Shown: one piece after another, positions 1 through 64,000 of the stretch
Position numbering within the stretch: position 1 is the stretch's first letter
How the letters are laid out: the number at the start of each line of letters is the position of its first letter
NCBI RefSeq assembly: GCF_010119205.1
Contig: NZ_WRXM01000003.1
Coordinates: 1 to 64,000 of the forward strand
Direction of reading: 5' to 3'
DNA length: 64,000 bases
Source: Haloarcula limicola
GTDB taxonomy: Archaea; Halobacteriota; Halobacteria; Halobacteriales; Haloarculaceae
The notes under the pieces: model-generated
Told to the model about the DNA's origin: nothing
Database searches by the model: none
Seen by the model: only the letters and a program-made list of their open reading frames with translations
Program-made: the position numbers and the translations under genes

Positions 1-77
1 AGGTAGTCGTTCCAGACGTCCCGGAGGCTCCCGAGGGCCGTGTCGTTCGTCGTTTCCGTTTTCGTTGGTGTACTCAT
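1..77 (-). CDS. N-terminus of probable sugar ABC transporter permease (cut by window edge)
   Basis: An ATG at the right end of this stretch opens a minus-strand reading frame that runs off the left edge with no stop; it begins MSTPTKTETTNDTALGSLRD. Only about 26 residues are visible: a polar, Thr-rich tail before any membrane segment. It begins 40 bp downstream of the stop of a CUT1-type solute-binding lipoprotein on the same strand, which is where a MalF-type permease normally lies. The product is inferred from position alone. Confidence 0.55.
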   Translation of the reverse strand, partial: MSTPTKTETTNDTALGSLRDVWNDY

Positions 78-117
78 GGGAAGTGTGGGAAAATAGTGTG
101 TCGTATGGGGCGTTCCG

Positions 118-1542
118 TTATCCGCTGTAGATGTCTTCGGCGACTTTCGCCGCCTGAGTCATCGCCTCCTCGGCGGACTTCTGCCCGGCGATGGTGCGCT
201 GCAGTTCCTCGGAGTAGCGCTGGCCCCACTCGGGGTACTTCCGGTCGAACGGGTCCGGCGCTGCGACCTGCAGCGATTCGAGCGAGATCTGCGCGTAGTC
301 CTCGCCGACTTTCGAGCGGTAGTCCTCGTTCTCCCAGACGGACTGACGCACCGAGAACACGCCGCTGCTCTCCGTGTGCATCCAGAGGTCGGTCGGCTGG
401 GAGGTCGCCCACAGCATGAACAGGAACGCCTGCTCGGAGTTCGAGGCGTTCTTCGAGGTGGAGATCTGCCAGTTGAACGCGTTCGGGTTGAGCTCGCCGC
501 CCTCCGGCTTGGGCACCTTCGCGATTCGGACGGTGTCGGCGACGTTCGACTCGTCGTTGGTCAGCCCGCCCCAGAACATGTTGGCGTCGGCGACGATGTG
601 TCCAGTATTGCCCTCCGCCATCGTCGCTTGGACGTCCGACCACGTCTGGGTCGACGCGCCTTCCGGACCGTAGTCCTGGAGCAGTTTGCTGTACCAGTCC
701 GCCGCTTCGATGACGCCCTGGGTGTCGAGACCGGAGTCGGTCGGGAACTCGGTCCAGAGCTTGGTCCCCTTCTGTCGGAGCAGCGTGTTCAGGATGTAGA
801 TGTTCATCCCGTAGCCCTTCTGCCCGCGGCCGGCCGTACCGACGATGTCGGACTCGTTCTCGTGGATGACCTTCGCGTTCTCTCGATGCTGCGCCCACGT
901 TTCGGCGACCTCGAGACCGTGCTTGTCGTAGAGGTCCTTCCGGTAGAACTGGGTCTGGACCTCGACCGTGATCGGCAGTCCGGTCCAGTTGTCGCTGTAG
1001 CCGCCGCCGTGGGCCTGCCACCGGGACGCCTCGAAGAGGTCGTCGGGTTTGTACCAGCCCTCGTCGTAGAGGCTGCCGTCGTCGAAGTACGGGTCGAGAG
1101 GCTGAAGCCACCCCTCGTCGCGGAACTGGTTGACGACCTGGTCCATGAAGAAGACGTCGAACTGCCCGGCTCCGGTGCTCACGTCGGTCTGTCGCTTGGT
1201 CCGGAACTGCTGTTCGGGCAGGATATTCCACTGGACGTCGATTCCCGTGAGTTCCTCGAACACTGGGATCGCGGGCTTGATGGCGTCCACCCACGGGTGC
1301 TGGACGGCACCGATGTTGATCTGGTCACCGTCGAACTGCTTCCAGTCGATGTCCGCGTCGTACTTGCTCAGGGGAATCGCGAGGTCGTCTGAACTGCCAC
1401 CGGTGGACCCGTTGCCCGAACCGTCGCCGGTCGATCCACCGCCACTCGAACCGTCGCCACCTCGCGTACACCCGGCGAGGCCGCCGAGTATCCCCACACC
1501 TGTCGCTTTGATGAACTTCCGCCTGGTATTGTCAATTGGCAT
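118..1542 (-). CDS. Sugar ABC transporter solute-binding lipoprotein (family 1, CUT1 type)
   Basis: Captures a sugar or oligosaccharide outside the cell and delivers it to a membrane permease. The 474-residue protein starts with a twin-arginine signal (RRKFIK at residues 7-12) and a lipobox GGLAGC with the lipid-bearing Cys at 25, then a Gly/Ser/Asp-rich linker to about residue 55. The rest has the length and segments of family 1 binding proteins, such as FDVFFMDQVV and a C-terminal YAQISLESLQVAAP region. It is followed at 40 bp by the start of a probable permease and preceded by DeoR, aldolase and SDR genes on the same strand, so the four or five genes may form a catabolic unit. The ligand cannot be read from sequence. 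Confidence 0.9.
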   Translation of the reverse strand: MPIDNTRRKFIKATGVGILGGLAGCTRGGDGSSGGGSTGDGSGNGSTGGSSDDLAIPLSKYDADIDWKQFDGDQINIGAVQHPWVDAIKPAIPVFEELTGIDVQWNILPEQQFRTKRQTDVSTGAGQFDVFFMDQVVNQFRDEGWLQPLDPYFDDGSLYDEGWYKPDDLFEASRWQAHGGGYSDNWTGLPITVEVQTQFYRKDLYDKHGLEVAETWAQHRENAKVIHENESDIVGTAGRGQKGYGMNIYILNTLLRQKGTKLWTEFPTDSGLDTQGVIEAADWYSKLLQDYGPEGASTQTWSDVQATMAEGNTGHIVADANMFWGGLTNDESNVADTVRIAKVPKPEGGELNPNAFNWQISTSKNASNSEQAFLFMLWATSQPTDLWMHTESSGVFSVRQSVWENEDYRSKVGEDYAQISLESLQVAAPDPFDRKYPEWGQRYSEELQRTIAGQKSAEEAMTQAAKVAEDIYSG

Positions 1543-1566
1543 GTTCAGCTACCACATGGGGGACAA

Positions 1567-1584
1567 TGGTATTATAATATTTAA
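1567..1584 (-). promoter_or_regulatory. AT-rich TATA region for the solute-binding protein gene
   Basis: A run of A and T (attaaatattataat on the minus strand) lies 25-42 nt upstream of the ATG at 1542, the position of an archaeal TATA box for a leaderless or short-leader transcript. It suggests the transporter has its own promoter besides any read-through from the DeoR gene. Confidence 0.45.
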
Positions 1585-1744
1585 TCCTTGTCATCGAATA
1601 TGACCGCTACGCCGTCACAGACGCCCGAATCCCGTGAACGACGAGGAGATTTTGCGTCATTGCCCTGACCGAGACCGGCGTGACGCTTCATTTTCAGCTC
1701 GGCGACACCCGTCGCAGTGGAAAGCGCCTAAAGGTTCCCGTATT

Positions 1745-2524
1745 TCAGCCGCGCGCTCCCGACTCGAATACGTCTTCGATGAGCTCCGTCTCCTCGAACA
1801 GTTCACGGTAGTCTTCGGGCACGCGCTCGTCAGTGACCAGGAGGTCGACGTCCTCGATCGACCCGAACCGGCGGAAGCTCTGCTCACCGAACTTCTGTGC
1901 GACGGTGACCACGACGGTCCGCGCCGAGTGCTCCACGACGAGCTGTTTGATCTTCGCTTCGGACTCGTTCGGTGCCGACAGCGTGCCGTCGGTTCCGATA
2001 CCGTTGACGCCGATGAACGCGATATCGAAGTTGGAGTTGCCGATGTAGTCCTCCGTCGTCGGCCCGATCAGCGCTTTCGTCTCGCTGCGGTACTCTCCAC
2101 CGGTCATCTTCACCGTGCCCTCCGATTTCGACAGTTCGAGCAGCAACATGGGAGAGCTCGTGACCGCGATGATCGAGCTGTCGTCCGGAGCGGCCTTGGC
2201 GACCTGCATCGTGGTCGTCCCGGCATCGAAGTAGACGACGTGGCCCTCCGAGATCTCCTCGACGGCTCGGTCGGCGATCGCCTGTTTGCGCTCTAGGTGC
2301 TGGATGAGACGTCGATTGAACGACCGTTCGATACCCACGTTCGTCATCGGGACGACGCCGCCGTGCGTCCGCTCGACGAGGTTCCGCTCGGCGAGGTCAC
2401 GGAGATCGCGTCTGATGGTCGACTCAGATACGTCGAGGCGGGTGGCCAACTCCTCGACCGAGAGGCCGCCGTGCTTCGTGACTAACTCTGTGATGGACCG
2501 GCGGCGCTCTTCGGGCGTCGTCAC
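1745..2524 (-). CDS. DeoR/GlpR-family transcriptional regulator
   Basis: DNA-binding regulator of sugar catabolism. The 259-residue protein has the N-terminal DeoR winged helix (residues about 6-57, with the signature TIRRDLRDLAERNLVERTHG) and a C-terminal sugar-phosphate-sensing domain of the isomerase-like DeoRC type (GTTTMQVAKA, FIGVNGIG). Members usually repress nearby genes until a phosphorylated sugar intermediate binds. It lies between a DhnA-type aldolase gene (76 bp upstream) and a sugar-binding lipoprotein gene on the same strand, both likely targets. Haloferax GlpR is a characterised member of this family; orthology is not claimed here. Confidence 0.92.
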   Translation of the reverse strand: MTTPEERRRSITELVTKHGGLSVEELATRLDVSESTIRRDLRDLAERNLVERTHGGVVPMTNVGIERSFNRRLIQHLERKQAIADRAVEEISEGHVVYFDAGTTTMQVAKAAPDDSSIIAVTSSPMLLLELSKSEGTVKMTGGEYRSETKALIGPTTEDYIGNSNFDIAFIGVNGIGTDGTLSAPNESEAKIKQLVVEHSARTVVVTVAQKFGEQSFRRFGSIEDVDLLVTDERVPEDYRELFEETELIEDVFESGARG

Positions 2525-2599
2525 AGGGCAGCACCCCGAGGCCGGTTCGTTCGTCGCGTCGATGCGGTTAGCATGCCTAAGCGTAACAGCGAGTCGTAT

Positions 2600-3439
2600 T
2601 TACGTTTCTCGCCCGCTCGCGATGGCCGCCTGCTCCGCTTCGTCCCACACTTCCTCGACGGACGCGCCCTCGTGGACGATCTCGTTGAGCGCGGAGACCG
2701 TCCGTTCCGGATCGTCGGACTTCCAGATCGTCCGACCGATCATCAGGCCGCGGGCACCGGATTCCATGGCTCCCTCGACGGATTCCAGCATCGCGCGGGT
2801 GGTGCCGGTGGCCGGGCCGCCGAGAATCATCACGGGGACCGGCGAGTTCTCGACGAGCGGCTCGAACGTCTCGACGCTGCCGGTGTAGGGCGCTTTGAGG
2901 ATGTCCGCGCCGAACTCCCAGCCCATTCGCATCGCGTCTTCGACGAACTCTACGTCCGTCTCCAGCTTGTCCGGGACGCGTCGGCCCCACATGACCGGCT
3001 CGACGACCAGCGGGATGCCGGTCCCGCGGAGGTCCTCGGCGAGCTCGGCGATGTACTCGACGTTCCGGCGGAACGTCTCGGTGTCGTCACGGCCGAACAC
3101 GAGCACCGTCTTGACGCCGACGGGGTCGAGTTCCGCGAGGAACTCGGCGTCGAACGCCGGCGTCCAGAGGTCCTTATCGTGGTCTCGGCCTGGGCTGGTC
3201 GACCACGTCACGACGTCCGCGGTGAGGACGATGTCGACGTCAGCCTCCGCGAAGCGGTCCTGGTAGTGACGGGCCATGTGCGGCCCGACGAGGACGCCGT
3301 CCGGTTCGCCCGCGAGGACCTTGTCGATAGTCTCTATCGGGTTCTTGAATCCGTCGGGCGCACCGAGGCTGAGTCCGTGATCTAGCGCTACGACGACTGC
3401 GTTCCCCGACGGCGTGTCGAGGAGGGTCTCTGTACTCAT
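2600..3439 (-). CDS. Class I aldolase of the DhnA/FbaB/LsrF (DeoC-like) family
   Basis: A TIM-barrel Schiff-base aldolase of 279 residues. The N-terminal ALDHGLSLG (18-26) is the phosphate-loop-like motif of archaeal class I fructose-bisphosphate aldolases, and the presumed Schiff-base lysine is K182 in GADILKAPYTG; the second phosphate loop is MILGGPATG, followed by GLMIGRTIW. Members split fructose 1,6-bisphosphate or related keto-sugar phosphates. It sits 61 bp downstream of an SDR gene and 75 bp upstream of a DeoR regulator, so a dedicated role in catabolism of the imported sugar is more likely than housekeeping glycolysis. Exact substrate unknown. Confidence 0.88.
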   Translation of the reverse strand: MSTETLLDTPSGNAVVVALDHGLSLGAPDGFKNPIETIDKVLAGEPDGVLVGPHMARHYQDRFAEADVDIVLTADVVTWSTSPGRDHDKDLWTPAFDAEFLAELDPVGVKTVLVFGRDDTETFRRNVEYIAELAEDLRGTGIPLVVEPVMWGRRVPDKLETDVEFVEDAMRMGWEFGADILKAPYTGSVETFEPLVENSPVPVMILGGPATGTTRAMLESVEGAMESGARGLMIGRTIWKSDDPERTVSALNEIVHEGASVEEVWDEAEQAAIASGRET

Positions 3440-3500
3440 TGGCTCCAGTTACTCAGTATGAACCCATCCACATAACTATTCTCCTACCGGGCGACGACAA

Positions 3501-4283
3501 TCAGATTATTCGCCACCCTCCGTCGACCATCAGTATCTCGCCGGTCACGTAGTCGGCGTCGTCGCTGGCGAGGAAGAGGGCCGCACCGGCGACGTCCTCC
3601 GGTGTGCCGGCGCGTCCGGCGGGAACCGGCTTGATGAGGTCGTCCTTCGCGGCCGCTTCCGGAGCCGTCTCGGACCAGCCGTCGATGAACTCGGTCGCGA
3701 TCTGCCCGGGACCGACCGCGTTTACCCGGATGTCGTGATCGGCCAGCTCCAGCGCCGCACCACGGGTAATCATCTTGACCGCGGCCTTCGTCGAGTCGTA
3801 CTGTATCTGGTCGCGCTGGGCGACGAACGAACTGATCGAGGCCGTATTGACGATCGCCCCATCGGTCCCGCGATCGATCATATCCTGTGCGGCGGCCTGA
3901 CACCCGAAGAACACTCCTTTGGCGTTGACCTGGTGTATCTTCTCGAACTCCTCCTCGCTGATGTCTAGCAGTCCCCCGCCGATGAACAGGCCCGCGTTGT
4001 TCACCATCACGTCGACGCCGCCGTGCTCTCGGGCGCGTTCGACGACCGCACGAACGTCGTCGGCGTCCGAGACGTCCGTCCGTACGAACTCGGCGGTACC
4101 GCCTCGCTCACGGATGGCCTCGTGGGTCGGCGTCTCTGCGCCCTTGGGTTCGGGTTCGATGTCCGCGTTGAGGACCGTCGCTCCCGCGTCCGCGAATCTA
4201 CTGGCGATCTCTCGTCCGATTCCGGAACTCGCTCCGGTAACGACGACGGTGTCTCCGTCGAAGTCTGAACTGTAGTCGGGCAT
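3501..4283 (-). CDS. SDR-family NAD(P)-dependent oxidoreductase
   Basis: Classical short-chain dehydrogenase of 260 residues: cofactor motif TGASSGIG (16-23), NNAG (95-98), catalytic Y162 and K166 in QYDSTK, and the usual C-terminal ASDDADYVTGEILMVDGG. The frame is open further upstream, but the start at MPDYSSDFDG fits the family and lies about 27 nt from a TATA-like sequence, so it is preferred. It is the first gene of a minus-strand unit with aldolase, DeoR and transporter genes, which suggests it oxidises or reduces a sugar or polyol. Substrate unassigned. Confidence 0.9.
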   Translation of the reverse strand: MPDYSSDFDGDTVVVTGASSGIGREIASRFADAGATVLNADIEPEPKGAETPTHEAIRERGGTAEFVRTDVSDADDVRAVVERAREHGGVDVMVNNAGLFIGGGLLDISEEEFEKIHQVNAKGVFFGCQAAAQDMIDRGTDGAIVNTASISSFVAQRDQIQYDSTKAAVKMITRGAALELADHDIRVNAVGPGQIATEFIDGWSETAPEAAAKDDLIKPVPAGRAGTPEDVAGAALFLASDDADYVTGEILMVDGGWRII

Positions 4284-4308
4284 CGGCACATACTCGGTCG
4301 AGATACAG

Positions 4309-4316
4309 GTTAAACA
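4309..4316 (-). promoter_or_regulatory. TATA-like box for the SDR operon
   Basis: The minus-strand sequence atgtttaacc lies 26-33 nt before the ATG at 4283, consistent with a leaderless promoter for the SDR-aldolase-DeoR unit. Confidence 0.4.
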
Positions 4317-5187
4317 TTTGGGTGAACGGCGAACCGCGAGCCCCTCGAAATGCGGAGTCCCAACCCACTCTATTATTTCTCCTCGTTTTCGGCTGATTAG
4401 CCCGGAAAGTGACCAAAACCAACCCCCACATAGTTCCTTGGTAACACGGCACGCTCTCTGTGATAGTGGCATCAGCCGGTTTAATCATGGACAATTCGCA
4501 GCAGCCGAGGAATCTTTTGACTGATTTTGTATTGGTTTAATAAATAGTGTGAAGCATCAGGTAGCACTTCCGGTCATCTCGTGTCGTTCGATGACAGTCT
4601 GCCAGTGCTAAGAGCCGCGTCGACCGCTGCATGGCTCTGCGCCCGCTCGCAATTGATCTTCCCGTGCCTATTCTGACCAGCGGAGCGATCCCCGTCAACG
4701 GCCGTAGCGATAACAGATATACACTTGTCTCCGCGGAATGAGACGTCACGACCTCGTACTTCCATCCATACTCCCTGTCTCAAATTCGGATAACGTACGT
4801 ACGGTTGTTATTTACTCTCTCCGGCTCAGCCGTCGACCGATATCGAATTTCGAGGGAATACTACAGAGATGGCATCTTCTACGGACCTAATCTGGCACTA
4901 GATGAAAATCAGTCTCGAATTAGAGCAAATAGGACGATAAAATCCTGAAATAGGCGCATTTTTATCTATATAGGTCACAATTGGTGAAATATCGGATGTA
5001 TAGTGGACATTCACTTCTATTTAAAATGTATAATCACAGGAGATGGGGGCAAAACGATATACCTGATGATATCGACGGTTTGCTTACTTACAAGCCGAGA
5101 GAGAATTGCGAACTCACGACTTCTCTCCATACCGTAACGACCGGGAGAACGTGGTCGAGGATGTTGGGGTTAAGTGAAGTACGTACA

Positions 5188-5195
5188 GTTTTACG
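5188..5195 (+). promoter_or_regulatory. TATA-like box for helicase gene
   Basis: gttttacg ends 25 nt before the ATG at 5220, the normal spacing for a leaderless archaeal transcript. Confidence 0.4.
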
Positions 5196-5219
5196 CCATA
5201 AGGGCAAACGGGATGACAG

Positions 5220-7448
5220 ATGTCGCTCCTGTTCGACCACGTCATCGGGGAGTTCGAACTCGGCGAAGCCACGCTACACGCGGCTACCGAGGCCGAACTC
5301 GACGAGGGCGGTCCGGTCGTCCCCGCGCGTCCCGTCGCCGAGTTCGCTGACAACCACACGGGCCTCTCTCATCCCGACGAGGAGTGGACGTGTATCCCCC
5401 TCCACGGCGACGATTCGGCGATCCCCGCGGGGTCGTTCGTGGCCTTCACCGATCACTCGATACACGGCCCGATCTTCGTCTTCGAACGCGGTGGGGAACG
5501 GGACTTCGTCGAGGCCGACGACTTCGGTGCGACGCGGCTGGCCGACCGCATCCGCTTCTGGCACTCCGATTTCGTGCCGGAGACGTACCCGCCGACGTAC
5601 GACTCCCCGATAGACGACAGCGAACCGCCGCGGAACCCGACCGACGGAACGCTCGTCGAGGACTTGCTCGAACACGTCGAGCGCGAACGCACGGCGACCC
5701 GAGACGAGAACCGAGAACGAACGGTGCGTCAGTCGCCGGCGGCCATCTACGACGGCGGCGGCGACGCCGTGCCCGAACTCCGCTCGGTCGGTGCCGACGG
5801 TGACGGCGAGTACCGGTTCCGAGTCGAACTTCCCGAACGTCTCGAAAACCGCCGCGACGGCGACTGGGCGTACTTCGTCGAGTCGGAGTTCGGCGTCTAC
5901 GAGGGCAACGAGGTTCTGGTTCACCGCGTCGACGGGTCCGACGACCGTGACGACCCCTTCCCTATCGAGGCGACGGTGAAGCGGATCCGGGGACTGAACC
6001 TCTGGGTGACCGTCGACTGGGCCGACGTGGACGGGGCGACCAACGCGGGGAACGAACTCTCGAACGGCGACGGGACGTACGGCCTCACGGCGCTGTTGAA
6101 CCCGGTCCCGTTCGACCGCGAGCGAGACGCGATCGAGGAGCTGCGGGACCACCCGTTCCGGGCCGTATTGGCCGGCGAGCGCCCGATCACGTTCACCAAC
6201 GGCGCGGCCGCCCGAAGCGACCCCTTCGACGACGAACTGAACCAGGAACAGCAACTGGCGGTCGAACACGCGCTGCTGGCCGACGACCTGCTGTGTATCC
6301 ACGGGCCGCCCGGAACGGGGAAGACGCGCACGCTCGTCGAGATCGTCCGCCGCGCCGCCCAGTCCGGCGAGAGCGTTCTCGTCTGTGCCGATTCGAACCA
6401 GGCCGTCGACAACCTCCTCGCCGGGTCCTCGACGGCCGGCGACCCGGACCCGCGGTCGCTGCACGCTTACGGGCAGCACGGTACCGAGGAGTTCACGCTC
6501 GATCGACTGAACGCGGAGAAGTCGGCGAACGCCGTCGTCTCGCGTAGCTACGCCGACGTTCCCGGGCGAGCCGAGGTCGTCGCGGCGACGAACAACAGCG
6601 CCGCGACGCTCGCCCGGGAGTTCGATCTCCTCGTCCTCGACGAGGCGACCCAGTCGACCTGTACGGCGTCGTGCATCCCGCTGGCTCGGGCGAATCGCGT
6701 CGTCCTCGCGGGGGACCACCGCCAGCTCCCGCCGTACAGCGCCAGCGAGGAGCCGCCGGAATCCAGTTACGGCCACTCGCTGTTCGAACACCTCTACGCC
6801 GACGGCGGCGTCTACGACGGCGTCGGCCTCCAGTTACAGACCCAGTACCGGATGCATCGAGACATCGCGTACTTCTCGAACCGGCGGTTCTACGAGCGGA
6901 CGCTACGCAACGGCCGCAGTATCGACGCGCTGCCCGACAGACCGGCGATCGAGGGGTACAACGTCGGCGGCCGCGTCGAGACGGTCGAGCACTCGAAGGC
7001 GAATCCGACCGAGGCTCGCCTCGTCGCGCACGTCGTGAGCGAGTTACTGGAAGACGTCCCGGCCAACGAGATCGGCGTCATCACGCCTTACACCGCACAG
7101 GTGGCTCGAATTCGCGAGGTGCTCGGCGACGCCGTCGCCCCCGCCGACTGCATCACGGTCGACACCATCGACTCCTTTCAGGGCGGGGAGCGAACCGCTA
7201 TCGTTCTCTCGCTCGTCCGGAGCAACGCCGACGGCGACGTCGGCTTTCTGGGTCGACCGACGGACGGCCCGCGTCGCTTGAACGTCGCGCTCACGCGCGC
7301 GAAACGCTACTGCGCCATCGTCGCCGACTGGCACACGCTTCGATACGACGCCGACGGGAAGTGTACGGCCCTCTACGACGAGTTCTACCAGTTCTTCGAG
7401 AACACCGACCGGCTGAACGCCGTCGACCCTGAGTTTATCCCGATTTAG
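5220..7448 (+). CDS. Superfamily 1 DNA/RNA helicase (DNA2/NAM7-like)
   Basis: ATP-driven nucleic-acid helicase of 742 residues. The first half (about 1-340) is an acidic, less conserved region. The helicase core follows: Walker A GPPGTGKT near 362, Walker B/motif II LDEATQ near 472, motif III GDHRQLPPYS near 498, motif IV QYRMH near 541, motif V TVDTIDSFQGGER near 646 and motif VI ALTRAKR near 689. This motif set is that of the UPF1/DNA2-like SF1B group. It stands alone between an AT-rich gap and a lipoprotein gene and has no visible link to the sugar genes. Haloarchaea often carry several such helicases on secondary replicons; repair or RNA metabolism is a guess. Confidence 0.92.
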   Translation: MSLLFDHVIGEFELGEATLHAATEAELDEGGPVVPARPVAEFADNHTGLSHPDEEWTCIPLHGDDSAIPAGSFVAFTDHSIHGPIFVFERGGERDFVEADDFGATRLADRIRFWHSDFVPETYPPTYDSPIDDSEPPRNPTDGTLVEDLLEHVERERTATRDENRERTVRQSPAAIYDGGGDAVPELRSVGADGDGEYRFRVELPERLENRRDGDWAYFVESEFGVYEGNEVLVHRVDGSDDRDDPFPIEATVKRIRGLNLWVTVDWADVDGATNAGNELSNGDGTYGLTALLNPVPFDRERDAIEELRDHPFRAVLAGERPITFTNGAAARSDPFDDELNQEQQLAVEHALLADDLLCIHGPPGTGKTRTLVEIVRRAAQSGESVLVCADSNQAVDNLLAGSSTAGDPDPRSLHAYGQHGTEEFTLDRLNAEKSANAVVSRSYADVPGRAEVVAATNNSAATLAREFDLLVLDEATQSTCTASCIPLARANRVVLAGDHRQLPPYSASEEPPESSYGHSLFEHLYADGGVYDGVGLQLQTQYRMHRDIAYFSNRRFYERTLRNGRSIDALPDRPAIEGYNVGGRVETVEHSKANPTEARLVAHVVSELLEDVPANEIGVITPYTAQVARIREVLGDAVAPADCITVDTIDSFQGGERTAIVLSLVRSNADGDVGFLGRPTDGPRRLNVALTRAKRYCAIVADWHTLRYDADGKCTALYDEFYQFFENTDRLNAVDPEFIPI

Positions 7449-7752
7449 ACGTTCGCTGACCGTTCTGCCGATATATTTCTCATTGAAACAGATGATGGTG
7501 GGTATGGATGTAAAACAACTCAAAATGAGAGTAAATATGCAGAAGAAAGCTATATATAGTGGCTAAATAGCAAAATTAGGTACAAAGGAACCAATAGAAC
7601 GATAGATAGCCGAAACTGCTGTTGCATATCTGCGATTGGCGATTACAAGGCCGATCCTGCATGACGGGATCGTATATCGCTCAGTCGTCGATCGACCGTC
7701 CGCCGAGCGAGACGATGCCAACACCGAAGTCTCCGCGCGACCTTGGTACAGT
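7449..7752. other. Intergenic region with AT-rich core
   Basis: The 304 bp between helicase and lipoprotein genes has an A/T-rich core (about 7,470-7,630) with TATA-like stretches such as ctatatatag. The lipoprotein frame extends into its right part, but I place that start at 7753. Nothing else recognisable. Confidence 0.5.
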
Positions 7753-8391
7753 ATGGCATCCGCTGGCTGGCTCCCGTCGGTCGCTCTCGTCGCCCTCGTC
7801 TGCTTAGCCGGGTGCGGGTCGCTGTTCGACGGGGGCGCGGGCTCGACGACGGCGGGCGTGACGCCAGCGCCGGTTCCGGACGTCGAAACCTCGACGGCCC
7901 GCGCGCCCGCGGTTGACGCCAACGGACGAGCGTTGGCCGGGGGCATGAACGCGGAGACGGGGCCGAACGGAACGACGATCACGACCGAGCGCACCCTCGC
8001 ACAGCCCCGCTATCTCTCGCTCCGTCCGAACTGTAAGCGCCCGCCCGGACTGGTCGTCCACATCCAGGTCAACGCGCTCCGGAACAACGACCCGGCGACC
8101 GACGAGGGGATCAACACGACGTGGCAGTTCGCAGCGCCGTCGAACCGAGAGGCTATCGGTTCGTACGCGGACTTCGTCGAGATCGTCACCGACCAGTATC
8201 GCCCGCTACTGAACGCGTCGACGGTCACCTACGAGGCGCTCGAACGGCGGGGCGGCCGCGCCTCTCAGCGCGTCGTCGTGAGCGACGGAAACGGGACGGC
8301 GGCGTACACGTGGTACCTCGAACTCCAGACGATCCAGACGACGGAGCCGTACGGCGGCTGTTGGATGACGACCGGCGTCGTCGCCGAGTGA
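7753..8391 (+). CDS. Predicted secreted lipoprotein, DUF4864-like
   Basis: The chosen ATG gives 212 residues beginning with a hydrophobic signal and lipobox (VCLAGC, Cys at 21), then a short Gly/Ala/Thr linker. An upstream start would put 39 polar residues before the signal and is less likely. Unlike the binding proteins here, there is no twin-arginine pair, so export may be by Sec. The C-terminal half (YADFVEIVTDQYRPLL ... VVVSDGNGTAAYTWYLELQ ... GGCWMTTGVV) resembles DUF4864 proteins, judged from memory of that family. Function unknown. Confidence 0.65.
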   Translation: MASAGWLPSVALVALVCLAGCGSLFDGGAGSTTAGVTPAPVPDVETSTARAPAVDANGRALAGGMNAETGPNGTTITTERTLAQPRYLSLRPNCKRPPGLVVHIQVNALRNNDPATDEGINTTWQFAAPSNREAIGSYADFVEIVTDQYRPLLNASTVTYEALERRGGRASQRVVVSDGNGTAAYTWYLELQTIQTTEPYGGCWMTTGVVAE

Positions 8392-8411
8392 CGCGTCGCT
8401 CGGACGGCGGT

Positions 8412-10127
8412 TCAGTCTCGGCCGTCGACCGGACCGGAGCAGTCGGGTTCGTCGCTCCCGCCGGAGCGGTCGGTCTTGTCGGTTCTGGTGGTCGGCAGCG
8501 CGTCGACGAACTCGACTCGCCGGGGACGCTTGTGCTTTCCCAATCTCTTCGCGACGAACGACTGCAGTTCGGCCGAGAGGTCGTCGTCTCCCGCCGCACT
8601 CTCTACCGGAACCACGGTGGCGACGACTCGCTCGCCCCGCTTCGGGTCGGGTTCGCTCCCGACGAGTGCGCCCGCGACGGCGGGATGCGCTTCCAGGGCG
8701 GCCTCGACTTCGAGCGGACTGACGCGGTAGCCCGCGCTGAGAACGAGGTCGTCCGCTCGACCGAGGTGGACGAGCGTCCCGTCGTCGCGAAATCGGCCCA
8801 CGTCGCCAGTCCACAATAGGTCGCCGTCGAGAACGGCCGCGGTCGCCGCCGGGTCGTCGAGGTATTCCCGCATGACCACGGGGTCGGGGTGCGCGACGGC
8901 GATCTCGCCGATTTCGCCGATCGGCACCGCCGCGCCCGACTCGTCGACGACGCGTACCTCGTGGCCGGGATAGGGTCGTCCGAGCCCGTCGTCGGTGCCG
9001 GGAGAGACGCGCTTGCACTCGCCGACCAGCGCGTTGGCCTCGGTCTGGCCGTACGACTCGTTGACCGTCGCGCCGAGGCGCTCCTCGGCCCAGTCGGCGA
9101 GCGCCGGCGGCAGGTGCTCCCCGCCGCACATCACCGTATCGAGGTCGGGAAGGTCCGCCGGCGACGGGTCCGTCTCTCGGCGTATCGCCCGCAGCGCCGT
9201 CGGCGGCAGGAAGGTGTGGGTCACCGACTGCGCTCCCGCGACCGAGAGCGCCGCTTCGGGATCGAACCCGCTCCGTCTCACTGACGAGACGACGGTGCCG
9301 CCGAGGGCGAGCGTCGGGAACACCACGTCGAACAGCGCGCCCGCCCACGCCCACTCCGAGGGCGTCCAGACGCGAGCGGCGCGGGCCGCTTTCGCCTCGA
9401 ACAGGCCGAACCAGCAGTGATAGCCCGGCAGCGACCCGAGCAGGTACTGATGGCCCTGTACCACGCCCTTCGGGTCGCTCGACGTCCCCGACGTGTACAG
9501 GACGAACGCGGGGTCGTCGGGCGCGGTCTCGACGATCGACGAGTCGGCCGCCCACTCCCGGTTCTCGACGAACGCACTCAACCCGCCCAGCGGACCGTCG
9601 CCGCCGTCGACACGCACGGGCACCGTCGCCTCGGGAGCCGCGTCTCGAACGCCATCGGCCGCTTCCCACCGTCGCTCGTCCACGACGAGTGCTGCCGCAT
9701 CGCTGTGTTTCAGCAGGTGAGCGACCGCCTCGTCGCCGAGCAGCATGGACGCCGGGACGACGACGCCGCCGAGTCGGAGGACGGCGAGGTGGCTCACGAC
9801 GAGTTCCGGACACTGCGGCAGACAGACGGCGACGCGGTCGCCCGCCTCGATTCCGGCACGACGAAATCGGCCCGCGAGTGCCGTCGACGCTGCCGCCAGG
9901 TCGCCGTAGCTGAGCGTGCGGACCGATGCCGGCTCCCCGTCGCCGTCGTGGGTGTCGCCACCGTCGGTTTCCGGGACGTGTCGCAGCGCGACGGCCTCGC
10001 GATCGCCCGACAGAACGTGGTCCGCGACGTTGTAGGTCGATGGAATCCGCCAGTCGAACCCCTCGACCAGTTCCTCGTAGCTCTCCGGCTCGGCCGGCAG
10101 CTCGTAGCCGGTCCAGGGGCTGCTCAT
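8412..10127 (-). CDS. AMP-dependent acyl-CoA synthetase/ligase
   Basis: Activates a carboxylic acid to its CoA thioester through an acyl-adenylate (ANL superfamily). The 571-residue protein has the AMP-binding motif YTSGTSSDPKGVV (211-223), the core motif NESYGQTEAN, the hinge LLWTGDVGRFRDDGTLVHLGRADD and near the C-terminus LPTTRTDKTDR with the probable catalytic lysine. It resembles acetyl-/medium-chain CoA ligases. Its start overlaps the end of the GH88 gene by 4 bp (ATGA), so the two are co-translated, an unusual pairing. The acid might derive from sugar breakdown or from acyl groups removed from a polysaccharide; this is inference. Confidence 0.9.
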   Translation of the reverse strand: MSSPWTGYELPAEPESYEELVEGFDWRIPSTYNVADHVLSGDREAVALRHVPETDGGDTHDGDGEPASVRTLSYGDLAAASTALAGRFRRAGIEAGDRVAVCLPQCPELVVSHLAVLRLGGVVVPASMLLGDEAVAHLLKHSDAAALVVDERRWEAADGVRDAAPEATVPVRVDGGDGPLGGLSAFVENREWAADSSIVETAPDDPAFVLYTSGTSSDPKGVVQGHQYLLGSLPGYHCWFGLFEAKAARAARVWTPSEWAWAGALFDVVFPTLALGGTVVSSVRRSGFDPEAALSVAGAQSVTHTFLPPTALRAIRRETDPSPADLPDLDTVMCGGEHLPPALADWAEERLGATVNESYGQTEANALVGECKRVSPGTDDGLGRPYPGHEVRVVDESGAAVPIGEIGEIAVAHPDPVVMREYLDDPAATAAVLDGDLLWTGDVGRFRDDGTLVHLGRADDLVLSAGYRVSPLEVEAALEAHPAVAGALVGSEPDPKRGERVVATVVPVESAAGDDDLSAELQSFVAKRLGKHKRPRRVEFVDALPTTRTDKTDRSGGSDEPDCSGPVDGRD

Positions 10128-11308
10128 GGCTCCAGTACCGTCACCAGCGTCTCGGCCAGGTAGTAGTTCGTCCAGACGAGTTCGGTGTCGACGGCGTAGT
10201 CACCGGGCCGGTTGAAACAGCCCTGCGTGACGCGCCCGTAGGCGTCGTCTTCCGAGTCCGTAACCAGATAATTTCCCACGAGCGAATCGAGTATATCCCG
10301 CCCGAACGCGCGGAGGTCGGCGACGGCGTCGTCGCTCTCCGGGAGAAACGAGAGGAGACCGTACGCCGCGATCGCCGCCGCGCTGGTGTCTCTGGGTTCC
10401 TCGTCCGGATTCGGTACTTCGAAGTCCCAACGGGGGACGCCGTCGGCCGGCGCGTGCTCGCGGTAGTACCCGACGTGCGATTCGAGGGCGCGGCGATAGC
10501 GGGCCGCGCCGGTCGCTCGGTAGGCGTTTGCGAGGCCGGCGACGCTCCAGGCCTGTCCGCGCGCCCAGCAGGTGTCGTCGCCGTGGGCCAGTTCGTTGTA
10601 CTGTCGTTCGAGCGCCCCGGACTCGTCGAAGACGGCGTGGTGCCACGTCTTCCCGTCCGGGCGGACGTACCAGTCGAGGTGCCGGTCGGCGTGGGAGACC
10701 GCGGTGTCGCGAAAGCGCGGGTCGTCGGTTTCTTCGTAGGCGCGCCACAGTACTGATACCGCCGTGTAGAGGTTATCCACCGCGCCGATGCGGTCACCCG
10801 GCGGCCCGTGCTCGGAGTCGGGACCGCGGAACTGTTCCGGGCCTTCGATGGCTAGCTTCCCGAGGGGTATCTGGCGCGCGCCCTCGTGAAACGCCGCTCG
10901 CATCGCGTCGGCTCCTTCCAGCCCGAGACCGAACAACCCTCGGTCGCCGCTGTGGTCGTAGCCGCGGAAGCCGGCGTACAGGAAGTTCATCCCGCAGAAC
11001 ATGGAGTCTCGCGGCATGTACGTCCGCATCATCTCGGTGTGGTCGCGTGCGGCCCGCTCGAACCGCTCGCTGTCCATCGAAGCCTGGCCTTCGGCGAACG
11101 CCGCGGCGCGCCAGAGCAGGCCGATCCAGTGACCGCCGCACCAGTTTCCGTCTTCCGTCGTCTCCCACGCGTCGTTCTCTCGGTCGTAGACGTAGGGAAA
11201 CCGCTCGCCCGTGGCGTCGAGCGTCGTCCCGACGCGGTGACACAGTGCCGCCAGCGCGCGACGGTACTCGTCGCCGCCGCTTCGCTCGCCGCTGGCGTTT
11301 ATTGACAT
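10124..11308 (-). CDS. Glycoside hydrolase family 88-like protein (unsaturated glucuronyl hydrolase type)
   Basis: Family 88 enzymes remove 4,5-unsaturated uronic acid from oligosaccharides made by polysaccharide lyases. The 394-residue protein shows the (alpha/alpha)6-barrel hallmarks NWCGGHWIGLLW (55-66), AVDNLYT with D178 matching one catalytic Asp of the Bacillus enzyme, CWARGQAWSVAGLANAY, VPRWDFEVPN and DTSAAAIAAYGLL. The other Asp-containing segment of the Bacillus enzyme (HDIGF-like) appears here as MNFLYAGF, so activity may differ. There is no signal peptide, so it acts in the cytoplasm on imported oligosaccharides. It overlaps the acyl-CoA synthetase gene by 4 bp. Confidence 0.82.
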   Translation of the reverse strand: MSINASGERSGGDEYRRALAALCHRVGTTLDATGERFPYVYDRENDAWETTEDGNWCGGHWIGLLWRAAAFAEGQASMDSERFERAARDHTEMMRTYMPRDSMFCGMNFLYAGFRGYDHSGDRGLFGLGLEGADAMRAAFHEGARQIPLGKLAIEGPEQFRGPDSEHGPPGDRIGAVDNLYTAVSVLWRAYEETDDPRFRDTAVSHADRHLDWYVRPDGKTWHHAVFDESGALERQYNELAHGDDTCWARGQAWSVAGLANAYRATGAARYRRALESHVGYYREHAPADGVPRWDFEVPNPDEEPRDTSAAAIAAYGLLSFLPESDDAVADLRAFGRDILDSLVGNYLVTDSEDDAYGRVTQGCFNRPGDYAVDTELVWTNYYLAETLVTVLEP

Positions 11309-11377
11309 ATATCACGTTTGACGGGCGGCGCTCTTGAAACTACCCCCGACGGCATCGTTCGCACTCGCTCATCCGGG

Positions 11378-12574
11378 TCACTCGATGCTGCCGCCGACGA
11401 CGCCGTCGCTCGCTAACCGCTCCCGCTCGGCGGCGTCGTACCCGAGTTCGGCGAGTATCTCGCCGGTGTGCTGGCCGGGTGTCGGCGGCGGCGACCGGAT
11501 GTCGCCGGGGGTCTCCGACATTTCGACGGGGATACCGACAGTGGTGAACGTTCCAGTCTCGGGGTGGTCGAGTTCCACCAACATCTCGTTGTGTTCGACC
11601 TGCGGGTCCGCGGCCACGTCCTGGAAGTCGTTGACCTCGGCGGCCCACACGTCGGCTTCGAGGAGGGTCTCAAGCAGTTCGTCGGCCGCCTGCTCGCGGG
11701 TGTACGCCTCCAGTGTCCGCTTTATCTCGTCGCGGTGCTCGAACGTCGCCTCGGCGGTGTCGTACTGCGCGAGCGACGGCAGGTCGAGCGTCTCGGCGAT
11801 CGCCCCCATCGATGCCATCGCGATAGCGACGTAACCGTCGGTCGTCTCGTAGACGCCGTAGGGACCGCCGAGCCACGCCTGGGCGATCCCCTCCTCGCTG
11901 CGCTCGAACTCGACGCCCATGTTCAGGGCTGCCGTCATCTCCTGGCACTGGAAGTCGAGAGCGGCGTTCAGCAGATTCGCCTCGACGTGTTGACCCTCAC
12001 CGGTGCGCTCCCTGTGGAACAGCGCGAACATCGTGTGCAGAGCGATGAGCATCGCCGAGTGCTCGTCGACGACGGCGGTTCCGGCCGGCGTCGGCGGGTC
12101 GTCCTTTCGCCCGGTGTAGTTCGCCAGCCCGCTCATCGACTGCAAGAGGAGGTCCTGTCCGGGCCGTTTGGCGTACGGCCCGTCGCTCCCGAATCCCGAC
12201 CCCGAGACGTAGATGATATCCTCGTTGACCTCGGTCACGTCGTCGTAACCGAGGCCGAACTTCTCCATGACGCCGGGGCGGAAGTTCTCGACCAGCACGT
12301 CGGCCGCCGCGGCGACATCGAGCGCCACCTCGCGGCCCTCGTCGGACTTCAGATCGAGCGTGATGCTGCGCTTGTTGCGGTTCATCGCCAAGAAGAAGGG
12401 GCTGACGCCGTCGAGCAACTGGCCCCCGGCCGCCAAGTCCCGCTCCCACTCGCCGCCGAGGCGTTCGATCTTGATCACGTCCGCGCCCATGTCGCCGAGC
12501 TTCTGGGTCGCCCACGGCCCCTGCATCATCTGCGTGAAATCCGCGATAGTCACGTCTTCGAGTGCGCGCTCCAT
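11378..12574 (-). CDS. CoA transferase family III (CaiB/BaiF)
   Basis: Moves CoA between carboxylic acids (formyl-CoA transferase, CaiB, Frc). The protein begins MERALEDVTIADFTQ, then GPWATQKLGDMGADVIKIE, NRNKRSITLDLKSDEGR, VLVENFRPGVMEKFGLGYDD and the VVDEHSAML region holding the expected catalytic Asp; the C-terminus has DFQDVAADPQVEHNEM. Upstream ATGs in frame at 12583 and 12601 are possible, but a tttatgg TATA-like element around 12600 places the leaderless start at 12574. Its neighbour is the divergent binding-protein-like gene at 12664. With the acyl-CoA synthetase and a MaoC hydratase it forms a CoA-dependent component of this region. Confidence 0.9.
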   Translation of the reverse strand: MERALEDVTIADFTQMMQGPWATQKLGDMGADVIKIERLGGEWERDLAAGGQLLDGVSPFFLAMNRNKRSITLDLKSDEGREVALDVAAAADVLVENFRPGVMEKFGLGYDDVTEVNEDIIYVSGSGFGSDGPYAKRPGQDLLLQSMSGLANYTGRKDDPPTPAGTAVVDEHSAMLIALHTMFALFHRERTGEGQHVEANLLNAALDFQCQEMTAALNMGVEFERSEEGIAQAWLGGPYGVYETTDGYVAIAMASMGAIAETLDLPSLAQYDTAEATFEHRDEIKRTLEAYTREQAADELLETLLEADVWAAEVNDFQDVAADPQVEHNEMLVELDHPETGTFTTVGIPVEMSETPGDIRSPPPTPGQHTGEILAELGYDAAERERLASDGVVGGSIE

Positions 12575-12663
12575 GCCATCCATACGCCCGTCGACGGCCA
12601 TAAACGTTCGCGAGTGTGTCACACGCCGACAGGATTAATGCGAACACTCGCGTCACTCTCACC

Positions 12664-13899
12664 ATGCCGACGCTCCGACTCGTCGGCCGCCCGTTCGAGG
12701 GATTCGAGAACGCCTTACAGCGACAGATGGACTCCTTCGCGGCGACGGCCGACGCCGACGTGACGTTCGAACGCGACCACCGCCCGCTTCCCGAGATTCA
12801 CGAGGAACTACTCGCGACCGGCGACATCACCGACGGCACCTACGACCTCTTTCTCTGTTTGAGCGACTGGCTGCCGATGGTCGCCGAGGCCGGCTACGTC
12901 CACTCGTTGGACGACCGCCTCGCCGACTCGCCGCCCGACGACTGGCCGGATGGGTGGGCCGAGAGCCTCCGGGGGCTGATGACCTACGAGGGCATCGCCT
13001 ACGGCGTCCCCTACCACGACGGCCCGGAGATTTTCCACTACCGCGAGGACCTCTTCGAGAGCGTTGCCGAGCAACGCGCGTTCCGCGAGGAATACGGCCG
13101 CCCGCTCTCAGTGCCCCGCACGTGGGACGAGTTTCTGGAGGTGGCGGAGTTCTTCACGCGCCCCGACGAGGACCTCTGGGGGACCGTCGTCGCGGCGAAA
13201 CCCGACGGCCACAACGACGTCTACGACTTCTGCATCCACCTGTGGAGTCGCGGCGGGCGGTTGCTCGACGAAGACGGCCGACCTGCCTTCGACAGTCCCG
13301 AAGGACGTGAGGCGCTCCGGTACTACCACGACCTGATTCACGAACACGAGGTCGTGCCGCCTGAGTCCATCGAGATGGAGAGCGTCGAGACGGGCCAGTT
13401 CTACGCCGACGGAGAGGCCGCGATGATGTGGAACTGGTCGGGGTTCGGCGCGATGGCCGAGGACCCGGAGTCGGCGGTGTTCGGCCGGACGAACTACGGA
13501 CTCATCCCGCGGGCCGAGGCTCCAGCTGGCGAACACACCTCGCTGACGGTCTGTTACGGCCTGACCGTCCCGAAGGGGAGCGAACACCCCGACCTCGCCT
13601 ACGACTTCGTTCGCCACGCCGCGTCCGCCGAGAACGACGAGATCACGACGCTCGAAGGGGCCTCCGGCACGCGATTCTCGACGTGGCGCGACCCCGAAAT
13701 CCTCCGGACGAACTCGTTCTACTCGATCGTCGAAGAGGTCAACACGGGCCCGGTGAACACGCTCCCGCGGATTCCGGCCTACCTCGAACTGAACGAGATA
13801 CTCAACGAGATGGTCGAGGCGGTCGTCGTCGAGCGGTCGATCTCCGTCGAGGACGGCCTCGCTGCGGCGGCCGAACGGGCGAGCGACCTGCTGGAGTGA
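12664..13899 (+). CDS. Solute-binding-protein-like protein without signal peptide
   Basis: The sequence is that of family 1 sugar-binding proteins: YDLFLCLSDWLPMVAEAGYV, IAYGVPYHDGPEIFHYREDLFE, VPRTWDEFLEVAEFFT, GEAAMMWNWSGFGA and a C-terminal LNEILNEMVEAVVV region. Yet the 411-residue product begins MPTLRLVGRPFEGFENAL, at the first beta strand of the fold, with no twin-arginine signal, hydrophobic stretch or lipobox Cys. In-frame codons upstream (to 12616) also encode no signal. No permease or ATPase gene adjoins it; a mannonate-dehydratase-like gene follows. It may be an intracellular ligand-binding protein derived from a transporter subunit. Confidence 0.85.
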   Translation: MPTLRLVGRPFEGFENALQRQMDSFAATADADVTFERDHRPLPEIHEELLATGDITDGTYDLFLCLSDWLPMVAEAGYVHSLDDRLADSPPDDWPDGWAESLRGLMTYEGIAYGVPYHDGPEIFHYREDLFESVAEQRAFREEYGRPLSVPRTWDEFLEVAEFFTRPDEDLWGTVVAAKPDGHNDVYDFCIHLWSRGGRLLDEDGRPAFDSPEGREALRYYHDLIHEHEVVPPESIEMESVETGQFYADGEAAMMWNWSGFGAMAEDPESAVFGRTNYGLIPRAEAPAGEHTSLTVCYGLTVPKGSEHPDLAYDFVRHAASAENDEITTLEGASGTRFSTWRDPEILRTNSFYSIVEEVNTGPVNTLPRIPAYLELNEILNEMVEAVVVERSISVEDGLAAAAERASDLLE

Positions 13900-13943
13900 T
13901 TCCTTCGGGCAACGCTTATGCCCGCTTCCGGGCTGGATTAGGT

Positions 13944-15005
13944 ATGAACCAGCCCAGCGCGAGCGATAGCGACGGCGAGCCCGTGGACTTCGACGCCCTC
14001 CCGATGCGCGTGGGTCTCGGGCAGTTCATGGACCCCACTGAGGAGAAACTGCGGTTCGTCAAGCAACTCGGCTGTGACGACGTCTTGCTCAATATGTATC
14101 GGTACTCGCCGGACTATCCGCACATGCCGGACAACGAGCGAATCCCCCTCGAAGGCGACGCGGAGTGGTCCTACGAGAATCTGGTCGAACTCCGCGAGCG
14201 AATCGAGGCGGCCGACCTCCGTCTGAACGCCATCGAGAACATTCCCATCTCCTTCTACGACAAGATCATGCTCGGTGAGGAGGGCCGAGAGGAGCAGATA
14301 GAACACGTCAAGACGACGGTTCGCAACATCGGTCGCGCTGGCATCCCGATGTTCGGCTACCACTGGATGCCGAGCGGCGTCTGGCGGAACACCGAGGTCG
14401 CCGTCCGCGGCGGCGCGGGAGCCTCCGGGTTCGACGGCGACGCCGTCGACGACGAACTCACCCACGGCCGAGAGTACACCGAGGACGAGCTGTGGGACAA
14501 CTACGAGTATTTCCTCGAAGAACTCCTCCCCGTGGCCGAGGATGCGGGCGTGAAGATGTGCCTCCACCCCAACGACCCGCCCGTGCCGTCGCTCGGCGGC
14601 GTCCCACAGCTATTTCGGAACTTCGAGAACTTCAAGCGGGCGATGGAACTGGTTCCCAGCGAGAACCACGGGCTGGAGTTCTGTCTCGGCTGTTGGTCCG
14701 AGATGGGCGAAGACCTGTCCGAAGTCGTCCGCTACTTCGGCGAGCGCGGCAAACTGTTCTACGTCCACTTCCGCGACGTCGAGGGCACGGTCCCGAAGTT
14801 CAACGAGACGTTCATCGACCAGGGGAACTACGACGCCTACGAGATCCTCTCCCTGCTCTACGACGTGGGCTTCTCGGGGCTGGTCATCCCCGACCACACG
14901 CCCCACGTCGAGGGTGACACCGACTGGGACCACCGCGGACGCGCCCACGCTGTCGGCTACCTGAACGGAATGCTAACGGCGATTCGCCATGAGCGCGGCG
15001 AGTGA
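13944..15005 (+). CDS. Mannonate dehydratase-like protein (UxuA family, TIM barrel)
   Basis: UxuA enzymes dehydrate D-mannonate to 2-keto-3-deoxygluconate using a divalent metal. The 353-residue protein has YHWMPSGVWRNTEV, the metal/substrate segment KMCLHPNDPPVPSLGGVPQL (204-223), FCLGCWSEMG, HFRDVEGTVPKFNETFIDQG and the C-terminal PDHTPHVEGD. These are UxuA features, but the chain is shorter than the Escherichia coli enzyme (394), and some haloarchaeal relatives may act on other aldonic acids. A second divergent paralogue lies at 19,721. Next comes an SDR gene at 54 bp, which may supply a matching dehydrogenase (fructuronate to mannonate type). Confidence 0.85.
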   Translation: MNQPSASDSDGEPVDFDALPMRVGLGQFMDPTEEKLRFVKQLGCDDVLLNMYRYSPDYPHMPDNERIPLEGDAEWSYENLVELRERIEAADLRLNAIENIPISFYDKIMLGEEGREEQIEHVKTTVRNIGRAGIPMFGYHWMPSGVWRNTEVAVRGGAGASGFDGDAVDDELTHGREYTEDELWDNYEYFLEELLPVAEDAGVKMCLHPNDPPVPSLGGVPQLFRNFENFKRAMELVPSENHGLEFCLGCWSEMGEDLSEVVRYFGERGKLFYVHFRDVEGTVPKFNETFIDQGNYDAYEILSLLYDVGFSGLVIPDHTPHVEGDTDWDHRGRAHAVGYLNGMLTAIRHERGE

Positions 15006-15059
15006 TCGCCCGCTTCCCGGCGGAATCAACGTTAAGTCCGTGGCCGCCGACGACCCGCT

Positions 15060-15848
15060 ATGGCGGGCGAGAGACACAGCGACCGGACAGTGATCGTGAC
15101 CGGCGCGGCCAGCGGTATCGGACGCGGCATCGCCAAGCGTTTCGGCGAGGAGGGCGCGAACGTCGTCGTCGCGGACGTGCGCCGCGACCCGAAGCAGGGC
15201 GAGCGCTACGACACCGACGTGACGACGCCGACGGACGAACTTCTCACCGAGGAGACGCCCGGCGACGGGACGTTCGTCGAGACGGACGTGGGCGACCCCG
15301 AAAGCGTCGAAGCGATGGTCGAGACGACAACCGATACCTACGACGGAATCAGCGTGCTCGTCAACAACGCCGGCATCCAGATCGTCGGCGACTCGCAGAC
15401 AACCTCCATCGAAGAGTGGCAACGCTCCATCGACGTGGACCTGAGCGGCGCGTTCTACTGCGTGAAGTACGCGGTCCCCTATCTGAAAGAGAGCGAGGGA
15501 CAGATCGTCAACATCGGCTCGGTTCGGGGGTTCGAGGGCGGCGGCGGCCCGCCCTACGCCGCGGCGAAGGGCGGCGTCGTCAACATGACCCGTGACTTGG
15601 CGATGGAACTGGGCGAGGCCAACGTTCGGGTGAACTGCGTCAATCCGGGCTACATCGAGACGCCGTTACAGGACATCAACACGGACGAAGACGTCGAGAA
15701 GTCCACGGAACAGACGCTCCTCCCGCACTTCGGCACGCCGGAGGACATCGGCGACGCCGCCGTCTTCCTCGCCAGCGACGAGGCCTCGTTCATCACGGGC
15801 GCGAACCTCGCCGTCGACGGCGGATGGCTGGCCCACAGCGGTCTCTGA
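15060..15848 (+). CDS. SDR-family oxidoreductase, probable sugar/uronate dehydrogenase
   Basis: Classical short-chain dehydrogenase of 262 residues with VTGAASGIGRGIA for NAD(P) binding, VLVNNAGIQ, the active-site pair in PPYAAAKGG (Y-x3-K) and the C-terminal ITGANLAVDGGW. It lies 54 bp downstream of a mannonate-dehydratase-like gene on the same strand and is convergent with an RraA-type gene, only 36 bp apart. The context suggests reduction of a keto-uronate or oxidation of a sugar; the sequence alone does not set the substrate. Confidence 0.9.
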   Translation: MAGERHSDRTVIVTGAASGIGRGIAKRFGEEGANVVVADVRRDPKQGERYDTDVTTPTDELLTEETPGDGTFVETDVGDPESVEAMVETTTDTYDGISVLVNNAGIQIVGDSQTTSIEEWQRSIDVDLSGAFYCVKYAVPYLKESEGQIVNIGSVRGFEGGGGPPYAAAKGGVVNMTRDLAMELGEANVRVNCVNPGYIETPLQDINTDEDVEKSTEQTLLPHFGTPEDIGDAAVFLASDEASFITGANLAVDGGWLAHSGL

Positions 15849-15884
15849 ACCCCCACAGCGGCCGAGAATTCCCCATATCGCATC

Positions 15885-16547
15885 TCAGAACACGTCATAC
15901 TCGTCGTAGGCGTCTATCGGCGCGGTTCCGCCTCTGACCGCCTCGCGGACCTCGTTCTCGGTGTCTGCGAGTTCCTCCGCTTCTTCGAGGACCGAGACCC
16001 GGACGCGCTCGGGGACGACCACGACGCCGTCTACGTCGCCAAGAATCACGTCGCCGGCGGAGACGGCGACCCCTCCTACCACCGCCTCGCCACCCCAGTC
16101 GAGGATCTCCCAGCGCGGCACCGCGTCGGCGGGAGTCCGATAGCGCGAGAAGACGGGGAACTCTTCTTCGAGGATGTACGCCACGTCGCGGACGCCGCCG
16201 TCGATGACCGCGCCGCGAGCGCCCTGAGCCTTCAGCGAGACGACCGAGAGCTCGCCGAGGTGGGCCGCCCGGTCGTCGTTGGTCTGATACGCGAGGACGG
16301 CGTGTTCGGGCGCGTCGCCGAGCATCCGGAGGATGTTCCGCATGTTCTCGTCGGGGTCGACGCTCCGGTTCGGCCGTCCCTCGACGGGGTAGGCGACGCC
16401 GGCCGTGGTCATCCCGTCTCTAAGGGGGGCGATCTCCGGAGAGAGCGTCTGGTCGGCCAGCCCTCGGTCGTCGAGGACGTCGACGACGGCACCGGGGTAC
16501 AGTTGTTCGTAGCGGTCGCATATCTCGCCGAGTGACGGCTCGCTCAT
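15885..16547 (-). CDS. RraA-family protein (4-hydroxy-4-methyl-2-oxoglutarate aldolase-like)
   Basis: The 220-residue protein starting MSEPSLGEICDRYEQL has the RraA fold landmarks: VVDVLDDRGL near the N-terminus, GDAPEHAVLAYQ, the active-site loop GARGAVIDGGVRD, FPVFSRYRTPADA, and VSAGDVILGDVDGVVVVP. Family members cleave keto-acids (HMG/CHA aldolase, oxaloacetate decarboxylase) with a divalent metal, and a subset are non-catalytic. An upstream extension of the frame lacks family similarity and is not included. In a sugar-acid cluster it may remove a 2-keto-acid end product; the substrate is unproved. Confidence 0.85.
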   Translation of the reverse strand: MSEPSLGEICDRYEQLYPGAVVDVLDDRGLADQTLSPEIAPLRDGMTTAGVAYPVEGRPNRSVDPDENMRNILRMLGDAPEHAVLAYQTNDDRAAHLGELSVVSLKAQGARGAVIDGGVRDVAYILEEEFPVFSRYRTPADAVPRWEILDWGGEAVVGGVAVSAGDVILGDVDGVVVVPERVRVSVLEEAEELADTENEVREAVRGGTAPIDAYDEYDVF

Positions 16548-16637
16548 ACGAACGGTCCGGTCGGAACGCACAAGAAGGTACCTTCGAACGAGCGGGCCCG
16601 CCCCAACAATTATTCTCTCTGCGGCCGCAGTCGGCCT

Positions 16638-17639
16638 ATGCAGTTCGACTGGATGGTGCAGTGTTACGCAGGCGCTGGGGTCCACCGGGACACCCCGATG
16701 CTCGACACTGTCGAACGAGAGACGGTATTGCACGGCGTAGACGCCGCGGTGGACGCGGGCCTGTCGGGCCTGTGGGCACCCGATCACTTCATGCTCGGTC
16801 CGAAGGCCGAGGAGTACGAGGTGTGGACGCTCCTCTCGGCGCTGGCCGAGCGGACCGACGACGTAGATATCGGGCCGCTCGTCGGCTCGATCACCTATCG
16901 GAACCCGGCGCTATTGGCGAAGATGGCGACGACCGTGGACATCCTCTCGGAGGGCCGCCTCCGCCTCGGTCTGGGAGCCGGCTGGCACGAGGAGGAACAC
17001 CGCGCCTACGGCTTCGACTTCCCCGACATCGACACGCGCATCGAGATGCTGGAGGAGGGCGTTCAGTTGATCAAGGCGATGTTCACCGACGAAGAACCGA
17101 ACTTCGCGGGCGACCACTACGCCATCGACGACGCCCTGAACAACCCCAAGCCGGTGAGCGAGCCGCACCCCCCGATCGTCATCGGTGGAGCGGGTCCGCG
17201 GATGTTGCGACTCATCGCCCGCCACGCCGACGAGTGGAACGTCGAGATAAGCGCGAGAGCGCGGGGCAAGCCCATCGACTTCAAGGTCGAGAAGTTCGAC
17301 GAGTACCTGGAAGACGAGGGTCGCGACCCCGGAGACGTGGAGCGGTCGTGGCTGGCCCACGTCCTCGTGCGCGAGGACGAGGCCGCCGTCGAATCGGCCG
17401 TCGACGACATCTTCCCGCTGCCGTGGGGCGAGGAGTCGGACATGGACGAGACGCTCGACGACGCCGAGGACGCCCGCGAGAAGGGGAGCATGCTCATCGG
17501 CACGCCCTCGCAGGTGGCGACTCAGATAGAGTCGATTCGAAACCTCGGGTTCGGAAAGCTCCAGTTGATGTTCCTCGACTTCCCCGACACGCGGGGGATG
17601 GAGCTGTTCAGCGACGAGGTCATGCCCGAGTTCCGATAG
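16638..17639 (+). CDS. LLM-class F420-dependent oxidoreductase
   Basis: Luciferase-like TIM-barrel monooxygenase/dehydrogenase family; haloarchaeal members usually use coenzyme F420. The 333-residue protein has GLWAPDHFML, IGPLVGSITYRNPALLAKMATTVD, LSEGRLRLGLGAGWHEEEH, PIVIGGAGPRMLRLIARHADEWN and a C-terminal GTPSQVATQIESI region. A TATA-like caattattc near 16,608 gives a leaderless start. It stands between RraA and an aldose-epimerase-like gene on opposite and same strands respectively. The substrate could be a sugar-derived aldehyde or lactone, but nothing in the sequence decides this. Confidence 0.88.
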   Translation: MQFDWMVQCYAGAGVHRDTPMLDTVERETVLHGVDAAVDAGLSGLWAPDHFMLGPKAEEYEVWTLLSALAERTDDVDIGPLVGSITYRNPALLAKMATTVDILSEGRLRLGLGAGWHEEEHRAYGFDFPDIDTRIEMLEEGVQLIKAMFTDEEPNFAGDHYAIDDALNNPKPVSEPHPPIVIGGAGPRMLRLIARHADEWNVEISARARGKPIDFKVEKFDEYLEDEGRDPGDVERSWLAHVLVREDEAAVESAVDDIFPLPWGEESDMDETLDDAEDAREKGSMLIGTPSQVATQIESIRNLGFGKLQLMFLDFPDTRGMELFSDEVMPEFR

Positions 17640-17682
17640 GCGCGAGCCGGAGAGTTATGTGGCGAACCGTCGAAATCCCGGT

Positions 17683-18693
17683 ATGGCCTGCACTATCACG
17701 GACGAGTACGAGCGGCGGGGTCTCGACGCCGTCTTTCTGGAGAACGATCGCCTCCGCGTCGAACTGCTACCGGGGAAAGGCGGCGACATCACGGAGATAC
17801 GCGACAAGCGCACGGACGCGAACGTGCTGTTCGAAGCGCCCCACGAGTGGCGCGCGCCGGCGACCGGCACTGTCGGCGCGCCGGACGGCGCGTACGCCTT
17901 CCTCGACCACTACCCCGGCGGGTGGCAGAGCGTCCTGCCGGGCGCGGGCGGCCCGTCGTCGGCCCGCGGCGCGCCGCTCGCGCTCCACGGCGAGTCGAGT
18001 CTCGTCCCCTTCGAGACGCGGATTCTCGATTCGGGACCGGAGCGCGTCGCGGTCGAGCTCACGGCGTCGCTCACTCGCTACCCCTTCGACCTCGAACGCG
18101 AGATCTCGCTCGCCGCGGGCGAGTCGGCCATCGAAGTGACCGAACGGGTCACCAATACGGGGCGGGTCTCGGTCGAATATTCGTGGCTCCAGCACGTCGC
18201 GCTGGGGGAACCGCTCGTCGCCCCCGAAGCGTCGCTGTCGGTGCCCTGCGAGACGGTGTACGTCGATCCGGACCAGACGAACGACACCGCTCGGCTCCCG
18301 CCCGGCGAGACGTTCGAGTGGCCGATCTGTGAGACGGACGACGGCCCGGTCGACCTCCGGGAGTTCCCGCCGGCGGACGAGCGAGTCCACGACCTCGTGG
18401 CGCTCGCGGATCTCTCGGAAGGCCGCTACACGCTCTCGAACCCGGAACTCGACCTCGGCGTGACCGCCGAATTTCCCGAATCGCTGTACGAGTTCCTCTG
18501 GTACTGGCGACCGCTCGGCGGGTTCGAAGAGGCTCCCTTCTTCGGGCGGAACTACAACGTCGGGCTGGAGCCCTGCACGTCGATTCCCAACGCCGGACTC
18601 GACGCCGCCGTCGAGAACGGAACGGCGAACGAACTGGAGCCCGGCGAGACCGTCGAATCGACGGTCCGCCTGTCGACGCACCCCGCCAAATGA
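17683..18693 (+). CDS. Aldose 1-epimerase/DUF4432-like galactose-mutarotase-fold protein
   Basis: The 336-residue protein starts MACTITDEYERRGLDAVFLE and has a beta-sandwich pattern of the galactose mutarotase fold: LLPGKGGDITEIRDKRT, FLDHYPGGWQSVLPGAG, LHGESSLVPFE, ITERVTNTG-type strand, and the C-terminal NVGLEPCTSIPNAGLDAAVENG. His and Glu in HGESS and GLEPCTS match the positions of catalytic residues in such epimerases. It probably interconverts anomers of a sugar imported nearby. It lies 43 bp downstream of the F420 oxidoreductase gene and may be co-transcribed. Confidence 0.78.
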   Translation: MACTITDEYERRGLDAVFLENDRLRVELLPGKGGDITEIRDKRTDANVLFEAPHEWRAPATGTVGAPDGAYAFLDHYPGGWQSVLPGAGGPSSARGAPLALHGESSLVPFETRILDSGPERVAVELTASLTRYPFDLEREISLAAGESAIEVTERVTNTGRVSVEYSWLQHVALGEPLVAPEASLSVPCETVYVDPDQTNDTARLPPGETFEWPICETDDGPVDLREFPPADERVHDLVALADLSEGRYTLSNPELDLGVTAEFPESLYEFLWYWRPLGGFEEAPFFGRNYNVGLEPCTSIPNAGLDAAVENGTANELEPGETVESTVRLSTHPAK

Positions 18694-18769
18694 CCGGTCC
18701 CGGTCGGCGGACCCGAGCGGACTTGATTCGGCGGGTGTCTTTATCTACCGCTCCGCCGAACGGTAACGC

Positions 18770-19228
18770 ATGTCAGCGCCGTCGAAGGACACCCACCGGT
18801 ACTTCGAGGAGATCGAAGAAGGAGAGACCTACAGCGTCGAGGACGCCCGGACGATCACCGAGGCGGACATCGTCAACTTCGCCGGGCTCTCGGGCGATTT
18901 CCACCCGTTACACATGAGCGAAACCGCGGCAGACGAGTCCGATTTCGGCGAGCGAATCGCCCACGGCAACCTCGTCTTCTCGGTCGCGGAGGCGCTCGTC
19001 GCCGACATGAACCCGCGGTCGTTCTCCTACGGGTACGACTCGCTCCGGTTCGTCAACCCGGTGCCCATCGGGACGACGCTGTCCGTCCACCGGGAAGTCG
19101 TCGAGACCGAGGAGTACAACGACTCGCTGGGACGCGTCGTCTATCAGTACGAAGTGACCGACGGCGAGGAGACGCTGTTGGTCTGTGAGCACATCACGCT
19201 CGTCGAGCGACGGGACGCCGGGGCGTAG
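18770..19228 (+). CDS. MaoC-family dehydratase (R-specific enoyl-CoA hydratase-like)
   Basis: Single hot-dog domain of 152 residues with the hydratase motif SGDFHPLHMS (catalytic D43 and H48), followed by FGERIAHGNLVFSVAEAL and the C-terminal LVCEHITLVERR. Such enzymes hydrate enoyl-CoA or dehydrate hydroxyacyl-CoA; in Haloarchaea, MaoC-like mesaconyl-CoA hydratases are also known. A TATA-like tctttatct lies about 30 nt upstream. With the acyl-CoA synthetase and CaiB-like genes it indicates acyl-CoA chemistry within a sugar-acid region. Confidence 0.88.
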   Translation: MSAPSKDTHRYFEEIEEGETYSVEDARTITEADIVNFAGLSGDFHPLHMSETAADESDFGERIAHGNLVFSVAEALVADMNPRSFSYGYDSLRFVNPVPIGTTLSVHREVVETEEYNDSLGRVVYQYEVTDGEETLLVCEHITLVERRDAGA

Positions 19229-19269
19229 GTCGGTACGCGTCGACGACGCGTCTGCGTAGTCCGTACTCG

Positions 19270-19614
19270 CTACTCCCCGTCGGGTTCGAACCGCCAGATA
19301 CGGTCCATGAACGGGATCCCCGATTTGGGGTCCGCGTCGGCGTCGACGCCCGACTGCTTGAACTGGCCCGTGTAGCGCTCCCACTCGGCGACTTCCTCGT
19401 CGCCGTCGACGGCGTCGAGATAGGCGTCGAGGTCTTCACACTCTAAGATACAGACGGCGATGTCGTCGCGGACGTACAGTTCGAACTCCTCGACGCCGCC
19501 CCGTTCCATCGCGTCGGTCACCGCCTCGGGCACGTCGTCGTGGGCCTCGACGTAGGCCTCGCGCTGGTCGGGATCGAGTCGCTGGACGTAGACCGCTCGC
19601 TCTGTCTCAGACAT
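19270..19614 (-). CDS. L-rhamnose mutarotase-like protein (RhaM/DUF718)
   Basis: A 114-residue protein with the RhaM ferredoxin-like pattern: VYVQRLDPDQREAYVEAHDDVPEAVTDAM, a central GVEEFELYVRDDIAVCILECED and the C-terminal RIWRFEP. RhaM interconverts alpha and beta L-rhamnose, and related proteins act on other sugars. The start at MSETERAVYV is chosen because it matches the family N-terminus; in-frame residues upstream do not. It is divergent from the second mannonate-dehydratase-like gene, with 106 bp between them holding both promoters. Confidence 0.8.
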   Translation of the reverse strand: MSETERAVYVQRLDPDQREAYVEAHDDVPEAVTDAMERGGVEEFELYVRDDIAVCILECEDLDAYLDAVDGDEEVAEWERYTGQFKQSGVDADADPKSGIPFMDRIWRFEPDGE

Positions 19615-19720
19615 GGCCGAGAGGACTCTCGCGGAGCCAATGAGTGTTACGCCGGCCACTATACGCGCGCCCGCCGAGAAGACCCGTGGGTATTAGTACC
19701 GCGCCGACGCCTACTCGCCT

Positions 19721-20686
19721 ATGGTTTCGCCAGCACTTATCCTCCCCCCGGAGCCCGACGAACGGTGGCAGTTGGCCAAACAGATGGGCGTCGAGAAGAC
19801 GGTCATCCACCCGCTGGAGATCGGCGACGGCCGAACCTACTGGAGCTACGACGACCTGCAGGGACTCGACAACTGGCTCGCGGACGCTGGCCTCGAATTC
19901 TCCGTCCTCGAGGGGTCGGTCCCCATCTCCGATCGGGTTCGCGTCGGTGCGGAGGGACGGGACGAGGACATCGAAATGTTCACGCAGTTCCTGCGCCACT
20001 GCGGGGAGGTCGGGATCCCGGTCGTCGCCTACGACTGGATGGCCGGCGTCCGCTGGGCGCGCACCGCGGCCCACGTCGAGTCCCGCGGCGGCTCCTACGT
20101 CACCGAGTTCGACGTCGAGAAGGCGCGAGGCGGCCCCGAGCCGTTTCCCGACGTGACCCGCGAAGACGTCTGGGAGGCGCTGGAGTATTTCCTGCAGGAG
20201 GTGACGCCGGTCGCCGAGGAGGCGGGCGTGAAACTCGCGCTCCACCCCGACGACCCGCCGCGCGAGTCGCTGCGCGGGACGCCCCGAGTCGTCGGGAGCG
20301 TCGAGGCGTACGACCGCGTGCTCTCGGCCTACGAGAGCGAGCACAACGGGATCACCTTCTGTCAGGGCAACTTCGCCGCGATGGGGGCGGACATCCCCGA
20401 GGCCATCGAGCGCTTCGGCGAGCGGATCAACTTCGTCCACTTCCGGGACGTCGAGGGCGACGCCGACCGCTTCGTCGAGACGTGGCACGACGACGGCCCG
20501 ACGGACATGCTAGCGGCGATGCGCGCCTACGAGGAACACGTCGGCGACGACGTGCCGATGCGGCCCGACCACGTCCCGACGATGGCGGGCGAGGACAACT
20601 CCAACCCCGGCTACCACACGAAGGGGAGACTGTTCGCCATCGGCTACATGCGCGGGCTGCGAGAGCAGGCTCACGCGGACCGATAG
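19721..20686 (+). CDS. Mannonate dehydratase-like protein, second paralogue
   Basis: A 321-residue relative of UxuA and of the protein at 13,944: VPVVAYDWMAGVRWARTAAHVESRGG-type segment, KLALHPDDPPRESLRGTPRV, FCQGNFAAMG, HFRDVEGDADRFVETW, and MRPDHVPTMAGEDN. It is shorter and diverged from the first copy, so the two probably handle different sugar acids or one has lost activity. Convergent with the SMP-30 gene; divergent from the RhaM-like gene. Confidence 0.82.
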   Translation: MVSPALILPPEPDERWQLAKQMGVEKTVIHPLEIGDGRTYWSYDDLQGLDNWLADAGLEFSVLEGSVPISDRVRVGAEGRDEDIEMFTQFLRHCGEVGIPVVAYDWMAGVRWARTAAHVESRGGSYVTEFDVEKARGGPEPFPDVTREDVWEALEYFLQEVTPVAEEAGVKLALHPDDPPRESLRGTPRVVGSVEAYDRVLSAYESEHNGITFCQGNFAAMGADIPEAIERFGERINFVHFRDVEGDADRFVETWHDDGPTDMLAAMRAYEEHVGDDVPMRPDHVPTMAGEDNSNPGYHTKGRLFAIGYMRGLREQAHADR

Positions 20687-20706
20687 GTCAGCTGCCCCAT
20701 CGGGCT

Positions 20707-21600
20707 TCAGACCTCGATGTCCGACCGGAACTCCTCGCGGCCGGTCACGCCGAGATCGAGGCGGTAGAGGCTTCCGGCCCCCTCGCCCTCGGTCTCTCTC
20801 GTCTCCACGCAGGCCGTCGTCACGTAGGCCGTCTCGTAGCCCTCACCGGCGAAGGTGACCGAGGACACCTTTCGCGGGTCGAACTCGACGGTCGTCTCGC
20901 GGGTGCCGTCCGGGGCGAAGCGAATCAGTTTGCCGCCGTCCCAGAACGCCGACCAGACGTGGTCCTCGCTGTCGACGGTCATCCCGTCCGGGAACCCCTC
21001 GATCCCGCTCGCGTCGAGGAACGTCTCGACGTTCGATATCTCGCCGCTGTCCCGGTCGTAGTCGTAGCGGTAGATGTATCCCGGGCAGTCGGGGTCGACC
21101 TCGCCGGTGTCGGTGAAGTAGAACCCCGAGCGGTCGCCGGTGAAGCCCATCCCGTTCGGGAGGACGCACTCCCGGACGAGCTCGAACGTCCCGTCGGTGT
21201 CCAGCCTGTAGAGTCGGCCGGGCACGTCGCGTTCCGTGTCGGGCATGACGCCGGCGAAGACGCGGCCCTCGGGGTCCGCGATGACGTCGTTGAACCGCTC
21301 GTGAAAGCGCTCCGGGTCGCGTTCGACGACGGTATCGACGGTTCCCGACGACTGGTCGAGCCGGCGGACTGCGCCCGCCTCCTGAAACAGCAACAGCGAG
21401 CCGTCGGTCTGGAAGGTGAACCCGCCGATTCGCTCCTCGTCGTCCTCGTAGACGAGGTCGTGGTCGTCGGCCGCCGGGTCGTACCGATAGATGCGCCCCC
21501 GCGGGATGTCGGCCCAGTAGAGCAGTTCCTCGTCGGGGTGCCACAGCGGCCCTTCGCCGGTCTCACACTCGATGTCGACGACGAGTTCCGGTCGCGTCAT
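20707..21600 (-). CDS. SMP-30/gluconolactonase/LRE-family lactonase
   Basis: Six-bladed beta-propeller metalloenzyme family that opens sugar lactones to aldonic acids. The 297-residue protein has the N-terminal metal ligand in ETGEGPLWHPDE (E16), the RFNDVIADPEGRVFAG segment with the ligand Asn, VLPNGMGFTGD, and GFPDGMTVDSEDHVWSAFWDGG with the ligand Asp. It directly precedes, on the same strand, a sugar ABC transporter but reads in line after it, with 73 bp between its start and the ATPase gene stop. It fits an oxidative sugar pathway in which a dehydrogenase makes a lactone. Confidence 0.9.
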   Translation of the reverse strand: MTRPELVVDIECETGEGPLWHPDEELLYWADIPRGRIYRYDPAADDHDLVYEDDEERIGGFTFQTDGSLLLFQEAGAVRRLDQSSGTVDTVVERDPERFHERFNDVIADPEGRVFAGVMPDTERDVPGRLYRLDTDGTFELVRECVLPNGMGFTGDRSGFYFTDTGEVDPDCPGYIYRYDYDRDSGEISNVETFLDASGIEGFPDGMTVDSEDHVWSAFWDGGKLIRFAPDGTRETTVEFDPRKVSSVTFAGEGYETAYVTTACVETRETEGEGAGSLYRLDLGVTGREEFRSDIEV

Positions 21601-21673
21601 ACCAACGGTATCGACCCAGTGGACCGTAAACGTGTCTCCCAGCGAAAACCGAATTCGCCGTTCGGCCCTCGAC

Positions 21674-22504
21674 TCAGTCGTCGTCCAACAGTCCGGACTC
21701 GAGCGTCCCGGTCGTCATCAGTTCGTTCAGCTCTTCGAGGTCCGTCTCGCTCGGTTCGAGCGTGCCGACGAGCGATCCCCGAAACAGCACGCCGATGCGA
21801 TCGGCGTGTTCGAGGACGGACTCGATGTTGTGACTGACGATGATGATGGTGATGCCCTCGTCGGCGAGTTTGTCGATGGTATCTTGGACGAGTCGAGTCG
21901 CGTCGACCGACAGCGCGCTCGTCGGCTCGTCTAAGATGATGACGTCCGGGTCGAACGCCAGCGCGCGGCCGATGGCGACGAGCTGGCGCTGGCCGCCCGA
22001 GAGGAATTCGACTTCCGTCCTGATGTCCAGGTCGCGGCCGAGCTGGTCCATCATTATCTGCTCGGTGCGCTCGTAGGTCTCGTCCCAGTCGATGATCTGT
22101 AACGGCCAGCCGCCCTTCCGCGGGAACTGGCCCATGAAGATGTTCGTCGCGATGTCGAGGTCGTTCATCAGCGCCAGGTCCTGATAGACGGTCTCGATGC
22201 CGTTGTCCCGGGCGTCCGACGGGTTGCCGAAGTGGACCTCGCGGCCGTCCTTGTAGATCTGGCCGCTCGTCGGCTCGTGGACGCCGCTGAGGACGTTCAT
22301 CAGCGTCGACTTCCCCGCCCCGTTGTCGCCGACGAGCGCGTAGATCTCGCCCGGTTCGACCTCGAGCGAGACGTCTTCGAGGGCGACGATGCGGCCGAAC
22401 TGCTTCGTGACGTTTTCGACGCGGATCTTCGGCTCCGTTGTCCGTTCGCCGTCGGCCTCTGGAGCCGACTCCTCCTCGCTCGCTGGGCTGTCCTCGACGC
22501 TCAT
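21674..22504 (-). CDS. Sugar ABC transporter ATP-binding protein (CUT2 type, single domain)
   Basis: Energises import by the adjacent permease. The 276-residue protein starts with an acidic tail, then VTKQFGRIVALEDVSLEV, Walker A GDNGAGKST, Q-loop VYQDLAL, signature EFLSGGQRQLVAIGRAL, Walker B DVIILDEPTSALS and switch His in IIIVSHNIE. The motifs are those of RbsA/XylG-type proteins, but there is one nucleotide-binding domain instead of the usual two, so it probably works as a homodimer. The ATG at 22504 overlaps the permease stop by 4 bp, showing translational coupling. Confidence 0.93.
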   Translation of the reverse strand: MSVEDSPASEEESAPEADGERTTEPKIRVENVTKQFGRIVALEDVSLEVEPGEIYALVGDNGAGKSTLMNVLSGVHEPTSGQIYKDGREVHFGNPSDARDNGIETVYQDLALMNDLDIATNIFMGQFPRKGGWPLQIIDWDETYERTEQIMMDQLGRDLDIRTEVEFLSGGQRQLVAIGRALAFDPDVIILDEPTSALSVDATRLVQDTIDKLADEGITIIIVSHNIESVLEHADRIGVLFRGSLVGTLEPSETDLEELNELMTTGTLESGLLDDD

Positions 22505-23508
22505 ACCGCACCACTCGCGAGGATGCGAGAGCGGATCTTGCTCTGCGTGCTGTACAACAGGATGGCGACGAGCAGGACGATGCCGTTTATCATCTGTATC
22601 TGAGTGGCCCCGACGACGGGGCTGTTGTTCAGCGCGGACTGGACGAGCTGGATGAGGATGACCCCGCCCAGCGCGCCGGTGATCTTCCCGCGGCCGCCGA
22701 ACAGGCTGATGCCGCCGATGACGGCCCCGGCGAACGCCTGGAACACCAGCCCCTCGCCGATGAGCGGCGGGACGACGCCGACGAAGCCGGTCAGCATCAG
22801 CCCGGCGATGGCCGACAGCAGACCGCTGATGGTGTAGATGACGATGATGAGCCGCTCGGTGTCGATGCCCACTTCGCGGGCCGAGACCTCGGAGCTCCCG
22901 AGCGCGTACACCGACTGCCCGAACGAGGTGTACCGAAGCACGAGCCCGAAGACGAGGAACGCCGCCAGCATGATGCCGATGGCGAGGTCGGGCGTGCCGC
23001 CGACCTGGACGTACAACCGCGGGAGCCCGGTCACGGGTTGGGTCTGCATGGCCGTCTTCGCGCCCTCGAAGATGATGAGGAACGCGAGCGTCTGGAGGAA
23101 CGGATTCAGCCCGACCTTCGCTATCATCACGCCGTTGGCTAATCCGATGACCGCGCCGGTGATCAGGATGACACCGAACCCGACCCACGGGCTGGTCGTG
23201 ACGGCCCAGCAACTCGGACACGTCCCAAGCAACATCCCGGTGAACATCGCCGAGAAGCCGGCGATGGAGCCGATCGAGAGGTCGAAGTGCCCAGAGAGGA
23301 GACAGAGGCTTTCGGCGAGGACCAACAAGCCGATCGGAACTGCGCCCCACAGTATCAACTGCATGGACCGGAAAGTCTGGGGAACCGTCAGCAAGATACC
23401 GAGGATGACGACGCCCAGAATCGGCCAGATCATGTTGTCGAGCAGCGTCAGCGCTACGTCGTCTCTATCACCGAACGTCCTGCCGATGAAACCTTGTTCA
23501 GTAGACAT
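22501..23508 (-). CDS. Sugar ABC transporter permease (RbsC/XylH type)
   Basis: Membrane channel of a CUT2 importer, 335 residues with about eight to ten hydrophobic helices. Family landmarks are LCLLSGHFDLSIGSIAGFSAM, GLANGVMIAKVGLNPFLQTLA, and FQAFAGAVIGGISLFGGRGKITGALGG with the conserved EAA-like turn. It is encoded between the binding protein (24 bp upstream) and the ATPase (4-bp overlap), giving the order binding protein-permease-ATPase. Confidence 0.93.
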   Translation of the reverse strand: MSTEQGFIGRTFGDRDDVALTLLDNMIWPILGVVILGILLTVPQTFRSMQLILWGAVPIGLLVLAESLCLLSGHFDLSIGSIAGFSAMFTGMLLGTCPSCWAVTTSPWVGFGVILITGAVIGLANGVMIAKVGLNPFLQTLAFLIIFEGAKTAMQTQPVTGLPRLYVQVGGTPDLAIGIMLAAFLVFGLVLRYTSFGQSVYALGSSEVSAREVGIDTERLIIVIYTISGLLSAIAGLMLTGFVGVVPPLIGEGLVFQAFAGAVIGGISLFGGRGKITGALGGVILIQLVQSALNNSPVVGATQIQMINGIVLLVAILLYSTQSKIRSRILASGAV

Positions 23509-23532
23509 TTTTTGAGAGGAGAGCCGAGGTCG

Positions 23533-24750
23533 TCAGCCCCAGATGTTACCCCAGAGGTACGGCTCGTCGTAGTTCTCTTGGGTGATCACGACGCTGTTCG
23601 TCCTGAACCACGGGTGGCCGTTCTGCTCGCGCATGATGCCCGGCTCCCAGATGGGTTCGGACCACATGTTGACGCCCTTGTGCTGTCCGGGCTCCACGCT
23701 GAACTGATCGGACGTGACTTCGCTCTCCACTTCGGGGATGACGCTCGGGTCGTTGCCCGCCTCGACGTACATCTTCATGTACTTCAGCGCGATGGGGTTG
23801 TAGAAGTAGTTGGGCTGGTCGACGGCGGCGTCGATCGTTCCGTCCCCGACGAGCGGGTTGACTTCGGGGCTTCCGTCCATCTGTGTGAGACAGATGTGGC
23901 CCTCTTCGCCGGTCGGAACCAACATATCGAGATTGCGGAGCGCCTGCACGACGCCGAGTCCCATCGAGAGGTTCCCCGAGTAGATGCCGTCGACGCGCCC
24001 GTTGGAGTTGATCCACTCTTGGACGGTCCGCTGGGCGACGTCACGAGCGTACTCGCCGTTGAGGGTCGTGACCACTTCGGCCCGGTCGTTCTCTGCCATC
24101 ACGTCGAGGAACCCCTGCGAGCGCTGGTTCGCCGACTGGTTCCCCTGGACGCCCCGCACGTTCAGCACGCGCCACGTGTCTTTATCGGGGTACTGCGATT
24201 CGAGGGCCTTGATCATCTGTTCGGCCGAACTGGCCCCGCCGTCGTAGTTGCTGAAGCCGACGTAGAGCGGGATCTCCGAACTGGACGTGTCGGCGTTCGT
24301 CGCGAACACCGGCGTCCCGCCCTGAATCGCCTGGTTGATGGCCCCCTCGGCAGCGCCGGTCTGCCAGACGCCGACGAGGATGCCGTCGTAGTCGCCGTTG
24401 GCGAACTCGCGGATGTCCTGCACCTGCTTCTGAGCGCTCTGTTGGTTCGGGCGAACGTCCAGTTGGATACCCTGGTCTTCGGCGTAGAAGCGCGCGGCCT
24501 CGATGTACGCCGTGATCCAGGCCCCGCCGCGGACGTACGCGCTCATGCCGACCTTCTGCAGGGAACCGCTGCCGCCGCCCCCGCTACTCGTGCCGGTGGT
24601 TCCGCCGTCACCGCCGGTCCCGGTGCCGCCGTCGCCGCCCGTACCACCGTCGCCGCCGTCACCGCCGTCCCCGCCACAGCCGGCGAGCGAAACTGTCGTG
24701 ATCGTCGCCCCGGTCGCCTTTAAAAATTTACGTCTGGTATTGTCAGGCAT
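23533..24750 (-). CDS. Sugar ABC transporter solute-binding lipoprotein (RbsB-like)
   Basis: Extracellular receptor of the CUT2 importer. The chosen start gives 405 residues: twin-arginine signal TRRKFLKATG, lipobox SLAGC with Cys at 25, a Gly/Asp/Thr linker to about 62, then a periplasmic-binding-protein type 1 domain (QKVGMSAYVRGGAWITAYIEAARFYAE-type start, DGILVGVWQTGAAEGAINQA, GNLSMGLGVVQALRN). The first 16 residues nearly repeat those of the binding protein at 118-1542. An in-frame start at 24780 is possible but would precede the signal. Ligand unknown, probably a pentose, hexose or deoxyhexose. Confidence 0.92.
   Translation of the reverse strand: MPDNTRRKFLKATGATITTVSLAGCGGDGGDGGDGGTGGDGGTGTGGDGGTTGTSSGGGGSGSLQKVGMSAYVRGGAWITAYIEAARFYAEDQGIQLDVRPNQQSAQKQVQDIREFANGDYDGILVGVWQTGAAEGAINQAIQGGTPVFATNADTSSSEIPLYVGFSNYDGGASSAEQMIKALESQYPDKDTWRVLNVRGVQGNQSANQRSQGFLDVMAENDRAEVVTTLNGEYARDVAQRTVQEWINSNGRVDGIYSGNLSMGLGVVQALRNLDMLVPTGEEGHICLTQMDGSPEVNPLVGDGTIDAAVDQPNYFYNPIALKYMKMYVEAGNDPSVIPEVESEVTSDQFSVEPGQHKGVNMWSEPIWEPGIMREQNGHPWFRTNSVVITQENYDEPYLWGNIWG
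24565..24675. repeat. GGD/GGT-repeat linker coding region
   Basis: Low-complexity, GC-rich tract of near-perfect ccgccgtc-type triplet repeats that encodes the Gly/Asp/Thr linker between the lipid-bearing Cys and the binding domain. A similar tract occurs in the binding protein at 29,842-30,927. Such tracts can change length by slippage. Confidence 0.8.
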
Positions 24751-24962
24751 ACCTACTCGTAGTAGCGAACGTTCGTACATAAATGTTGTTGAACGTCAGA
24801 CGCCCCGTTGACCTATCGAGTCCGGCGGATCGACCCGGCGGTCGCGCTTCGCGAACTCGGCTTAATGTCGGGAGGTTTTCAATAATACGATCGCCGGCGA
24901 TCGGCGTTATCCCGGCGCTTCTGCCGGTAGCTTCTTGCCGGCGGGACGCCCATCGCTGAGAT

Positions 24963-25634
24963 ATGAGGCTCTATCTCGATACGGCGGACCTCGGACAGAT
25001 CCGCGAGCTGTCTCGGCTCGGCGTCCTCGACGGCGTCACGACGAATCCGGCCATCGTCGCCGACGCGGAGAAGTCGTATCGAAACGCGGTCGAAGACGTC
25101 GCCGAGATAGTGGACGGCCCGGTGTTCGCACAGGTCATCGCCGCCGCGGCCGACGAGATGGTCCGCGAAGCGCGGCGCTATCAGGAGTGGGCCGCCGACG
25201 TGGTGGCGAAGATCCCCGCCACCCGCGAGGGGTTCGAGGCACTCTCCCGCCTCCGCACCGAGGGGATCCCGGCGGGCGCGACGGTCGTCTTCTCGATCGA
25301 GCAGGCGGTGCTGGCGGCGAAGAACGACGCCACGTTCGTCGCGCCCTACGTCGGCCGCCTCGACGACGCCGGCGAGGACGGGGTCGGGACCGTCCGGCGG
25401 ATGCAGGAGATATACGACACCTACGGGTTCGAGACGGAGCTGCTGGCGGCGAGCATCCGAAACACGACGCAGGCCGTCGCGCTGTACGAAGCCGGCGTCG
25501 ACGCGGTGACGATGTCGCCGGATGTCCTCGAAGCGCACGTTCCCCATCCGAAGACCGACGAGGGCGTCGCCGGGTTCGAGGCGGCGTGGGGCGACCGCGG
25601 CAGCCCACTCGACGAACGGGGCGACAGCAGCTAA
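24963..25634 (+). CDS. Transaldolase/fructose-6-phosphate aldolase-like protein (TalC/FSA type)
   Basis: A 223-residue TIM-barrel Schiff-base enzyme of the small transaldolase family: MRLYLDTADLGQIRELSRLGVLDGVTTNP at the N-terminus, Schiff-base lysine in DVVAKIPATREG, the phosphate-site segment AASIRNTTQAVALYEAGVDAVTMSPDVL. The length matches FSA/TalC (about 215-220). It may cleave a ketose phosphate made by the PfkB kinase encoded 25 bp downstream on the same strand. Whether it is a transaldolase or a simple aldolase cannot be settled by eye. Confidence 0.87.
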   Translation: MRLYLDTADLGQIRELSRLGVLDGVTTNPAIVADAEKSYRNAVEDVAEIVDGPVFAQVIAAAADEMVREARRYQEWAADVVAKIPATREGFEALSRLRTEGIPAGATVVFSIEQAVLAAKNDATFVAPYVGRLDDAGEDGVGTVRRMQEIYDTYGFETELLAASIRNTTQAVALYEAGVDAVTMSPDVLEAHVPHPKTDEGVAGFEAAWGDRGSPLDERGDSS

Positions 25635-25659
25635 GTACCGGGCCGGTGAACGACTCGCC

Positions 25660-26631
25660 ATGACCGACGACCCAACCGTGCTGGTCGCAGGCGACACGCT
25701 GGTCGACTTCGTCCCCGAGCGAGCGGGACCGCCCGGAGCGGCCGGCGGCTACGCGCCGAAGTTCGGCGGCTCGGGCGCGAACGTCGCGCTCGCCCTCGAC
25801 CGCATCGGCGTTCCGCCGCTGTTCTGGACGCGCCTCGCCGCCGACGACTTCGGCGCGTTCCTGCGCTCACACCTGGATGACTCTGCGATTCCCGACGACC
25901 TGCTCGTGACCGACGCGGACGCGCGGACGACGCTCGCCGTCGTCACGCACGACGAGGGCGGCGACCGCTCCTTCTCGTTCTACCGCGAGGACGGCGCGGA
26001 CACGCGCTTCGAACCGGGGAGCGTCAGCGATACGACGCTCGGCTCGGTGTCGTGGGTCCACACGACCGGCGTGACGATGAGCGTCGAACCGAGTCGGACG
26101 GCCACGCTCGAACTCCAGTCCCGCGCCGGCGACCGCGCGACGGTGTCGCTGGACCCGAACTGGCGACCGGAGATGTGGGAGAGTCACTACGAGTTCGGGG
26201 CCGTCGTCCGCGGCGCGCTGGATACCGTCGATGTGGTCAAGGCGACGCCGGAGGACCTCGAAGCCGCGGGCTTCGAGACGGACGACCCCGAGACGCTCGC
26301 GCGGGCCGTCGCCGACTACGGCCCGCACACGGTCGTGCTGACGCTCGGCGGCGAGGGCGCGCTGTGTTACGGTACCGAGGAGAGCCCCGTTTCGGGATGG
26401 GGGCGACACGGGGGATACGACGTGGACGTCGTCGATACGACGGGCGCGGGCGACGCCTTCCTCGCGGGGTTTATCGCCGCGCTGACCCACGGCGTGACCG
26501 ACGCCGAGTCCGCGCTCGCGCTCGCGAACGCCGCGGGTGCCGTCGCCACGACCCAAGCAGGTGCGGTGTCGGCGCTGACCGGTTTCGACCGGATCCGGCG
26601 GTTCCACGACGAGATTCCCTGGGTCGAATAG
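25660..26631 (+). CDS. PfkB-family carbohydrate kinase (fructokinase/KDG kinase-like)
   Basis: Ribokinase-fold sugar kinase of 323 residues. Family landmarks: GDTLVDFVPE at the N-terminus, substrate-binding KFGGSGANVALALDRIG, DPNWRPEMW, and the ATP/anion-hole signature DTTGAGDAFLAGF with the catalytic Asp. The N-terminal GD-LVDFVP resembles fructokinases, while 2-keto-3-deoxygluconate kinases of haloarchaea belong to the same family, so both are possible. It lies 25 bp after the transaldolase-like gene and 72 bp before iclR. Confidence 0.9.
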   Translation: MTDDPTVLVAGDTLVDFVPERAGPPGAAGGYAPKFGGSGANVALALDRIGVPPLFWTRLAADDFGAFLRSHLDDSAIPDDLLVTDADARTTLAVVTHDEGGDRSFSFYREDGADTRFEPGSVSDTTLGSVSWVHTTGVTMSVEPSRTATLELQSRAGDRATVSLDPNWRPEMWESHYEFGAVVRGALDTVDVVKATPEDLEAAGFETDDPETLARAVADYGPHTVVLTLGGEGALCYGTEESPVSGWGRHGGYDVDVVDTTGAGDAFLAGFIAALTHGVTDAESALALANAAGAVATTQAGAVSALTGFDRIRRFHDEIPWVE

Positions 26632-26654
26632 CCGTCTGGCCGAGGCGGACGACC

Positions 26655-26671
26655 GTTCCGTTCTGGTGAAC
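26655..26671. promoter_or_regulatory. Operator palindrome GTTCM-N7-TGAAC, copy 1 (iclR promoter)
   Basis: GTTCCGTTCTGGTGAAC ends 3 nt before a TATA-like cctatatc (26675-26682), itself about 25 nt from the iclR ATG. Three further copies with the same 7-nt spacing lie downstream of iclR. The position directly upstream of the TATA/BRE suggests autoregulation by the encoded regulator. Confidence 0.65.
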
Positions 26672-26703
26672 AGACCTATATCCTAGGGCGTCGTAGCCGC
26701 GGT

Positions 26704-27465
26704 ATGCCACCGCAGGAGAACACGATAACTGCGACCAGAACGTCGTTCCGGGTGCTCGAGGCGCTCAAACGCCTCGACGGGGCGGGCGTGACGGCCGTGG
26801 CGACCGAACTGGACACCGCGAAGAGCACCGTCCACAATCACCTGCGGACGCTCGAAGACGAGGGCTACGTCACCTGCGAGGACGGGACCTACCGGGTCAG
26901 CCTCCGGTTTCTCGAACTCGGTGAGTACACCAGAAACCGGATGGACATCTACGAGAAGGCCCGCCCGGAGGTCGACTCGCTTGCCGAGGAGACGGGCGAG
27001 ATGGCGAACGCCGCCGTCGAAGAGCACGGCGAGGGCGTCTACATCACGCGCGCGGAGGGAACGCAGGCGGTCAGCGTCGACACGTACGCCGGCAAACGGG
27101 TGAAACTGCACTGCACGGCGCTCGGCAAGACGATTCTGGCCCAACTTCCCGAACAACGGGTCGACGCGATCCTCGAGACGCACGGGCTGCCCCGACGGAC
27201 GGAGAACACCATCACCGACGCCGACGAACTGAAAGCCGAACTCGACGAGATCCGCGACCGGGGGTACGCATACGACCGCGAGGAGCGACTGCCCGGCCTC
27301 CGGTGCGTGGCCGCTCCCGTCGTGGCCGACGACGGGAACCTCATCGCGGCGCTCTCCGTCTCGGGGCCGACGACCCGGATCAAGGGCGACCGCTTCCACG
27401 AGGAGATCCCGGAGCTACTTCGGTCCTCGGCAAACGTCATCGAGATAAACCTCGCCTATTCGTGA
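26704..27465 (+). CDS. IclR-family transcriptional regulator
   Basis: A 253-residue regulator with an N-terminal winged helix (about 10-70: SFRVLEALKRL ... TAKSTVHNHLRTLEDEGYV) and the C-terminal IclR effector domain (VEEHGEGVYITRAEG, KLHCTALGKTILAQLPEQ, GYAYDREERLPGLRCVAAPVV). In Haloferax volcanii the IclR-type XacR governs pentose oxidation; this gene sits in a comparable sugar cluster beside an HpcH-type aldolase and a xylose-dehydrogenase-like gene. Four copies of a GTTCM-N7-TGAAC palindrome, one at its own promoter and three before the aldolase gene, are candidate binding sites. Confidence 0.92.
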   Translation: MPPQENTITATRTSFRVLEALKRLDGAGVTAVATELDTAKSTVHNHLRTLEDEGYVTCEDGTYRVSLRFLELGEYTRNRMDIYEKARPEVDSLAEETGEMANAAVEEHGEGVYITRAEGTQAVSVDTYAGKRVKLHCTALGKTILAQLPEQRVDAILETHGLPRRTENTITDADELKAELDEIRDRGYAYDREERLPGLRCVAAPVVADDGNLIAALSVSGPTTRIKGDRFHEEIPELLRSSANVIEINLAYS

Positions 27466-27476
27466 CGTGCTACCAC

Positions 27477-27493
27477 GTTCCGCAGAACTGAAC
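27477..27493. promoter_or_regulatory. Operator palindrome, copy 2
   Basis: GTTCCGCAGAACTGAAC begins 12 nt after the iclR stop codon. It shares GCAGAACTGAAC with copy 4 and has the same 7-nt gap between half-sites as the other copies. Confidence 0.6.
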
Positions 27494-27721
27494 GGCTCGG
27501 TCTCGCCTCCCGTTTGGCCTGTCTCACCCTCGACTCCGAGTGACCCGTCAGAGACGGCCCCGCGAACACGGAGAACCCACCGAGCGTGCCACGAGACGAT
27601 GATATTTAGACCTAGAGACGCTTACGAGATGTTTCTTCGCAGTTATCCTGTGATTATTTCGCGGATCGCGATCGCGAACTCCATCGGTATCGGCCGCTGC
27701 GTTCGCTTTCACTAACCGTCC

Positions 27722-27738
27722 GTTCAGTACGAGTGAAC
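27722..27738. promoter_or_regulatory. Operator palindrome, copy 3
   Basis: GTTCAGTACGAGTGAAC has perfect GTTCA/TGAAC half-sites, 7-nt gap, 180 bp upstream of the aldolase start and close to an A/T-rich tract. Confidence 0.65.
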
Positions 27739-27839
27739 ACAGTCCTATGCAATAAATAGTTACGGTTGCTGCAGTCGGGATAACAATAGTACGCAAGTTA
27801 TTAGGAAATCGATCCGCCGTTCCGCACGACGGATTTCGT

Positions 27840-27856
27840 GTTCAGCAGAACTGAAC
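27840..27856. promoter_or_regulatory. Operator palindrome, copy 4 (aldolase promoter)
   Basis: GTTCAGCAGAACTGAAC has perfect half-sites that extend to 8-bp arms GTGTTCAG and CTGAACAC (27838-27858). It ends about 60 bp before the aldolase ATG, upstream of the likely TATA element, a position used by archaeal activators or by repressors acting through looping with copies 2 and 3. Confidence 0.7.
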
Positions 27857-27917
27857 ACCGTTCCGATCACACGCGATAAACGGTATCTTGATGCTGAGTG
27901 CTACCAATTTACACTAC

Positions 27918-28676
27918 ATGGTGTCTCCATCGCTCAGACGGCGGTTACTCGACGGGGAGACGGTCGTCGGCACGTTCCAGTTGCTGGACTCGCCGATGGC
28001 CGCCGAGATGGCCGGCGTCGCGGGGCTGGACTTCACGATTCTCGATCAGGAACACGGACCGCTGACCGCCGAGACGTGCGTCGCGATGTGTGCGGCCGCA
28101 CAGGGGGGCGGTGCCGAACCGGTCGTCCGCGTCCGGAACAACTCCGAGTCGGAGGTCCAACGCGCCCTCGACATCGGGGCCGCCGGGGTCGAGATCCCGC
28201 AGATAGAGACCGTCGAGCACGCCCGCGCGGCCGTCGAGCACGCCCGTTTCGACCCCCTCGGGTCGCGGGGGCTCTCTCCGAAGGTCCGCGCCGGCGGCTA
28301 CACCGGAAGCGACGACTTCACCGAGCGACAGAACGAGGAGACGGCCGTCATCGTCCACATCGAGGGAGAACGCGGCGTCGAGAATATCGGGGATATCGTC
28401 GGAGTCGAGGGTATCGACGTGCTGTTCCTCGGCCCCTACGATATCTCTCAGTCCATCGGGATTCCCGGACAGGTGCGAGACGAGCGCGTCGAGTCGCTCA
28501 TGGTCGAGGTCTGTGACCGCGCCGCCGACGCGGGGAAGGTCGTCGGGACGTACGCCGACGATGCCGAGATGGCCCGTCAGTGGATGGACGCGGGCGCGCA
28601 GTACGTCGCCGTCAGCGTCGACGGGACGCTCCTCACCCGCGCCTTCGAGGGCATCGCGGACGCGCTCGGGGAGTAG
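27918..28676 (+). CDS. HpcH/HpaI-type aldolase (2-keto-3-deoxy sugar acid aldolase-like)
   Basis: Class II, metal-dependent aldolase family that splits 2-keto-3-deoxy acids to pyruvate and an aldehyde. The 252-residue protein has GTFQLLDSPMAAEMAGVAGLDFTILDQEHGPL, the metal-site segment VIVHIEGERGVENI, DVLFLGPYDISQSIG and the C-terminal DAGAQYVAVSVDGTLL. The start at MVSPSLRRRLL fits family N-termini. It is preceded by three copies of a palindromic operator and followed at 66 bp by a sugar dehydrogenase gene, so it may take part in a non-phosphorylating branch of sugar acid cleavage. Confidence 0.88.
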   Translation: MVSPSLRRRLLDGETVVGTFQLLDSPMAAEMAGVAGLDFTILDQEHGPLTAETCVAMCAAAQGGGAEPVVRVRNNSESEVQRALDIGAAGVEIPQIETVEHARAAVEHARFDPLGSRGLSPKVRAGGYTGSDDFTERQNEETAVIVHIEGERGVENIGDIVGVEGIDVLFLGPYDISQSIGIPGQVRDERVESLMVEVCDRAADAGKVVGTYADDAEMARQWMDAGAQYVAVSVDGTLLTRAFEGIADALGE

Positions 28677-28742
28677 GATCCGGGGTCGTGCTCGATAGCA
28701 ACTGCCCGACATTTCTTTTAGCCCCGCGACCGATTGACCGAT

Positions 28743-29825
28743 ATGGACCTATCGGCGCTACTCGGCGACTTCGACCACCGCGACTGGCAGGACGTGACCG
28801 AGACGGACGACCCGATCCGCTTCGCCATGATCGGCGTCGGCTGGTGGACCCGCGAGCAGGCGATGCCGGCCGTCGAGTCGAGCGCCCTCTGTGAGACGAC
28901 CGTGCTGGTCAGCGGCGACCGGGAGAAAGCCGAGGACGTGGCGGCCGGTTCCGAAACCGTCGAGCACGCCATCACCTACGAAGAGTTCCACGCTGGCGAG
29001 GCCAGCGACGCCTACGACGCCGTTTACGTCGTGACGCCGAACGCCTACCACCTCGAATACGTCGAGACGGCGGCCGAACTCGGCAAGGCGATCCTCTGCG
29101 AGAAGCCGATGGAGGCGACCATCGAACGCGCGGAGCGGATGGTCGAGGTCTGTGCGGACCGCGACGCGACGCTGATGATCGCCTACCGGATGCAGACCGA
29201 ACCCGCGGTCCGTCGCGCGAAAGACCTGATCGACGGGGGGTACATCGGCGACCCGGTGTTCGTCCACGGCAACATGACCGAGCCGATTCTGGAGCTGGTC
29301 CCCGACCCCGACCAGTGGCGGCTCGACTGGGACGCCTCGGGCGGCTGTGCGGCGATGGACATCGGCATCTACTCGCTCAACACCGCTCGCTTCCTGTTGG
29401 ACGCTGACCCCCTCCGAGTTCAGGGTTCCGTTGCGTCCGTCCAAGAGGAGTTCGAGGACGTGCCCGACGAACACGCCGCCTTTCAGGTCACGTTCCCCGA
29501 CCACGTCTTCGCGCTCTGTACCGCCAGCCAGAACGCGGCGATGGCGAGTCATATCCGCGTCACCGGCACCGAGGGACAGGTCCGCGTCGAACCGGCCTTC
29601 TACCCGTGGGACGACCGGAAGCTCCACGTCTCCGTCGGCGACACCGACACCGAGATCGAGTTCGAGCAGATCGACCAGATGGAGGAGGAGTTCGAGTACT
29701 TCGCGCACTGTCTCCTGACCGACACCGACCCCCACCCGGACGGCGAACACGGGCTGACCGATATCCGGACGATAAAGGCCGTCTACCACGCCGCTGAGTC
29801 GGGACGCGCGGTCGACCTCGACTGA
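28743..29825 (+). CDS. Gfo/Idh/MocA-family sugar dehydrogenase, D-xylose 1-dehydrogenase-like
   Basis: NAD(P)-dependent sugar oxidoreductase of 360 residues: Rossmann motif AMIGVGWWT, cofactor/active-site motif ILCEKPMEAT and the conserved YRMQTEPAVRRAKDLID and DIGIYSLNTARFLL segments. Its length and features match, from memory, the xylose dehydrogenase of Haloferax/Haloarcula, which makes xylonate or its lactone in the oxidative pentose pathway. A TATA-like cttttagcc about 25 nt upstream supports a leaderless ATG; an earlier in-frame TTG is unlikely. A related but distinct Gfo/Idh gene lies at 37,694. Confidence 0.87.
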   Translation: MDLSALLGDFDHRDWQDVTETDDPIRFAMIGVGWWTREQAMPAVESSALCETTVLVSGDREKAEDVAAGSETVEHAITYEEFHAGEASDAYDAVYVVTPNAYHLEYVETAAELGKAILCEKPMEATIERAERMVEVCADRDATLMIAYRMQTEPAVRRAKDLIDGGYIGDPVFVHGNMTEPILELVPDPDQWRLDWDASGGCAAMDIGIYSLNTARFLLDADPLRVQGSVASVQEEFEDVPDEHAAFQVTFPDHVFALCTASQNAAMASHIRVTGTEGQVRVEPAFYPWDDRKLHVSVGDTDTEIEFEQIDQMEEEFEYFAHCLLTDTDPHPDGEHGLTDIRTIKAVYHAAESGRAVDLD

Positions 29826-29841
29826 GGCGGCGACCGAGCGG

Positions 29842-30927
29842 TCAGCCGAAGTACTCGCTGAGGTAGTTCGAGGCGTTGTCCTGCGTGACCTCCAGCCCCT
29901 CGATGACGATAGTGTCCTCGACGGACTCGCCGGCGAGGTGGGCCTTCCCGCTCTCGATGGCCGTGTTGACCATCTCCTCGGGGAGTTGGGCGATGGTGCC
30001 GTAGTACTGGTTGTCGGCGAACAGTTGTACCCACGCCTCGGTGCCGTCGATGCCGGTGACGGGCACCGACATGTCGGCGTTGTTGAGCGCCTGATGCGCG
30101 CCGAGGGCCATCAGGTCGTTCTGGCAGAACACGCCGTCGATCTCGTCGCCGTACTGCGTGATGAAGTCCTCCATCACGCTCAGGGCGTTCTGCGTCGAGA
30201 ACTCGCCGGTCTGACTGGCGAGGCGGTTCAGGCTGTCGTTGTCGTCGACGGCCTGCTGGAACCCCTCGCCGCGCTCGTTCGTCACGCTCGCGCCCGGGGT
30301 CCCCTCCAGCTGGACGACGTTGTAAGTGTCGGCGTCGCCGCTCTCCTGCATGAACGAGAGGCAGAGCTCGGTCGAGCGCTGGCCGAGCTGGACGTTGTCG
30401 GAGGCGACGTACGTGACCGTCTCTCCCTGTGCGACGTTGCGGTCGATGGCGACGACGGGGATGCCCGCCTCGTTGGCCTGCCGGATGGCGTTGATGACGC
30501 CCTCGGCCGTGATCGCCGAGATCATCAGGAAGTCAACCTCGTTCGAGATGGCGGCCTCGACGTCCGAGACCTGTTGGCTCTGGGAGTTGCCGGCGTCGTA
30601 GAACGCCGACTCGTTGGATATCATTCCGTCGCTCTTGGCCTGGTTGAAGGCGTTCTCCATCCGCGCGAAGAACGTGAACTCGAGCGACGGCACCGAGAGC
30701 GCGACGGTCGGTGTGGACCCACCGCCGGTCGTCCCCTCTTCGGTCCCCTCGGTGGTCCCGGTACCACCGTCACCGCCGTCGCCGGTCGTTTCGGTACCGC
30801 CGTCACCGGCGGTTCCATCGCCGCCATCACCGCCGTCGCCGCCGTCACCACCGCACCCGGCGAGCAGGGCTGTTCCGGCGATCGCGCCGCTGCGGATGAA
30901 CGTCCGTCTACGGATGTCTCGTGACAT
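29842..30927 (-). CDS. Sugar ABC transporter solute-binding lipoprotein (RbsB-like), second CUT2 system
   Basis: Extracellular sugar receptor of 361 residues: twin-arginine signal IRRRTFIRSG, lipobox LLAGC (Cys 25), a GGD-repeat linker to about 71, and a type 1 periplasmic-binding domain (FLMISAITAEGVINAIRQANEAGIPVVAIDRNV, GEGFQQAVDDND, GVFCQNDLMALGAHQALNNADM, GIDGTEAWVQLF), typical of ribose/galactose-binding proteins. It ends 17 bp from the convergent xylose-dehydrogenase-like gene. Permease gene is 72 bp upstream on the same strand. Confidence 0.92.
   Translation of the reverse strand: MSRDIRRRTFIRSGAIAGTALLAGCGGDGGDGGDGGDGTAGDGGTETTGDGGDGGTGTTEGTEEGTTGGGSTPTVALSVPSLEFTFFARMENAFNQAKSDGMISNESAFYDAGNSQSQQVSDVEAAISNEVDFLMISAITAEGVINAIRQANEAGIPVVAIDRNVAQGETVTYVASDNVQLGQRSTELCLSFMQESGDADTYNVVQLEGTPGASVTNERGEGFQQAVDDNDSLNRLASQTGEFSTQNALSVMEDFITQYGDEIDGVFCQNDLMALGAHQALNNADMSVPVTGIDGTEAWVQLFADNQYYGTIAQLPEEMVNTAIESGKAHLAGESVEDTIVIEGLEVTQDNASNYLSEYFG
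30715..30852. repeat. GGD/GGT-repeat linker coding region
   Basis: GC-rich triplet-repeat tract encoding the flexible Gly/Asp/Thr/Glu linker of the binding lipoprotein; compositionally like the tract at 24,565-24,675. Confidence 0.8.
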
Positions 30928-30950
30928 ACGCTAGCGTGTTTCGCGCCGTC

Positions 30951-30984
30951 GATTAAAAGAAGTATCGGTAAATACGACGTATTT
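30951..30984 (-). promoter_or_regulatory. Promoter of the second CUT2 binding-protein gene with upstream palindrome
   Basis: On the minus strand tcttttaatc (30951-30960) is a TATA-like box 24-33 nt before the ATG at 30927. Directly upstream, at 30970-30984, is the inverted repeat AAATAC-GAC-GTATTT. A site just upstream of TATA fits an activator. Confidence 0.45.
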
Positions 30985-30999
30985 CTCAGTTATCGATTC

Positions 31000-31986
31000 T
31001 CAGTCCTGCCCGACGACGTTCGCGAGGACGGCGAGCATCAGGACGATGCCCTGTGCGACCAGTCGCCCGGAGGGGTCGACGCCCATGAGGTTCAACCCGT
31101 TCCCGAGGACACCGAGGATGAGGACGCCGATGAGCGTCCCGACCATGTTGCCCGACCCGCCGAAGAGGTTGGCACCGCCGAGGATGACCGCGGCGATGGG
31201 CGGGAGCAAGAGGCTCGCGCCCATCGTTGGGACGGCGCTGCCGAGGCGACCGAGCGTCACCAGCCCGGCGATGGCCGCGAAGATGCCCGAGATGACGAGC
31301 GTGCCCATCCGGACCGCCATGACGTTGATACCCATGCGCTCGGCGGCGGTGCGGTCGCCGCCGACGGCGTAGATGTAGAGGCCGAACTTCGTGTAGGAGA
31401 GTATCAACTGCGAGACGACGAGCAGGGAGAGGAAGACGAGGACGATGCTCGGGAAGCCGAAGACGCTGGAGCCGCCGATGGCCGTTATCGACTCCGGCAG
31501 GCCGATGATGGGACGGTTGTTGGAGACGATGAGGCCGAAGCCGTCCGCGAGGAAGAGCATCGCCAGCGTCGTCATGAAGGAGGGGACGCCGAAGCGGGCG
31601 GTGACGTATCCCGAGACGGTCCCGAACGCCGCGCCGAGGGCCAGTCCGGCGAGGATGGCGAGCGGCACCGGGACGGCGAACCCCTCAAAGAGCCGCGCGC
31701 CGACCGCGAGCGTCGCGATGGTCAGTCCCGAGACTTCCATCACCTGCGCGATGCTCAGGTCGATCTCGGCACAGAGGATGGGAAACGTCACGCCGATGGC
31801 CATGATTCCGATTATCGACACTTGCTGGAGGACGTTCACCTGGTTGCCGACCGTGAGAAATCGGTCGTTCAGGAGCGCGAACGCCACGTACAACCCCACG
31901 AGCCCGATGATCGGCCCGTACTGACTGATGGCGCTGATCGTCAGTCGGTCCCGAAAGGGCGAGACGTCGGCTACCGATTGCGACAT
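31000..31986 (-). CDS. Sugar ABC transporter permease (RbsC-like), second CUT2 system
   Basis: Polytopic membrane protein of 328 residues with about eight to ten helices and RbsC landmarks: ILCAEIDLSIAQVMEVSGLTIA, FGTVSGYVTARFGVPSFMTTLAMLFLADG, LLLPPIAAVILGGANLFGGSGNMVGT. A tattatatc TATA box at 32010-32019 gives it its own leaderless promoter. The matching ATPase gene is encoded divergently 130 bp away rather than in the same operon. Confidence 0.93.
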   Translation of the reverse strand: MSQSVADVSPFRDRLTISAISQYGPIIGLVGLYVAFALLNDRFLTVGNQVNVLQQVSIIGIMAIGVTFPILCAEIDLSIAQVMEVSGLTIATLAVGARLFEGFAVPVPLAILAGLALGAAFGTVSGYVTARFGVPSFMTTLAMLFLADGFGLIVSNNRPIIGLPESITAIGGSSVFGFPSIVLVFLSLLVVSQLILSYTKFGLYIYAVGGDRTAAERMGINVMAVRMGTLVISGIFAAIAGLVTLGRLGSAVPTMGASLLLPPIAAVILGGANLFGGSGNMVGTLIGVLILGVLGNGLNLMGVDPSGRLVAQGIVLMLAVLANVVGQD

Positions 31987-32009
31987 GCGAGGTTCGTTTC
32001 GACGGCGAG

Positions 32010-32019
32010 ATATTATATC
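32010..32019 (-). promoter_or_regulatory. TATA box for the permease gene
   Basis: gatatAATATc-like A/T run about 24-33 nt upstream of the permease ATG at 31986 on the minus strand. Confidence 0.45.
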
Positions 32020-32094
32020 TTTGGGGGTTGTGAACTCTCAACATGGGCCGATGCGCCTCGTTCCCCGGAGACGGCTAGACCGAACGCTTTTACT

Positions 32095-32112
32095 GGTACG
32101 TGAACACGTACC
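32095..32112. promoter_or_regulatory. 18-bp perfect palindromic operator before the ATPase gene
   Basis: GGTACGTG-AA-CACGTACC is a perfect inverted repeat that lies between a TATA-like cgctttta (about 32,085-32,092) and the ATG at 32117. A protein bound there would cover the transcription start, so a repressor is expected. No second copy was seen elsewhere in the window. Confidence 0.65.
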
Positions 32113-32116
32113 GCAC

Positions 32117-32914
32117 ATGACGCAGCCCACTCAGAGCGACGCGGACCACATCGTCGAGATGGAGGGAATCACCAAGACCTTCGGCGAAGTGGTCGCGCTG
32201 CGGGACGTGACGTTCGAACTCCGGCGGAACGAGGTGCTCGCGCTGGCGGGCGACAACGGGGCCGGGAAGTCGACGCTCATCAAGTGTCTGGCCGGCGCGC
32301 TCAGACCGGACTCGGGGACGATCCGCGTGGACGGCGAGGTCGTCGAGATACGGAATCCGCGACAGGCGAAGGAACTGGGCATCGAGACGACGTTTCAGGA
32401 CCTCGCGGTCGCGGGGAACCTCACCGTCGCGCAGAACATCTTCCTGGGACGCGAGGAAGTCACGGGGCCGAACACGATGTTGGGCGTCCTCGACAAGCGC
32501 GCGATGCGCGAACGCGCCCGCGAACTCTTAGAGGACTTGGAGATCCGCGTCGACGTAGACGAGAAGGTCGCGAACCTCTCGGGCGGCGAGCGGCAGCTGG
32601 TGAGCATCTCGCGGACGCTGCTCTCGGACCCGAAGATCGTCATCATGGACGAACCGACGAGCGCCCTCTCCGTCGAGGGGGCCGAGCGCGTCCTCGAACT
32701 CATCTCGCAGATGCAGAACCAGGGCATCTCGATAATCCTCATCTCGCACAACCTAGATTATGTCCAGCGGGCGGCAGACCGCATCCATATCCTCCATCAG
32801 GGCCACAGCGCGGGCGTCATCGACGGCCCGACCGCGGACCGGGACGACATCGTCAGTCGGATGGTCGGCGGCATGCCCGACGAGGAACGGGGCGAACGGC
32901 CCGCCGACGTCTGA
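32117..32914 (+). CDS. Sugar ABC transporter ATP-binding protein (CUT2 type, single domain), second system
   Basis: A 265-residue ATPase with ITKTFGEVVALRDVTFEL, Walker A GDNGAGKST, Q-loop TTFQDLAV, signature ANLSGGERQLVSISRTL, Walker B KIVIMDEPTSALS and switch His IILISHNLD. As in the first CUT2 system there is one ABC domain rather than the fused pair of RbsA. It is divergent from its presumed partner permease and controlled by a separate promoter with an 18-bp palindrome. The start MTQPTQSDAD is chosen by the promoter position; the frame is open for 63 codons upstream. Confidence 0.92.
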   Translation: MTQPTQSDADHIVEMEGITKTFGEVVALRDVTFELRRNEVLALAGDNGAGKSTLIKCLAGALRPDSGTIRVDGEVVEIRNPRQAKELGIETTFQDLAVAGNLTVAQNIFLGREEVTGPNTMLGVLDKRAMRERARELLEDLEIRVDVDEKVANLSGGERQLVSISRTLLSDPKIVIMDEPTSALSVEGAERVLELISQMQNQGISIILISHNLDYVQRAADRIHILHQGHSAGVIDGPTADRDDIVSRMVGGMPDEERGERPADV

Positions 32915-32927
32915 GTGGGACTCCCCG

Positions 32928-33383
32928 CTACTCCTGCTTGACGTACAGGACCGGAACCGGCGCGTTCAACAGCACCTGCTGGGCGTGGTCGCCGAACATC
33001 GCCTTCCCCGCCGGCGACCGCTTCGTCCCGCTGACGACGACCACGTCCGCGTCAAACTCGTCGACTTTGCGGACGACCTGGTCCGAGGGCTGTCCGCCGG
33101 CGACGCCGCGGATCTCGAAGTCGATGCCCCGGTCCTCGAATCGGTCCGCGGGGACGCGCACGCTGTCGTGGCGCTCCGCGACCTCGTCCGGCGAGAGGCC
33201 GCCGCTGGTCTGGTCGACGCCCATCTGGTCCAGCAGGTCGTCGTACTCGTCGCGCGGGAACACGTACAGGACGTACACCGTCGCGCCCGCCGGCTCGGCG
33301 ATGTCCGCGGCGGCGTCGACGAGGCCGTCGAGGGAGTCCCAGTCGTCCGGTCCGACCGACAACAGGATTCGTTCGAGTGCCAT
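32928..33383 (-). CDS. Universal stress protein (UspA) family
   Basis: Single Usp domain of 151 residues: N-terminal ALERILLSVGPDDWDSLDGLVDAA, a central variable region, and the C-terminal ADVVVVSGTKRSPAGKAMFGDHAQQVLLNAPVPVLYVK, which holds the G-x2-G-x9-G-(S/N) nucleotide-binding pattern in altered form. The gene ends 14 bp from the convergent ATPase gene. A palindromic CAATTAATTG (33405-33414) is at TATA distance. Haloarchaea often encode Usp proteins beside transporters. Confidence 0.88.
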   Translation of the reverse strand: MALERILLSVGPDDWDSLDGLVDAAADIAEPAGATVYVLYVFPRDEYDDLLDQMGVDQTSGGLSPDEVAERHDSVRVPADRFEDRGIDFEIRGVAGGQPSDQVVRKVDEFDADVVVVSGTKRSPAGKAMFGDHAQQVLLNAPVPVLYVKQE

Positions 33384-33404
33384 GCGTCCGATTCACCGCT
33401 GTCT

Positions 33405-33414
33405 CAATTAATTG
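33405..33414 (-). promoter_or_regulatory. TATA-like palindrome for uspA-type gene
   Basis: CAATTAATTG lies 22-31 nt upstream of the ATG at 33383. Confidence 0.4.
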
Positions 33415-33459
33415 TTTTGGGCGGCGCTCGTCGCTCGGGAAGCGCGGCACTCGGCGGCG

Positions 33460-34626
33460 CTACTGGTACTCCCGAGTGCCGAGTCGGTTGTCCTCGATGT
33501 AGTCCCAGTCGTACTCGACGCCCAGCCCCGGGCCGTCTGGAACCGGCACCGTGCCGTCGTCGTCTATCGCGTCCAGCGAATCGCGGTAGTCGCCCGCGTA
33601 CACCGGCGGCGTCGTGTTCGGGGCGTCGGGGTGAACGAGCGCCATCTCGTAGTAGTTCGCGTTTCGCGCGGCGGCCAGACACTGCCGCTGGGCGGGGCCG
33701 GGCGCGTGGAACTCCACGTCGAGGCCGAACCCCTCGGCGGCGCTCGCGATCTTCATCGCGCCCGTGATGCCCCCGTCGTACTCTGGATCGGCGCGGACGA
33801 AGTCGGTGGCTTCCGCGGCGACGAAATCCGTATGCGGTTCGAGCCCGCGGACGTGTTCGGTCTGGAGGATCGGCGTGTCCAGCGCCTGTCGTAACTTCCG
33901 GTGGCCGTGCTGAGAGATTCCGCCGTCGCGGTACGGGTCCTCGTACCAGAGATAGCCGTAGTCGTCGCAGGCCCGACCGACCTGTAATGCTTCGGCCCAC
34001 GTATCGAGGTCACAGGCCGGGTCGACCATCAGGTCCATCTCCTCGCCCACCCGGTCGCCGACGGCGCGAACGGTCGCTTCCAGCAGGTCGGGGTCGCGCC
34101 AGTCGCCGTCCCAGCCGTGTACTTTGTACCCGGGATATCCACGTTCCAGACACTCCTCGGCGAAGTCGGCGTACGCCGCCGGCGAGTCGAGCCCGCCGCT
34201 CCGGTCGCCCTGATACGTCGAGGCGTAGGTCGGCAACCGCTCGCGGTAGCTCCCGAGCAGTTCGTGAATCGGCGCGTCGTGGTACTTGCCGGCGAAGTCC
34301 CAGAGCGCGATGTCGATGGGACCGATGCCCATCCGATCGTACTTCCGGAGCGCGCGTTTCATCTCGCTCCAGTGGCGTTCCCGCCGAAGCGGGTCTCTGC
34401 CGACGAGGTAATCGGCGATCATATTTATCTGGGCCGTCCCCGGCGAGTTACTCCCGACGTACTCGCCGACCAGCCCGTCGCTCACCTCGACCCGGACGGC
34501 GAAGAGGCTCCGATCCATCGCGTTCCCGGGGTCGTAGACGACGTCGAACCCGCCGGGCGGCGTTCCCACGTCTTCGAGCGGATAGCTGAACTCGGTCGTT
34601 TCGATTCGGTCGATAGTCGCCGCCAT
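33460..34626 (-). CDS. Enolase-superfamily sugar acid dehydratase, paralogue 1
   Basis: Mandelate racemase/muconate lactonising enzyme family, 388 residues. The barrel carries K168-V-H170 in place of the common K-x-K, metal ligands D202 (VDPACD), E229 (YEDP) and E257 (TEH), D280 in RADPEYDGG and H307 in EFHAPGPAQRQ. Such enzymes remove water from aldonic acids to give 2-keto-3-deoxy acids; the Haloferax xylonate/arabinonate dehydratase belongs to the same superfamily. It is about three quarters identical in many blocks to the gene at 36,512 on the other strand; the pair probably differ in sugar preference. Amidohydrolase and SDR genes lie between them. Confidence 0.88.
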   Translation of the reverse strand: MAATIDRIETTEFSYPLEDVGTPPGGFDVVYDPGNAMDRSLFAVRVEVSDGLVGEYVGSNSPGTAQINMIADYLVGRDPLRRERHWSEMKRALRKYDRMGIGPIDIALWDFAGKYHDAPIHELLGSYRERLPTYASTYQGDRSGGLDSPAAYADFAEECLERGYPGYKVHGWDGDWRDPDLLEATVRAVGDRVGEEMDLMVDPACDLDTWAEALQVGRACDDYGYLWYEDPYRDGGISQHGHRKLRQALDTPILQTEHVRGLEPHTDFVAAEATDFVRADPEYDGGITGAMKIASAAEGFGLDVEFHAPGPAQRQCLAAARNANYYEMALVHPDAPNTTPPVYAGDYRDSLDAIDDDGTVPVPDGPGLGVEYDWDYIEDNRLGTREYQ

Positions 34627-34697
34627 AACAGCGTATCAACGCGCCGAGGTAAATCGCTGTGGGTGAGCGCTGCACCCGCAGACGCCGCCCGTCGCCG

Positions 34698-35570
34698 TCA
34701 GGACTCGTGAACCGATTCGAACGTTCGATGAGCGAGATACGAGTAGTCCCGCGCGGAGAGGAACGGGACCTCCTCGACCCACGAGAGACATTCTTCGTAA
34801 TCGGCCCAGTCGTCCATCCACGGGTAGTCGGAGCCGAGCATGAGCCGCTCGGCGCCGAACCAGTCGGCGAGATGGCGGACGTAGTCCCAGAGGTCCTCGT
34901 AGGGCCACCCCGACTCGCTGGACCGCGGGAGCGAACTCACCTTGACCGCGACGTTCTCGTGGTCCGCGAGCGATTCGAAGTCGGTCCACGGCTCCGCGTC
35001 GGGGTCGGTGGTCTCGTCGGGAAACGCCATGTGGTCGACGACGAGTTGCACGTCGGGGTAGCGCCCCGCCAGCGTCTCGATCATCGACAGTTGCTCCGCC
35101 TTCGGGAAGACGAATATCGAAGTGTCCTGCGCTGCCGCCTCCTCCCAGACCGGTTCGAGTTCGTCGTCCAGGATCCAGTCCGCCGTTCGGTCGAGTTCCG
35201 TGGAGTGTTCCTCGTAGCGCAGGCAGGCGTGCATTCGGACGCCGAGCATCCGGTCGTGGCCGACGACGCGGCGGAGGTCGGCCCGCACCGCCTCCGGGTC
35301 GTCCCCATAGAAGTCCATGAGGCCGACGCCCCACAGCCGGTCGGGGTAGGCCTCGATGGCGCGCATCGCGTACTCGTTGGCGCGGACCCCGCGGCCGTAC
35401 ATCGGCGTCGTGACCATGACGCTCTCCTCGACGCCGGCGGCGTCCATGTCGGCGATCAAGTCGCGAGCGGTGTACGCCCCGTCCCACCCCGGCGGCAGGA
35501 TCTCGGCGGGCCACGGCAGCTCCTCGGTGTCGGCTCCCCACGTGTGGGTGTGCGTGTCTACGAATCGCAT
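34698..35570 (-). CDS. Amidohydrolase-2 family TIM-barrel hydrolase, probable sugar lactonase
   Basis: A 290-residue metal-dependent hydrolase beginning MRFVDTHTHTWG with the metal-binding H-x-H (7, 9), then VDHMAFPDETTDPDAEPW and the C-terminal RLMLGSDYPWMDDW with the catalytic Asp. Relatives include L-fuconolactone and 2-pyrone-4,6-dicarboxylate hydrolases. It is encoded 5 bp downstream of an SDR gene and between two sugar acid dehydratase genes, so hydrolysis of an aldonolactone made by the SDR is a coherent role. The substrate is inferred. Confidence 0.82.
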   Translation of the reverse strand: MRFVDTHTHTWGADTEELPWPAEILPPGWDGAYTARDLIADMDAAGVEESVMVTTPMYGRGVRANEYAMRAIEAYPDRLWGVGLMDFYGDDPEAVRADLRRVVGHDRMLGVRMHACLRYEEHSTELDRTADWILDDELEPVWEEAAAQDTSIFVFPKAEQLSMIETLAGRYPDVQLVVDHMAFPDETTDPDAEPWTDFESLADHENVAVKVSSLPRSSESGWPYEDLWDYVRHLADWFGAERLMLGSDYPWMDDWADYEECLSWVEEVPFLSARDYSYLAHRTFESVHES

Positions 35571-35574
35571 GGAC

Positions 35575-36381
35575 TCACTCCAGGTTCCCCCCGCCGCTGA
35601 CTCTGAGGATGTCGCCGACGACGTACGAGGCCCTGTCGCTGGCGAGGAACAGCACCGCGTCGGCGAGGTCCGAGGGCTGACCAAGGCGGCCGATGGGCCG
35701 CTTCTCGCCGCGTTCGCGCAGTATCTCCTCGGCCGTCTTCTCCGGGTGCTCCTTCGCTTCCATCTCGGCCTCGTGGCGGGTCTGGGCCGTCTCGGTCACG
35801 TCCGTCGAGATCGCGTTCATCCGGATGCCGTGTTCGGCGAGTTCCTGTGCCATCCGCCAGGTCAGGCCGTTGATCGACGTCTTCGAGATGCCGTAGAAGC
35901 CGAACGGGCCGGTGCGCCGGTCGCCGGCCTGACTGGTGTGATTGACGATGCTCCCCTCGATGCCGCGCTCTATCATGTGGGCGGCGACGAGCTTCGACGC
36001 GTAGTACTGCGCGCGGACGTTGACGTCCATCGTCGCGTCCCAGTCCCCCAGCGGGGCGTCGACGAGCGACGGTTCGTCGGGCCAGACGGCGGCGTTGTTC
36101 ACGAGCAGGTCTATCTCGCCGAAGGTGTCGATAGCGCGTTCGACGAGGCGTTCGACGCTCTTCGGGTCGCCCACGTCCGCGGCGACGCCGACGACCTCGC
36201 CCGCCCCCGCTTCGCCCAATTCCTCGGCGACGGCTTCGACTTCGGCCTCGTCCCGGGCGTTGACGACGACGTTCGCGTCTGCCTCGGCCAGCCCCGCGGC
36301 GATACCGCGACCGATGCCCTTCGTAGAGCCGGTGACGATCGCGGACTCGCCGCTGTAGTCGTATTCGGTATGCCCTACCAT
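35575..36381 (-). CDS. SDR-family oxidoreductase, probable aldose dehydrogenase
   Basis: Short-chain dehydrogenase of 268 residues: AIVTGSTKGIGRGIA, LLVNNAAVWPDEPS, catalytic Y-x3-K in FGFYGISKTSING and the C-terminal ASDRASYVVGDILRVSGGG. The start MVGHTEYDYSG is chosen as the family-length ATG; upstream in-frame codons overlap the promoter of the divergent dehydratase. The stop is 5 bp before the amidohydrolase start, a tight pair, consistent with aldose to lactone to aldonate. Confidence 0.9.
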   Translation of the reverse strand: MVGHTEYDYSGESAIVTGSTKGIGRGIAAGLAEADANVVVNARDEAEVEAVAEELGEAGAGEVVGVAADVGDPKSVERLVERAIDTFGEIDLLVNNAAVWPDEPSLVDAPLGDWDATMDVNVRAQYYASKLVAAHMIERGIEGSIVNHTSQAGDRRTGPFGFYGISKTSINGLTWRMAQELAEHGIRMNAISTDVTETAQTRHEAEMEAKEHPEKTAEEILRERGEKRPIGRLGQPSDLADAVLFLASDRASYVVGDILRVSGGGNLE

Positions 36382-36480
36382 AGCATATTCGTCTCGCCGT
36401 GCGATGAAGAATCCTCCGGTGACCCGCGGGCCGTCCGGAACTGTCCCCCGCTCTCGGCAACACCGCCGGGGAGCACACAC

Positions 36481-36488
36481 GTTTATTG
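36481..36488 (+). promoter_or_regulatory. TATA box for dehydratase paralogue 2
   Basis: gtttattg ends 23 nt before the ATG at 36512, fitting a leaderless transcript. Confidence 0.45.
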
Positions 36489-36511
36489 CGCTGGTGTCTC
36501 ATGGTATCCGT

Positions 36512-37687
36512 ATGGCTCCGGAGATCACCAGCATCGAGTCCGTAGAGTTTTCCTACCCCATCGAGGACGTGGGGACCGACCAACACGGGTTCAACCTCGT
36601 CTACGAACCCGGTTCGGTGACCGAGCGAAAACTGTTCGCGCTCAAGGTCGAGACGGACACCGGCATCACCGGCGAGTACGTCGGCGGGAACTCCCCCGGC
36701 GCGGCGCAGGTCAACATGTTCGCCGACTACCTCCTCGGGAAGAACCCGCTCGAACGAGAGCGCCACTGGAGCGAGATGAAACGCGCGCTCCGGAAGTACG
36801 ACCGGATGGGGATCGGCCCCATCGACATCGCGCTCTGGGACTTCGCCGGCAAGTACCACGACGCCGCGATCCACGAGCTTCTGGGGACGTACCAGACTGA
36901 GTTTCCGGCGTACGCCTCGACGTACCACGGCGACGAGAACGGCGGCCTCGACACGCCCGAGGCGTTCGCAGACTTCGCCGAGGAGTGCCGGGAGATGGGG
37001 TATCAGGCGTTCAAGATCCACGGCTGGGGCGGCAGCGAGGGCTCGCGCGACCTCGACCGGGAGATCGACGCGGTCCACGCCGTCGGCGACCGGGTGGGCG
37101 AGGAGATGGACCTGATGCACGACCCGGCCTGCGAGCTGGAGACGTTCGCCGACGCGCTCAAACTCGGGCGGGCGCTCGACGAGGTCGGCTTCTTCTGGTA
37201 CGAGGACCCCTACCGGGACGGCGGCGTCTCCCAGCACGGCCACCGGAAGCTCCGCCAGGCGCTCGATACGCCCATCCTCCAGACCGAGCACGTCCGCGGA
37301 CTGGAGCCGGCGACGGACTTCATCGCCAACGAAGCGACGGACTTCCTGCGGGCGGACCCCGAGTACGACGGCGGCATCACCGGCGCGATGAAGCGCGCGA
37401 AGGTCGCGGAGGGTTTCGGCCTGGACGTGGAGTTCCACGCGCCCGGCCCCGCCCAGCGACAGTGTATCGCGGCCATCCGCAACACCAACTACTACGAGCT
37501 CGCGCTGGTCCACCCCGACTGTCCCAACACGCAACCGCCGGTCTACGAGGGCGACTACTCCGACATGCTCGACACCGTCGATAGCGACGGGATGGTGTCG
37601 GTTCCCGACGGTCCGGGACTGGGCGTCGAGTACGACTGGGACTACATCGAGGACAACCAGACCGGGAGCGTCCACACGTACGAGTGA
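36512..37687 (+). CDS. Enolase-superfamily sugar acid dehydratase, paralogue 2
   Basis: A 391-residue close relative of the gene at 33,460: same N-terminal FSYPIEDVGT, ERHWSEMKRALRKYDRMGIG, K168-I-H170 in FKIHGWGG, metal ligands D204, E231 and E259, and EFHAPGPAQRQC. A few residues are inserted after the GWGG loop, which borders the active site, so the substrate may differ. It is followed at 6 bp by a Gfo/Idh dehydrogenase gene, making a dehydrogenase-dehydratase pair in the reverse order to the reaction. Confidence 0.9.
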   Translation: MAPEITSIESVEFSYPIEDVGTDQHGFNLVYEPGSVTERKLFALKVETDTGITGEYVGGNSPGAAQVNMFADYLLGKNPLERERHWSEMKRALRKYDRMGIGPIDIALWDFAGKYHDAAIHELLGTYQTEFPAYASTYHGDENGGLDTPEAFADFAEECREMGYQAFKIHGWGGSEGSRDLDREIDAVHAVGDRVGEEMDLMHDPACELETFADALKLGRALDEVGFFWYEDPYRDGGVSQHGHRKLRQALDTPILQTEHVRGLEPATDFIANEATDFLRADPEYDGGITGAMKRAKVAEGFGLDVEFHAPGPAQRQCIAAIRNTNYYELALVHPDCPNTQPPVYEGDYSDMLDTVDSDGMVSVPDGPGLGVEYDWDYIEDNQTGSVHTYE

Positions 37688-37693
37688 GCTGAC

Positions 37694-38791
37694 ATGACCT
37701 ACAGCGCCGGTATCATCGGAACGGGCGGTATCGCCGGAATGGGCATCCTCGGAATGCACGACGAGGACGAGATCGGACAGAAGAAGGTTCGAGCGAGTCA
37801 CGCGGGCGGTTACGACGCGGCCGACGGCGTCGAACTGGTCGCGGTGGCCGACGTGGACGAGGAGAAACTCGACCGCTTCGGCGAGGCGTGGGACATCCCC
37901 GAATCGGGTCGGTACGTCGGTCACGCGGCCATGCTCGACGCCGAGGACCTCGACGTGGTCTCGGTGTGTACGCCGTCGTATCTCCACGCGGACCACGTCG
38001 TCGACGCCGCCCGGTCGGCAGCCGACCCGGCGCTGGTCTGGTGTGAGAAACCTATCGCCTCCTCGGTCAGCGACGCGGAGACGATGGTCGAGACCTGTGC
38101 GGAGACGGAGACCGAACTGCTCGTCAACCACTCGTTTCGCTTCACGAGCAAACTCCGTCGGCTCCGAGAGCTCGTTCGCGAGGACGAAATCATCGGCGAG
38201 GTGCAGTCGGTGGCTACGCAGTTCCGCATGGAGTTACTTCGCAACTCGACGCACCTGCTCGATACGCTCGTCTACCTCTTGGACGACAGAGCGGCGCAGG
38301 TCTCGGGGTACATCACCGGCGAGAACGAGGCGGTCGACTCCCTGCAAGCGGCCGAGCGCGTCGACGACGCGGGCGGCGGCGGGTTCGTCGTGATGGACGA
38401 CGGCGCCTTCGTGACCATCGACTGCACGATCCCCCGCGCTGAGTCCTCGATGACGCTGAACTTCATCGGGAGCGAGGGGAAACTCTACCTGAACAACGAC
38501 GACGGCGAGTGGCGCTACTGGCGGCTCGAAGACGGCGACCACGTCGAGGAACCGCTGCCCGGCATCGAGGGCGCGTGGACCTGGGACGAGGACTACCGCG
38601 ACGCCTTCGCCAACGCCGCGTCGGATATCGTCTCGGTGCTAGACGGCGAGATGGCGAACCCATCGACGGGCGAGGAGGCCACGCGCTCACTCGAGATCAT
38701 CGCCGGCTTCTACATCTCCCACTACACCGGCGGTCAGGTGTCGATTCCGCTGGACCGGCCGCTGCGCGACGTGACTATCACGTCCTGGTGA
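37694..38791 (+). CDS. Gfo/Idh/MocA-family oxidoreductase
   Basis: NAD(P)-dependent dehydrogenase of 365 residues with the Rossmann motif GIIGTGGIAGMG, VVSVCTPSYLHADHVVDA, the active-site WCEKPIASS and NHSFRFTSKLRRLRELV. Family members oxidise aldoses, inositols or UDP-sugars. It begins 6 bp after dehydratase paralogue 2 and is surely co-transcribed with it. It is only distantly like the xylose-dehydrogenase-like gene at 28,743. Confidence 0.9.
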   Translation: MTYSAGIIGTGGIAGMGILGMHDEDEIGQKKVRASHAGGYDAADGVELVAVADVDEEKLDRFGEAWDIPESGRYVGHAAMLDAEDLDVVSVCTPSYLHADHVVDAARSAADPALVWCEKPIASSVSDAETMVETCAETETELLVNHSFRFTSKLRRLRELVREDEIIGEVQSVATQFRMELLRNSTHLLDTLVYLLDDRAAQVSGYITGENEAVDSLQAAERVDDAGGGGFVVMDDGAFVTIDCTIPRAESSMTLNFIGSEGKLYLNNDDGEWRYWRLEDGDHVEEPLPGIEGAWTWDEDYRDAFANAASDIVSVLDGEMANPSTGEEATRSLEIIAGFYISHYTGGQVSIPLDRPLRDVTITSW

Positions 38792-38857
38792 ACCGCCGCC
38801 GTCGACGCGACGGTTCGTTCCACATGACGAAACGGCCGATCGCGCTCTCGGGACGCG

Positions 38858-38867
38858 CTTTTTATCT
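38858..38867 (+). promoter_or_regulatory. TATA box for small hypothetical gene
   Basis: gctttttatc, 23-32 nt upstream of the ATG at 38890. Confidence 0.45.
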
Positions 38868-38889
38868 ACTCGGCGACCCACGTACCGAT

Positions 38890-39150
38890 ATGTCCGACGC
38901 CGAACGCGTCCGGCTCCGCTATGCGCCCGACGACGACGCCATCGCTTCCGCGCTCCGGGGCGAGACGTTCGAACTGTACCTCCGTCGCTCCAAAACGGGA
39001 CCCGTCGAGTCCGGCGACGAGTGGGAGGAAGTCGTCAACGACGGCTGCGGACGGACCAAGCCCGTCACGCTCCGCGTCGAATCGGTAGTGGGCGGCTCGA
39101 CGGTCGGCGAACGGACGCGGTTCGAATTTCACGCCGCAACGGCCGAGTGA
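38890..39150 (+). CDS. Small conserved-looking hypothetical protein (86 aa)
   Basis: An 86-residue acidic protein, MSDAERVRLRYAPDDDAIAS at the start, with no recognised domain; the middle holds TFELYLRRSKTGPVESGDEW and two Cys-free beta-like stretches. Support comes from a strong TATA-like gctttttatc (38,858-38,867) about 25 nt upstream of the ATG and from haloarchaeal codon use. It lies between a dehydrogenase and an FAH-type gene without overlap. Function unknown. Confidence 0.65.
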   Translation: MSDAERVRLRYAPDDDAIASALRGETFELYLRRSKTGPVESGDEWEEVVNDGCGRTKPVTLRVESVVGGSTVGERTRFEFHAATAE

Positions 39151-39411
39151 GTGGCCGTACCCGGTCGGAAGTTCCTGCTCGCGTTCGCTCGCGGTGAGCC
39201 GAGCGAGCGGCGACCCGTTCAGCCACAGTAACTCGTTCAAACCCCAGCATCTCGACTCTCGCGGGCGTAAAACGGCAGCGAACGTCGAGTGGGACGGCGA
39301 GACGGCCGTTAGCGACGGCCCGTAACGGTACCGGTCCCCGAGCGATGAGTTGCACAATACTGAACGCCCGTCTCGACAACTCGGACGGTACCGTCGCGAA
39401 AGTGTACCAAT

Positions 39412-40278
39412 TCAGACGGTCGTCACCGGGTTCGAGAGGCGGCCGACGCGCTCGATGTCGATGTCGACCCGGTCGCCCGCTTCGAGCGTGAACCCCTCCT
39501 CGGGGACGAGCGACGTGCCGGTCAGCAACACCGTCGTCTCCGGAACGGTGTTGTGTCTCGTGAGGTAGGAGACGAGCTCCTCGCAGGTCCGGACCATCTC
39601 GCCGGTCGAGGTCCCCTCCTCGTACAGCCGCTCACCGTCTCGGTCGATGGTCATCGTCATCTCTAAGTCGTGGGGGTCGCCGACCGCGTCGGGCGTGGCG
39701 ACGCAGGGGCCGAGCGAACACGCCCTGTCGTACACCTTCGCCTGCGGGAGATAGAGCGGGTTCTCGCCCTCGATGGAGCGACTGCTCACGTCGTTGCCGA
39801 CGGTGTAGCCGACGATGTCGCCGTCGTGGAGAACGATGCCCAGTTCCGGCTCGGGGACGTCCCACTTCGAATCGCCGCGGACGCCGACGGCTTCGTCGGG
39901 GCCGACGACGCGAGAGGGCGTCGCCTTGAAGAAGATCTCCGGGCGGTCGGCCTCGTAGACGTCCAGGTACATCTCGGGCATCCCGCTCTCGGCCTCGCGG
40001 GCCTGTTCGCTGATCTCGTAGGTGACGCCGGCGGCCCACACTTCGTCCACGTCGAGCGGCATCGCCGCGTCGGTCTCGTCGGGGACCGGAACCGACGCCG
40101 CCTCCGCGACGAGTCGGTGGGCCACTTCGTCCACCGTCTCGCTCGCCACGTCCGCGACGTGCGCCAGGTCGTCGAAGGCGGTTACGCTCGGGCGGGCGGC
40201 GGTCAGATCGTACGCGTCGTCGCCCTCCCGAGCGACGAGCCGCCGCTTCCCGTCCTCGACTGTGCAGTAGTATCGCAT
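39412..40278 (-). CDS. Fumarylacetoacetate hydrolase-family protein, probable 2-keto-3-deoxy-pentonate dehydratase
   Basis: A 288-residue FAH-fold metalloenzyme: EIFFKATPSRVVGPDEAV, the metal motif VPEPELGIVL (E-x-E), VGYTVGNDVSSRSIEGEN, KVYDRACSLGP and TSLVPEEGFTLEAGDRVDI. In Haloferax volcanii an FAH-family dehydratase (XacE) converts 2-keto-3-deoxypentonate to 2-oxoglutarate semialdehyde, and an aldehyde dehydrogenase finishes the route. Here the aldehyde dehydrogenase gene is the direct divergent neighbour 92 bp away, which strongly favours this role; acylpyruvate hydrolase is the alternative. Confidence 0.85.
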   Translation of the reverse strand: MRYYCTVEDGKRRLVAREGDDAYDLTAARPSVTAFDDLAHVADVASETVDEVAHRLVAEAASVPVPDETDAAMPLDVDEVWAAGVTYEISEQAREAESGMPEMYLDVYEADRPEIFFKATPSRVVGPDEAVGVRGDSKWDVPEPELGIVLHDGDIVGYTVGNDVSSRSIEGENPLYLPQAKVYDRACSLGPCVATPDAVGDPHDLEMTMTIDRDGERLYEEGTSTGEMVRTCEELVSYLTRHNTVPETTVLLTGTSLVPEEGFTLEAGDRVDIDIERVGRLSNPVTTV

Positions 40279-40370
40279 ACCGTGGTACTGCACGCCGGAG
40301 GCTCTTGTCGGTTCCGGTGATTCGGCCGTCACCAAAACTTTCTCGTAGGGGGACCCCATCCCATCAAACG

Positions 40371-41813
40371 ATGAGCGAGACATACCACAACTACGTAGAC
40401 GGCGAGTGGGTAGAATCGGAGACCGGGGAGACCTTCGAGAACAGGAACCCGGCCGACCGGAGCGACGTCATCGGCGAGTTCCAGCAGTCCAGCGAGGCGG
40501 ACGCCGAAGCGGCCGTCGAGGCCGCGGCCGCGGCGACCGACGAGTGGGCGAACACGCCCGGCCCGGAGCGCGGAGCCATTCTGCGCGAGGCCTCGAAGAA
40601 CCTCGAAGCGCGCAAGGACGAACTGACCGAGACGCTCGTCCGCGAGGAGGGGAAGGCCCGCCCCGAGGCGGCCGGCGAGGTCCAGCGCGCCATCGATATC
40701 TTCTCGTACTACGGCGCGAAGGCCAGCGACATCGGCGGAGACGTCAAGTCCTCCAGCAGTCAGGACACGACGCTGTACACGAAGAACGAGCCCATCGGCG
40801 TCGCCGGCCTCATCACGCCGTGGAACTACCCCATCGCCATCCCGGCGTGGAAGATCGCCCCCGCGCTGGCGACTGGGACGACTATCGCCTTCAAGCCCGC
40901 CTCGCTCGCGCCGAACGTCGCCCGGAAACTCGTCGAGTGTCTCGACGAGGCCGGCCTCCCCGACGGCGCGCTCAACTTCGTGACCGGTCCCGGCAGCTCC
41001 GTCGGGGCGACGCTCTCCACCCACGAGGAGGTCGACGCCGTCTCCTTCACCGGGAGCTCGGCCGTCGGCGAGACCGTCGGCGACCAGGCCAACGAGACGG
41101 GCAAGCGCGTCCAACTGGAGATGGGCGGGAAGAACCCCGTCGTCGTCATGGACAGCGCGGACGTGGACGAGGCCGTCGACATCGCGGCCTCGGGCGCGTT
41201 CGGCGTCACGGGCCAGGCCTGTACCGCCTGCTCGCGGGCCATCGTCCACGAGGACCTCTACGACGAGTTCGTCGAGGGCGTCGTCGAGGCCGCCGAGTCC
41301 ATCGACATCGGCCCCGGACTCGACGGGGCCGACATGGGGCCGCACGTCAGCGAGAGCGAACTCGACGGGACGCTCGAATACATCGACATCGGCAGCAACG
41401 AAGGCGCGACGCTGGAGACCGGCGGCGAGGAAGTCGACGCCGGCGACGGCTTCTTCGTCTCCCCGGCGGTGTTCTCCGACGTGGAACCGGACATGCGAAT
41501 CGCCCAGGAGGAGATCTTCGGGCCGGTGCTGTCGGTCATCCCGGTCAGTAGCTACGACGAGGCGCTGGAGGTCTCGAACGGCGTCCGCTACGGCCTCTCG
41601 GCCAGCATCGTCACGCAGGACCTCTCGGAGGCGCACAACTTCGTCGAGGACTCCGAGTCCGGCGTCGTCAAAGTGAACGAGAAGACGACCGGTCTCGAAC
41701 TGCACGTGCCCTTCGGCGGCATGAAGGACTCCTCCAGCGAGACCTACCGCGAGCAGGGCGACGCGGGACTGGACTTCTACACCCTCTCGAAGACGGTCTA
41801 CCTCAACTACTGA
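40371..41813 (+). CDS. Aldehyde dehydrogenase, probable 2-oxoglutarate semialdehyde dehydrogenase
   Basis: NAD(P)-dependent aldehyde dehydrogenase of 480 residues with GLITPWNYPIAIPAWKIAPAL, VSFTGSSAVGE, general base E250 in QLEMGGKNP, nucleophile C284 in GQACTACSR and EEIFGPVLSV. The length and the pairing with an FAH-type dehydratase fit the last step of the Weimberg pathway (as XacF in Haloferax), yielding 2-oxoglutarate for the citrate cycle. Succinate-semialdehyde-type activity cannot be excluded. Confidence 0.9.
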   Translation: MSETYHNYVDGEWVESETGETFENRNPADRSDVIGEFQQSSEADAEAAVEAAAAATDEWANTPGPERGAILREASKNLEARKDELTETLVREEGKARPEAAGEVQRAIDIFSYYGAKASDIGGDVKSSSSQDTTLYTKNEPIGVAGLITPWNYPIAIPAWKIAPALATGTTIAFKPASLAPNVARKLVECLDEAGLPDGALNFVTGPGSSVGATLSTHEEVDAVSFTGSSAVGETVGDQANETGKRVQLEMGGKNPVVVMDSADVDEAVDIAASGAFGVTGQACTACSRAIVHEDLYDEFVEGVVEAAESIDIGPGLDGADMGPHVSESELDGTLEYIDIGSNEGATLETGGEEVDAGDGFFVSPAVFSDVEPDMRIAQEEIFGPVLSVIPVSSYDEALEVSNGVRYGLSASIVTQDLSEAHNFVEDSESGVVKVNEKTTGLELHVPFGGMKDSSSETYREQGDAGLDFYTLSKTVYLNY

Positions 41814-42106
41814 GCCGTCGCCGTAGCTCGCCGTTTCTCCGGCGTTTTTCCGCTTCTCCGTTCTTCCGTTCGCCCGGTAGTTCGGTCAGCACGACTAACG
41901 CTAAGACCGCTCTATATAATATCGGATATCGGGGGATTGTCTATATAATCGGACAAATAAAATCACAATCCGAGATACGAATCTATTTCGAGTGTTCCAC
42001 TCCTATCTGGCGAAGAACGACACTTCGAGGGCCCTTCTCGACACCGAACGACGGTATCAGCCGGCTACTTGGAACCGCCCTATCGCTCCGATCGCGCTTC
42101 TCGCCC
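41814..42106. other. Intergenic region with T-run terminator and AT-rich repeats
   Basis: Between the convergent aldehyde dehydrogenase and MATE genes. A gtttttc run at 41844-41850 after a GC-rich stretch is a plausible terminator. The segment 41,910-41,990 is A/T-rich, with tctatataat twice (41911 and 41940) and GGATTGT/ACAATCC (41934-41940 and 41965-41971) as an inverted repeat. No gene seen. Confidence 0.5.
41832..41850 (+). terminator. Probable T-run terminator after aldehyde dehydrogenase gene
   Basis: Two T-containing runs, gtttc and gttttt, 20-36 nt after the stop codon; archaeal transcription ends at such T tracts. Confidence 0.4.
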
Positions 42107-43594
42107 TCAGTCGCCGGAAGCCGCGGTCTCGCCGTCTTCCGCGTCGAAGCCGCTGGGGCCCGGCGCGTCACGTACGTCCCCGCCGCGCCACGTCTCGCGG
42201 CTGAACCACGCCCACGCGACGAGCGCGCCGACGACGTTCGAGACGAAGAACGCGAACCAGATGCCGCGCGGGTCGGGCCGGGAGAGGAACCAGAGGTCCG
42301 TCGGTACCACGCCGCGGGAGGCGACCCACGCGATCGGGAGCCGTATGACGGCGAGCGTGAGCACGGAAATAGCCGCCGCGTACAGCGTCTTGCCCGCACC
42401 GCGGAAGCCGCCGGAGAACGCGCGCATGATGCCGATGAAGCCGAAGGAGAGCGCGACGTAGCGGAGGAAGGTCGTCCCGTGGGCCAGGACGGCGGCGTCG
42501 TTAGTGAACGCGGCGACGATGGGTTCGGGGACGAGGAAGACGAGGACGCCGGCCGCGCCGAGGACGGCGAACAGGAACTTCGCGGCGACGTAGTTCGCCG
42601 TCGCCGCACGGTCGTACTTCCCGGCGCCGATGTTCTGACCGGTCATCGTCTCCACCCCGCGGGCGACGGCGATGGCGGGCAGGAAGACGACAGAGAAGAC
42701 GCGGGTGCCGATACCGAACGCGGCGACGACGGAGGTGGAGAACAGCCCCACGACGAGCAACAGGGCGTTGATCGAGAGCGCGCGGCCGGTCCCCTCGACG
42801 CTCGCCGGGATACCGATCTCCAGGATCCGCCGCAGGTACTGCGTGTCGGGCGCCATATCTCGGAGATGGATCTGAATCCCGCGACTCCCCGAGAGCATGA
42901 TGGCGACGCCGACGACCATCGCCAGACTGCGCGAGAAGACGGTGGCGATGGCCGCCCCCTGGATGCCCATCTCGGGGAAGGCGACGGTGCCGACCACCGG
43001 AGCGTTCTCGAGGAGCGTCCAGCCGTTGATGAGGAACGGGTCGAGGACGACGTTGACCACGACGGTCCCGAACATGACGAACATGGGGGTCAGCGTGTCG
43101 CCCGCGCCGCGCATCAGCGAGATGAACACGAAGAAGCCGAACATGAACGGAAGCCCCAGCGCGACGACCTCCATGTAGGCCGTCGCACCCGGAAGCACGT
43201 CCGGCGACGCACCGAGGAACGAGAGGAACGGTCTGACGACGAGGTAGCCGAGCCCACCCAACAGCGCCGAGGCGAGAAAGGCGAACGTCACCGTCTGCGA
43301 GGCGGCGTACTCCGCCTCCTCGGTCTCGTCCGCACCGGTGTGCTGGGCGACGAGGACGCTGCCGGCCACCGACAGGCCCATCCCCAGCGAGATGAGCAGG
43401 AACACCATCGGGAAGGCGAAGGAGACGGCCGCGAGCGCCTCGGTCGAGTACTGGCCGAGCCAGAACGTGTCCGCGAGGTTGTACGCCGTCTGCATCAGGT
43501 TCGTCACGACGATGGGCAGCGACAGGAACAGGAGCGGCTTGACGATGCCGCCCTCGGTCAGGTCTAACTCGTCCTGCCCCTTGAAGAGGCTCAC
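42107..43594 (-). CDS. MATE-family multidrug/cation exporter
   Basis: Twelve-helix Na+/H+-coupled exporter of 495 residues: LTEGGIVKPLLFLSLPIVVTNLM at the start, NLADTFWLGQYSTEALAAVS, VAQHTGADE, PFMFGFFVFISLMRGAGDTLTPM and TMTGQNIGAGKYDRA in the second half. The start is taken as GTG at 43594 because it overlaps the TetR stop codon (GTGA), the usual coupling. The upstream TetR-type regulator presumably controls it; the exported compound is unknown. Confidence 0.92.
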   Translation of the reverse strand: MSLFKGQDELDLTEGGIVKPLLFLSLPIVVTNLMQTAYNLADTFWLGQYSTEALAAVSFAFPMVFLLISLGMGLSVAGSVLVAQHTGADETEEAEYAASQTVTFAFLASALLGGLGYLVVRPFLSFLGASPDVLPGATAYMEVVALGLPFMFGFFVFISLMRGAGDTLTPMFVMFGTVVVNVVLDPFLINGWTLLENAPVVGTVAFPEMGIQGAAIATVFSRSLAMVVGVAIMLSGSRGIQIHLRDMAPDTQYLRRILEIGIPASVEGTGRALSINALLLVVGLFSTSVVAAFGIGTRVFSVVFLPAIAVARGVETMTGQNIGAGKYDRAATANYVAAKFLFAVLGAAGVLVFLVPEPIVAAFTNDAAVLAHGTTFLRYVALSFGFIGIMRAFSGGFRGAGKTLYAAAISVLTLAVIRLPIAWVASRGVVPTDLWFLSRPDPRGIWFAFFVSNVVGALVAWAWFSRETWRGGDVRDAPGPSGFDAEDGETAASGD

Positions 43595-44175
43595 GCCGCC
43601 ACCTCCGGCGACCACCCGAGTCGCTCCCGCAGGTCGGCTTCGATGAGCCGGCGGGTCTCCTCGGGGTCTTCGCCCAGCGCGACCTGCCGCGCGTGCGTGG
43701 CGTTGATGGCGGTGACGACGAGCCGCGCGACCGTCTCCGGGTCGGCATCGCGGAAGTGATCGCTCTCGATACCGTCGCGGACGGCGTCGGCGACGACGCC
43801 GCGCATCAGTTCGTCCATCTCGACGAGACGGTCGCGGTACGCCTCGTGGAAGGGGGCCTGTGCCTTGAGTTCCATGAGCGCGACGGCGAACTCGCCGTCG
43901 TCGTCCTGCGGCGGTGAGAAGACGACGTTCAGGAACGTCTCGAGGCGCTCGCGCGGGTCGCTCGCGCGAGCGGCCAACTTCCCCTCGAACCCGTCCAACG
44001 TCTCGCCCAGAAACGCCCGCAACAGCCCTTCCTTCGTATCGAAGTGATAGTGAATCGCGGCCGTCGAGAGCGAGGATTCGTCCGCTATCCGCTGAATCGT
44101 CAGCTCGGCGTAGCCGTGCGTACAGAGGGCGCGGCGGGTCGCCCGCATGATCTCGTTTCGCGTGTCCGTTTCCAT
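43591..44175 (-). CDS. TetR/AcrR-family transcriptional repressor
   Basis: A 194-residue regulator with an N-terminal TetR helix-turn-helix (about 8-52: ALCTHGYAELTIQRIADESSLSTAAIHYHFDTKEGLLRAFL) and a C-terminal ligand domain with a TetR_C_6-like pattern. It is translationally coupled to the MATE exporter. Two 14-bp palindromes just upstream flank the presumed TATA element and are its likely operators, giving an autoregulated drug-responsive unit. Confidence 0.92.
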   Translation of the reverse strand: METDTRNEIMRATRRALCTHGYAELTIQRIADESSLSTAAIHYHFDTKEGLLRAFLGETLDGFEGKLAARASDPRERLETFLNVVFSPPQDDDGEFAVALMELKAQAPFHEAYRDRLVEMDELMRGVVADAVRDGIESDHFRDADPETVARLVVTAINATHARQVALGEDPEETRRLIEADLRERLGWSPEVAA

Positions 44176-44190
44176 CTCTTGCCCGAACTT

Positions 44191-44204
44191 ACTGACCGGT
44201 CAGT
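44191..44204. promoter_or_regulatory. TetR operator 1
   Basis: ACTGACCGGTCAGT is a perfect 14-bp palindrome 16 bp before the tetR-type ATG, close to the transcription start. Confidence 0.75.
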
Positions 44205-44214
44205 CAAAAGGCTT

Positions 44215-44228
44215 ACTGACTGGTCAGT
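44215..44228. promoter_or_regulatory. TetR operator 2
   Basis: ACTGACTGGTCAGT differs from operator 1 at the centre only; centre-to-centre spacing is 24 bp, so two dimers could bind on nearly the same DNA face with the TATA-like ccttttg between them. Confidence 0.75.
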
Positions 44229-44327
44229 CAACTCCGCGGTCGCTGGGCGATAGCGCCGACTCGCACCGGGACGATCGGACGCCGCGTGAGCGTACGCGAG
44301 CGGCCGATTCGGCTCGGTGAGCCGTCC

Positions 44328-45143
44328 CTACGTCTCGGCGGCGTCGATGACTTCGTAGTTGATGTTGTGCTGGTTCAGGCTGTCCGCGTGGGCGGCTACC
44401 TGGTCGGCCGCAGCCAGCAGGAGGACGTCGACTCCCTTGGTAGCGGCTTCTCGCACTGCCGCGGCGCTTCCGAATCGGATGTCCGCTTCGACCCCCGCCG
44501 TTTGTGCGGCAACGACGGCTTCGACGCCCGCTGTCGCGACCGCCGCGTACTCCCCGGCTAACTCCTCGATTCGCCGGGAATCGACCACCGAACTCCCCCC
44601 GTTTTGCACCATCGGTATCGAGACGACCGTCACCGCGCCGCGCTCGTATTCGACGACGCCCGTGACGTCCGTGACTCCGAGGTCCGTCCCGGCGGACGCG
44701 TCCGTCACCGCAACTGCAGTTGCACTTCCCGAGTCCCCCGGAACCGCCCGGAGTACCCCGTCCCGCATCGTCAGGGAGACCAGGTCCCCTTCGGCGATGT
44801 CCGTCGCGGCGACGACGGTCTCTATCTCCACCTGTCCGATGACGTCCTCGGAGACGTGTTCGACGAAGCGTCGGAGCTCGTCGGTCTGTGAGATCAGCCA
44901 GTTGACGCCCTCTTTGGTGACTTCGTATCGCCCCCGACCGTGTTTGGTGACGTATCCCTGCGCGCTGAGGTCCTGGAGATAGTCGCTCACCGCCTGTGAG
45001 GTGACGCCGATGGCGTCCGCGATCTCCTGCTGACTCACGGCGGGCTGTCGCTCGGCGATCTCCACCAGGATCTGGTATCGCGTGGCGTTGCGCTTGCTCC
45101 GGAGTACTCCGAACTCCTCGGACTCGTCCGTTCCCTCGGTCAT
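44328..45143 (-). CDS. Winged-helix transcriptional regulator next to the cobalamin genes
   Basis: A 271-residue protein with an N-terminal winged helix (about 13-85: RYQILVEIAERQPAVSQQEIADAIGVTSQAVSDYLQDL... GYVTKHGRGRYEVTKEGVNWL), then a linker helix and a C-terminal domain of about 165 residues rich in Val, Ala and Gly (VVAATDIAEGDLVSLTMRDG, AVTDASAGTDLGVTDVTGVV, VDVLLLAAADQVAAH) that I do not recognise and that may sense a ligand. It is divergent from cbiT across 146 bp containing the ACAA-N6-TTGT motif. The start follows the family-like MTEGTDESEE; upstream codons are A/T-rich promoter DNA. It is one candidate regulator of the cobalamin genes. Confidence 0.85.
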   Translation of the reverse strand: MTEGTDESEEFGVLRSKRNATRYQILVEIAERQPAVSQQEIADAIGVTSQAVSDYLQDLSAQGYVTKHGRGRYEVTKEGVNWLISQTDELRRFVEHVSEDVIGQVEIETVVAATDIAEGDLVSLTMRDGVLRAVPGDSGSATAVAVTDASAGTDLGVTDVTGVVEYERGAVTVVSIPMVQNGGSSVVDSRRIEELAGEYAAVATAGVEAVVAAQTAGVEADIRFGSAAAVREAATKGVDVLLLAAADQVAAHADSLNQHNINYEVIDAAET

Positions 45144-45246
45144 ACCCTCGTATTCACACCGAAACTCAAGTAACTTTTTCTTAGCACGCTTCAGGTTGGC
45201 TACAGAGCCCGCTCTCCGGCTGAAGGGAAGATGAATTTGGTGTAAT

Positions 45247-45260
45247 ACAACCAAAATTGT
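45247..45260. promoter_or_regulatory. Cobalamin-region operator ACAA-N6-TTGT, copy 1 (cbiT promoter)
   Basis: ACAACCAAAATTGT ends 29 nt before the cbiT ATG and runs into a TATA-like gttttac. It is embedded in TTGGTGTAATACAACCAA (45237-45254), which adds TTGGT/ACCAA arms. Matching sites occur before cbtB and between chlID and cobN. Confidence 0.7.
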
Positions 45261-45289
45261 TTTACGGCCCAAGTGAGTTGTTCAAGTCG

Positions 45290-45856
45290 ATGGCAGACGT
45301 CTCGCTCCCACACGACGCGAAGGCCGGCCCGACGAAGTCGGAAGTCAGGGCGGTCCTCCTCGGCAAACTCGCCCTCGGACCGACCGACCACTTCGTCGAG
45401 GTCGGTTCCTGTACGGGTGCCGTCACCGTCGAGGCGGCGCGCCGGGTCAGCCGAGTCACCGCGCTCGAACGCAAGGCCGAACGACTGCAGGTCACCGAGA
45501 GAAACCTGGAAGCGAACGACACCGACGCGGACGTGACCCTCCGCGAGGCGGAAGCGCCGGACGGGCTACCCGACGACGCCGACGCCCTGTTTCTCGGCGG
45601 CAGTCGGAACTACGAGGGCGTTCTGGACCACGCGGTCGAGACCGGCGTGAACCGGGTCGTGATGAACGTCTCCCGCCTCGAAGTCGCCGGCGAGGCGACG
45701 ACGGCGTTCCGCGAACGGGACCTGCTCGACGAGGTCGTCCAGTTCCAGGTGAGCCACGGGTACGAACTCGCCGGGGCCACGAGCTTCGACTCGCAGAACC
45801 CGGTGTACATGCTGGTCGGGTCCACCGCGCGCGCGACGGACGGGGGGAGTCGATGA
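45290..45856 (+). CDS. cbiT: Cobalt-precorrin-6B C15-methyltransferase/C12-decarboxylase subunit CbiT
   Basis: SAM-dependent methyltransferase of corrin-ring synthesis that methylates C15 and decarboxylates the C12 acetate. The 188-residue protein starts MADVSLPHDAKAGPTKSEVR, the CbiT substrate-binding N-terminus, then the SAM motif VEVGSCTGAVTVEAARR and LFLGGSRNYEGVL. Length matches archaeal CbiT. It is the first gene of a tightly packed operon; its stop overlaps the cbiL start by 4 bp. Expression is probably set by the motif 29 nt upstream. Confidence 0.93.
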   Translation: MADVSLPHDAKAGPTKSEVRAVLLGKLALGPTDHFVEVGSCTGAVTVEAARRVSRVTALERKAERLQVTERNLEANDTDADVTLREAEAPDGLPDDADALFLGGSRNYEGVLDHAVETGVNRVVMNVSRLEVAGEATTAFRERDLLDEVVQFQVSHGYELAGATSFDSQNPVYMLVGSTARATDGGSR

Positions 45857-46689
45857 CGCTGTACGGCGTCGGTCTCGGCCCGGGTCAGTCGGACCTGATG
45901 ACGGTTCGCGGACGGCGAGTCCTGGAAGACGCGGACGTGGTCTACTCCCCCGGACGGCTCTCGCGGTCGGTCGCCACCGAGCACGTCCCCGAAGCCCGCA
46001 TCGGCGACCTCGATTTTCCGATGACGCGCGACGCCGAGAAGCTCCGGTCAGCGTGGAAAGCGGCGGCGGCGGAGATAGCGCCGACCGCCCGCGACGGCAC
46101 CGCTGCGTTCGTCACGCTCGGCGACCCGAACGTCTACTCGACGTTCGGCCACCTCCGGCGGACGATGGCGGCGTTCCATCCCGACGTCGAACTCGAAGTC
46201 GTCCCCGGCGTCAGCGCCGTGACGGCCTTCGCGACCGCGCTGGGCGTCGAGATCACCGCCGGGTCGAGTCTCGCGCTGCGGGAGGCCGACGGCGGTATCT
46301 CGCCGACCGGTCCCGACCGGATGGTGCTATTCAAGGTGACCGACGCGCCGGCGACCCACGAGGGGCTGGTCGAGGCCGGCTACGACGTCGTCTACGGCCG
46401 CCGCCTGTTCATGGAGCAGGGCGAGACGCTCGTCACCGACGACCCGACCGGGATCGACGAGCGGGATTACTACACGCTGGCGTACGCGGAGCGGCCCGAA
46501 GCCCGCGTCGAACAGGCCACCGACGCCTTCCTCGAATCGGCCGACGAGAACGGCGTCGTCTCCGACGGGGGCGAGACGACGGGACCGAGGCGGGCCTCGA
46601 CGGGACGGCGTCCCGACGGGGGCGAATCGGATATCGCCCGACAGGAGCGCTCCGAGAGCGCGCTTTGCGGCGACGAGGTGCGGCGATGA
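45853..46689 (+). CDS. cbiL: Cobalt-factor II C20-methyltransferase CbiL
   Basis: Tetrapyrrole methylase of 278 residues: YGVGLGPGQSDLMTVRGRRVLEDADVVYSPG, VTLGDPNVYSTFGHLRRTM (the CbiL signature), VPGVSAVTAFATALG, and GYDVVYGRRLFM. It transfers the C20 methyl to cobalt-factor II. The last 45 residues or so (after DAFLESADENG) are a low-complexity Arg/Glu/Ser tail absent from most homologues and encoded by DNA with a GCGCTC-CGA-GAGCGC hairpin near 46,650, perhaps an added element. It overlaps cbiT and cbiF by 4 bp each. Confidence 0.93.
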   Translation: MTLYGVGLGPGQSDLMTVRGRRVLEDADVVYSPGRLSRSVATEHVPEARIGDLDFPMTRDAEKLRSAWKAAAAEIAPTARDGTAAFVTLGDPNVYSTFGHLRRTMAAFHPDVELEVVPGVSAVTAFATALGVEITAGSSLALREADGGISPTGPDRMVLFKVTDAPATHEGLVEAGYDVVYGRRLFMEQGETLVTDDPTGIDERDYYTLAYAERPEARVEQATDAFLESADENGVVSDGGETTGPRRASTGRRPDGGESDIARQERSESALCGDEVRR

Positions 46690-47570
46690 GCGGCGACGCC
46701 GAGACGGACCCGCAGACGGCCATCGACGCCGTGACGAACGACCAGGACGAACGGGTGTACGAACACAGCGCCGGCGACGAACGGGAGGGCATCCCCTTCG
46801 TCGGCGCTGGACCGGGCGACCCGCGCCTGCTGACCGTCGCCGGTCGGGAACTGCTCGCCGACGCCGACCTCGTCGTCCACGCCGGGTCGCTGGTCAACAG
46901 CGAACTGCTGGCGGAGTACTGCGTGGACGCCGAGACGGTCTCCTCCATCGGCAAGGACCTCGAAGAACTGATCCCGCTGATGCGGGACGCTTACGAGCGC
47001 GGCGAGACGGTCGTCCGCCTGCACAGCGGCGACCCGGCCATCTACGGCGCGGCGCTCGAACAGATGGACGCGCTGGAACACGAGGGCGTCCCCACCTACA
47101 TCGTCCCCGGCGTCACCTCGGCGTTCGCCGCCAGCGCCACTCTCAGAACCCAACTGACGCTGAACGAGGTCGCCAACCACGTCGCCTTCACCCGTCCGCA
47201 GGGGAAGACGCTGGACGAAGACGAGGACCACATCTCGGAGTTCGTCGGGATGGGCGACGTGACGACGTGCATCTATCTCGGGACTCACGCCGTGAGCGAG
47301 ACGATGGACCGCCTGCTGGACGATGGTCACGACCCCGAGACGCCCGTGGCCGCGGTGTATCACGCCTCGTGGCCCGACGAGGACGTCGTCGAGGGGACGA
47401 TCGAGACCATCGGTGAGAAACTGGAAGCGGCCGGCTATCGCGCCTCGGCGATGGTCGTCATCGGCGACGCGGTCGGCGGCGAGGAGTACGAGCGCTCGTT
47501 CCTCTACGGCGAGTGGGCGAACCGCTCCTCGGACGAGTCCGCTGATTCGACGGGGGAGGCCGACGACTAG
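46686..47570 (+). CDS. cbiF: Cobalt-precorrin-4 C11-methyltransferase CbiF
   Basis: Tetrapyrrole methylase of 294 residues with the CbiF hallmarks IPFVGAGPGDPRLLTVAGRELLADADLVVHAGSLVN (in order), VVRLHSGDPAIYGAALEQMDAL, YIVPGVTSAFAASATL, TRPQGKT and VAAVYHASWPDE. The first 35 residues are an acidic extension typical of haloarchaea. The start ATG overlaps the cbiL stop (ATGA). It is followed by a 399-bp gap, the only large break in this operon. Confidence 0.93.
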   Translation: MSGDAETDPQTAIDAVTNDQDERVYEHSAGDEREGIPFVGAGPGDPRLLTVAGRELLADADLVVHAGSLVNSELLAEYCVDAETVSSIGKDLEELIPLMRDAYERGETVVRLHSGDPAIYGAALEQMDALEHEGVPTYIVPGVTSAFAASATLRTQLTLNEVANHVAFTRPQGKTLDEDEDHISEFVGMGDVTTCIYLGTHAVSETMDRLLDDGHDPETPVAAVYHASWPDEDVVEGTIETIGEKLEAAGYRASAMVVIGDAVGGEEYERSFLYGEWANRSSDESADSTGEADD

Positions 47571-47969
47571 GATGGTCCGCAAGCGTTCTCGACGTTTCGG
47601 ATGCGACTGCGAACCGCCAGAAAGCCCCCGGGCGCTGGCGTCGCGTGCCTCGCTGCGCGCGCTCGCGTCGCTCGCGTGCTTTCGTCGTCGTGCATCCGCC
47701 AGCGCCCGGCCCCTTTCGGTCCACCCTGCAGCACCGCGTTCCACCGCGAACCACACGCCTCCCCAACCGATTGCGCTGCTCGCTCGTTGGACTCGCTGTG
47801 CTGCGCATCCCTCGCACAGCGTTAGCGCGCCATCCGAGCGCGCCAGCGCGCGCCGACAGCAACCGGGGACGACGGTGGACTCGGGGCAACAGCCGAATCA
47901 ACGCGACGGACCCGCGCGGCTGACCGGCCGGCAGTCACGCGCGGACGAGTCTCCGGCCGGGAGATCACC
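47571..47969. other. GC-rich noncoding insertion between cbiF and cbiG
   Basis: Neighbouring genes on both sides overlap or nearly touch, but these 399 bp have no frame with protein-like composition. They hold repeated cgctcgc/gcgcgc-type segments, an 82-nt element bounded by 13-bp inverted repeats, and a second palindromic stretch near 47,815-47,860 (gcgcgcc...gcgcgccagcgcgcg). Simple frames read through as Arg/Ala-rich nonsense. It may be an inserted repetitive element or a decayed gene. Confidence 0.6.
47628..47709. repeat. 82-nt element with 13-bp terminal inverted repeats
   Basis: CCGGGCGCTGGCG (47628-47640) and its exact complement CGCCAGCGCCCGG (47697-47709) bound 56 nt dominated by cgctcgcgt-like repeats. 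It could form a long hairpin in RNA or DNA; it resembles a miniature element without an encoded protein. Confidence 0.6.
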
Positions 47970-48941
47970 ATGAGCACGGACAACGACACAGACTCCGGTT
48001 CGAACAGTTGCAAAGCGCCCGACTCGGACGGCGAGGTGGCCGATGACATCGCCATCGTCGCCTTCGAGCGGAAGATGGACACCGCAGAGGAGATCGTCGA
48101 CGGCATCGGCGACCGCTACGAGTCGGTCGAGATCCTGGCGTACCACGGCGACGTCTTCGAGGAGCACTGGGGCGAGTACGACTGTTTCGTGGGGTTGATG
48201 GCCAGCGGCATCGCCATGCGCAAGACCGCCCATCTGCTCGACGACAAGTGGGACGACCCCGCCATCTGCGTCGTCGACGAGGAGCTGACGTGGGCGATCC
48301 CCATCACCGGCGGCCACCACGGCGCGAATCAGGTCGCCGACGACCTGGCGAGGATGGGCGCGGTGCCGGCGATGACCACCGCCAGCGAGGCGGCCGGCAA
48401 GCGGGGCGTCGAGAAGCAGGCGAAGGCGCTCGACGCCCACGTCGTCAACGGGGACTCGACGGTCGCCACGAACCTCGCGGTGCTCGACGACGAACTCGGC
48501 CCCGTGGAGCGACTCGACGGGCCGAGAGCGGTGCTCGTCGACGACGACGTGAGCGTGCTCAAGCGCAACGGGGACGACGGCGTCGTCCTCGGCTGCGGCA
48601 GCGTCGCAGGCACGGACGTCGAGCAGTTCCACGCCGCGTGGGACAGCGCGCTCGACGCGGCCGACTGCGACCGCGAGGACGTCGAGTTCGTCGCGACGGG
48701 CACCAGAAAAGCCGACGAGGCGGGGATGCTCGAAGCCGCCGAGGAGTGGGGACTCGGCGTCGTCGCCTTCGAGAAGGAGACGCTGACGGAGTTCGAAGGC
48801 CCCTCGCCCTCGCGCTCGAAGGAGCTCATCGGCTGGCCGGGCGTCGCGGAGTCGTCGGCCATCGCCGGCGGCCGGGAGCACGAGCTACTGGCCGAGAAGG
48901 CGCGCTACGACGAGGCCGTGACGGTGGCGGTCGGCCGATGA
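47970..48941 (+). CDS. cbiG: Cobalt-precorrin-5A hydrolase CbiG
   Basis: Opens the delta-lactone ring of cobalt-precorrin-5A and releases acetaldehyde, contracting the macrocycle. The 323-residue protein has DCFVGLMASGIAMRKTAHLL, VVDEELTWAIPITGGHHGANQVADDLA (CbiG N domain) and the C-terminal VLGCGSVAGTDVEQFHAAWDSAL and VATGTRKADEAGMLEAA. The first 22 residues are a polar tail with SNSCKAPDSD, a Cys motif echoed in the CbiH paralogue at 49,874. Its stop overlaps the next gene start by 4 bp. Confidence 0.92.
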   Translation: MSTDNDTDSGSNSCKAPDSDGEVADDIAIVAFERKMDTAEEIVDGIGDRYESVEILAYHGDVFEEHWGEYDCFVGLMASGIAMRKTAHLLDDKWDDPAICVVDEELTWAIPITGGHHGANQVADDLARMGAVPAMTTASEAAGKRGVEKQAKALDAHVVNGDSTVATNLAVLDDELGPVERLDGPRAVLVDDDVSVLKRNGDDGVVLGCGSVAGTDVEQFHAAWDSALDAADCDREDVEFVATGTRKADEAGMLEAAEEWGLGVVAFEKETLTEFEGPSPSRSKELIGWPGVAESSAIAGGREHELLAEKARYDEAVTVAVGR

Positions 48942-49870
48942 GTCGAGCGAACGACGACGGCGAAACGGCCTCGACCGCGGACGCGACGGGCGAGCGAGCC
49001 GACTACGGGACGCTGTACGTCGTCGGCATCGGCCCTGGACTCCCCCACGACATGACCCAGCGGGCGGGCGAGGTCATCCGACGCGCCGACACCGTCATCG
49101 CGTCGAACCTATATCAGGAGTTCCTGCGGAAAGACGGGACGCTCCCGCCGGAATCGGCCGCCGTCGAGGGCGCGGACGACGACGGCGAGATCGCCGGCGA
49201 GGTGGGGACCGTTCTGGAGCGACCCGACGGCGCGCGACAGACGCTCGTCCGCTCCTCGATGGGCAAGCAGGTCGAACTCGCCCGCGAGGCGTTCGAGCGA
49301 GTCCGCGCCGGGGAAGACGTGGCGCACGTCTCCGGCGGCGACCCGAACGTCTACGGGAAGTCGGACCTGCTGTTCACGATGGCCGACGCCGAGGACGCCG
49401 CCGACGTCCCCATCGAGATCGTCCCCGGCGTCACCGCCGCGCTCTCGGGCGCGGCGAACCTCGGCGCGCCGCTGTCGAACGACTTCTGTACGATCTCGCT
49501 GTCCGATAAGTGGCGCGGCTGGGAGGAAATCGAGGAGAAGCTCCGAGCGGCGGCCGTCAGCGGCTTCGTCGTCGTGCTGTACAACTGCTGGCGCGACTAC
49601 GAACGGGCGGTCGCGGTGTTGCGCGAGGAGCGGACCGACGACGCGCCCGCCGCCATCGTCAACGACGCCGGCCGCGGCGCGGCCGGCCGGAATCTCGACG
49701 ACGAGACGGAGACAATCACGACGCTCGGCGAGCTGCCCGAGCACAGCGAGGAGGTCGGCGGCATGGGCTCGTCCATCGTCGTCGGCACCCACGAGACCGA
49801 TGTCTGGAAGAACGACTACCGCGAGTTTCTCGTCACCCCGCGCGGCGGGCGTGACGTGGAGGATTTCTGA
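48938..49870 (+). CDS. cbiH: CbiH-like precorrin-3B C17-methyltransferase, paralogue 1
   Basis: Tetrapyrrole methylase of 310 residues: LYVVGIGPGLPHDMTQRAGEVIRRAD, AHVSGGDPNVYGKSDLLFTM, IVPGVTAALSGAANLGAPLSNDFCTISLSDKWRGW and MGSSIVVGTHETD. These match CbiH/CobJ but with an unusual SNLYQEFLRKDGTLPPES segment and an inserted loop after it. Cobalt-precorrin-3 ring contraction and C17 methylation is the expected step. A second CbiH is encoded 3 bp downstream; two copies are usual in haloarchaea and one may have another task. Confidence 0.88.
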   Translation: MSRANDDGETASTADATGERADYGTLYVVGIGPGLPHDMTQRAGEVIRRADTVIASNLYQEFLRKDGTLPPESAAVEGADDDGEIAGEVGTVLERPDGARQTLVRSSMGKQVELAREAFERVRAGEDVAHVSGGDPNVYGKSDLLFTMADAEDAADVPIEIVPGVTAALSGAANLGAPLSNDFCTISLSDKWRGWEEIEEKLRAAAVSGFVVVLYNCWRDYERAVAVLREERTDDAPAAIVNDAGRGAAGRNLDDETETITTLGELPEHSEEVGGMGSSIVVGTHETDVWKNDYREFLVTPRGGRDVEDF

Positions 49871-49873
49871 ATC

Positions 49874-50848
49874 ATGAGCACGGACGACACTACTGACGCG
49901 AGCACAGGGAGCGAATCGAACTGCGGCGGCGCGACCGACGACGCGAGTACCGAATCCGAGTCGAAGTGCGGGGCCTCGGCTTCGTCCCCCTCTTCGAGCA
50001 CCGGGTCCTGTGGTGCGACCGACGACCGGTCCGACGAGGAGGAAGTCGGGGCCACCGTCGACGACTTCGACGCGGACCCCGGTCGACTCGTCGCCGTCGG
50101 ACTCGGCCCGGGCCAGCCCGAGGGGATGACCGCGAAGGCCCGCTCGGCGCTTTCCGACGCCGAGCACATCGTCGGCTACACCACCTACGTCGAACTGCTC
50201 CCCGACGAGATCGTCGAGGGGGCCGAGGACATATACGACACGCCGATGTGCGGCGAGGTCTCCCGCACCGAGGAGGCCATCGATCGGGCGCTCGCGGGCA
50301 ACAGCGTCGCCATCATCGGCAGCGGCGACCCGAACGTCTACGCGCTGGCCGGGCTCGCCCTCGAGATCGTCGAGTCGAAGGGCGCGACCGCGTCGATGCT
50401 CGACTTCGACGTGGTTCCGGGCGTCCCGGCAGCCCAGTCGTGCGCGGCCCGCGTCGGCGCGCCGCTGGTCAACGACACCGTCTCGATCTCGCTGTCGGAC
50501 CACCTCACGGACATGCCGACCATCGAGTCGCGGCTCCACGCCGCGGCCAAGGAGGGATTCACCATCAGCGTCTACAACCCCTGGAGCCGCAAGCGACGGG
50601 ACAACTACGCGAAGTGCTGCGAGATCCTGCTGGAACACCGCGACCCCGAGACGCCGGTCGGCGTCGTCCACGCCGCCGGCCGCGAGGACGAGCGCGTCGA
50701 GATCGTCGAACTCGGCGACCTGCCCGAGCTGGGCGAGACCGACCTCGTGGACATGACGACGACGCTGCTGGTCGGCAACGAGGACACGTACGTCTGGGAC
50801 GACCGCATGGTGACCCCGCGCGGGTACGAGACGAAATACGATTACTGA
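49874..50848 (+). CDS. cbiH2: CbiH-like precorrin-3B C17-methyltransferase, paralogue 2, with Cys-repeat N-terminal tail
   Basis: A 324-residue protein. Residues from about 68 on are canonical CbiH/CobJ: LVAVGLGPGQPEGMTAKARSAL, HIVGYTTYVELLP, YDTPMCGEVSRTEEAIDRAL, VAIIGSGDPNVYALAGLALEI, VPGVPAAQSCAARVGAPLVND and YNPWSRKRRDNYAKCCEILL. The first 50 residues are disordered, Ser/Thr/Asp-rich, with three Cys in similar settings (SNCGGATDD, SKCGASASS, GSCGATDD). Of the two paralogues this one is the closer to the bacterial enzyme. It is followed at 2 bp by a ferredoxin gene. Confidence 0.92.
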   Translation: MSTDDTTDASTGSESNCGGATDDASTESESKCGASASSPSSSTGSCGATDDRSDEEEVGATVDDFDADPGRLVAVGLGPGQPEGMTAKARSALSDAEHIVGYTTYVELLPDEIVEGAEDIYDTPMCGEVSRTEEAIDRALAGNSVAIIGSGDPNVYALAGLALEIVESKGATASMLDFDVVPGVPAAQSCAARVGAPLVNDTVSISLSDHLTDMPTIESRLHAAAKEGFTISVYNPWSRKRRDNYAKCCEILLEHRDPETPVGVVHAAGREDERVEIVELGDLPELGETDLVDMTTTLLVGNEDTYVWDDRMVTPRGYETKYDY

Positions 50849-50850
50849 CG

Positions 50851-51165
50851 ATGTATCGAGTCACCATCGACCGCGAGGCCTGTGACGGCGTCTTCGCCTG
50901 TCTCGTCCGCGACGACCGGTTCGTGGAGGGCAGCGCGGAGCGAAGCCCCGCGGACCACTCGAGCGGGCAGCGCCCGCGAGAAGCCAGCGAGGGGCTGGCT
51001 GCCCTCGAAGTGGACGACGAACTGACCCTCGCGGCGACGTTCGACGACGACCGGCGAGCGGACGCCGAGGGGGCGGCCGCGGCCTGTCCGCTCGACGCCA
51101 TCAGCGTCGAGGACGCGACGGACGACCACACCGCCACCGTCGGCGTCGAGGAGGGCGAGCCGTGA
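50851..51165 (+). CDS. Ferredoxin-like Fe-S protein in the cobalamin operon
   Basis: A 104-residue protein of the single-cluster ferredoxin type: YRVTIDREACDGVFACLVRD at the N-terminus and AAAACPLDAISVEDA near the C-terminus. Only three cluster-type Cys (two in CDGVFAC, one in ACP) are present, so a 3Fe-4S cluster or a 4Fe-4S with an Asp ligand is possible. About 30 residues between the Cys groups (GSAERSPADHSSG and beyond) look like an inserted element shared with CobN. The stop overlaps the following gene by 4 bp. It probably donates electrons in corrin reduction. Confidence 0.82.
   Translation: MYRVTIDREACDGVFACLVRDDRFVEGSAERSPADHSSGQRPREASEGLAALEVDDELTLAATFDDDRRADAEGAAAACPLDAISVEDATDDHTATVGVEEGEP
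50930..50966 (+). repeat. 37-nt in-frame palindromic element, copy A
   Basis: This segment of the ferredoxin gene matches 33 of 37 bases of 59831-59867 in cobN. It contains the near-hairpin GCGGAGC-GAA-GCCCCGC and is read in the same phase in both genes, giving GSAERSPADHSSG here. Confidence 0.75.
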
Positions 51166-51821
51166 GCGCCGAGACCGACGCGCCGAACGACATGCTCGCG
51201 GCCCACCCCGAGACGGCGTACTTCTGGGGGCGCGTCGCCGGCGACGGCGACTGCGAGGACGGCTGTGTCACCGTGCGGACGACCGACGAGGCGGCGGCCG
51301 ACCGGCTCGCGGCGATCGCGGGAGCCGAGCGGACCGACCGCCGGACGGTCGAGCGGAACTACGCCCACGACACGTCGATAACGCGTCGCGAAGACGAATA
51401 CACCGTCCAAATCCTCGGTCCGCTCGCCGAACGCGCCAGCGGGGCGCTCGGCCTTCCGTTCGACGGCGAGTCCGGGGGGTATCGACTCGACCCGCTGACC
51501 GAGTACGACCGGGAGCTGCTCCGGGGCCTCGTCGAGGCCTGCGGGACGGTGTGTTTCAAATCGGACGACGACGCCGTCGGCCTCTCGTTCGTCCACGAGG
51601 ACGGGTCTCTCCTCTCGACGGTACAGTCGCTGCTCGACGGGATTCCCGTGACCGCGCCGTACGGCGAGCCGTCCGAGGCGTCGTCGGGCCACTGGTTCGG
51701 CGTCGACGACGCGGCGGTCCCGGCCGTGGGCGATTGGCTGTACGAGGGGAGCGAAGAGACGGGGCTGTTCGCGCCCAGTCGGCGGCGCAAGCTCCGGAAG
51801 AGCATCGAGCGGGTCCGATGA
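51162..51821 (+). CDS. LAGLIDADG-fold-like protein of unknown role in the cobalamin operon
   Basis: A 219-residue protein with two repeats of a LAGLIDADG homing-endonuclease pattern: AYFWGRVAGDGDC (19-31) and ELLRGLVEACGTVCF (118-132), each followed by beta strands (VTVRTTDEAAADRLAAI; VGLSFVHEDGSLLSTVQSLL). The C-terminus WLYEGSEETGLFAPSRRRKLRKS matches the end of such endonucleases. The second motif has Cys-Gly in place of the catalytic acidic residue, so cleavage is unlikely. No intein or intron surrounds it; it overlaps ferredoxin and cbiX genes by 4 bp, so it belongs to the operon. A DNA-binding regulator (as WhiA in bacteria) or a cofactor protein are both possible. Confidence 0.7.
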   Translation: MSAETDAPNDMLAAHPETAYFWGRVAGDGDCEDGCVTVRTTDEAAADRLAAIAGAERTDRRTVERNYAHDTSITRREDEYTVQILGPLAERASGALGLPFDGESGGYRLDPLTEYDRELLRGLVEACGTVCFKSDDDAVGLSFVHEDGSLLSTVQSLLDGIPVTAPYGEPSEASSGHWFGVDDAAVPAVGDWLYEGSEETGLFAPSRRRKLRKSIERVR

Positions 51822-53038
51822 GCGAAGCCACCGCCGCTCCCGCGCTCGACGACGAGGCGATCCTACTGGCCGGCCACGGGTCGCGCCGCGAGCGGTCCAA
51901 CGAACAGGTTCGCGAGTTGGCCGCGGAACTCGAAGGCAGACTCGGCGTCCCGGTCGACGCGGCGTTCCTCGAACTCGCCGAACCGGCCATCGACGACGCT
52001 ATCGCCGGACTCGCCGCGACCGTCTCGCGGGTGACGGTCGTCCACCTCTCGCTGTTCGCCGCCAGCCACGTCAAGAACGACGTCCCGCTGGCAGTCGCGC
52101 AGGCCCGTGAGTCCAACCCCGACCTGACGATCCACAACGGCGCGCATCTGGGTATCCACCCGGCGCTCCTGGACCTGCTCGACGACCGGGCGGCCGCCGT
52201 CGAAGCGGAACTGGGCGTCGACCGCGGGACGGACGAGATCTCCGTCGTCGTCTGTGCGCGGGGGTCGTCGGATCCGGACGCCAACGCCGACGTCCACAAG
52301 CTCGCCCGCCTGCTGTACGAGGGCCGCGAGTTCGACCGCTGCGAGGCGTCGTTCATCGGCGTCACCGAGCCGCGGCTCTCGGAGACGCTTCACGACGTCG
52401 CCAAGACGCGCCCCGACGCCGTCGTCGTCCTGCCGTACATGCTCGGCGACGGCGTGTTGACCGGGCGAATCAAGGAGGGCGCGCGAGAGTTCGACGGGGA
52501 GTACCCCTACGTCGACGCCGCGCCGGGCGACCCGCTCGGCACCGACTCGCGACTGCTGGACGTGCTCGGCGACCGCTGGCAGGAGGCCCGGACGGGCAGC
52601 GTCGAGATGTCCTGTGACACCTGTAAGTACAAGGTGGAACTCGACGGCTACGAGGATGATCAGGGCGGCGCGCGGGCGATGCTCCGGGCGCTGACCCACC
52701 AGGCCGAACACGCGGACCGCGAGGACGTGGCCGACGACCCGCACGTCCACGACGCCCCCGAGAAGCACGTCGCCGTCTGTACGAACCAGACCTGCGCCGC
52801 CGACGGCGCGCCCGCGGTCCTCGAACGACTGCGGCAGGCCGCCCGCGACAGCGACCGGTGCGACGCCCGAATCACGCGGTCGTCCTGTCTGGGCCGCTGC
52901 GGCGAGGGACCGATGGCCGCCGTCTACCCCGACGGCGTCTGGTACGGCGACCTCGACGAGGCGGACGCCGAGACCGTCGTCTCGTCGCACCTCGACCGCG
53001 ACCGCATCGTGAGCGAACTGGTCGACCAGACGCTGTGA
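51818..53038 (+). CDS. cbiX: Sirohydrochlorin cobaltochelatase CbiX with C-terminal 2Fe-2S domain
   Basis: Inserts Co2+ into sirohydrochlorin, the entry to the early-cobalt route. The 406-residue protein has two CbiX halves: ILLAGHGSRRERSNEQVREL with metal-binding H20, and HLSLFAASHVKNDVP with H84; then VVVCARGSSDPDANADVHKLARLL and VVVLPYMLGDGVLTGRIKEGA. After about residue 262 come SCDTCKYK (C266, C269) and a thioredoxin-like 2Fe-2S domain with C321, C326, C357 and C361 (CTNQTC ... SSCLGRCGEGP). Iron-sulphur-containing CbiX proteins are known; here it is a full second domain. The start overlaps the LAGLIDADG-like gene by 4 bp. Confidence 0.93.
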   Translation: MSEATAAPALDDEAILLAGHGSRRERSNEQVRELAAELEGRLGVPVDAAFLELAEPAIDDAIAGLAATVSRVTVVHLSLFAASHVKNDVPLAVAQARESNPDLTIHNGAHLGIHPALLDLLDDRAAAVEAELGVDRGTDEISVVVCARGSSDPDANADVHKLARLLYEGREFDRCEASFIGVTEPRLSETLHDVAKTRPDAVVVLPYMLGDGVLTGRIKEGAREFDGEYPYVDAAPGDPLGTDSRLLDVLGDRWQEARTGSVEMSCDTCKYKVELDGYEDDQGGARAMLRALTHQAEHADREDVADDPHVHDAPEKHVAVCTNQTCAADGAPAVLERLRQAARDSDRCDARITRSSCLGRCGEGPMAAVYPDGVWYGDLDEADAETVVSSHLDRDRIVSELVDQTL

Positions 53039-53065
53039 GCCGTTCCAACCACCCTGACACGACAC

Positions 53066-53437
53066 ATGAGCTGTTACGAGATCGAGGCCCTCAGACTGGG
53101 CCTCATGAACGTCCTCGGTACCGAAGACGAACACGCGCGCCGGCACGCGGAACGAGAGCTGGAAGGCCACGAGAGCGGCCCTATCGAGGCGCTGGCGAAC
53201 GCGGAGACGCTCGCGGCCGTCGAGCGCCACCTCGACGCCGCGCTCGTGGACCTAGAGGAGGAGATCGCGCGGACGGACGCGGACGCCGACGAGTACGACT
53301 ACATGCGCGGGCGACTCGTCGCCGTTCGGGACGCCGAGCGGGCGGTGAGCCGGATCACGACGCAGGGCGAGGACGTCCTCTCGGGCCTCGGCGAGGCCCA
53401 CGACGTGCTCCACGAGGCGTTTCCCGTCGATGAGTAG
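53066..53437 (+). CDS. DUF3209-family protein
   Basis: A 123-residue, helix-rich, acidic protein: MSCYEIEALRLGLMNVLGTEDEHARRHAERELEGHESGP at the start and a C-terminal SRITTQGEDVLSGLGEAHDVLHEAF. It matches what I recall of DUF3209, found mostly in haloarchaeal cobalamin clusters, with a conserved early Cys and several His (H25, H29, H37, H99-type positions) that could bind metal. It lies 27 bp after cbiX on the same strand. Function unknown; a cobalt-handling or assembly role would fit. Confidence 0.82.
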   Translation: MSCYEIEALRLGLMNVLGTEDEHARRHAERELEGHESGPIEALANAETLAAVERHLDAALVDLEEEIARTDADADEYDYMRGRLVAVRDAERAVSRITTQGEDVLSGLGEAHDVLHEAFPVDE

Positions 53438-53507
53438 CGGGGTCCCGACTGCGTCGCTGGGCGAGGCCCCGTCAGTCCGGTCACCGGCGACGGCCCTCGA
53501 AAGTTTT

Positions 53508-53521
53508 ACAACCAATCTTGT
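53508..53521. promoter_or_regulatory. Cobalamin-region operator ACAA-N6-TTGT, copy 2 (cbtB promoter)
   Basis: ACAACCAATCTTGT ends 21 nt before the cbtB ATG and runs into ttcttttgc, a possible TATA element. It matches copy 1 at 12 of 14 positions, and the preceding ttt/aat A/T bases are also shared. Confidence 0.7.
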
Positions 53522-53542
53522 TCTTTTGCAAGTGTAGTTACA

Positions 53543-53731
53543 ATGGCTGCCGCACCCACCACCGTTCACGGTCGTATCGAGAGCGCGCGCACGGAACTCA
53601 CGCCGACACAGCTGGCCGCCGGCCTGCTGTTCGTCGCCGCGCTGGGCGTCACGTTCCTGTTCGCGCAGGACCCGCTCGTCCACGATTCGATGCACAACTT
53701 CCGCCACGCGGCGGGCATCGCCTGTCACTGA
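53543..53731 (+). CDS. cbtB: Cobalt transporter small subunit CbtB
   Basis: A 62-residue membrane protein with one helix (about 23-41, AAGLLFVAALGVTFLFA) and a C-terminal His-rich extracytoplasmic tail VHDSMHNFRHAAGIACH (H47, H51, H55, H62), the CbtB signature for Co2+ capture. The cbtA gene follows after 1 bp. The promoter carries the ACAA-N6-TTGT motif shared with biosynthesis genes, so uptake and synthesis appear co-regulated. Confidence 0.92.
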   Translation: MAAAPTTVHGRIESARTELTPTQLAAGLLFVAALGVTFLFAQDPLVHDSMHNFRHAAGIACH

Positions 53732-53732
53732 G

Positions 53733-54536
53733 ATGCTCGCCGAGTACCTGACGCGGGGGGTGAAAGCGGGCGTCGTCGCCGGACTGGTCTTCGGGCTGTT
53801 CGTGGCGGTCGCCGCGAACCCGCTCGTCGCCCACGCCGACGCGGTGAACCACGCCGCGGGCGAACCGGACCACGGCGTCGACGCCGAGCATCACCCCGAC
53901 GCGCACGGCCACGGGGCAGACGGTAGCGAGGGAGGCGGTCACCACGAGACGGCCGTCTCGGCGGCGGTCGCCGGAGTCGTGAGCGTCCTCGCCGGCGTGG
54001 CGTGGGCCGTCGCGCTCGGCGGCGTCTTCTTCGGTCTCGCCTTCTACTTCCTCGAACCCGCGATCCCCGGTACCGGCGCGACCAAGAGCTATCTGCTCGG
54101 GGCCGCCGGGTTCGTCACCGTCTCCGGCGCGCCGTGGCTGGTGTTACCCCCGGCGTCGCCGGGCGCAGAGCAGTCGCTGGCGGTCGCGACTCGCCTCCCG
54201 CTCTACGCCGGCATGATGGTCGCCGGTGCGGTCGCCTGCCTGCTCGCGGGCTACGCGTACAACCGACTCGCCGAGTCGAACGGACGCATACTCGCGACGC
54301 TCGGCGCGTCGCTCTCCCTGTGCCTGCTCGCGGTACCGGCCGCACTCGCACCGGCGAACGCGGTACAGGGGGCGCTCTCGCCGGCGCTACGGAACGGACT
54401 GGTCGGGCTGTTCGCCTTCGGACAGGTCGTGCTGTGGCTGATCCTCTCGGTCGCACACGCGCAGCTGCGGTCGGGCGAGCCGTCGGGGTCGGACCGCTCG
54501 ACGACGGACTCTCGGCCGGTCGTCACGGCGGACTGA
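53733..54536 (+). CDS. cbtA: Cobalt transporter subunit CbtA
   Basis: A 267-residue polytopic membrane protein with about six hydrophobic helices (AGVVAGLVFGLFVAVAA; VAGVVSVLAGVAWAVALGGVFFG; SYLLGAAGFVTVSGAPWLVLPP; and others). Between the first two lies a His-rich loop, residues 34-71 (H34, H40, H47, H53, H54, H58, H60, H70, H71), suited to metal binding. CbtA with CbtB forms a predicted cobalt importer usually found under B12 control in bacteria. Stop and next start overlap (TGATG). Confidence 0.9.
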   Translation: MLAEYLTRGVKAGVVAGLVFGLFVAVAANPLVAHADAVNHAAGEPDHGVDAEHHPDAHGHGADGSEGGGHHETAVSAAVAGVVSVLAGVAWAVALGGVFFGLAFYFLEPAIPGTGATKSYLLGAAGFVTVSGAPWLVLPPASPGAEQSLAVATRLPLYAGMMVAGAVACLLAGYAYNRLAESNGRILATLGASLSLCLLAVPAALAPANAVQGALSPALRNGLVGLFAFGQVVLWLILSVAHAQLRSGEPSGSDRSTTDSRPVVTAD

Positions 54537-54886
54537 TGCGCGACCGCACGAAAGCGGTCCGCGAACGGGGGTTCACCGACCACGTGCTGGTCTGTACGAA
54601 CGGCCGGGACTCCGAGTACGCGGCCTGCGCCGACGCTCACGGTCCGGCGGTCTACGACGCGGTACGCGAGTGGCTCCGCGACCGCGACGTCTTCTGGTCT
54701 CACGTCCACGTCGCGGAGACGAGCTGCCTCGGGCTCTGCAGCGCCGACGGCACCGCCGTCGCCGTCCACCCGCGCAACCGCTGGTACTCCGATGTCCGTC
54801 CCGGCGAAGTTCCCGAGCTGCTCCGCGCCGAGTTCGGCGAGGACGCGTCCCGACTCGGCGTCGAGACCGCGAACAATCGGGAGTGA
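54536..54886 (+). CDS. Thioredoxin-like 2Fe-2S ferredoxin
   Basis: A 116-residue protein with the same 2Fe-2S fold as the C-terminal domain of CbiX: HVLVCTNGRDSEYAAC at the N-terminus and VAETSCLGLCSADGTAVAVHPRNRWYSDV later, giving the C-x9-10-C ... C-x3-C pattern. It is coupled to cbtA by overlapping stop and start codons and ends 75 bp from the convergent chlID. Likely an electron carrier for cobalt reduction or corrin-ring steps; related proteins are fused to or encoded beside cobaltochelatases. Confidence 0.88.
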   Translation: MRDRTKAVRERGFTDHVLVCTNGRDSEYAACADAHGPAVYDAVREWLRDRDVFWSHVHVAETSCLGLCSADGTAVAVHPRNRWYSDVRPGEVPELLRAEFGEDASRLGVETANNRE

Positions 54887-54961
54887 CAGCGCGATAGCGC
54901 TCGATTGATCGCCTCTATCCCCGCTTTCGGACTTCCAACTGTCCGACACCGCGTCGACGAG

Positions 54962-57052
54962 TCACCGCTCGGCGACCGCGTCGATCCGCTCGGCGGTCAG
55001 CGCCGAGAGCGGGACGACGGCGGCGTCGGTGGCCGAGGCGACGGCGTCGGTCAGCCCCGCCCGCGTCTCCGCCCCGGCGTCGACGACGACCGTCCGGTCG
55101 GCGACCGCTCCGAGTCGGTCGGCCGCGTCCCGAGTCGCCGCCGTCGGACTCCCCTCGGCGGTGTTGGACTTGCCGTCCGTGACGACGACGGCGACGGCCG
55201 CCTCGGGGTCCGCTCGGGTCAGCACCTCGGCGGCGGTCGAGAGGCCGGCCGGGAGCGGCGTCCGGTCGCCGGTGGGCAGGTCCTTCAGGTGGCGAGCGGC
55301 CAGCGAGACGCTGTCGGTCGGCGGGAGGACCACGTCGGCGTCCTCGCCGGCGAAGGTGACGACGGCCACCTCGTCGCGGGCCTGATAGGCGTCTCTCAGC
55401 AGTTCGAGGACGCAGCCCTTCGCGGCCCGCATCGCCGGCCGCATCGACGCGCTGGCGTCGACGGCGAAGACGACCAGCGTGCCGGCGTCGCCCTTTCGAA
55501 CCGACCGGCGGAGGTCGCGGGAACTGACTCGTCCGCTCCCGCGCCGTGCCGCCGCGCGGACCGAGGCGGCGGCGTCGACGGTGTCGCTCTCTCCGGCGCG
55601 TTCGGTTCGGACGGTCGCACCCCGGTCGGTCCCCGCGGCGGTCGCCCGCCCGCTCGCGGCGCTCCCGTCGGCGTCGACCGTCGGCGACTCGATATCGGGT
55701 CGGGCGCTGTCACCGACTGCGGCGCGGGACTGACCGGGGAGTAACGGCGCCGCGTCTTCCCGGTCTGTGTCGTCGTCCTCGCCCGGGCGCTCGCTCTCAC
55801 CGTTACTCGCCTCGGCCAGCCGTGGCTCACCGGCGTCGGCGGTATCGTCGTCCTCGTCCGCGGAACCCGTCGAATCCGACTCTCCAGTGCCCGTCAGCTC
55901 GCCGTCGGAGGCCCCGTCGTCGCCCGAACCGCTCTCGTTCTCGCCCTCTTCGGCTTCGCCGTCGCTCTCCTCGGTTTCATCGCCGCTCCCCCCGGACTCG
56001 GCGTCCGACTGCTCGTCGTCCGAGGCCTCGTCCTCGAAGTGGTCGTCGAGGACGTCCTCGACGGCGGGCGCGCTCTCGAAGGGGTCGGACCGCAGCCGGT
56101 GCGGGAGCGCGAAGCTCGCCGCCCGCTCCACGTCCGTCTCCAGCACCGCCGTCCGCCCGTCGAGCGCGGCGAACGTCCGAGCGGCGCGGGCGGTGGCGAT
56201 GTCGGCGCGGTGCCCGTCCACGCCGGCGTCCCGGCAGAGCTCGGCGATCGACTCGCGGAACTCGCGGGCCAGTTCGACGTCGTCGAGTAGCTCGCGGGCG
56301 GTGTGCAGCCGGTCGGCCGGTGACTGTGTCCGTTCGTCGTCCTCGCCGTCCGTGTCGTCGACCTGCCCATCGAGCGCTCGATCGATGATGCTCACACGCT
56401 CTTCGATCGGCTCGCAGGCCGTCACCTCGGTCTGGAGCGCGAACCGGTCCCTGAGCTGCGGGCGGAGGTCGCCCTCCTCGGGATTCATCGTCCCGACGAG
56501 CGTGAACTCGGCGGGGTGCGTGACGGTCACGCCGTCGCGCTCGACCCGATTGTAGCCGCTCGCGGCGGCGTCGAGCAACACGTCGACGAGGTGGTCGTCC
56601 AGCAGGTTCACCTCGTCCACGTAGAGGATCCCCCGGTTAGCCCGCGCGAGCAGGCCCGGGTCGAACTCGGCGTCGCCGGCCAGCGCGTCGGCGACCGAGA
56701 GCGTGCCGACGACGCGGTCCCGCGTGGCTCCGAGCGGCAGCGTCACCAGCGGCGTGGACCGTTCCTCGACGGGCGGGTCATCGCGCTCACGACAGTCGGA
56801 ACACTGGTTATCGGGGTCGTCGGGGGGACACCCGTACGGACAGTCCGCGACCGCTCGCTGCGCGGGCAACAGCCCCGCGAGCGCTCGCACCGCCGTCGAC
56901 TTCGCCGTGCCCTTCTCGCCGCGAATCAGCAGTCCGTCGAGACCGTCGTCGGCCGCGACGGCCAGCAACCCCTCTTTGAGGTCGCGCTGCCCCACGACCG
57001 CCTCGAAGGCCGGTGCCTGCGAAGCTTTTTTGTCCGCACCGAATACAACCAT
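54962..57052 (-). CDS. chlID: ChlI/ChlD-type AAA+ and VWA protein (cobaltochelatase CobS/T-like partner of CobN)
   Basis: A 696-residue fusion that replaces CobS and CobT. The AAA+ part (about 10-330) has Walker A LLIRGEKGTAKSTAVRAL, a Cys cluster DCPYGCPPDDPDNQCSDC, Walker B GILYVDEVNLLDDHLVDVLL and sensor TMNPEEGDLRPQL. A very acidic Glu/Asp/Ser/Gly linker (about 340-470) follows, then a VWA domain with the MIDAS motif VFAVDASASMRPAMRAAK, VTFAGEDADVVLP and VVVTDGKSNT. ATP hydrolysis drives CobN to insert cobalt. ATG 57052 is preferred (TATA-like ttattaaaac about 27 nt upstream); a GTG at 57067 is an alternative. It is divergent from cobN. Confidence 0.92.
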   Translation of the reverse strand: MVVFGADKKASQAPAFEAVVGQRDLKEGLLAVAADDGLDGLLIRGEKGTAKSTAVRALAGLLPAQRAVADCPYGCPPDDPDNQCSDCRERDDPPVEERSTPLVTLPLGATRDRVVGTLSVADALAGDAEFDPGLLARANRGILYVDEVNLLDDHLVDVLLDAAASGYNRVERDGVTVTHPAEFTLVGTMNPEEGDLRPQLRDRFALQTEVTACEPIEERVSIIDRALDGQVDDTDGEDDERTQSPADRLHTARELLDDVELAREFRESIAELCRDAGVDGHRADIATARAARTFAALDGRTAVLETDVERAASFALPHRLRSDPFESAPAVEDVLDDHFEDEASDDEQSDAESGGSGDETEESDGEAEEGENESGSGDDGASDGELTGTGESDSTGSADEDDDTADAGEPRLAEASNGESERPGEDDDTDREDAAPLLPGQSRAAVGDSARPDIESPTVDADGSAASGRATAAGTDRGATVRTERAGESDTVDAAASVRAAARRGSGRVSSRDLRRSVRKGDAGTLVVFAVDASASMRPAMRAAKGCVLELLRDAYQARDEVAVVTFAGEDADVVLPPTDSVSLAARHLKDLPTGDRTPLPAGLSTAAEVLTRADPEAAVAVVVTDGKSNTAEGSPTAATRDAADRLGAVADRTVVVDAGAETRAGLTDAVASATDAAVVPLSALTAERIDAVAER

Positions 57053-57058
57053 ACTTGT
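57045..57058. promoter_or_regulatory. Cobalamin-region operator ACAA-N6-TTGT, copy 3 (chlID-cobN divergent promoter)
   Basis: ACAACCATACTTGT ends 29 nt before the cobN ATG, exactly the spacing seen at cbiT, and on the other strand it covers the chlID start codon at 57052. One protein bound here could control both chelatase genes. Confidence 0.7.
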
Positions 57059-57087
57059 GTTAGACACAGCGAGGTTTTAATAACGTT

Positions 57088-60000
57088 ATGTCACAGCTCG
57101 GACTCTACACCGCGACGGAGAACGAACTCGGGGCCGTCCAGCGGGCCGCACAACAGGTCGAAACCGACCTCGTCGTCCGCTCGGAGAGCGACCTTGACGA
57201 CGAGACGAAAGTCGAGGCGTTCGTCGACGAACTGACCGACGCGACGGCCGTCGTCCTCTGGCTTCACGGGGCCGAGGACAGCATGCCCGGCTACGATCGG
57301 GCGGTCGAGCGGTTGCGCGACGCGGGCGTTCCGCTCGTGGTCAAGGCCACCGGCGACGCCTTCGCGTACGAGGACACGTCCGTCCCGGACGACCACCGCG
57401 AGACGGTGTACGACTACCTGGACCGGGGCGGCGCGAGCAACGTCGCCAACTGCCTGCGCTACCTGCTCGCTCAATACGGCGAGTCGGACCCGGGCTACGA
57501 CGACCCGGTGGCGCTCCCGACGGAGGGGGTCTACCACCCGGACCACCCGGGCGCGAGCTACGGGGAACTGCGGGCGACGTTCGACCCGGCGAAACCGACC
57601 GTCGCCGTGTGGTTCTACGAGTCCCACTGGACCCACGAGAACACCCGCTACGTTGACGCGCAGGTCCAGGCCATTGAGGAGCAGGGAGCGAACGCGCTCC
57701 CGATATTCTGCGAACCAGCGACCGACGCGGAGGGGCAGTGGAACGCCGAGCGAGTCACGGAGGAGTGGCTCCTCGATTCGAACGGCGATCCGCTGGTCGA
57801 CGTCGTCTGCTCGTCGTTCATGTTCTCGCTGTCGATGGACGAGCGGGGCCGCAGCGCCGACGGCGAGGGCGAGAGCGCCGAGGACGTGTTCCTCGACAGA
57901 CTGGGCGTCCCGGTCCTCCAGACCGTGACGACGATGCGCTCGCGGTCCCGCTACAACAGCAGCGACACCGGCGTGATGGGCTTCGAACTCGCGCTCTCGG
58001 TGGCGCTGCCCGAGTTCGACGGCAACGTCGTCACCCACCCGATCTCCGGCAAGGAACGCACCGAGGACGACGCCGACATCGGGAGCGCGCCGAAGCAGCA
58101 CTTCCCTATCGAGGACCGGATCGACCACGTCGCCAGGCTGGCCGTCAACTGGGCCGAACTGCGCCACGCGCCGAACGACGAGAAGCGCGTCGCCGTCGTC
58201 CTCCACAACTACCCGCCGAGTGACGACGGCATCGGGACGGCCTTCGGACTTGACTCCCCGGAGAGCGCCGTCAACCTGCTCGACGAACTGGCCGCGAGAG
58301 GGTACGATCTCGGGGACTCGATGCCCGACAGCGGTCAGTCCCTCGTCGAGCGCCTGACCGCTCAACTGACACTCGACGACCGCTGGGTCGCCCCCGAAGA
58401 CGTGCGAGAGTCGAGCGTCGACACCGTCTCCCCGGCCCAGTACGGCGAGTGGTTCGGAGCGCTGGACGCGGACTTCCGCGCGAACGTCGTCGAGGAGTGG
58501 GGCGACCCGCCCGACCGCCCGTTTGCCATCCCCGGCGTCGAGTTCGGCAACGTCTTCGTCACCGTCCAGCCCCCGCGCGGGTTCGGGATGGACCCCTCGA
58601 AGGTGTACCACGACTCGGACCTCCAGCCACCTCACGACTACGTCGCGTTCTACCGCTGGCTTCGCAACGAGTACGCCGCCGACGCCGTCGTCCACCTGGG
58701 CACGCACGGCAGTCTGGAGTGGCTCCCCGGCAAGACCGTCGGGCTGGACGGCGAGAGCGCGCCGGACCAGCTGATCGACGATATTCCGAACGTCTACCCC
58801 TACATCGTCAACAACCCCGGCGAGGGGACGCAGGCCAAGCGCCGGTCGTACGCCGCCGTCGTCGACTACCTGACGCCGGTGATGGCCAACGCCGGGACGT
58901 ACGACGAACTGGCCGAACTGGAGGAACTGGCCACCCGCTACCGCGAGGCCGGTATGGAGGACGCCCGGACCGACGACGGCGAGCACCTCGCCGAGCGGAT
59001 CAGGGAGGCGGTGGACGAACTGGACCTGGCCGTGGAACTCGGAATCGCGGGCGACATCTCGGAGAAGGCCGACGTGCGGGGGCCCGACGAAGCCGGAACG
59101 ACGCTCGCGGAGGGCGACGTCTCGGGCGACGAAGTAGCCATCGACGAGTTGGTCGAACGCGTCCACGAGTACCTCACCGACGTGAAGACGACCCAGATTC
59201 GAAAGGGGCTGCACACGATGGGCGAACCGCCCGAGGACGACCGCCTGGTCGACTACCTCGTCGCGCTCACCCGGCTGGAGAATCCCGGTGCGCCCTCGCT
59301 GCGCGAGAGCGTCGCCGGCGTCCTCGGGGTCGATTACGACAAGCTCCGGAACGCCCCCGGCGAGTACGACGACGCGCTCGGGATGACCTACGCCGAGGCC
59401 GCCGACCGCGTCCACGAGACGAGCCTCGACCTCGTGGCGACGCTCGCCGATCGCGGCTTCGACGTGCCCGAGAGCGAACTCGCCGACGGCGACTCGGAGG
59501 TGAACATGAACCTCCTCGTCGTCGACCTCGACCCGCTCGGCGACGCCCGGGCGGAGTCGGGCGCACACGACCGGTTGCGCGAGGCGCTGACCTACATCTG
59601 CGAGGAGGCCGCACCGCGGGTAGCCGGCGCGGTTGACGAGATCCCGCGCACCGCCGACGCCCTCGCCGGGGAGTACGTCCCGCCCGGCGGCTCCGGCGCG
59701 CCGACGCGCGGCGGCGTCGATCTCCTGCCGACGGCCCGGAACTTCTACACGCTCGACCCGCGGAAAGTGCCCGCGAAGACGGCGTGGGACGTGGGAAGCG
59801 AGGTCGCCGAGGGGGTCCTCGACCGGCACAGTAGCGCGGCGCGAAGCGCCGCGGACCAGTCGAGCGGAGCGTCCGGCGAACCGCGAGACGAGAGCGAGGA
59901 AGGGGAGTACCCCGAGGAGGTCGGCGTCGTCGTCTGGGGGACGCCGACGGTCCGCACGCGCGGCGAGACCATCGCGCAGGTACTGGCGCTGCTGGGCGTC

Positions 60001-61032
60001 GAACCGGTCTGGTCCGACGCCGGCCGCGTCGAGGGCGTGGAACCGATACCGCTCGACGAACTCGGCCGGCCGCGAATCGACGTGACGACGCGCGTCTCCG
60101 GCCTGTTCCGGGACGCGTTCCCGGCGGCCGCGAGCGTCGTCCACGACGCCGTCGACGCCGTCGTCGAACTGGACGAACCCCACGAGATGAACTACGTCAA
60201 GAAACACGTCGAGGAGGAGACCGAGGAACTCCTCGCCGACGGGATGGACGCGAGCGACGCCGAGGCGGCCGCGAGACACCGCGTGTTCACCACCAGACCC
60301 GGCGGCTACGGCGCGGGGACGAACAAGGCCGTCGACGAGGGCAACTGGGAGGACCGCTCTGACCTCGCGGACGTGTACGTCCAGTGGGGCGGCTACGCGA
60401 TGGGGTCGCGGGGCCGCGTCAGCGAGGCTCACGACGCCTTCGAGCGGCGACTGGGCAGCGTCGAAGCGACCGTCAAGATCGAGGACACGGCCGAACAGGA
60501 CGAGTTCGACAGCTCCGACTGGTACGCTTTCCACGGGGGCTTCATCAGCGCCGTCTCGGAGATAGCCGGCGCGGAGCCGGCCTCCTACGTCGGCGACTCG
60601 GCTGACCCCGATAACGTCTCGGTCTACACGAACGAGGAGAAGGTCCGGAAGGCGATGCGCGCTCGCGTCCTCAACCCGAATTGGCTCGATTCGATGGAGG
60701 AACACGACTACAAGGGCGCGGGCGACCTCTCGACGACCGTCGACGTGGTGCTCGGCTGGGACGCGACGACCGGCGTCGTCGGCGACGCGCTCTGGAACGA
60801 CGTCGCCGAGAAGTACGCCCTCAACGAGGACCGGCGGGATTGGCTCCGCGACGTGAACCCGTGGGCCCTAGAGAGCATCACCGATACCCTCCTCGAAGCC
60901 GTCGACCGCGGCCTCTGGGACGCCGACGAGGAGATGACCGACCGGCTCAGGGACGTCAACCTCTCCGTGGACGGCGACATCGAGGCCCGCGCCGGCAGCG
61001 CACCGGCGGAGGTGACGAGCGATGACGACTGA
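57088..61032 (+). CDS. cobN: Cobaltochelatase large subunit CobN
   Basis: The porphyrin-binding catalytic subunit for late cobalt insertion, 1,314 residues, in the usual size range. Landmarks: VGLDGESAPDQLIDDIPNVYPYIVNNPGEGTQAKRRSYAAVVDYLTP in parts, HLGTHGSLEWLPGKTVGL, the C-terminal RPGGYGAGTNKAVDEGNWEDRSDLADVYVQWGGYAMG-type region (short blocks quoted in order: GGYGAGTNKAV; YVQWGGYAMG) and VLGWDATTGVVGDALWNDV. A 37-nt palindromic element is inserted in frame near residue 915-927 (SSAARSAADQSSG), outside conserved blocks. The last 11 bp overlap cbiC. With ChlID it forms the ATP-dependent chelatase. Confidence 0.95.
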   Translation: MSQLGLYTATENELGAVQRAAQQVETDLVVRSESDLDDETKVEAFVDELTDATAVVLWLHGAEDSMPGYDRAVERLRDAGVPLVVKATGDAFAYEDTSVPDDHRETVYDYLDRGGASNVANCLRYLLAQYGESDPGYDDPVALPTEGVYHPDHPGASYGELRATFDPAKPTVAVWFYESHWTHENTRYVDAQVQAIEEQGANALPIFCEPATDAEGQWNAERVTEEWLLDSNGDPLVDVVCSSFMFSLSMDERGRSADGEGESAEDVFLDRLGVPVLQTVTTMRSRSRYNSSDTGVMGFELALSVALPEFDGNVVTHPISGKERTEDDADIGSAPKQHFPIEDRIDHVARLAVNWAELRHAPNDEKRVAVVLHNYPPSDDGIGTAFGLDSPESAVNLLDELAARGYDLGDSMPDSGQSLVERLTAQLTLDDRWVAPEDVRESSVDTVSPAQYGEWFGALDADFRANVVEEWGDPPDRPFAIPGVEFGNVFVTVQPPRGFGMDPSKVYHDSDLQPPHDYVAFYRWLRNEYAADAVVHLGTHGSLEWLPGKTVGLDGESAPDQLIDDIPNVYPYIVNNPGEGTQAKRRSYAAVVDYLTPVMANAGTYDELAELEELATRYREAGMEDARTDDGEHLAERIREAVDELDLAVELGIAGDISEKADVRGPDEAGTTLAEGDVSGDEVAIDELVERVHEYLTDVKTTQIRKGLHTMGEPPEDDRLVDYLVALTRLENPGAPSLRESVAGVLGVDYDKLRNAPGEYDDALGMTYAEAADRVHETSLDLVATLADRGFDVPESELADGDSEVNMNLLVVDLDPLGDARAESGAHDRLREALTYICEEAAPRVAGAVDEIPRTADALAGEYVPPGGSGAPTRGGVDLLPTARNFYTLDPRKVPAKTAWDVGSEVAEGVLDRHSSAARSAADQSSGASGEPRDESEEGEYPEEVGVVVWGTPTVRTRGETIAQVLALLGVEPVWSDAGRVEGVEPIPLDELGRPRIDVTTRVSGLFRDAFPAAASVVHDAVDAVVELDEPHEMNYVKKHVEEETEELLADGMDASDAEAAARHRVFTTRPGGYGAGTNKAVDEGNWEDRSDLADVYVQWGGYAMGSRGRVSEAHDAFERRLGSVEATVKIEDTAEQDEFDSSDWYAFHGGFISAVSEIAGAEPASYVGDSADPDNVSVYTNEEKVRKAMRARVLNPNWLDSMEEHDYKGAGDLSTTVDVVLGWDATTGVVGDALWNDVAEKYALNEDRRDWLRDVNPWALESITDTLLEAVDRGLWDADEEMTDRLRDVNLSVDGDIEARAGSAPAEVTSDDD
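59831..59867 (+). repeat. 37-nt in-frame palindromic element, copy B
   Basis: Within cobN; contains the perfect hairpin GCGGCGC-GAA-GCGCCGC (59836-59852) and matches copy A in the ferredoxin gene at 33 of 37 bases. The following cggac/gagcg-rich bases up to about 59,905 are also unlike the rest of cobN and encode an acidic, Ser-rich loop. Confidence 0.75.
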
Positions 61033-61777
61033 GGAGGGCGAGACGACCGAGGAGTTCGCGGAGTACGCCGACCTCGGCGCGACGACGGGGGACGCGATGG
61101 CGATCGCCGAGACGAGCATGGACCGCGTGCGCGAACTCGTCCCGGACGAGACGCTGGGCGACCGCATCAGACAGAAGGCCGTCCACGCGACGGGCGATCC
61201 CGAGTTCCAGCACCTCGTCCGCTTCGCGGGGGCCGACGAGTCGGCGGCGGTCCGCGCCGGTGCCCGCGCGGTGCTGGACGAACGGCCGATCGTCACCGAC
61301 ATCACGATGGTGAAAGCCGGCGTCACGGGCCGCGGCCACGGCTGTCCGGTGCGGAAGGCCATCGGCAACGGGGCTGACCTGGCGGAGCGGACGGGGATGA
61401 CCCGGACGGCCGCGTCGGTCCTCGAACTCGACCGGCGGGACGTCTACGACGACGCCGTCGCCGTCGTCGGGAACGCTCCGACCGCCGCCCTCGCGCTCGC
61501 CGACTGCATCGAGGACGGGACCCGCCCCGCCGTCGTCGTCGCCACGCCTGTCGGCTTCGTCAAGGCGGCGAAGAGCCGACAGCGCGTTCGGGAAGTCGCA
61601 CGGGAATACGACGTGCCGGCCATCACGACCGTCGGTCGTCGCGGCGGCAGCGGGCTGGCCGCGGGGTTGACGAACGAACTCGTCCACGTCGCGAGCGACG
61701 CCAGGGATGGCGATCTCTCCGTCGACCCGACCGGAGATCACGCCGTGCCCAGAGAGGGGGGAACCGATCGGTCATGA
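61022..61777 (+). CDS. cbiC: Cobalt-precorrin-8 methylmutase CbiC
   Basis: Moves the methyl group from C11 to C12 to make (hydrogeno)cobyrinate. The 251-residue protein has catalytic H55 in QKAVHATGDPEFQHLVRFA, VTDITMVKAGVTGRG, VVGNAPTAALALADCIEDGTRPAVVVATPVGFV (in order) and the Arg-Gly motif GRRGGSGLAAGLTNEL. The first 20 residues are an acidic haloarchaeal extension. The start overlaps cobN by 11 bp and the stop overlaps cbiE by 4 bp, so the three form one unit. Confidence 0.94.
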   Translation: MTTEEGETTEEFAEYADLGATTGDAMAIAETSMDRVRELVPDETLGDRIRQKAVHATGDPEFQHLVRFAGADESAAVRAGARAVLDERPIVTDITMVKAGVTGRGHGCPVRKAIGNGADLAERTGMTRTAASVLELDRRDVYDDAVAVVGNAPTAALALADCIEDGTRPAVVVATPVGFVKAAKSRQRVREVAREYDVPAITTVGRRGGSGLAAGLTNELVHVASDARDGDLSVDPTGDHAVPREGGTDRS

Positions 61778-62541
61778 GCGAGAATTACGACCTGAACGAG
61801 GGGCCGGACCCGGCGGCGGTGGCGGCCGCACGACCCGAGACCGACGCCGCGAGGGCGGAGTCGGCGGTGGACGCCGTCGGCGTCGGACCGGGGAGCCCGG
61901 AGTATCTGACGCCCCGAGGCCGACGGGCGATACGCGAGGCCGACGTCGTCGTCGGCTTCGAGACCGTCGTCGAGTTCGTCGCCGACGAGACGGACGCCGA
62001 ACTGCTGACCTGCGGGTACGACGACGAGCGCGAGACGCTCGAAGCGTTCGCGGGGAGGGTCGCCGAGGGCGCGAGCGGGACGGCCGCGCTGATGGGCGAC
62101 CCGAACCACTCGGGCTACCAGTTCGTCGGAAAGGTCCAGCGAGCGGTCGACGCCCCGGTGCGGGTCGTCCCCGGCGTCTCCTCGCTCCAGGTGGCCGCGA
62201 GCCGCGCCCGGACACCGATGGAGGACGCCGAGTTCGTGACGCTCCACAAGAGCGGCGATCTGACGGCCGACCTCGACCGACTCCGCGAGAACGTCGGCGA
62301 GCGACACCTGCTCGTTCTCCCCCGCCCGTACGACCGGATGCCCGAGGATATCGCGCGGACGCTCGTCACCGCGGGCGGCGACGAGACGCTCGACGCGCTC
62401 GTACTGGAACGGCTGACCCACCCCGACGAGTCCGTGACCGAGACGACGCTCGGGGAACTGGCGACGACGGGGAGGGGCGCGGACGAATCGGCTTTCTCGG
62501 ACCTCTCAGTTCTCGCCGTGCGGGCCGAGTCGTCGGGCTGA
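61774..62541 (+). CDS. cbiE: Cobalt-precorrin-7 C5-methyltransferase CbiE
   Basis: Tetrapyrrole methylase of 255 residues: VDAVGVGPGSPEYLTPRGRRAIREADVVVG, ALMGDPNHSGYQFVGKVQRAV, VVPGVSSLQVAASRARTPMEDAEFVTLHKSG and HLLVLPRPYDRMPEDIARTLV. The features fit CbiE, which works with CbiT (fused as CobL in aerobic bacteria); here cbiE and cbiT are 16 kb apart. It ends the cobN-cbiC-cbiE unit; a short T run (cttttg, about 62,570) may terminate it. Confidence 0.92.
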   Translation: MSENYDLNEGPDPAAVAAARPETDAARAESAVDAVGVGPGSPEYLTPRGRRAIREADVVVGFETVVEFVADETDAELLTCGYDDERETLEAFAGRVAEGASGTAALMGDPNHSGYQFVGKVQRAVDAPVRVVPGVSSLQVAASRARTPMEDAEFVTLHKSGDLTADLDRLRENVGERHLLVLPRPYDRMPEDIARTLVTAGGDETLDALVLERLTHPDESVTETTLGELATTGRGADESAFSDLSVLAVRAESSG

Positions 62542-62633
62542 CGGCATCCGCCTCACGGCGGGTATCGCTCTTTTGCCGCGGCGGAGCGAGCGCCGCCGTT
62601 CCGGGACGCCTTCCGCCGGTTCTCTCGCGTCAC

Positions 62634-62993
62634 TCACCGACCGAGAACCGGGTCTTTGAGCGCCATCACCTCGGCCATGATCGCCTCGACGCTGTCGTCG
62701 TCGACCCCGTTCGCTCGGAGCGCCGATTCGAGATAGTCGCCGACGGCTTCGAAGTCCTCTTCGGTGATATCGAGATGCGCGTGCGCCTCGCGCATGTCGT
62801 CGCCCCCGTAGTCGACGGGACCGCCGGCGACCGCGCTGATGAACTGGATCTGATGAGCGCGCAGTTCGTCCATGTCCATCCCCTCGAAGTAGGGCGTCAG
62901 TCGCTCGTCCGAGAGGACTCTGTCGTAGAAGTCGGCGACGACTGCTTCGACCGCGTCTCTCCCGCCGATCTCGCGATAGATTGTCTGCGGCAT
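62634..62993 (-). CDS. Group 1 truncated haemoglobin
   Basis: A 119-residue 2-on-2 globin: TIYREIGGRDAVEAVVADFYDRVLSD with the B10 Tyr position at Y23, LTPYFEGMDMDELRAHQIQFI, GGP before the E-F loop and the proximal His at H71 in REAHAHLDIT. Group 1 members bind O2, NO or CO and often detoxify NO. It lies next to, and reads in the same direction as, a Cys-rich regulator of NarO type, so a link with low oxygen or nitrogen oxides is likely. No relation to the cobalamin genes is evident. Confidence 0.92.
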   Translation of the reverse strand: MPQTIYREIGGRDAVEAVVADFYDRVLSDERLTPYFEGMDMDELRAHQIQFISAVAGGPVDYGGDDMREAHAHLDITEEDFEAVGDYLESALRANGVDDDSVEAIMAEVMALKDPVLGR

Positions 62994-63143
62994 CGTGTTC
63001 GTGTAGGGTTAGCCGTCGGACCGGAATACGACCTGTCGCTAAGATATTCGGCCTTATTTAATGTCGTGATGATGGGTAACAAGGTGCGCGATAGGAGACG
63101 GATCTGCGTGGAATCGGCGACAACCGATCGACACGCAGGCGCG

Positions 63144-63788
63144 CTACTCGGAGAGGATCTGATCCAAGAGCTTCGTCTGTGCGACGGAGAGGTGCTCGAC
63201 GAAGGTGGCCGCCGATATCCCGAGTTCGTCGGCGACCGCTCCGGCGCTCGCGCCCTTCGGCGACGAGAAGTAGCCCATCTCGTGAGCCGTCTCGAGCACC
63301 TCGTACTGGCGGTCCGTGAAGACGTTTCGGTCGACGACGAGCAGCGAGCGCCGCTCCTCCGGTCCGCCAGACTGGGCGAGGCGGCGGACCGTGACGTCCG
63401 CACAGCACGCTTGCAGATCAGTGACGACCGCCCGTAGCGTCTCGAGATCCGACGCTATGAACGAGAGGACCAGCCGTTCGGACTCTGCCCGAATCTCCCG
63501 GACGGGACAGCCGTGGCTCGGAAGGCGCGTACACGGGCACGCGCTGTTCTCGTGCGTGTATCGATAGACCGACGTCGAGCTGTCGTCGAACACTTTCTCG
63601 GCGGACTGTATCTCCGGCTCGGCGTCCTCGGCGTGGTCTATCGTCACTTCGCCGACGACGCTCTGTGTCCCCGCGAGAGAGCGTCGGCTGACTTGCACGG
63701 ACTCGACTGTACAGTCCTCGCTCAGCGAAGCGACGGGACAGCCGGCCACGTCGCTCACTTCCAGCTGCACGTGGACCCCAGAAGCCAT
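63144..63788 (-). CDS. Bacterio-opsin activator-type HTH regulator with Cys-rich motif (NarO-like)
   Basis: A 214-residue regulator. The C-terminal part (about 157-212: FTDRQYEVLETAHEMGYFSSPKGASAGAVADELGI ... EHLSVAQTKLL, in blocks) is the HTH_10 domain of the Bat family. The N-terminal part carries Cys at 17 and 26 and SACPCTRLPSHGCPV with C84, C86 and C94, fitting C-xn-C-x-C-x7-C, the motif described for the Haloferax volcanii regulator NarO of denitrification genes, thought to sense oxygen through a metal cluster. DmsR-type regulators share the fold. A truncated haemoglobin gene lies 150 bp downstream. Confidence 0.85.
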   Translation of the reverse strand: MASGVHVQLEVSDVAGCPVASLSEDCTVESVQVSRRSLAGTQSVVGEVTIDHAEDAEPEIQSAEKVFDDSSTSVYRYTHENSACPCTRLPSHGCPVREIRAESERLVLSFIASDLETLRAVVTDLQACCADVTVRRLAQSGGPEERRSLLVVDRNVFTDRQYEVLETAHEMGYFSSPKGASAGAVADELGISAATFVEHLSVAQTKLLDQILSE

Positions 63789-64000
63789 ACCTGAACGTGA
63801 TTACTCCCGGAGTATAAGCGGCTCTATTTCCGGGTCACACTGGGAGAGCGGTCAGTACCAGCTCTCGACCGCTGGATACCCGTCGGATCGAACAACCGAC
63901 AGTATCCGGCAGCGAGAGGCCCGAAACGTGGGCTCGAATTCAGCGCCATTCCGCTCGGGTGCCGCTCGGAAACACCTCACTCGAGCCACGCCGTGACGTG
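63789..64000. other. Right-edge region, upstream of NarO-like gene
   Basis: Contains the promoter side of the regulator gene (tataa-like tactcccggagtataag at 63,800 on). No complete gene. The last 24 bases read on the minus strand as HVTAWLE followed by a stop, which might be the end of a gene lying mainly outside the window. Confidence 0.4.

Follow-up and report, generated by a model that had tools for sequence, protein, structure and literature searches.

To our knowledge, the domesticated LAGLIDADG proteins (WhiA, HO and the maturases) all act on nucleic acid. WhiA (DUF199) consists of a LAGLIDADG domain and a C-terminal helix-turn-helix (HTH) and is an example of this fold put to another use. 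The gene studied here belongs to a different setting, the haloarchaeal cobalamin cluster, in which HVO_B0055 of Haloferax volcanii is one of four genes without an assigned function (PMC8305020). The haloarchaeal pathway has two consecutive gaps, EC 2.1.1.195 and EC 1.3.1.106, and the cluster genes without an assigned function were named as candidates to fill them (PMC8305020). HVO_B0055 itself lies between a ferredoxin gene and cbiX and is labelled 'cobalamin biosynthesis protein' in public records; besides PMC8305020, we found it named nowhere in the literature searched. The His tail of CbiX-L has been suggested as a store from which metal is delivered (PMC7689651), and the late-pathway Co(II) metallochaperone CobW is a G3E GTPase serving CobNST (PMC10206600).

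A LAGLIDADG-fold gene within a cobalt-early cobalamin cluster

We analysed a window of 64,000 nt of Haloarcula limicola (positions 1 to 64,000 of contig NZ_WRXM01000003.1), which contains a cobalt-early cobalamin cluster in the order cbiT, cbiL, cbiF, cbiG, cbiH1, cbiH2, Fer4_15 ferredoxin, LAGLIDADG-fold gene, 2Fe-2S-tailed cbiX, DUF3209, cbtA, chlID and cobN. Families of the cluster genes were taken from Pfam, and the names chlID and cobN from the published Haloferax cluster (PMC8305020) and public annotation. The features are as follows.

44328..45110, − strand: regulator with winged HTH and DUF7839, divergent from the operon; its upstream start is provisional
45247..45260, no strand: operator-like palindrome ACAACCAAAATTGT, upstream of cbiT, exact ACAA-N6-TTGT
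45257..45856, + strand: cbiT (Pfam); start as listed, the true start may be an ATG slightly downstream
45853..46689, + strand: cbiL (TP_methylase, Pfam)
46686..47570, + strand: cbiF (TP_methylase, Pfam)
47970..48941, + strand: cbiG (Pfam)
48938..49870, + strand: cbiH1 (TP_methylase, Pfam)
49874..50848, + strand: cbiH2 (TP_methylase, Pfam)
50851..51165, + strand: single-cluster 4Fe-4S ferredoxin, Fer4_15 (Pfam); HVO_B0056 by gene order
51162..51821, + strand: LAGLIDADG-fold protein, 219 aa; HVO_B0055 orthologue by gene order, with orthologues in 194 of 392 Halobacteriales genomes
51222..51248, + strand: first LAGLIDADG motif FWGRVAGDG (residues 21-29); the catalytic position D28 is unconserved
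51519..51545, + strand: second motif LRGLVEACG (residues 120-128); Cys127 replaces the catalytic acid, and the invariant Cys131 comes after the motif
51818..53038, + strand: CbiX-type cobaltochelatase with an MxCxxC motif and a C-terminal thioredoxin-like 2Fe-2S domain (Pfam, comparison of loci)
53066..53437, + strand: DUF3209 protein (Pfam), which accompanies every 2Fe-2S-tailed CbiX in the loci read
53508..53521, no strand: operator-like palindrome upstream of a small ORF (CbtB-like) and cbtA, exact ACAA-N6-TTGT
57045..57058, no strand: operator-like palindrome between the divergent chlID and cobN, exact ACAA-N6-TTGT

The gene of interest starts with GTG. As an earlier note on this DNA had described, it overlaps both of its neighbours by 4 bp; the overlap is GTGA (51162-51165) with the ferredoxin gene and ATGA (51818-51821) with cbiX. 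Judged by gene order, it is HVO_B0055. Neither its LAGLIDADG kinship nor its pattern of absence was found in the literature searched.

The predicted structure is a double LAGLIDADG fold

Searched alone against Pfam, NCBIfam and PDB sequences, the window protein gave no matches, and searching PDB sequences with a profile returned chance matches only. AlphaFold, run with 29 relatives, predicted a double LAGLIDADG fold (pLDDT 87, pTM 0.86), in which the topology α-β-β-α-β-β-α occurs twice in one chain and is followed by a C-terminal helix (residues 205-218). Both LAGLIDADG-type helices and the C-terminal helix, which the earlier note had read from the translation, are thus found in their places, and the repeat topology whose lack would have refuted that reading is predicted. 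The best matches of the predicted model among solved structures all belong to the LAGLIDADG family: I-Tsp061I (Z 15.6 over 177 residues), the two proteins singled out for comparison beforehand, I-DmoI (Z 15.3) and WhiA (Z 14.2), and the bI3 maturase (Z 12.2). Profile searches pointed the same way. Of 29 members, 15 matched Pfam LAGLIDADG_3 (3.6e-5 at best), the window protein itself not being among them, and hhalign aligned the family with a haloarchaeal intein endonuclease profile over 186 columns and both repeats (P 92.6, p 4.5e-7), while seven neighbour gene families used as negative controls reached at most 1.2. Fold and descent therefore agree, since the predicted structure matches, LAGLIDADG_3 and the intein-profile alignment concur.

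The protein shares the two-repeat fold and full-length profile similarity with I-DmoI, I-Tsp061I and the LAGLIDADG_3 intein domains. In contrast to these archaeal double-motif endonucleases, it lacks conserved catalytic acids and is encoded by a fixed operon gene that is not mobile. Unlike WhiA, it is archaeal, is encoded in a metabolic operon and has no HTH: no HTH family matched, and the two repeats fill all 219 residues. Net charge did not separate it from its neighbours or from intein domains.

Catalytic residues are not conserved, and the gene is under purifying selection

In an alignment of 52 members, position 28, the first of the two catalytic positions, is D in 58% and S in 19%, the rest being mostly N, G or A, and the second (127) is Cys in 51 (98%), in agreement with the acid that the earlier note had found missing from the second motif. 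An acid thus does not end both motif helices, as it would in a nuclease. Nor is the gene part of an intron, an intein or a mobile gene at varied loci; as previously claimed, it lies outside such elements, and it occupies one operon slot in nearly all loci. Homologues scattered among unrelated loci with intact catalytic acids would be the mark of an active endonuclease family; we observed the contrary, nearly always a single slot, and unconserved acids. Judged from these residues, the protein is not a nuclease, and its domestication is near certain.

Eighteen other positions are strictly kept in the 52 members (A19, Y20, W22, G23, H69, G122, E125, G128, C131, G140, S142, F143, S174, F179, Y194, L202, R207 and K210), and conservation is stronger in the second repeat than in the first, where R39 is kept in 65%. 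A dN/dS of 0.05-0.28 indicates purifying selection. The protein nevertheless evolves faster than the surrounding enzymes, with a median identity of 57% versus 75-78%. One member (L099, genome G200, 8748-9566) is 272 aa long owing to an internal insertion of ∼50 residues, and no ferredoxin gene was found adjoining it.

The gene is nearly fixed in haloarchaeal cobalamin clusters

Globally, the protein and CbiG occur together in 192 of 392 Halobacteriales genomes, the protein alone in 2, CbiG alone in 7 and neither in 191, so that 192 of the 199 haloarchaeal genomes with CbiG encode it; p-values for this co-occurrence ignore shared ancestry. Within the family of the source organism (146 genomes), 81 encode the protein, 82 CbiG and 80 both. 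A sample of genomes from the phylum yielded no member outside haloarchaea. We also rejected a weak match in G134 (L048), which is not a homologue, as the locus consists of ordinary genes and the frame contains a stop.

The order cbiH2, ferredoxin, LAGLIDADG-fold gene, cbiX and DUF3209 is nearly constant in the loci read, and 4-bp overlaps are the commonest spacing around the gene. The slot between ferredoxin and cbiX, whose conservation had been suggested as a check, is kept in nearly all loci. This near-constant place by cbiX in B12-making haloarchaea suggests that the protein was probably recruited to help B12 synthesis. A role tied to corrin synthesis, together with domestication, is in our view very probable. 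The cluster is broken up in G155, where a divergent copy (32% identical; L098, 6445-9454) lacks His145 and Arg75 and lies outside the cobalamin cluster, flanked by two cation-efflux transporter genes and beside a rhodanese gene; cbiX and DUF3209 still adjoin each other elsewhere in this genome. The 247.6-kb record of Haloarcula rara plasmid CP119786 contains the cobalamin stretch twice, once near each end (L051 and L052), which may reflect an unresolved overlap of a circular plasmid rather than a duplication.

Clusters without the protein carry a CbiX with a His-rich tail

Seven CbiG genomes lack the LAGLIDADG-fold protein (G067, G068, G154, G156, G182, G306 and G245), and all seven carry a CbiX with a His-rich tail. 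The first six also lack the ferredoxin, DUF3209 and the CbiX 2Fe-2S tail. Five of the six form one deep clade in a tree built from CbiF, CbiG and CbiH2; G154 lies on a long branch whose place is unsure. G245 lies within the clade that has the protein, and relatives of its cluster keep the gene. Here, the 4-bp overlap with the ferredoxin gene that normally holds the start of the LAGLIDADG-fold gene holds that of a His-tailed CbiX, which is followed by the normal Fe-S-tailed cbiX and DUF3209. All eight His-tailed CbiX group together in a quick tree (moderate support); this grouping is all that we used from the tree, because one frameshifted row (L157) disturbs it. At L157 (G302), a frame change interrupts each of cbiG and cbiX, the remaining cluster being intact. 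G114 encodes the LAGLIDADG-fold protein together with a His-tailed CbiX, without DUF3209. A strict either/or therefore fails in this genome, and the two proteins are not strict alternatives.

In every locus read (including L050, L119-L120 and L150-L154), the CbiX 2Fe-2S tail and DUF3209 either both occurred or were both missing. Loci whose CbiX has a His-rich tail have no DUF3209; the exception is G245, where both CbiX types occur. DUF3209 is predicted to be all-helical (pLDDT 95) and matches the Thermus thermophilus structural-genomics protein TTHB059 (2ehw, E 3e-5). Its invariant residues (Cys3, Glu5, Glu7, His27, His55, His112 and His116) suggest a metal site. Five loci (L119, L120, L151, L152 and L154) represent another type of cobalamin ring cluster in haloarchaea, deeply separated from the first and common to two families; three of the five are in genomes without haem-copper oxidase, and transfer among anaerobes is possible.

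A tentative role near cobalt insertion

We tentatively propose that the LAGLIDADG-fold protein acts, without being a nuclease, as an accessory factor at the step of cobalt insertion or close to it, and we infer the following mechanism. A dead LAGLIDADG protein, kin of archaeal intein endonuclease domains, would have been taken once into the cobalt-early cluster, in the ancestor of the aerobic-type haloarchaeal cluster, and inherited with the cluster since. The concave face of its second repeat would be lined by the near-invariant Glu125, Cys127, Thr129, Cys131, Lys/Arg133, Ser142, Ser174 and Ser175; Cys131 and Thr129 are expected to face the groove from the family topology, as in I-CreI, not from coordinates. 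The corresponding face of other LAGLIDADG members contacts DNA. In the haloarchaeal protein, the groove would hold Co(II) or (cobalt-)sirohydrochlorin, which would be passed to or from the chelatase CbiX, and the His-rich tail of CbiX would do the same job where the protein is absent.

The link to cobalt insertion derives from the seven CbiG genomes without the protein, all of which have the His-tailed CbiX, and the idea of a shared job from G245, where this CbiX occupies the exact slot of the gene; such in-place replacement was seen in this one genome. We also count in favour of this role the metal storage and delivery suggested for the CbiX-L tail (PMC7689651) and the cation-efflux neighbours of the G155 copy. 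Counting against it are the co-occurrence of the protein and a His-tailed CbiX in G114, the loss of His145 and Arg75 from the G155 copy, the conserved Arg207 and Lys210 of the last helix, which would suit nucleic acid too, and the fact that CbiK, which is the chelatase at this step elsewhere, works without a metallochaperone (PMC10206600). An accessory role at cobalt insertion would resemble that of CobW, with which we claim no kinship in sequence or fold, CobW being a GTPase. The more specific proposal, that a homing-endonuclease fold has come to handle cobalt or a tetrapyrrole as a partner of the early cobaltochelatase, is possible but somewhat doubtful.

Alternative functions

The protein could instead be a non-cutting, nucleic-acid-binding regulator that controls the cobalamin genes, acting like WhiA on DNA or like a maturase on the operon mRNA. 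Its fold, common with WhiA and the bI3 maturase, would suit such a function, as would the invariant Arg207 and Lys210, the conserved Lys/Arg133 and an evolution faster than that of nearby enzymes. The earlier note had suggested that it binds ACAA-N6-TTGT. All three sites match exactly, at 45247, 53508 and 57045, and as near-identical palindromes they likely mark a cobalt/B12 regulon. The site before cbiT was exact in 41 of 52 loci, including those of G156 and G182, which lack the protein, and was kept with one mismatch in G067, G068, G154 and G306, which lack it as well; most genomes without the protein also keep a one-mismatch site before cobN. The winged-HTH regulator with DUF7839, encoded beside the operon, was present in 30 of 30 genomes tested. 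As the sites persist without the protein and the HTH regulator is universal, the suggested binding is unsupported and we dropped it; the HTH-DUF7839 regulator is, we infer, more likely to read these sites. No exact site was found upstream of the LAGLIDADG-fold gene or cbiX, the HTH domain of WhiA is missing, and the first repeat is poorly conserved (R39 and position 28, above), unlike in a reader of two half-sites. We therefore consider a regulator of either kind unlikely.

Another reading has the protein assist the ferredoxin and the Fe-S-tailed CbiX, as their partner in assembly or redox chemistry, and so let the oxygen-sensitive cobalt-early pathway run in air. This would account for the joint absence of ferredoxin, LAGLIDADG-fold protein, CbiX 2Fe-2S tail and DUF3209 from six genomes, four of which also lack the haem-copper oxidase COX1, present in all 22 protein-bearing genomes that were tested. 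However, the genomes without the protein represent few lineages (one deep clade and G154), so that the link to COX1 is only a hint. Moreover, G067, G068 and G245 lack the protein yet have COX1, and G200 and G136 have the protein but no ferredoxin in the cluster. We regard this partnership as rather unlikely.

Could the protein be the enzyme that fills the CbiD methylation or the CbiJ reduction gap? Both gaps are real, since neither CbiD nor CbiJ was found above the cut-off in any of the 146 genomes of the source organism's family (0/146 each), and unassigned cluster genes are the published candidates (PMC8305020). A replacement would, however, be expected in every cluster lacking both enzymes, and two genomes among the 146, G067 and G068, keep cbiT, cbiL, cbiF, cbiG, cbiH1, cbiH2 and cbiX without the protein, the ferredoxin, CbiD or CbiJ. 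If they make B12, as we assume, something else fills the gap. The predicted structure, too, shows no methyltransferase or reductase fold. Of the earlier suggestion that the protein serves an unassigned corrin step, a role in the cobalamin operon thus stands, whereas catalysis of a missing step is weakened, and we consider a gap enzyme improbable. Finally, the LAGLIDADG fold and homology would also fit a homing endonuclease, either working or recently dead, that lies in the operon by chance, but unconserved catalytic positions, a single locus, vertical inheritance, purifying selection and the absence of an intron or intein make this extremely improbable.

Implications

For haloarchaeal B12 synthesis, a gene of the published pathway gains a predicted structure and a defined set of residues, and genomes that presumably run the pathway without the LAGLIDADG-fold protein are now identified. 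If the protein does handle cobalt or a tetrapyrrole for the early cobaltochelatase, it would be the first LAGLIDADG protein with a non-nucleic-acid ligand, and no accessory factor for early cobalt insertion would have been known before it. A LAGLIDADG protein fixed in a biosynthetic operon of ∼190 sampled species, its catalytic acid replaced by a near-invariant Cys, tests the capacity of this fold for other work.
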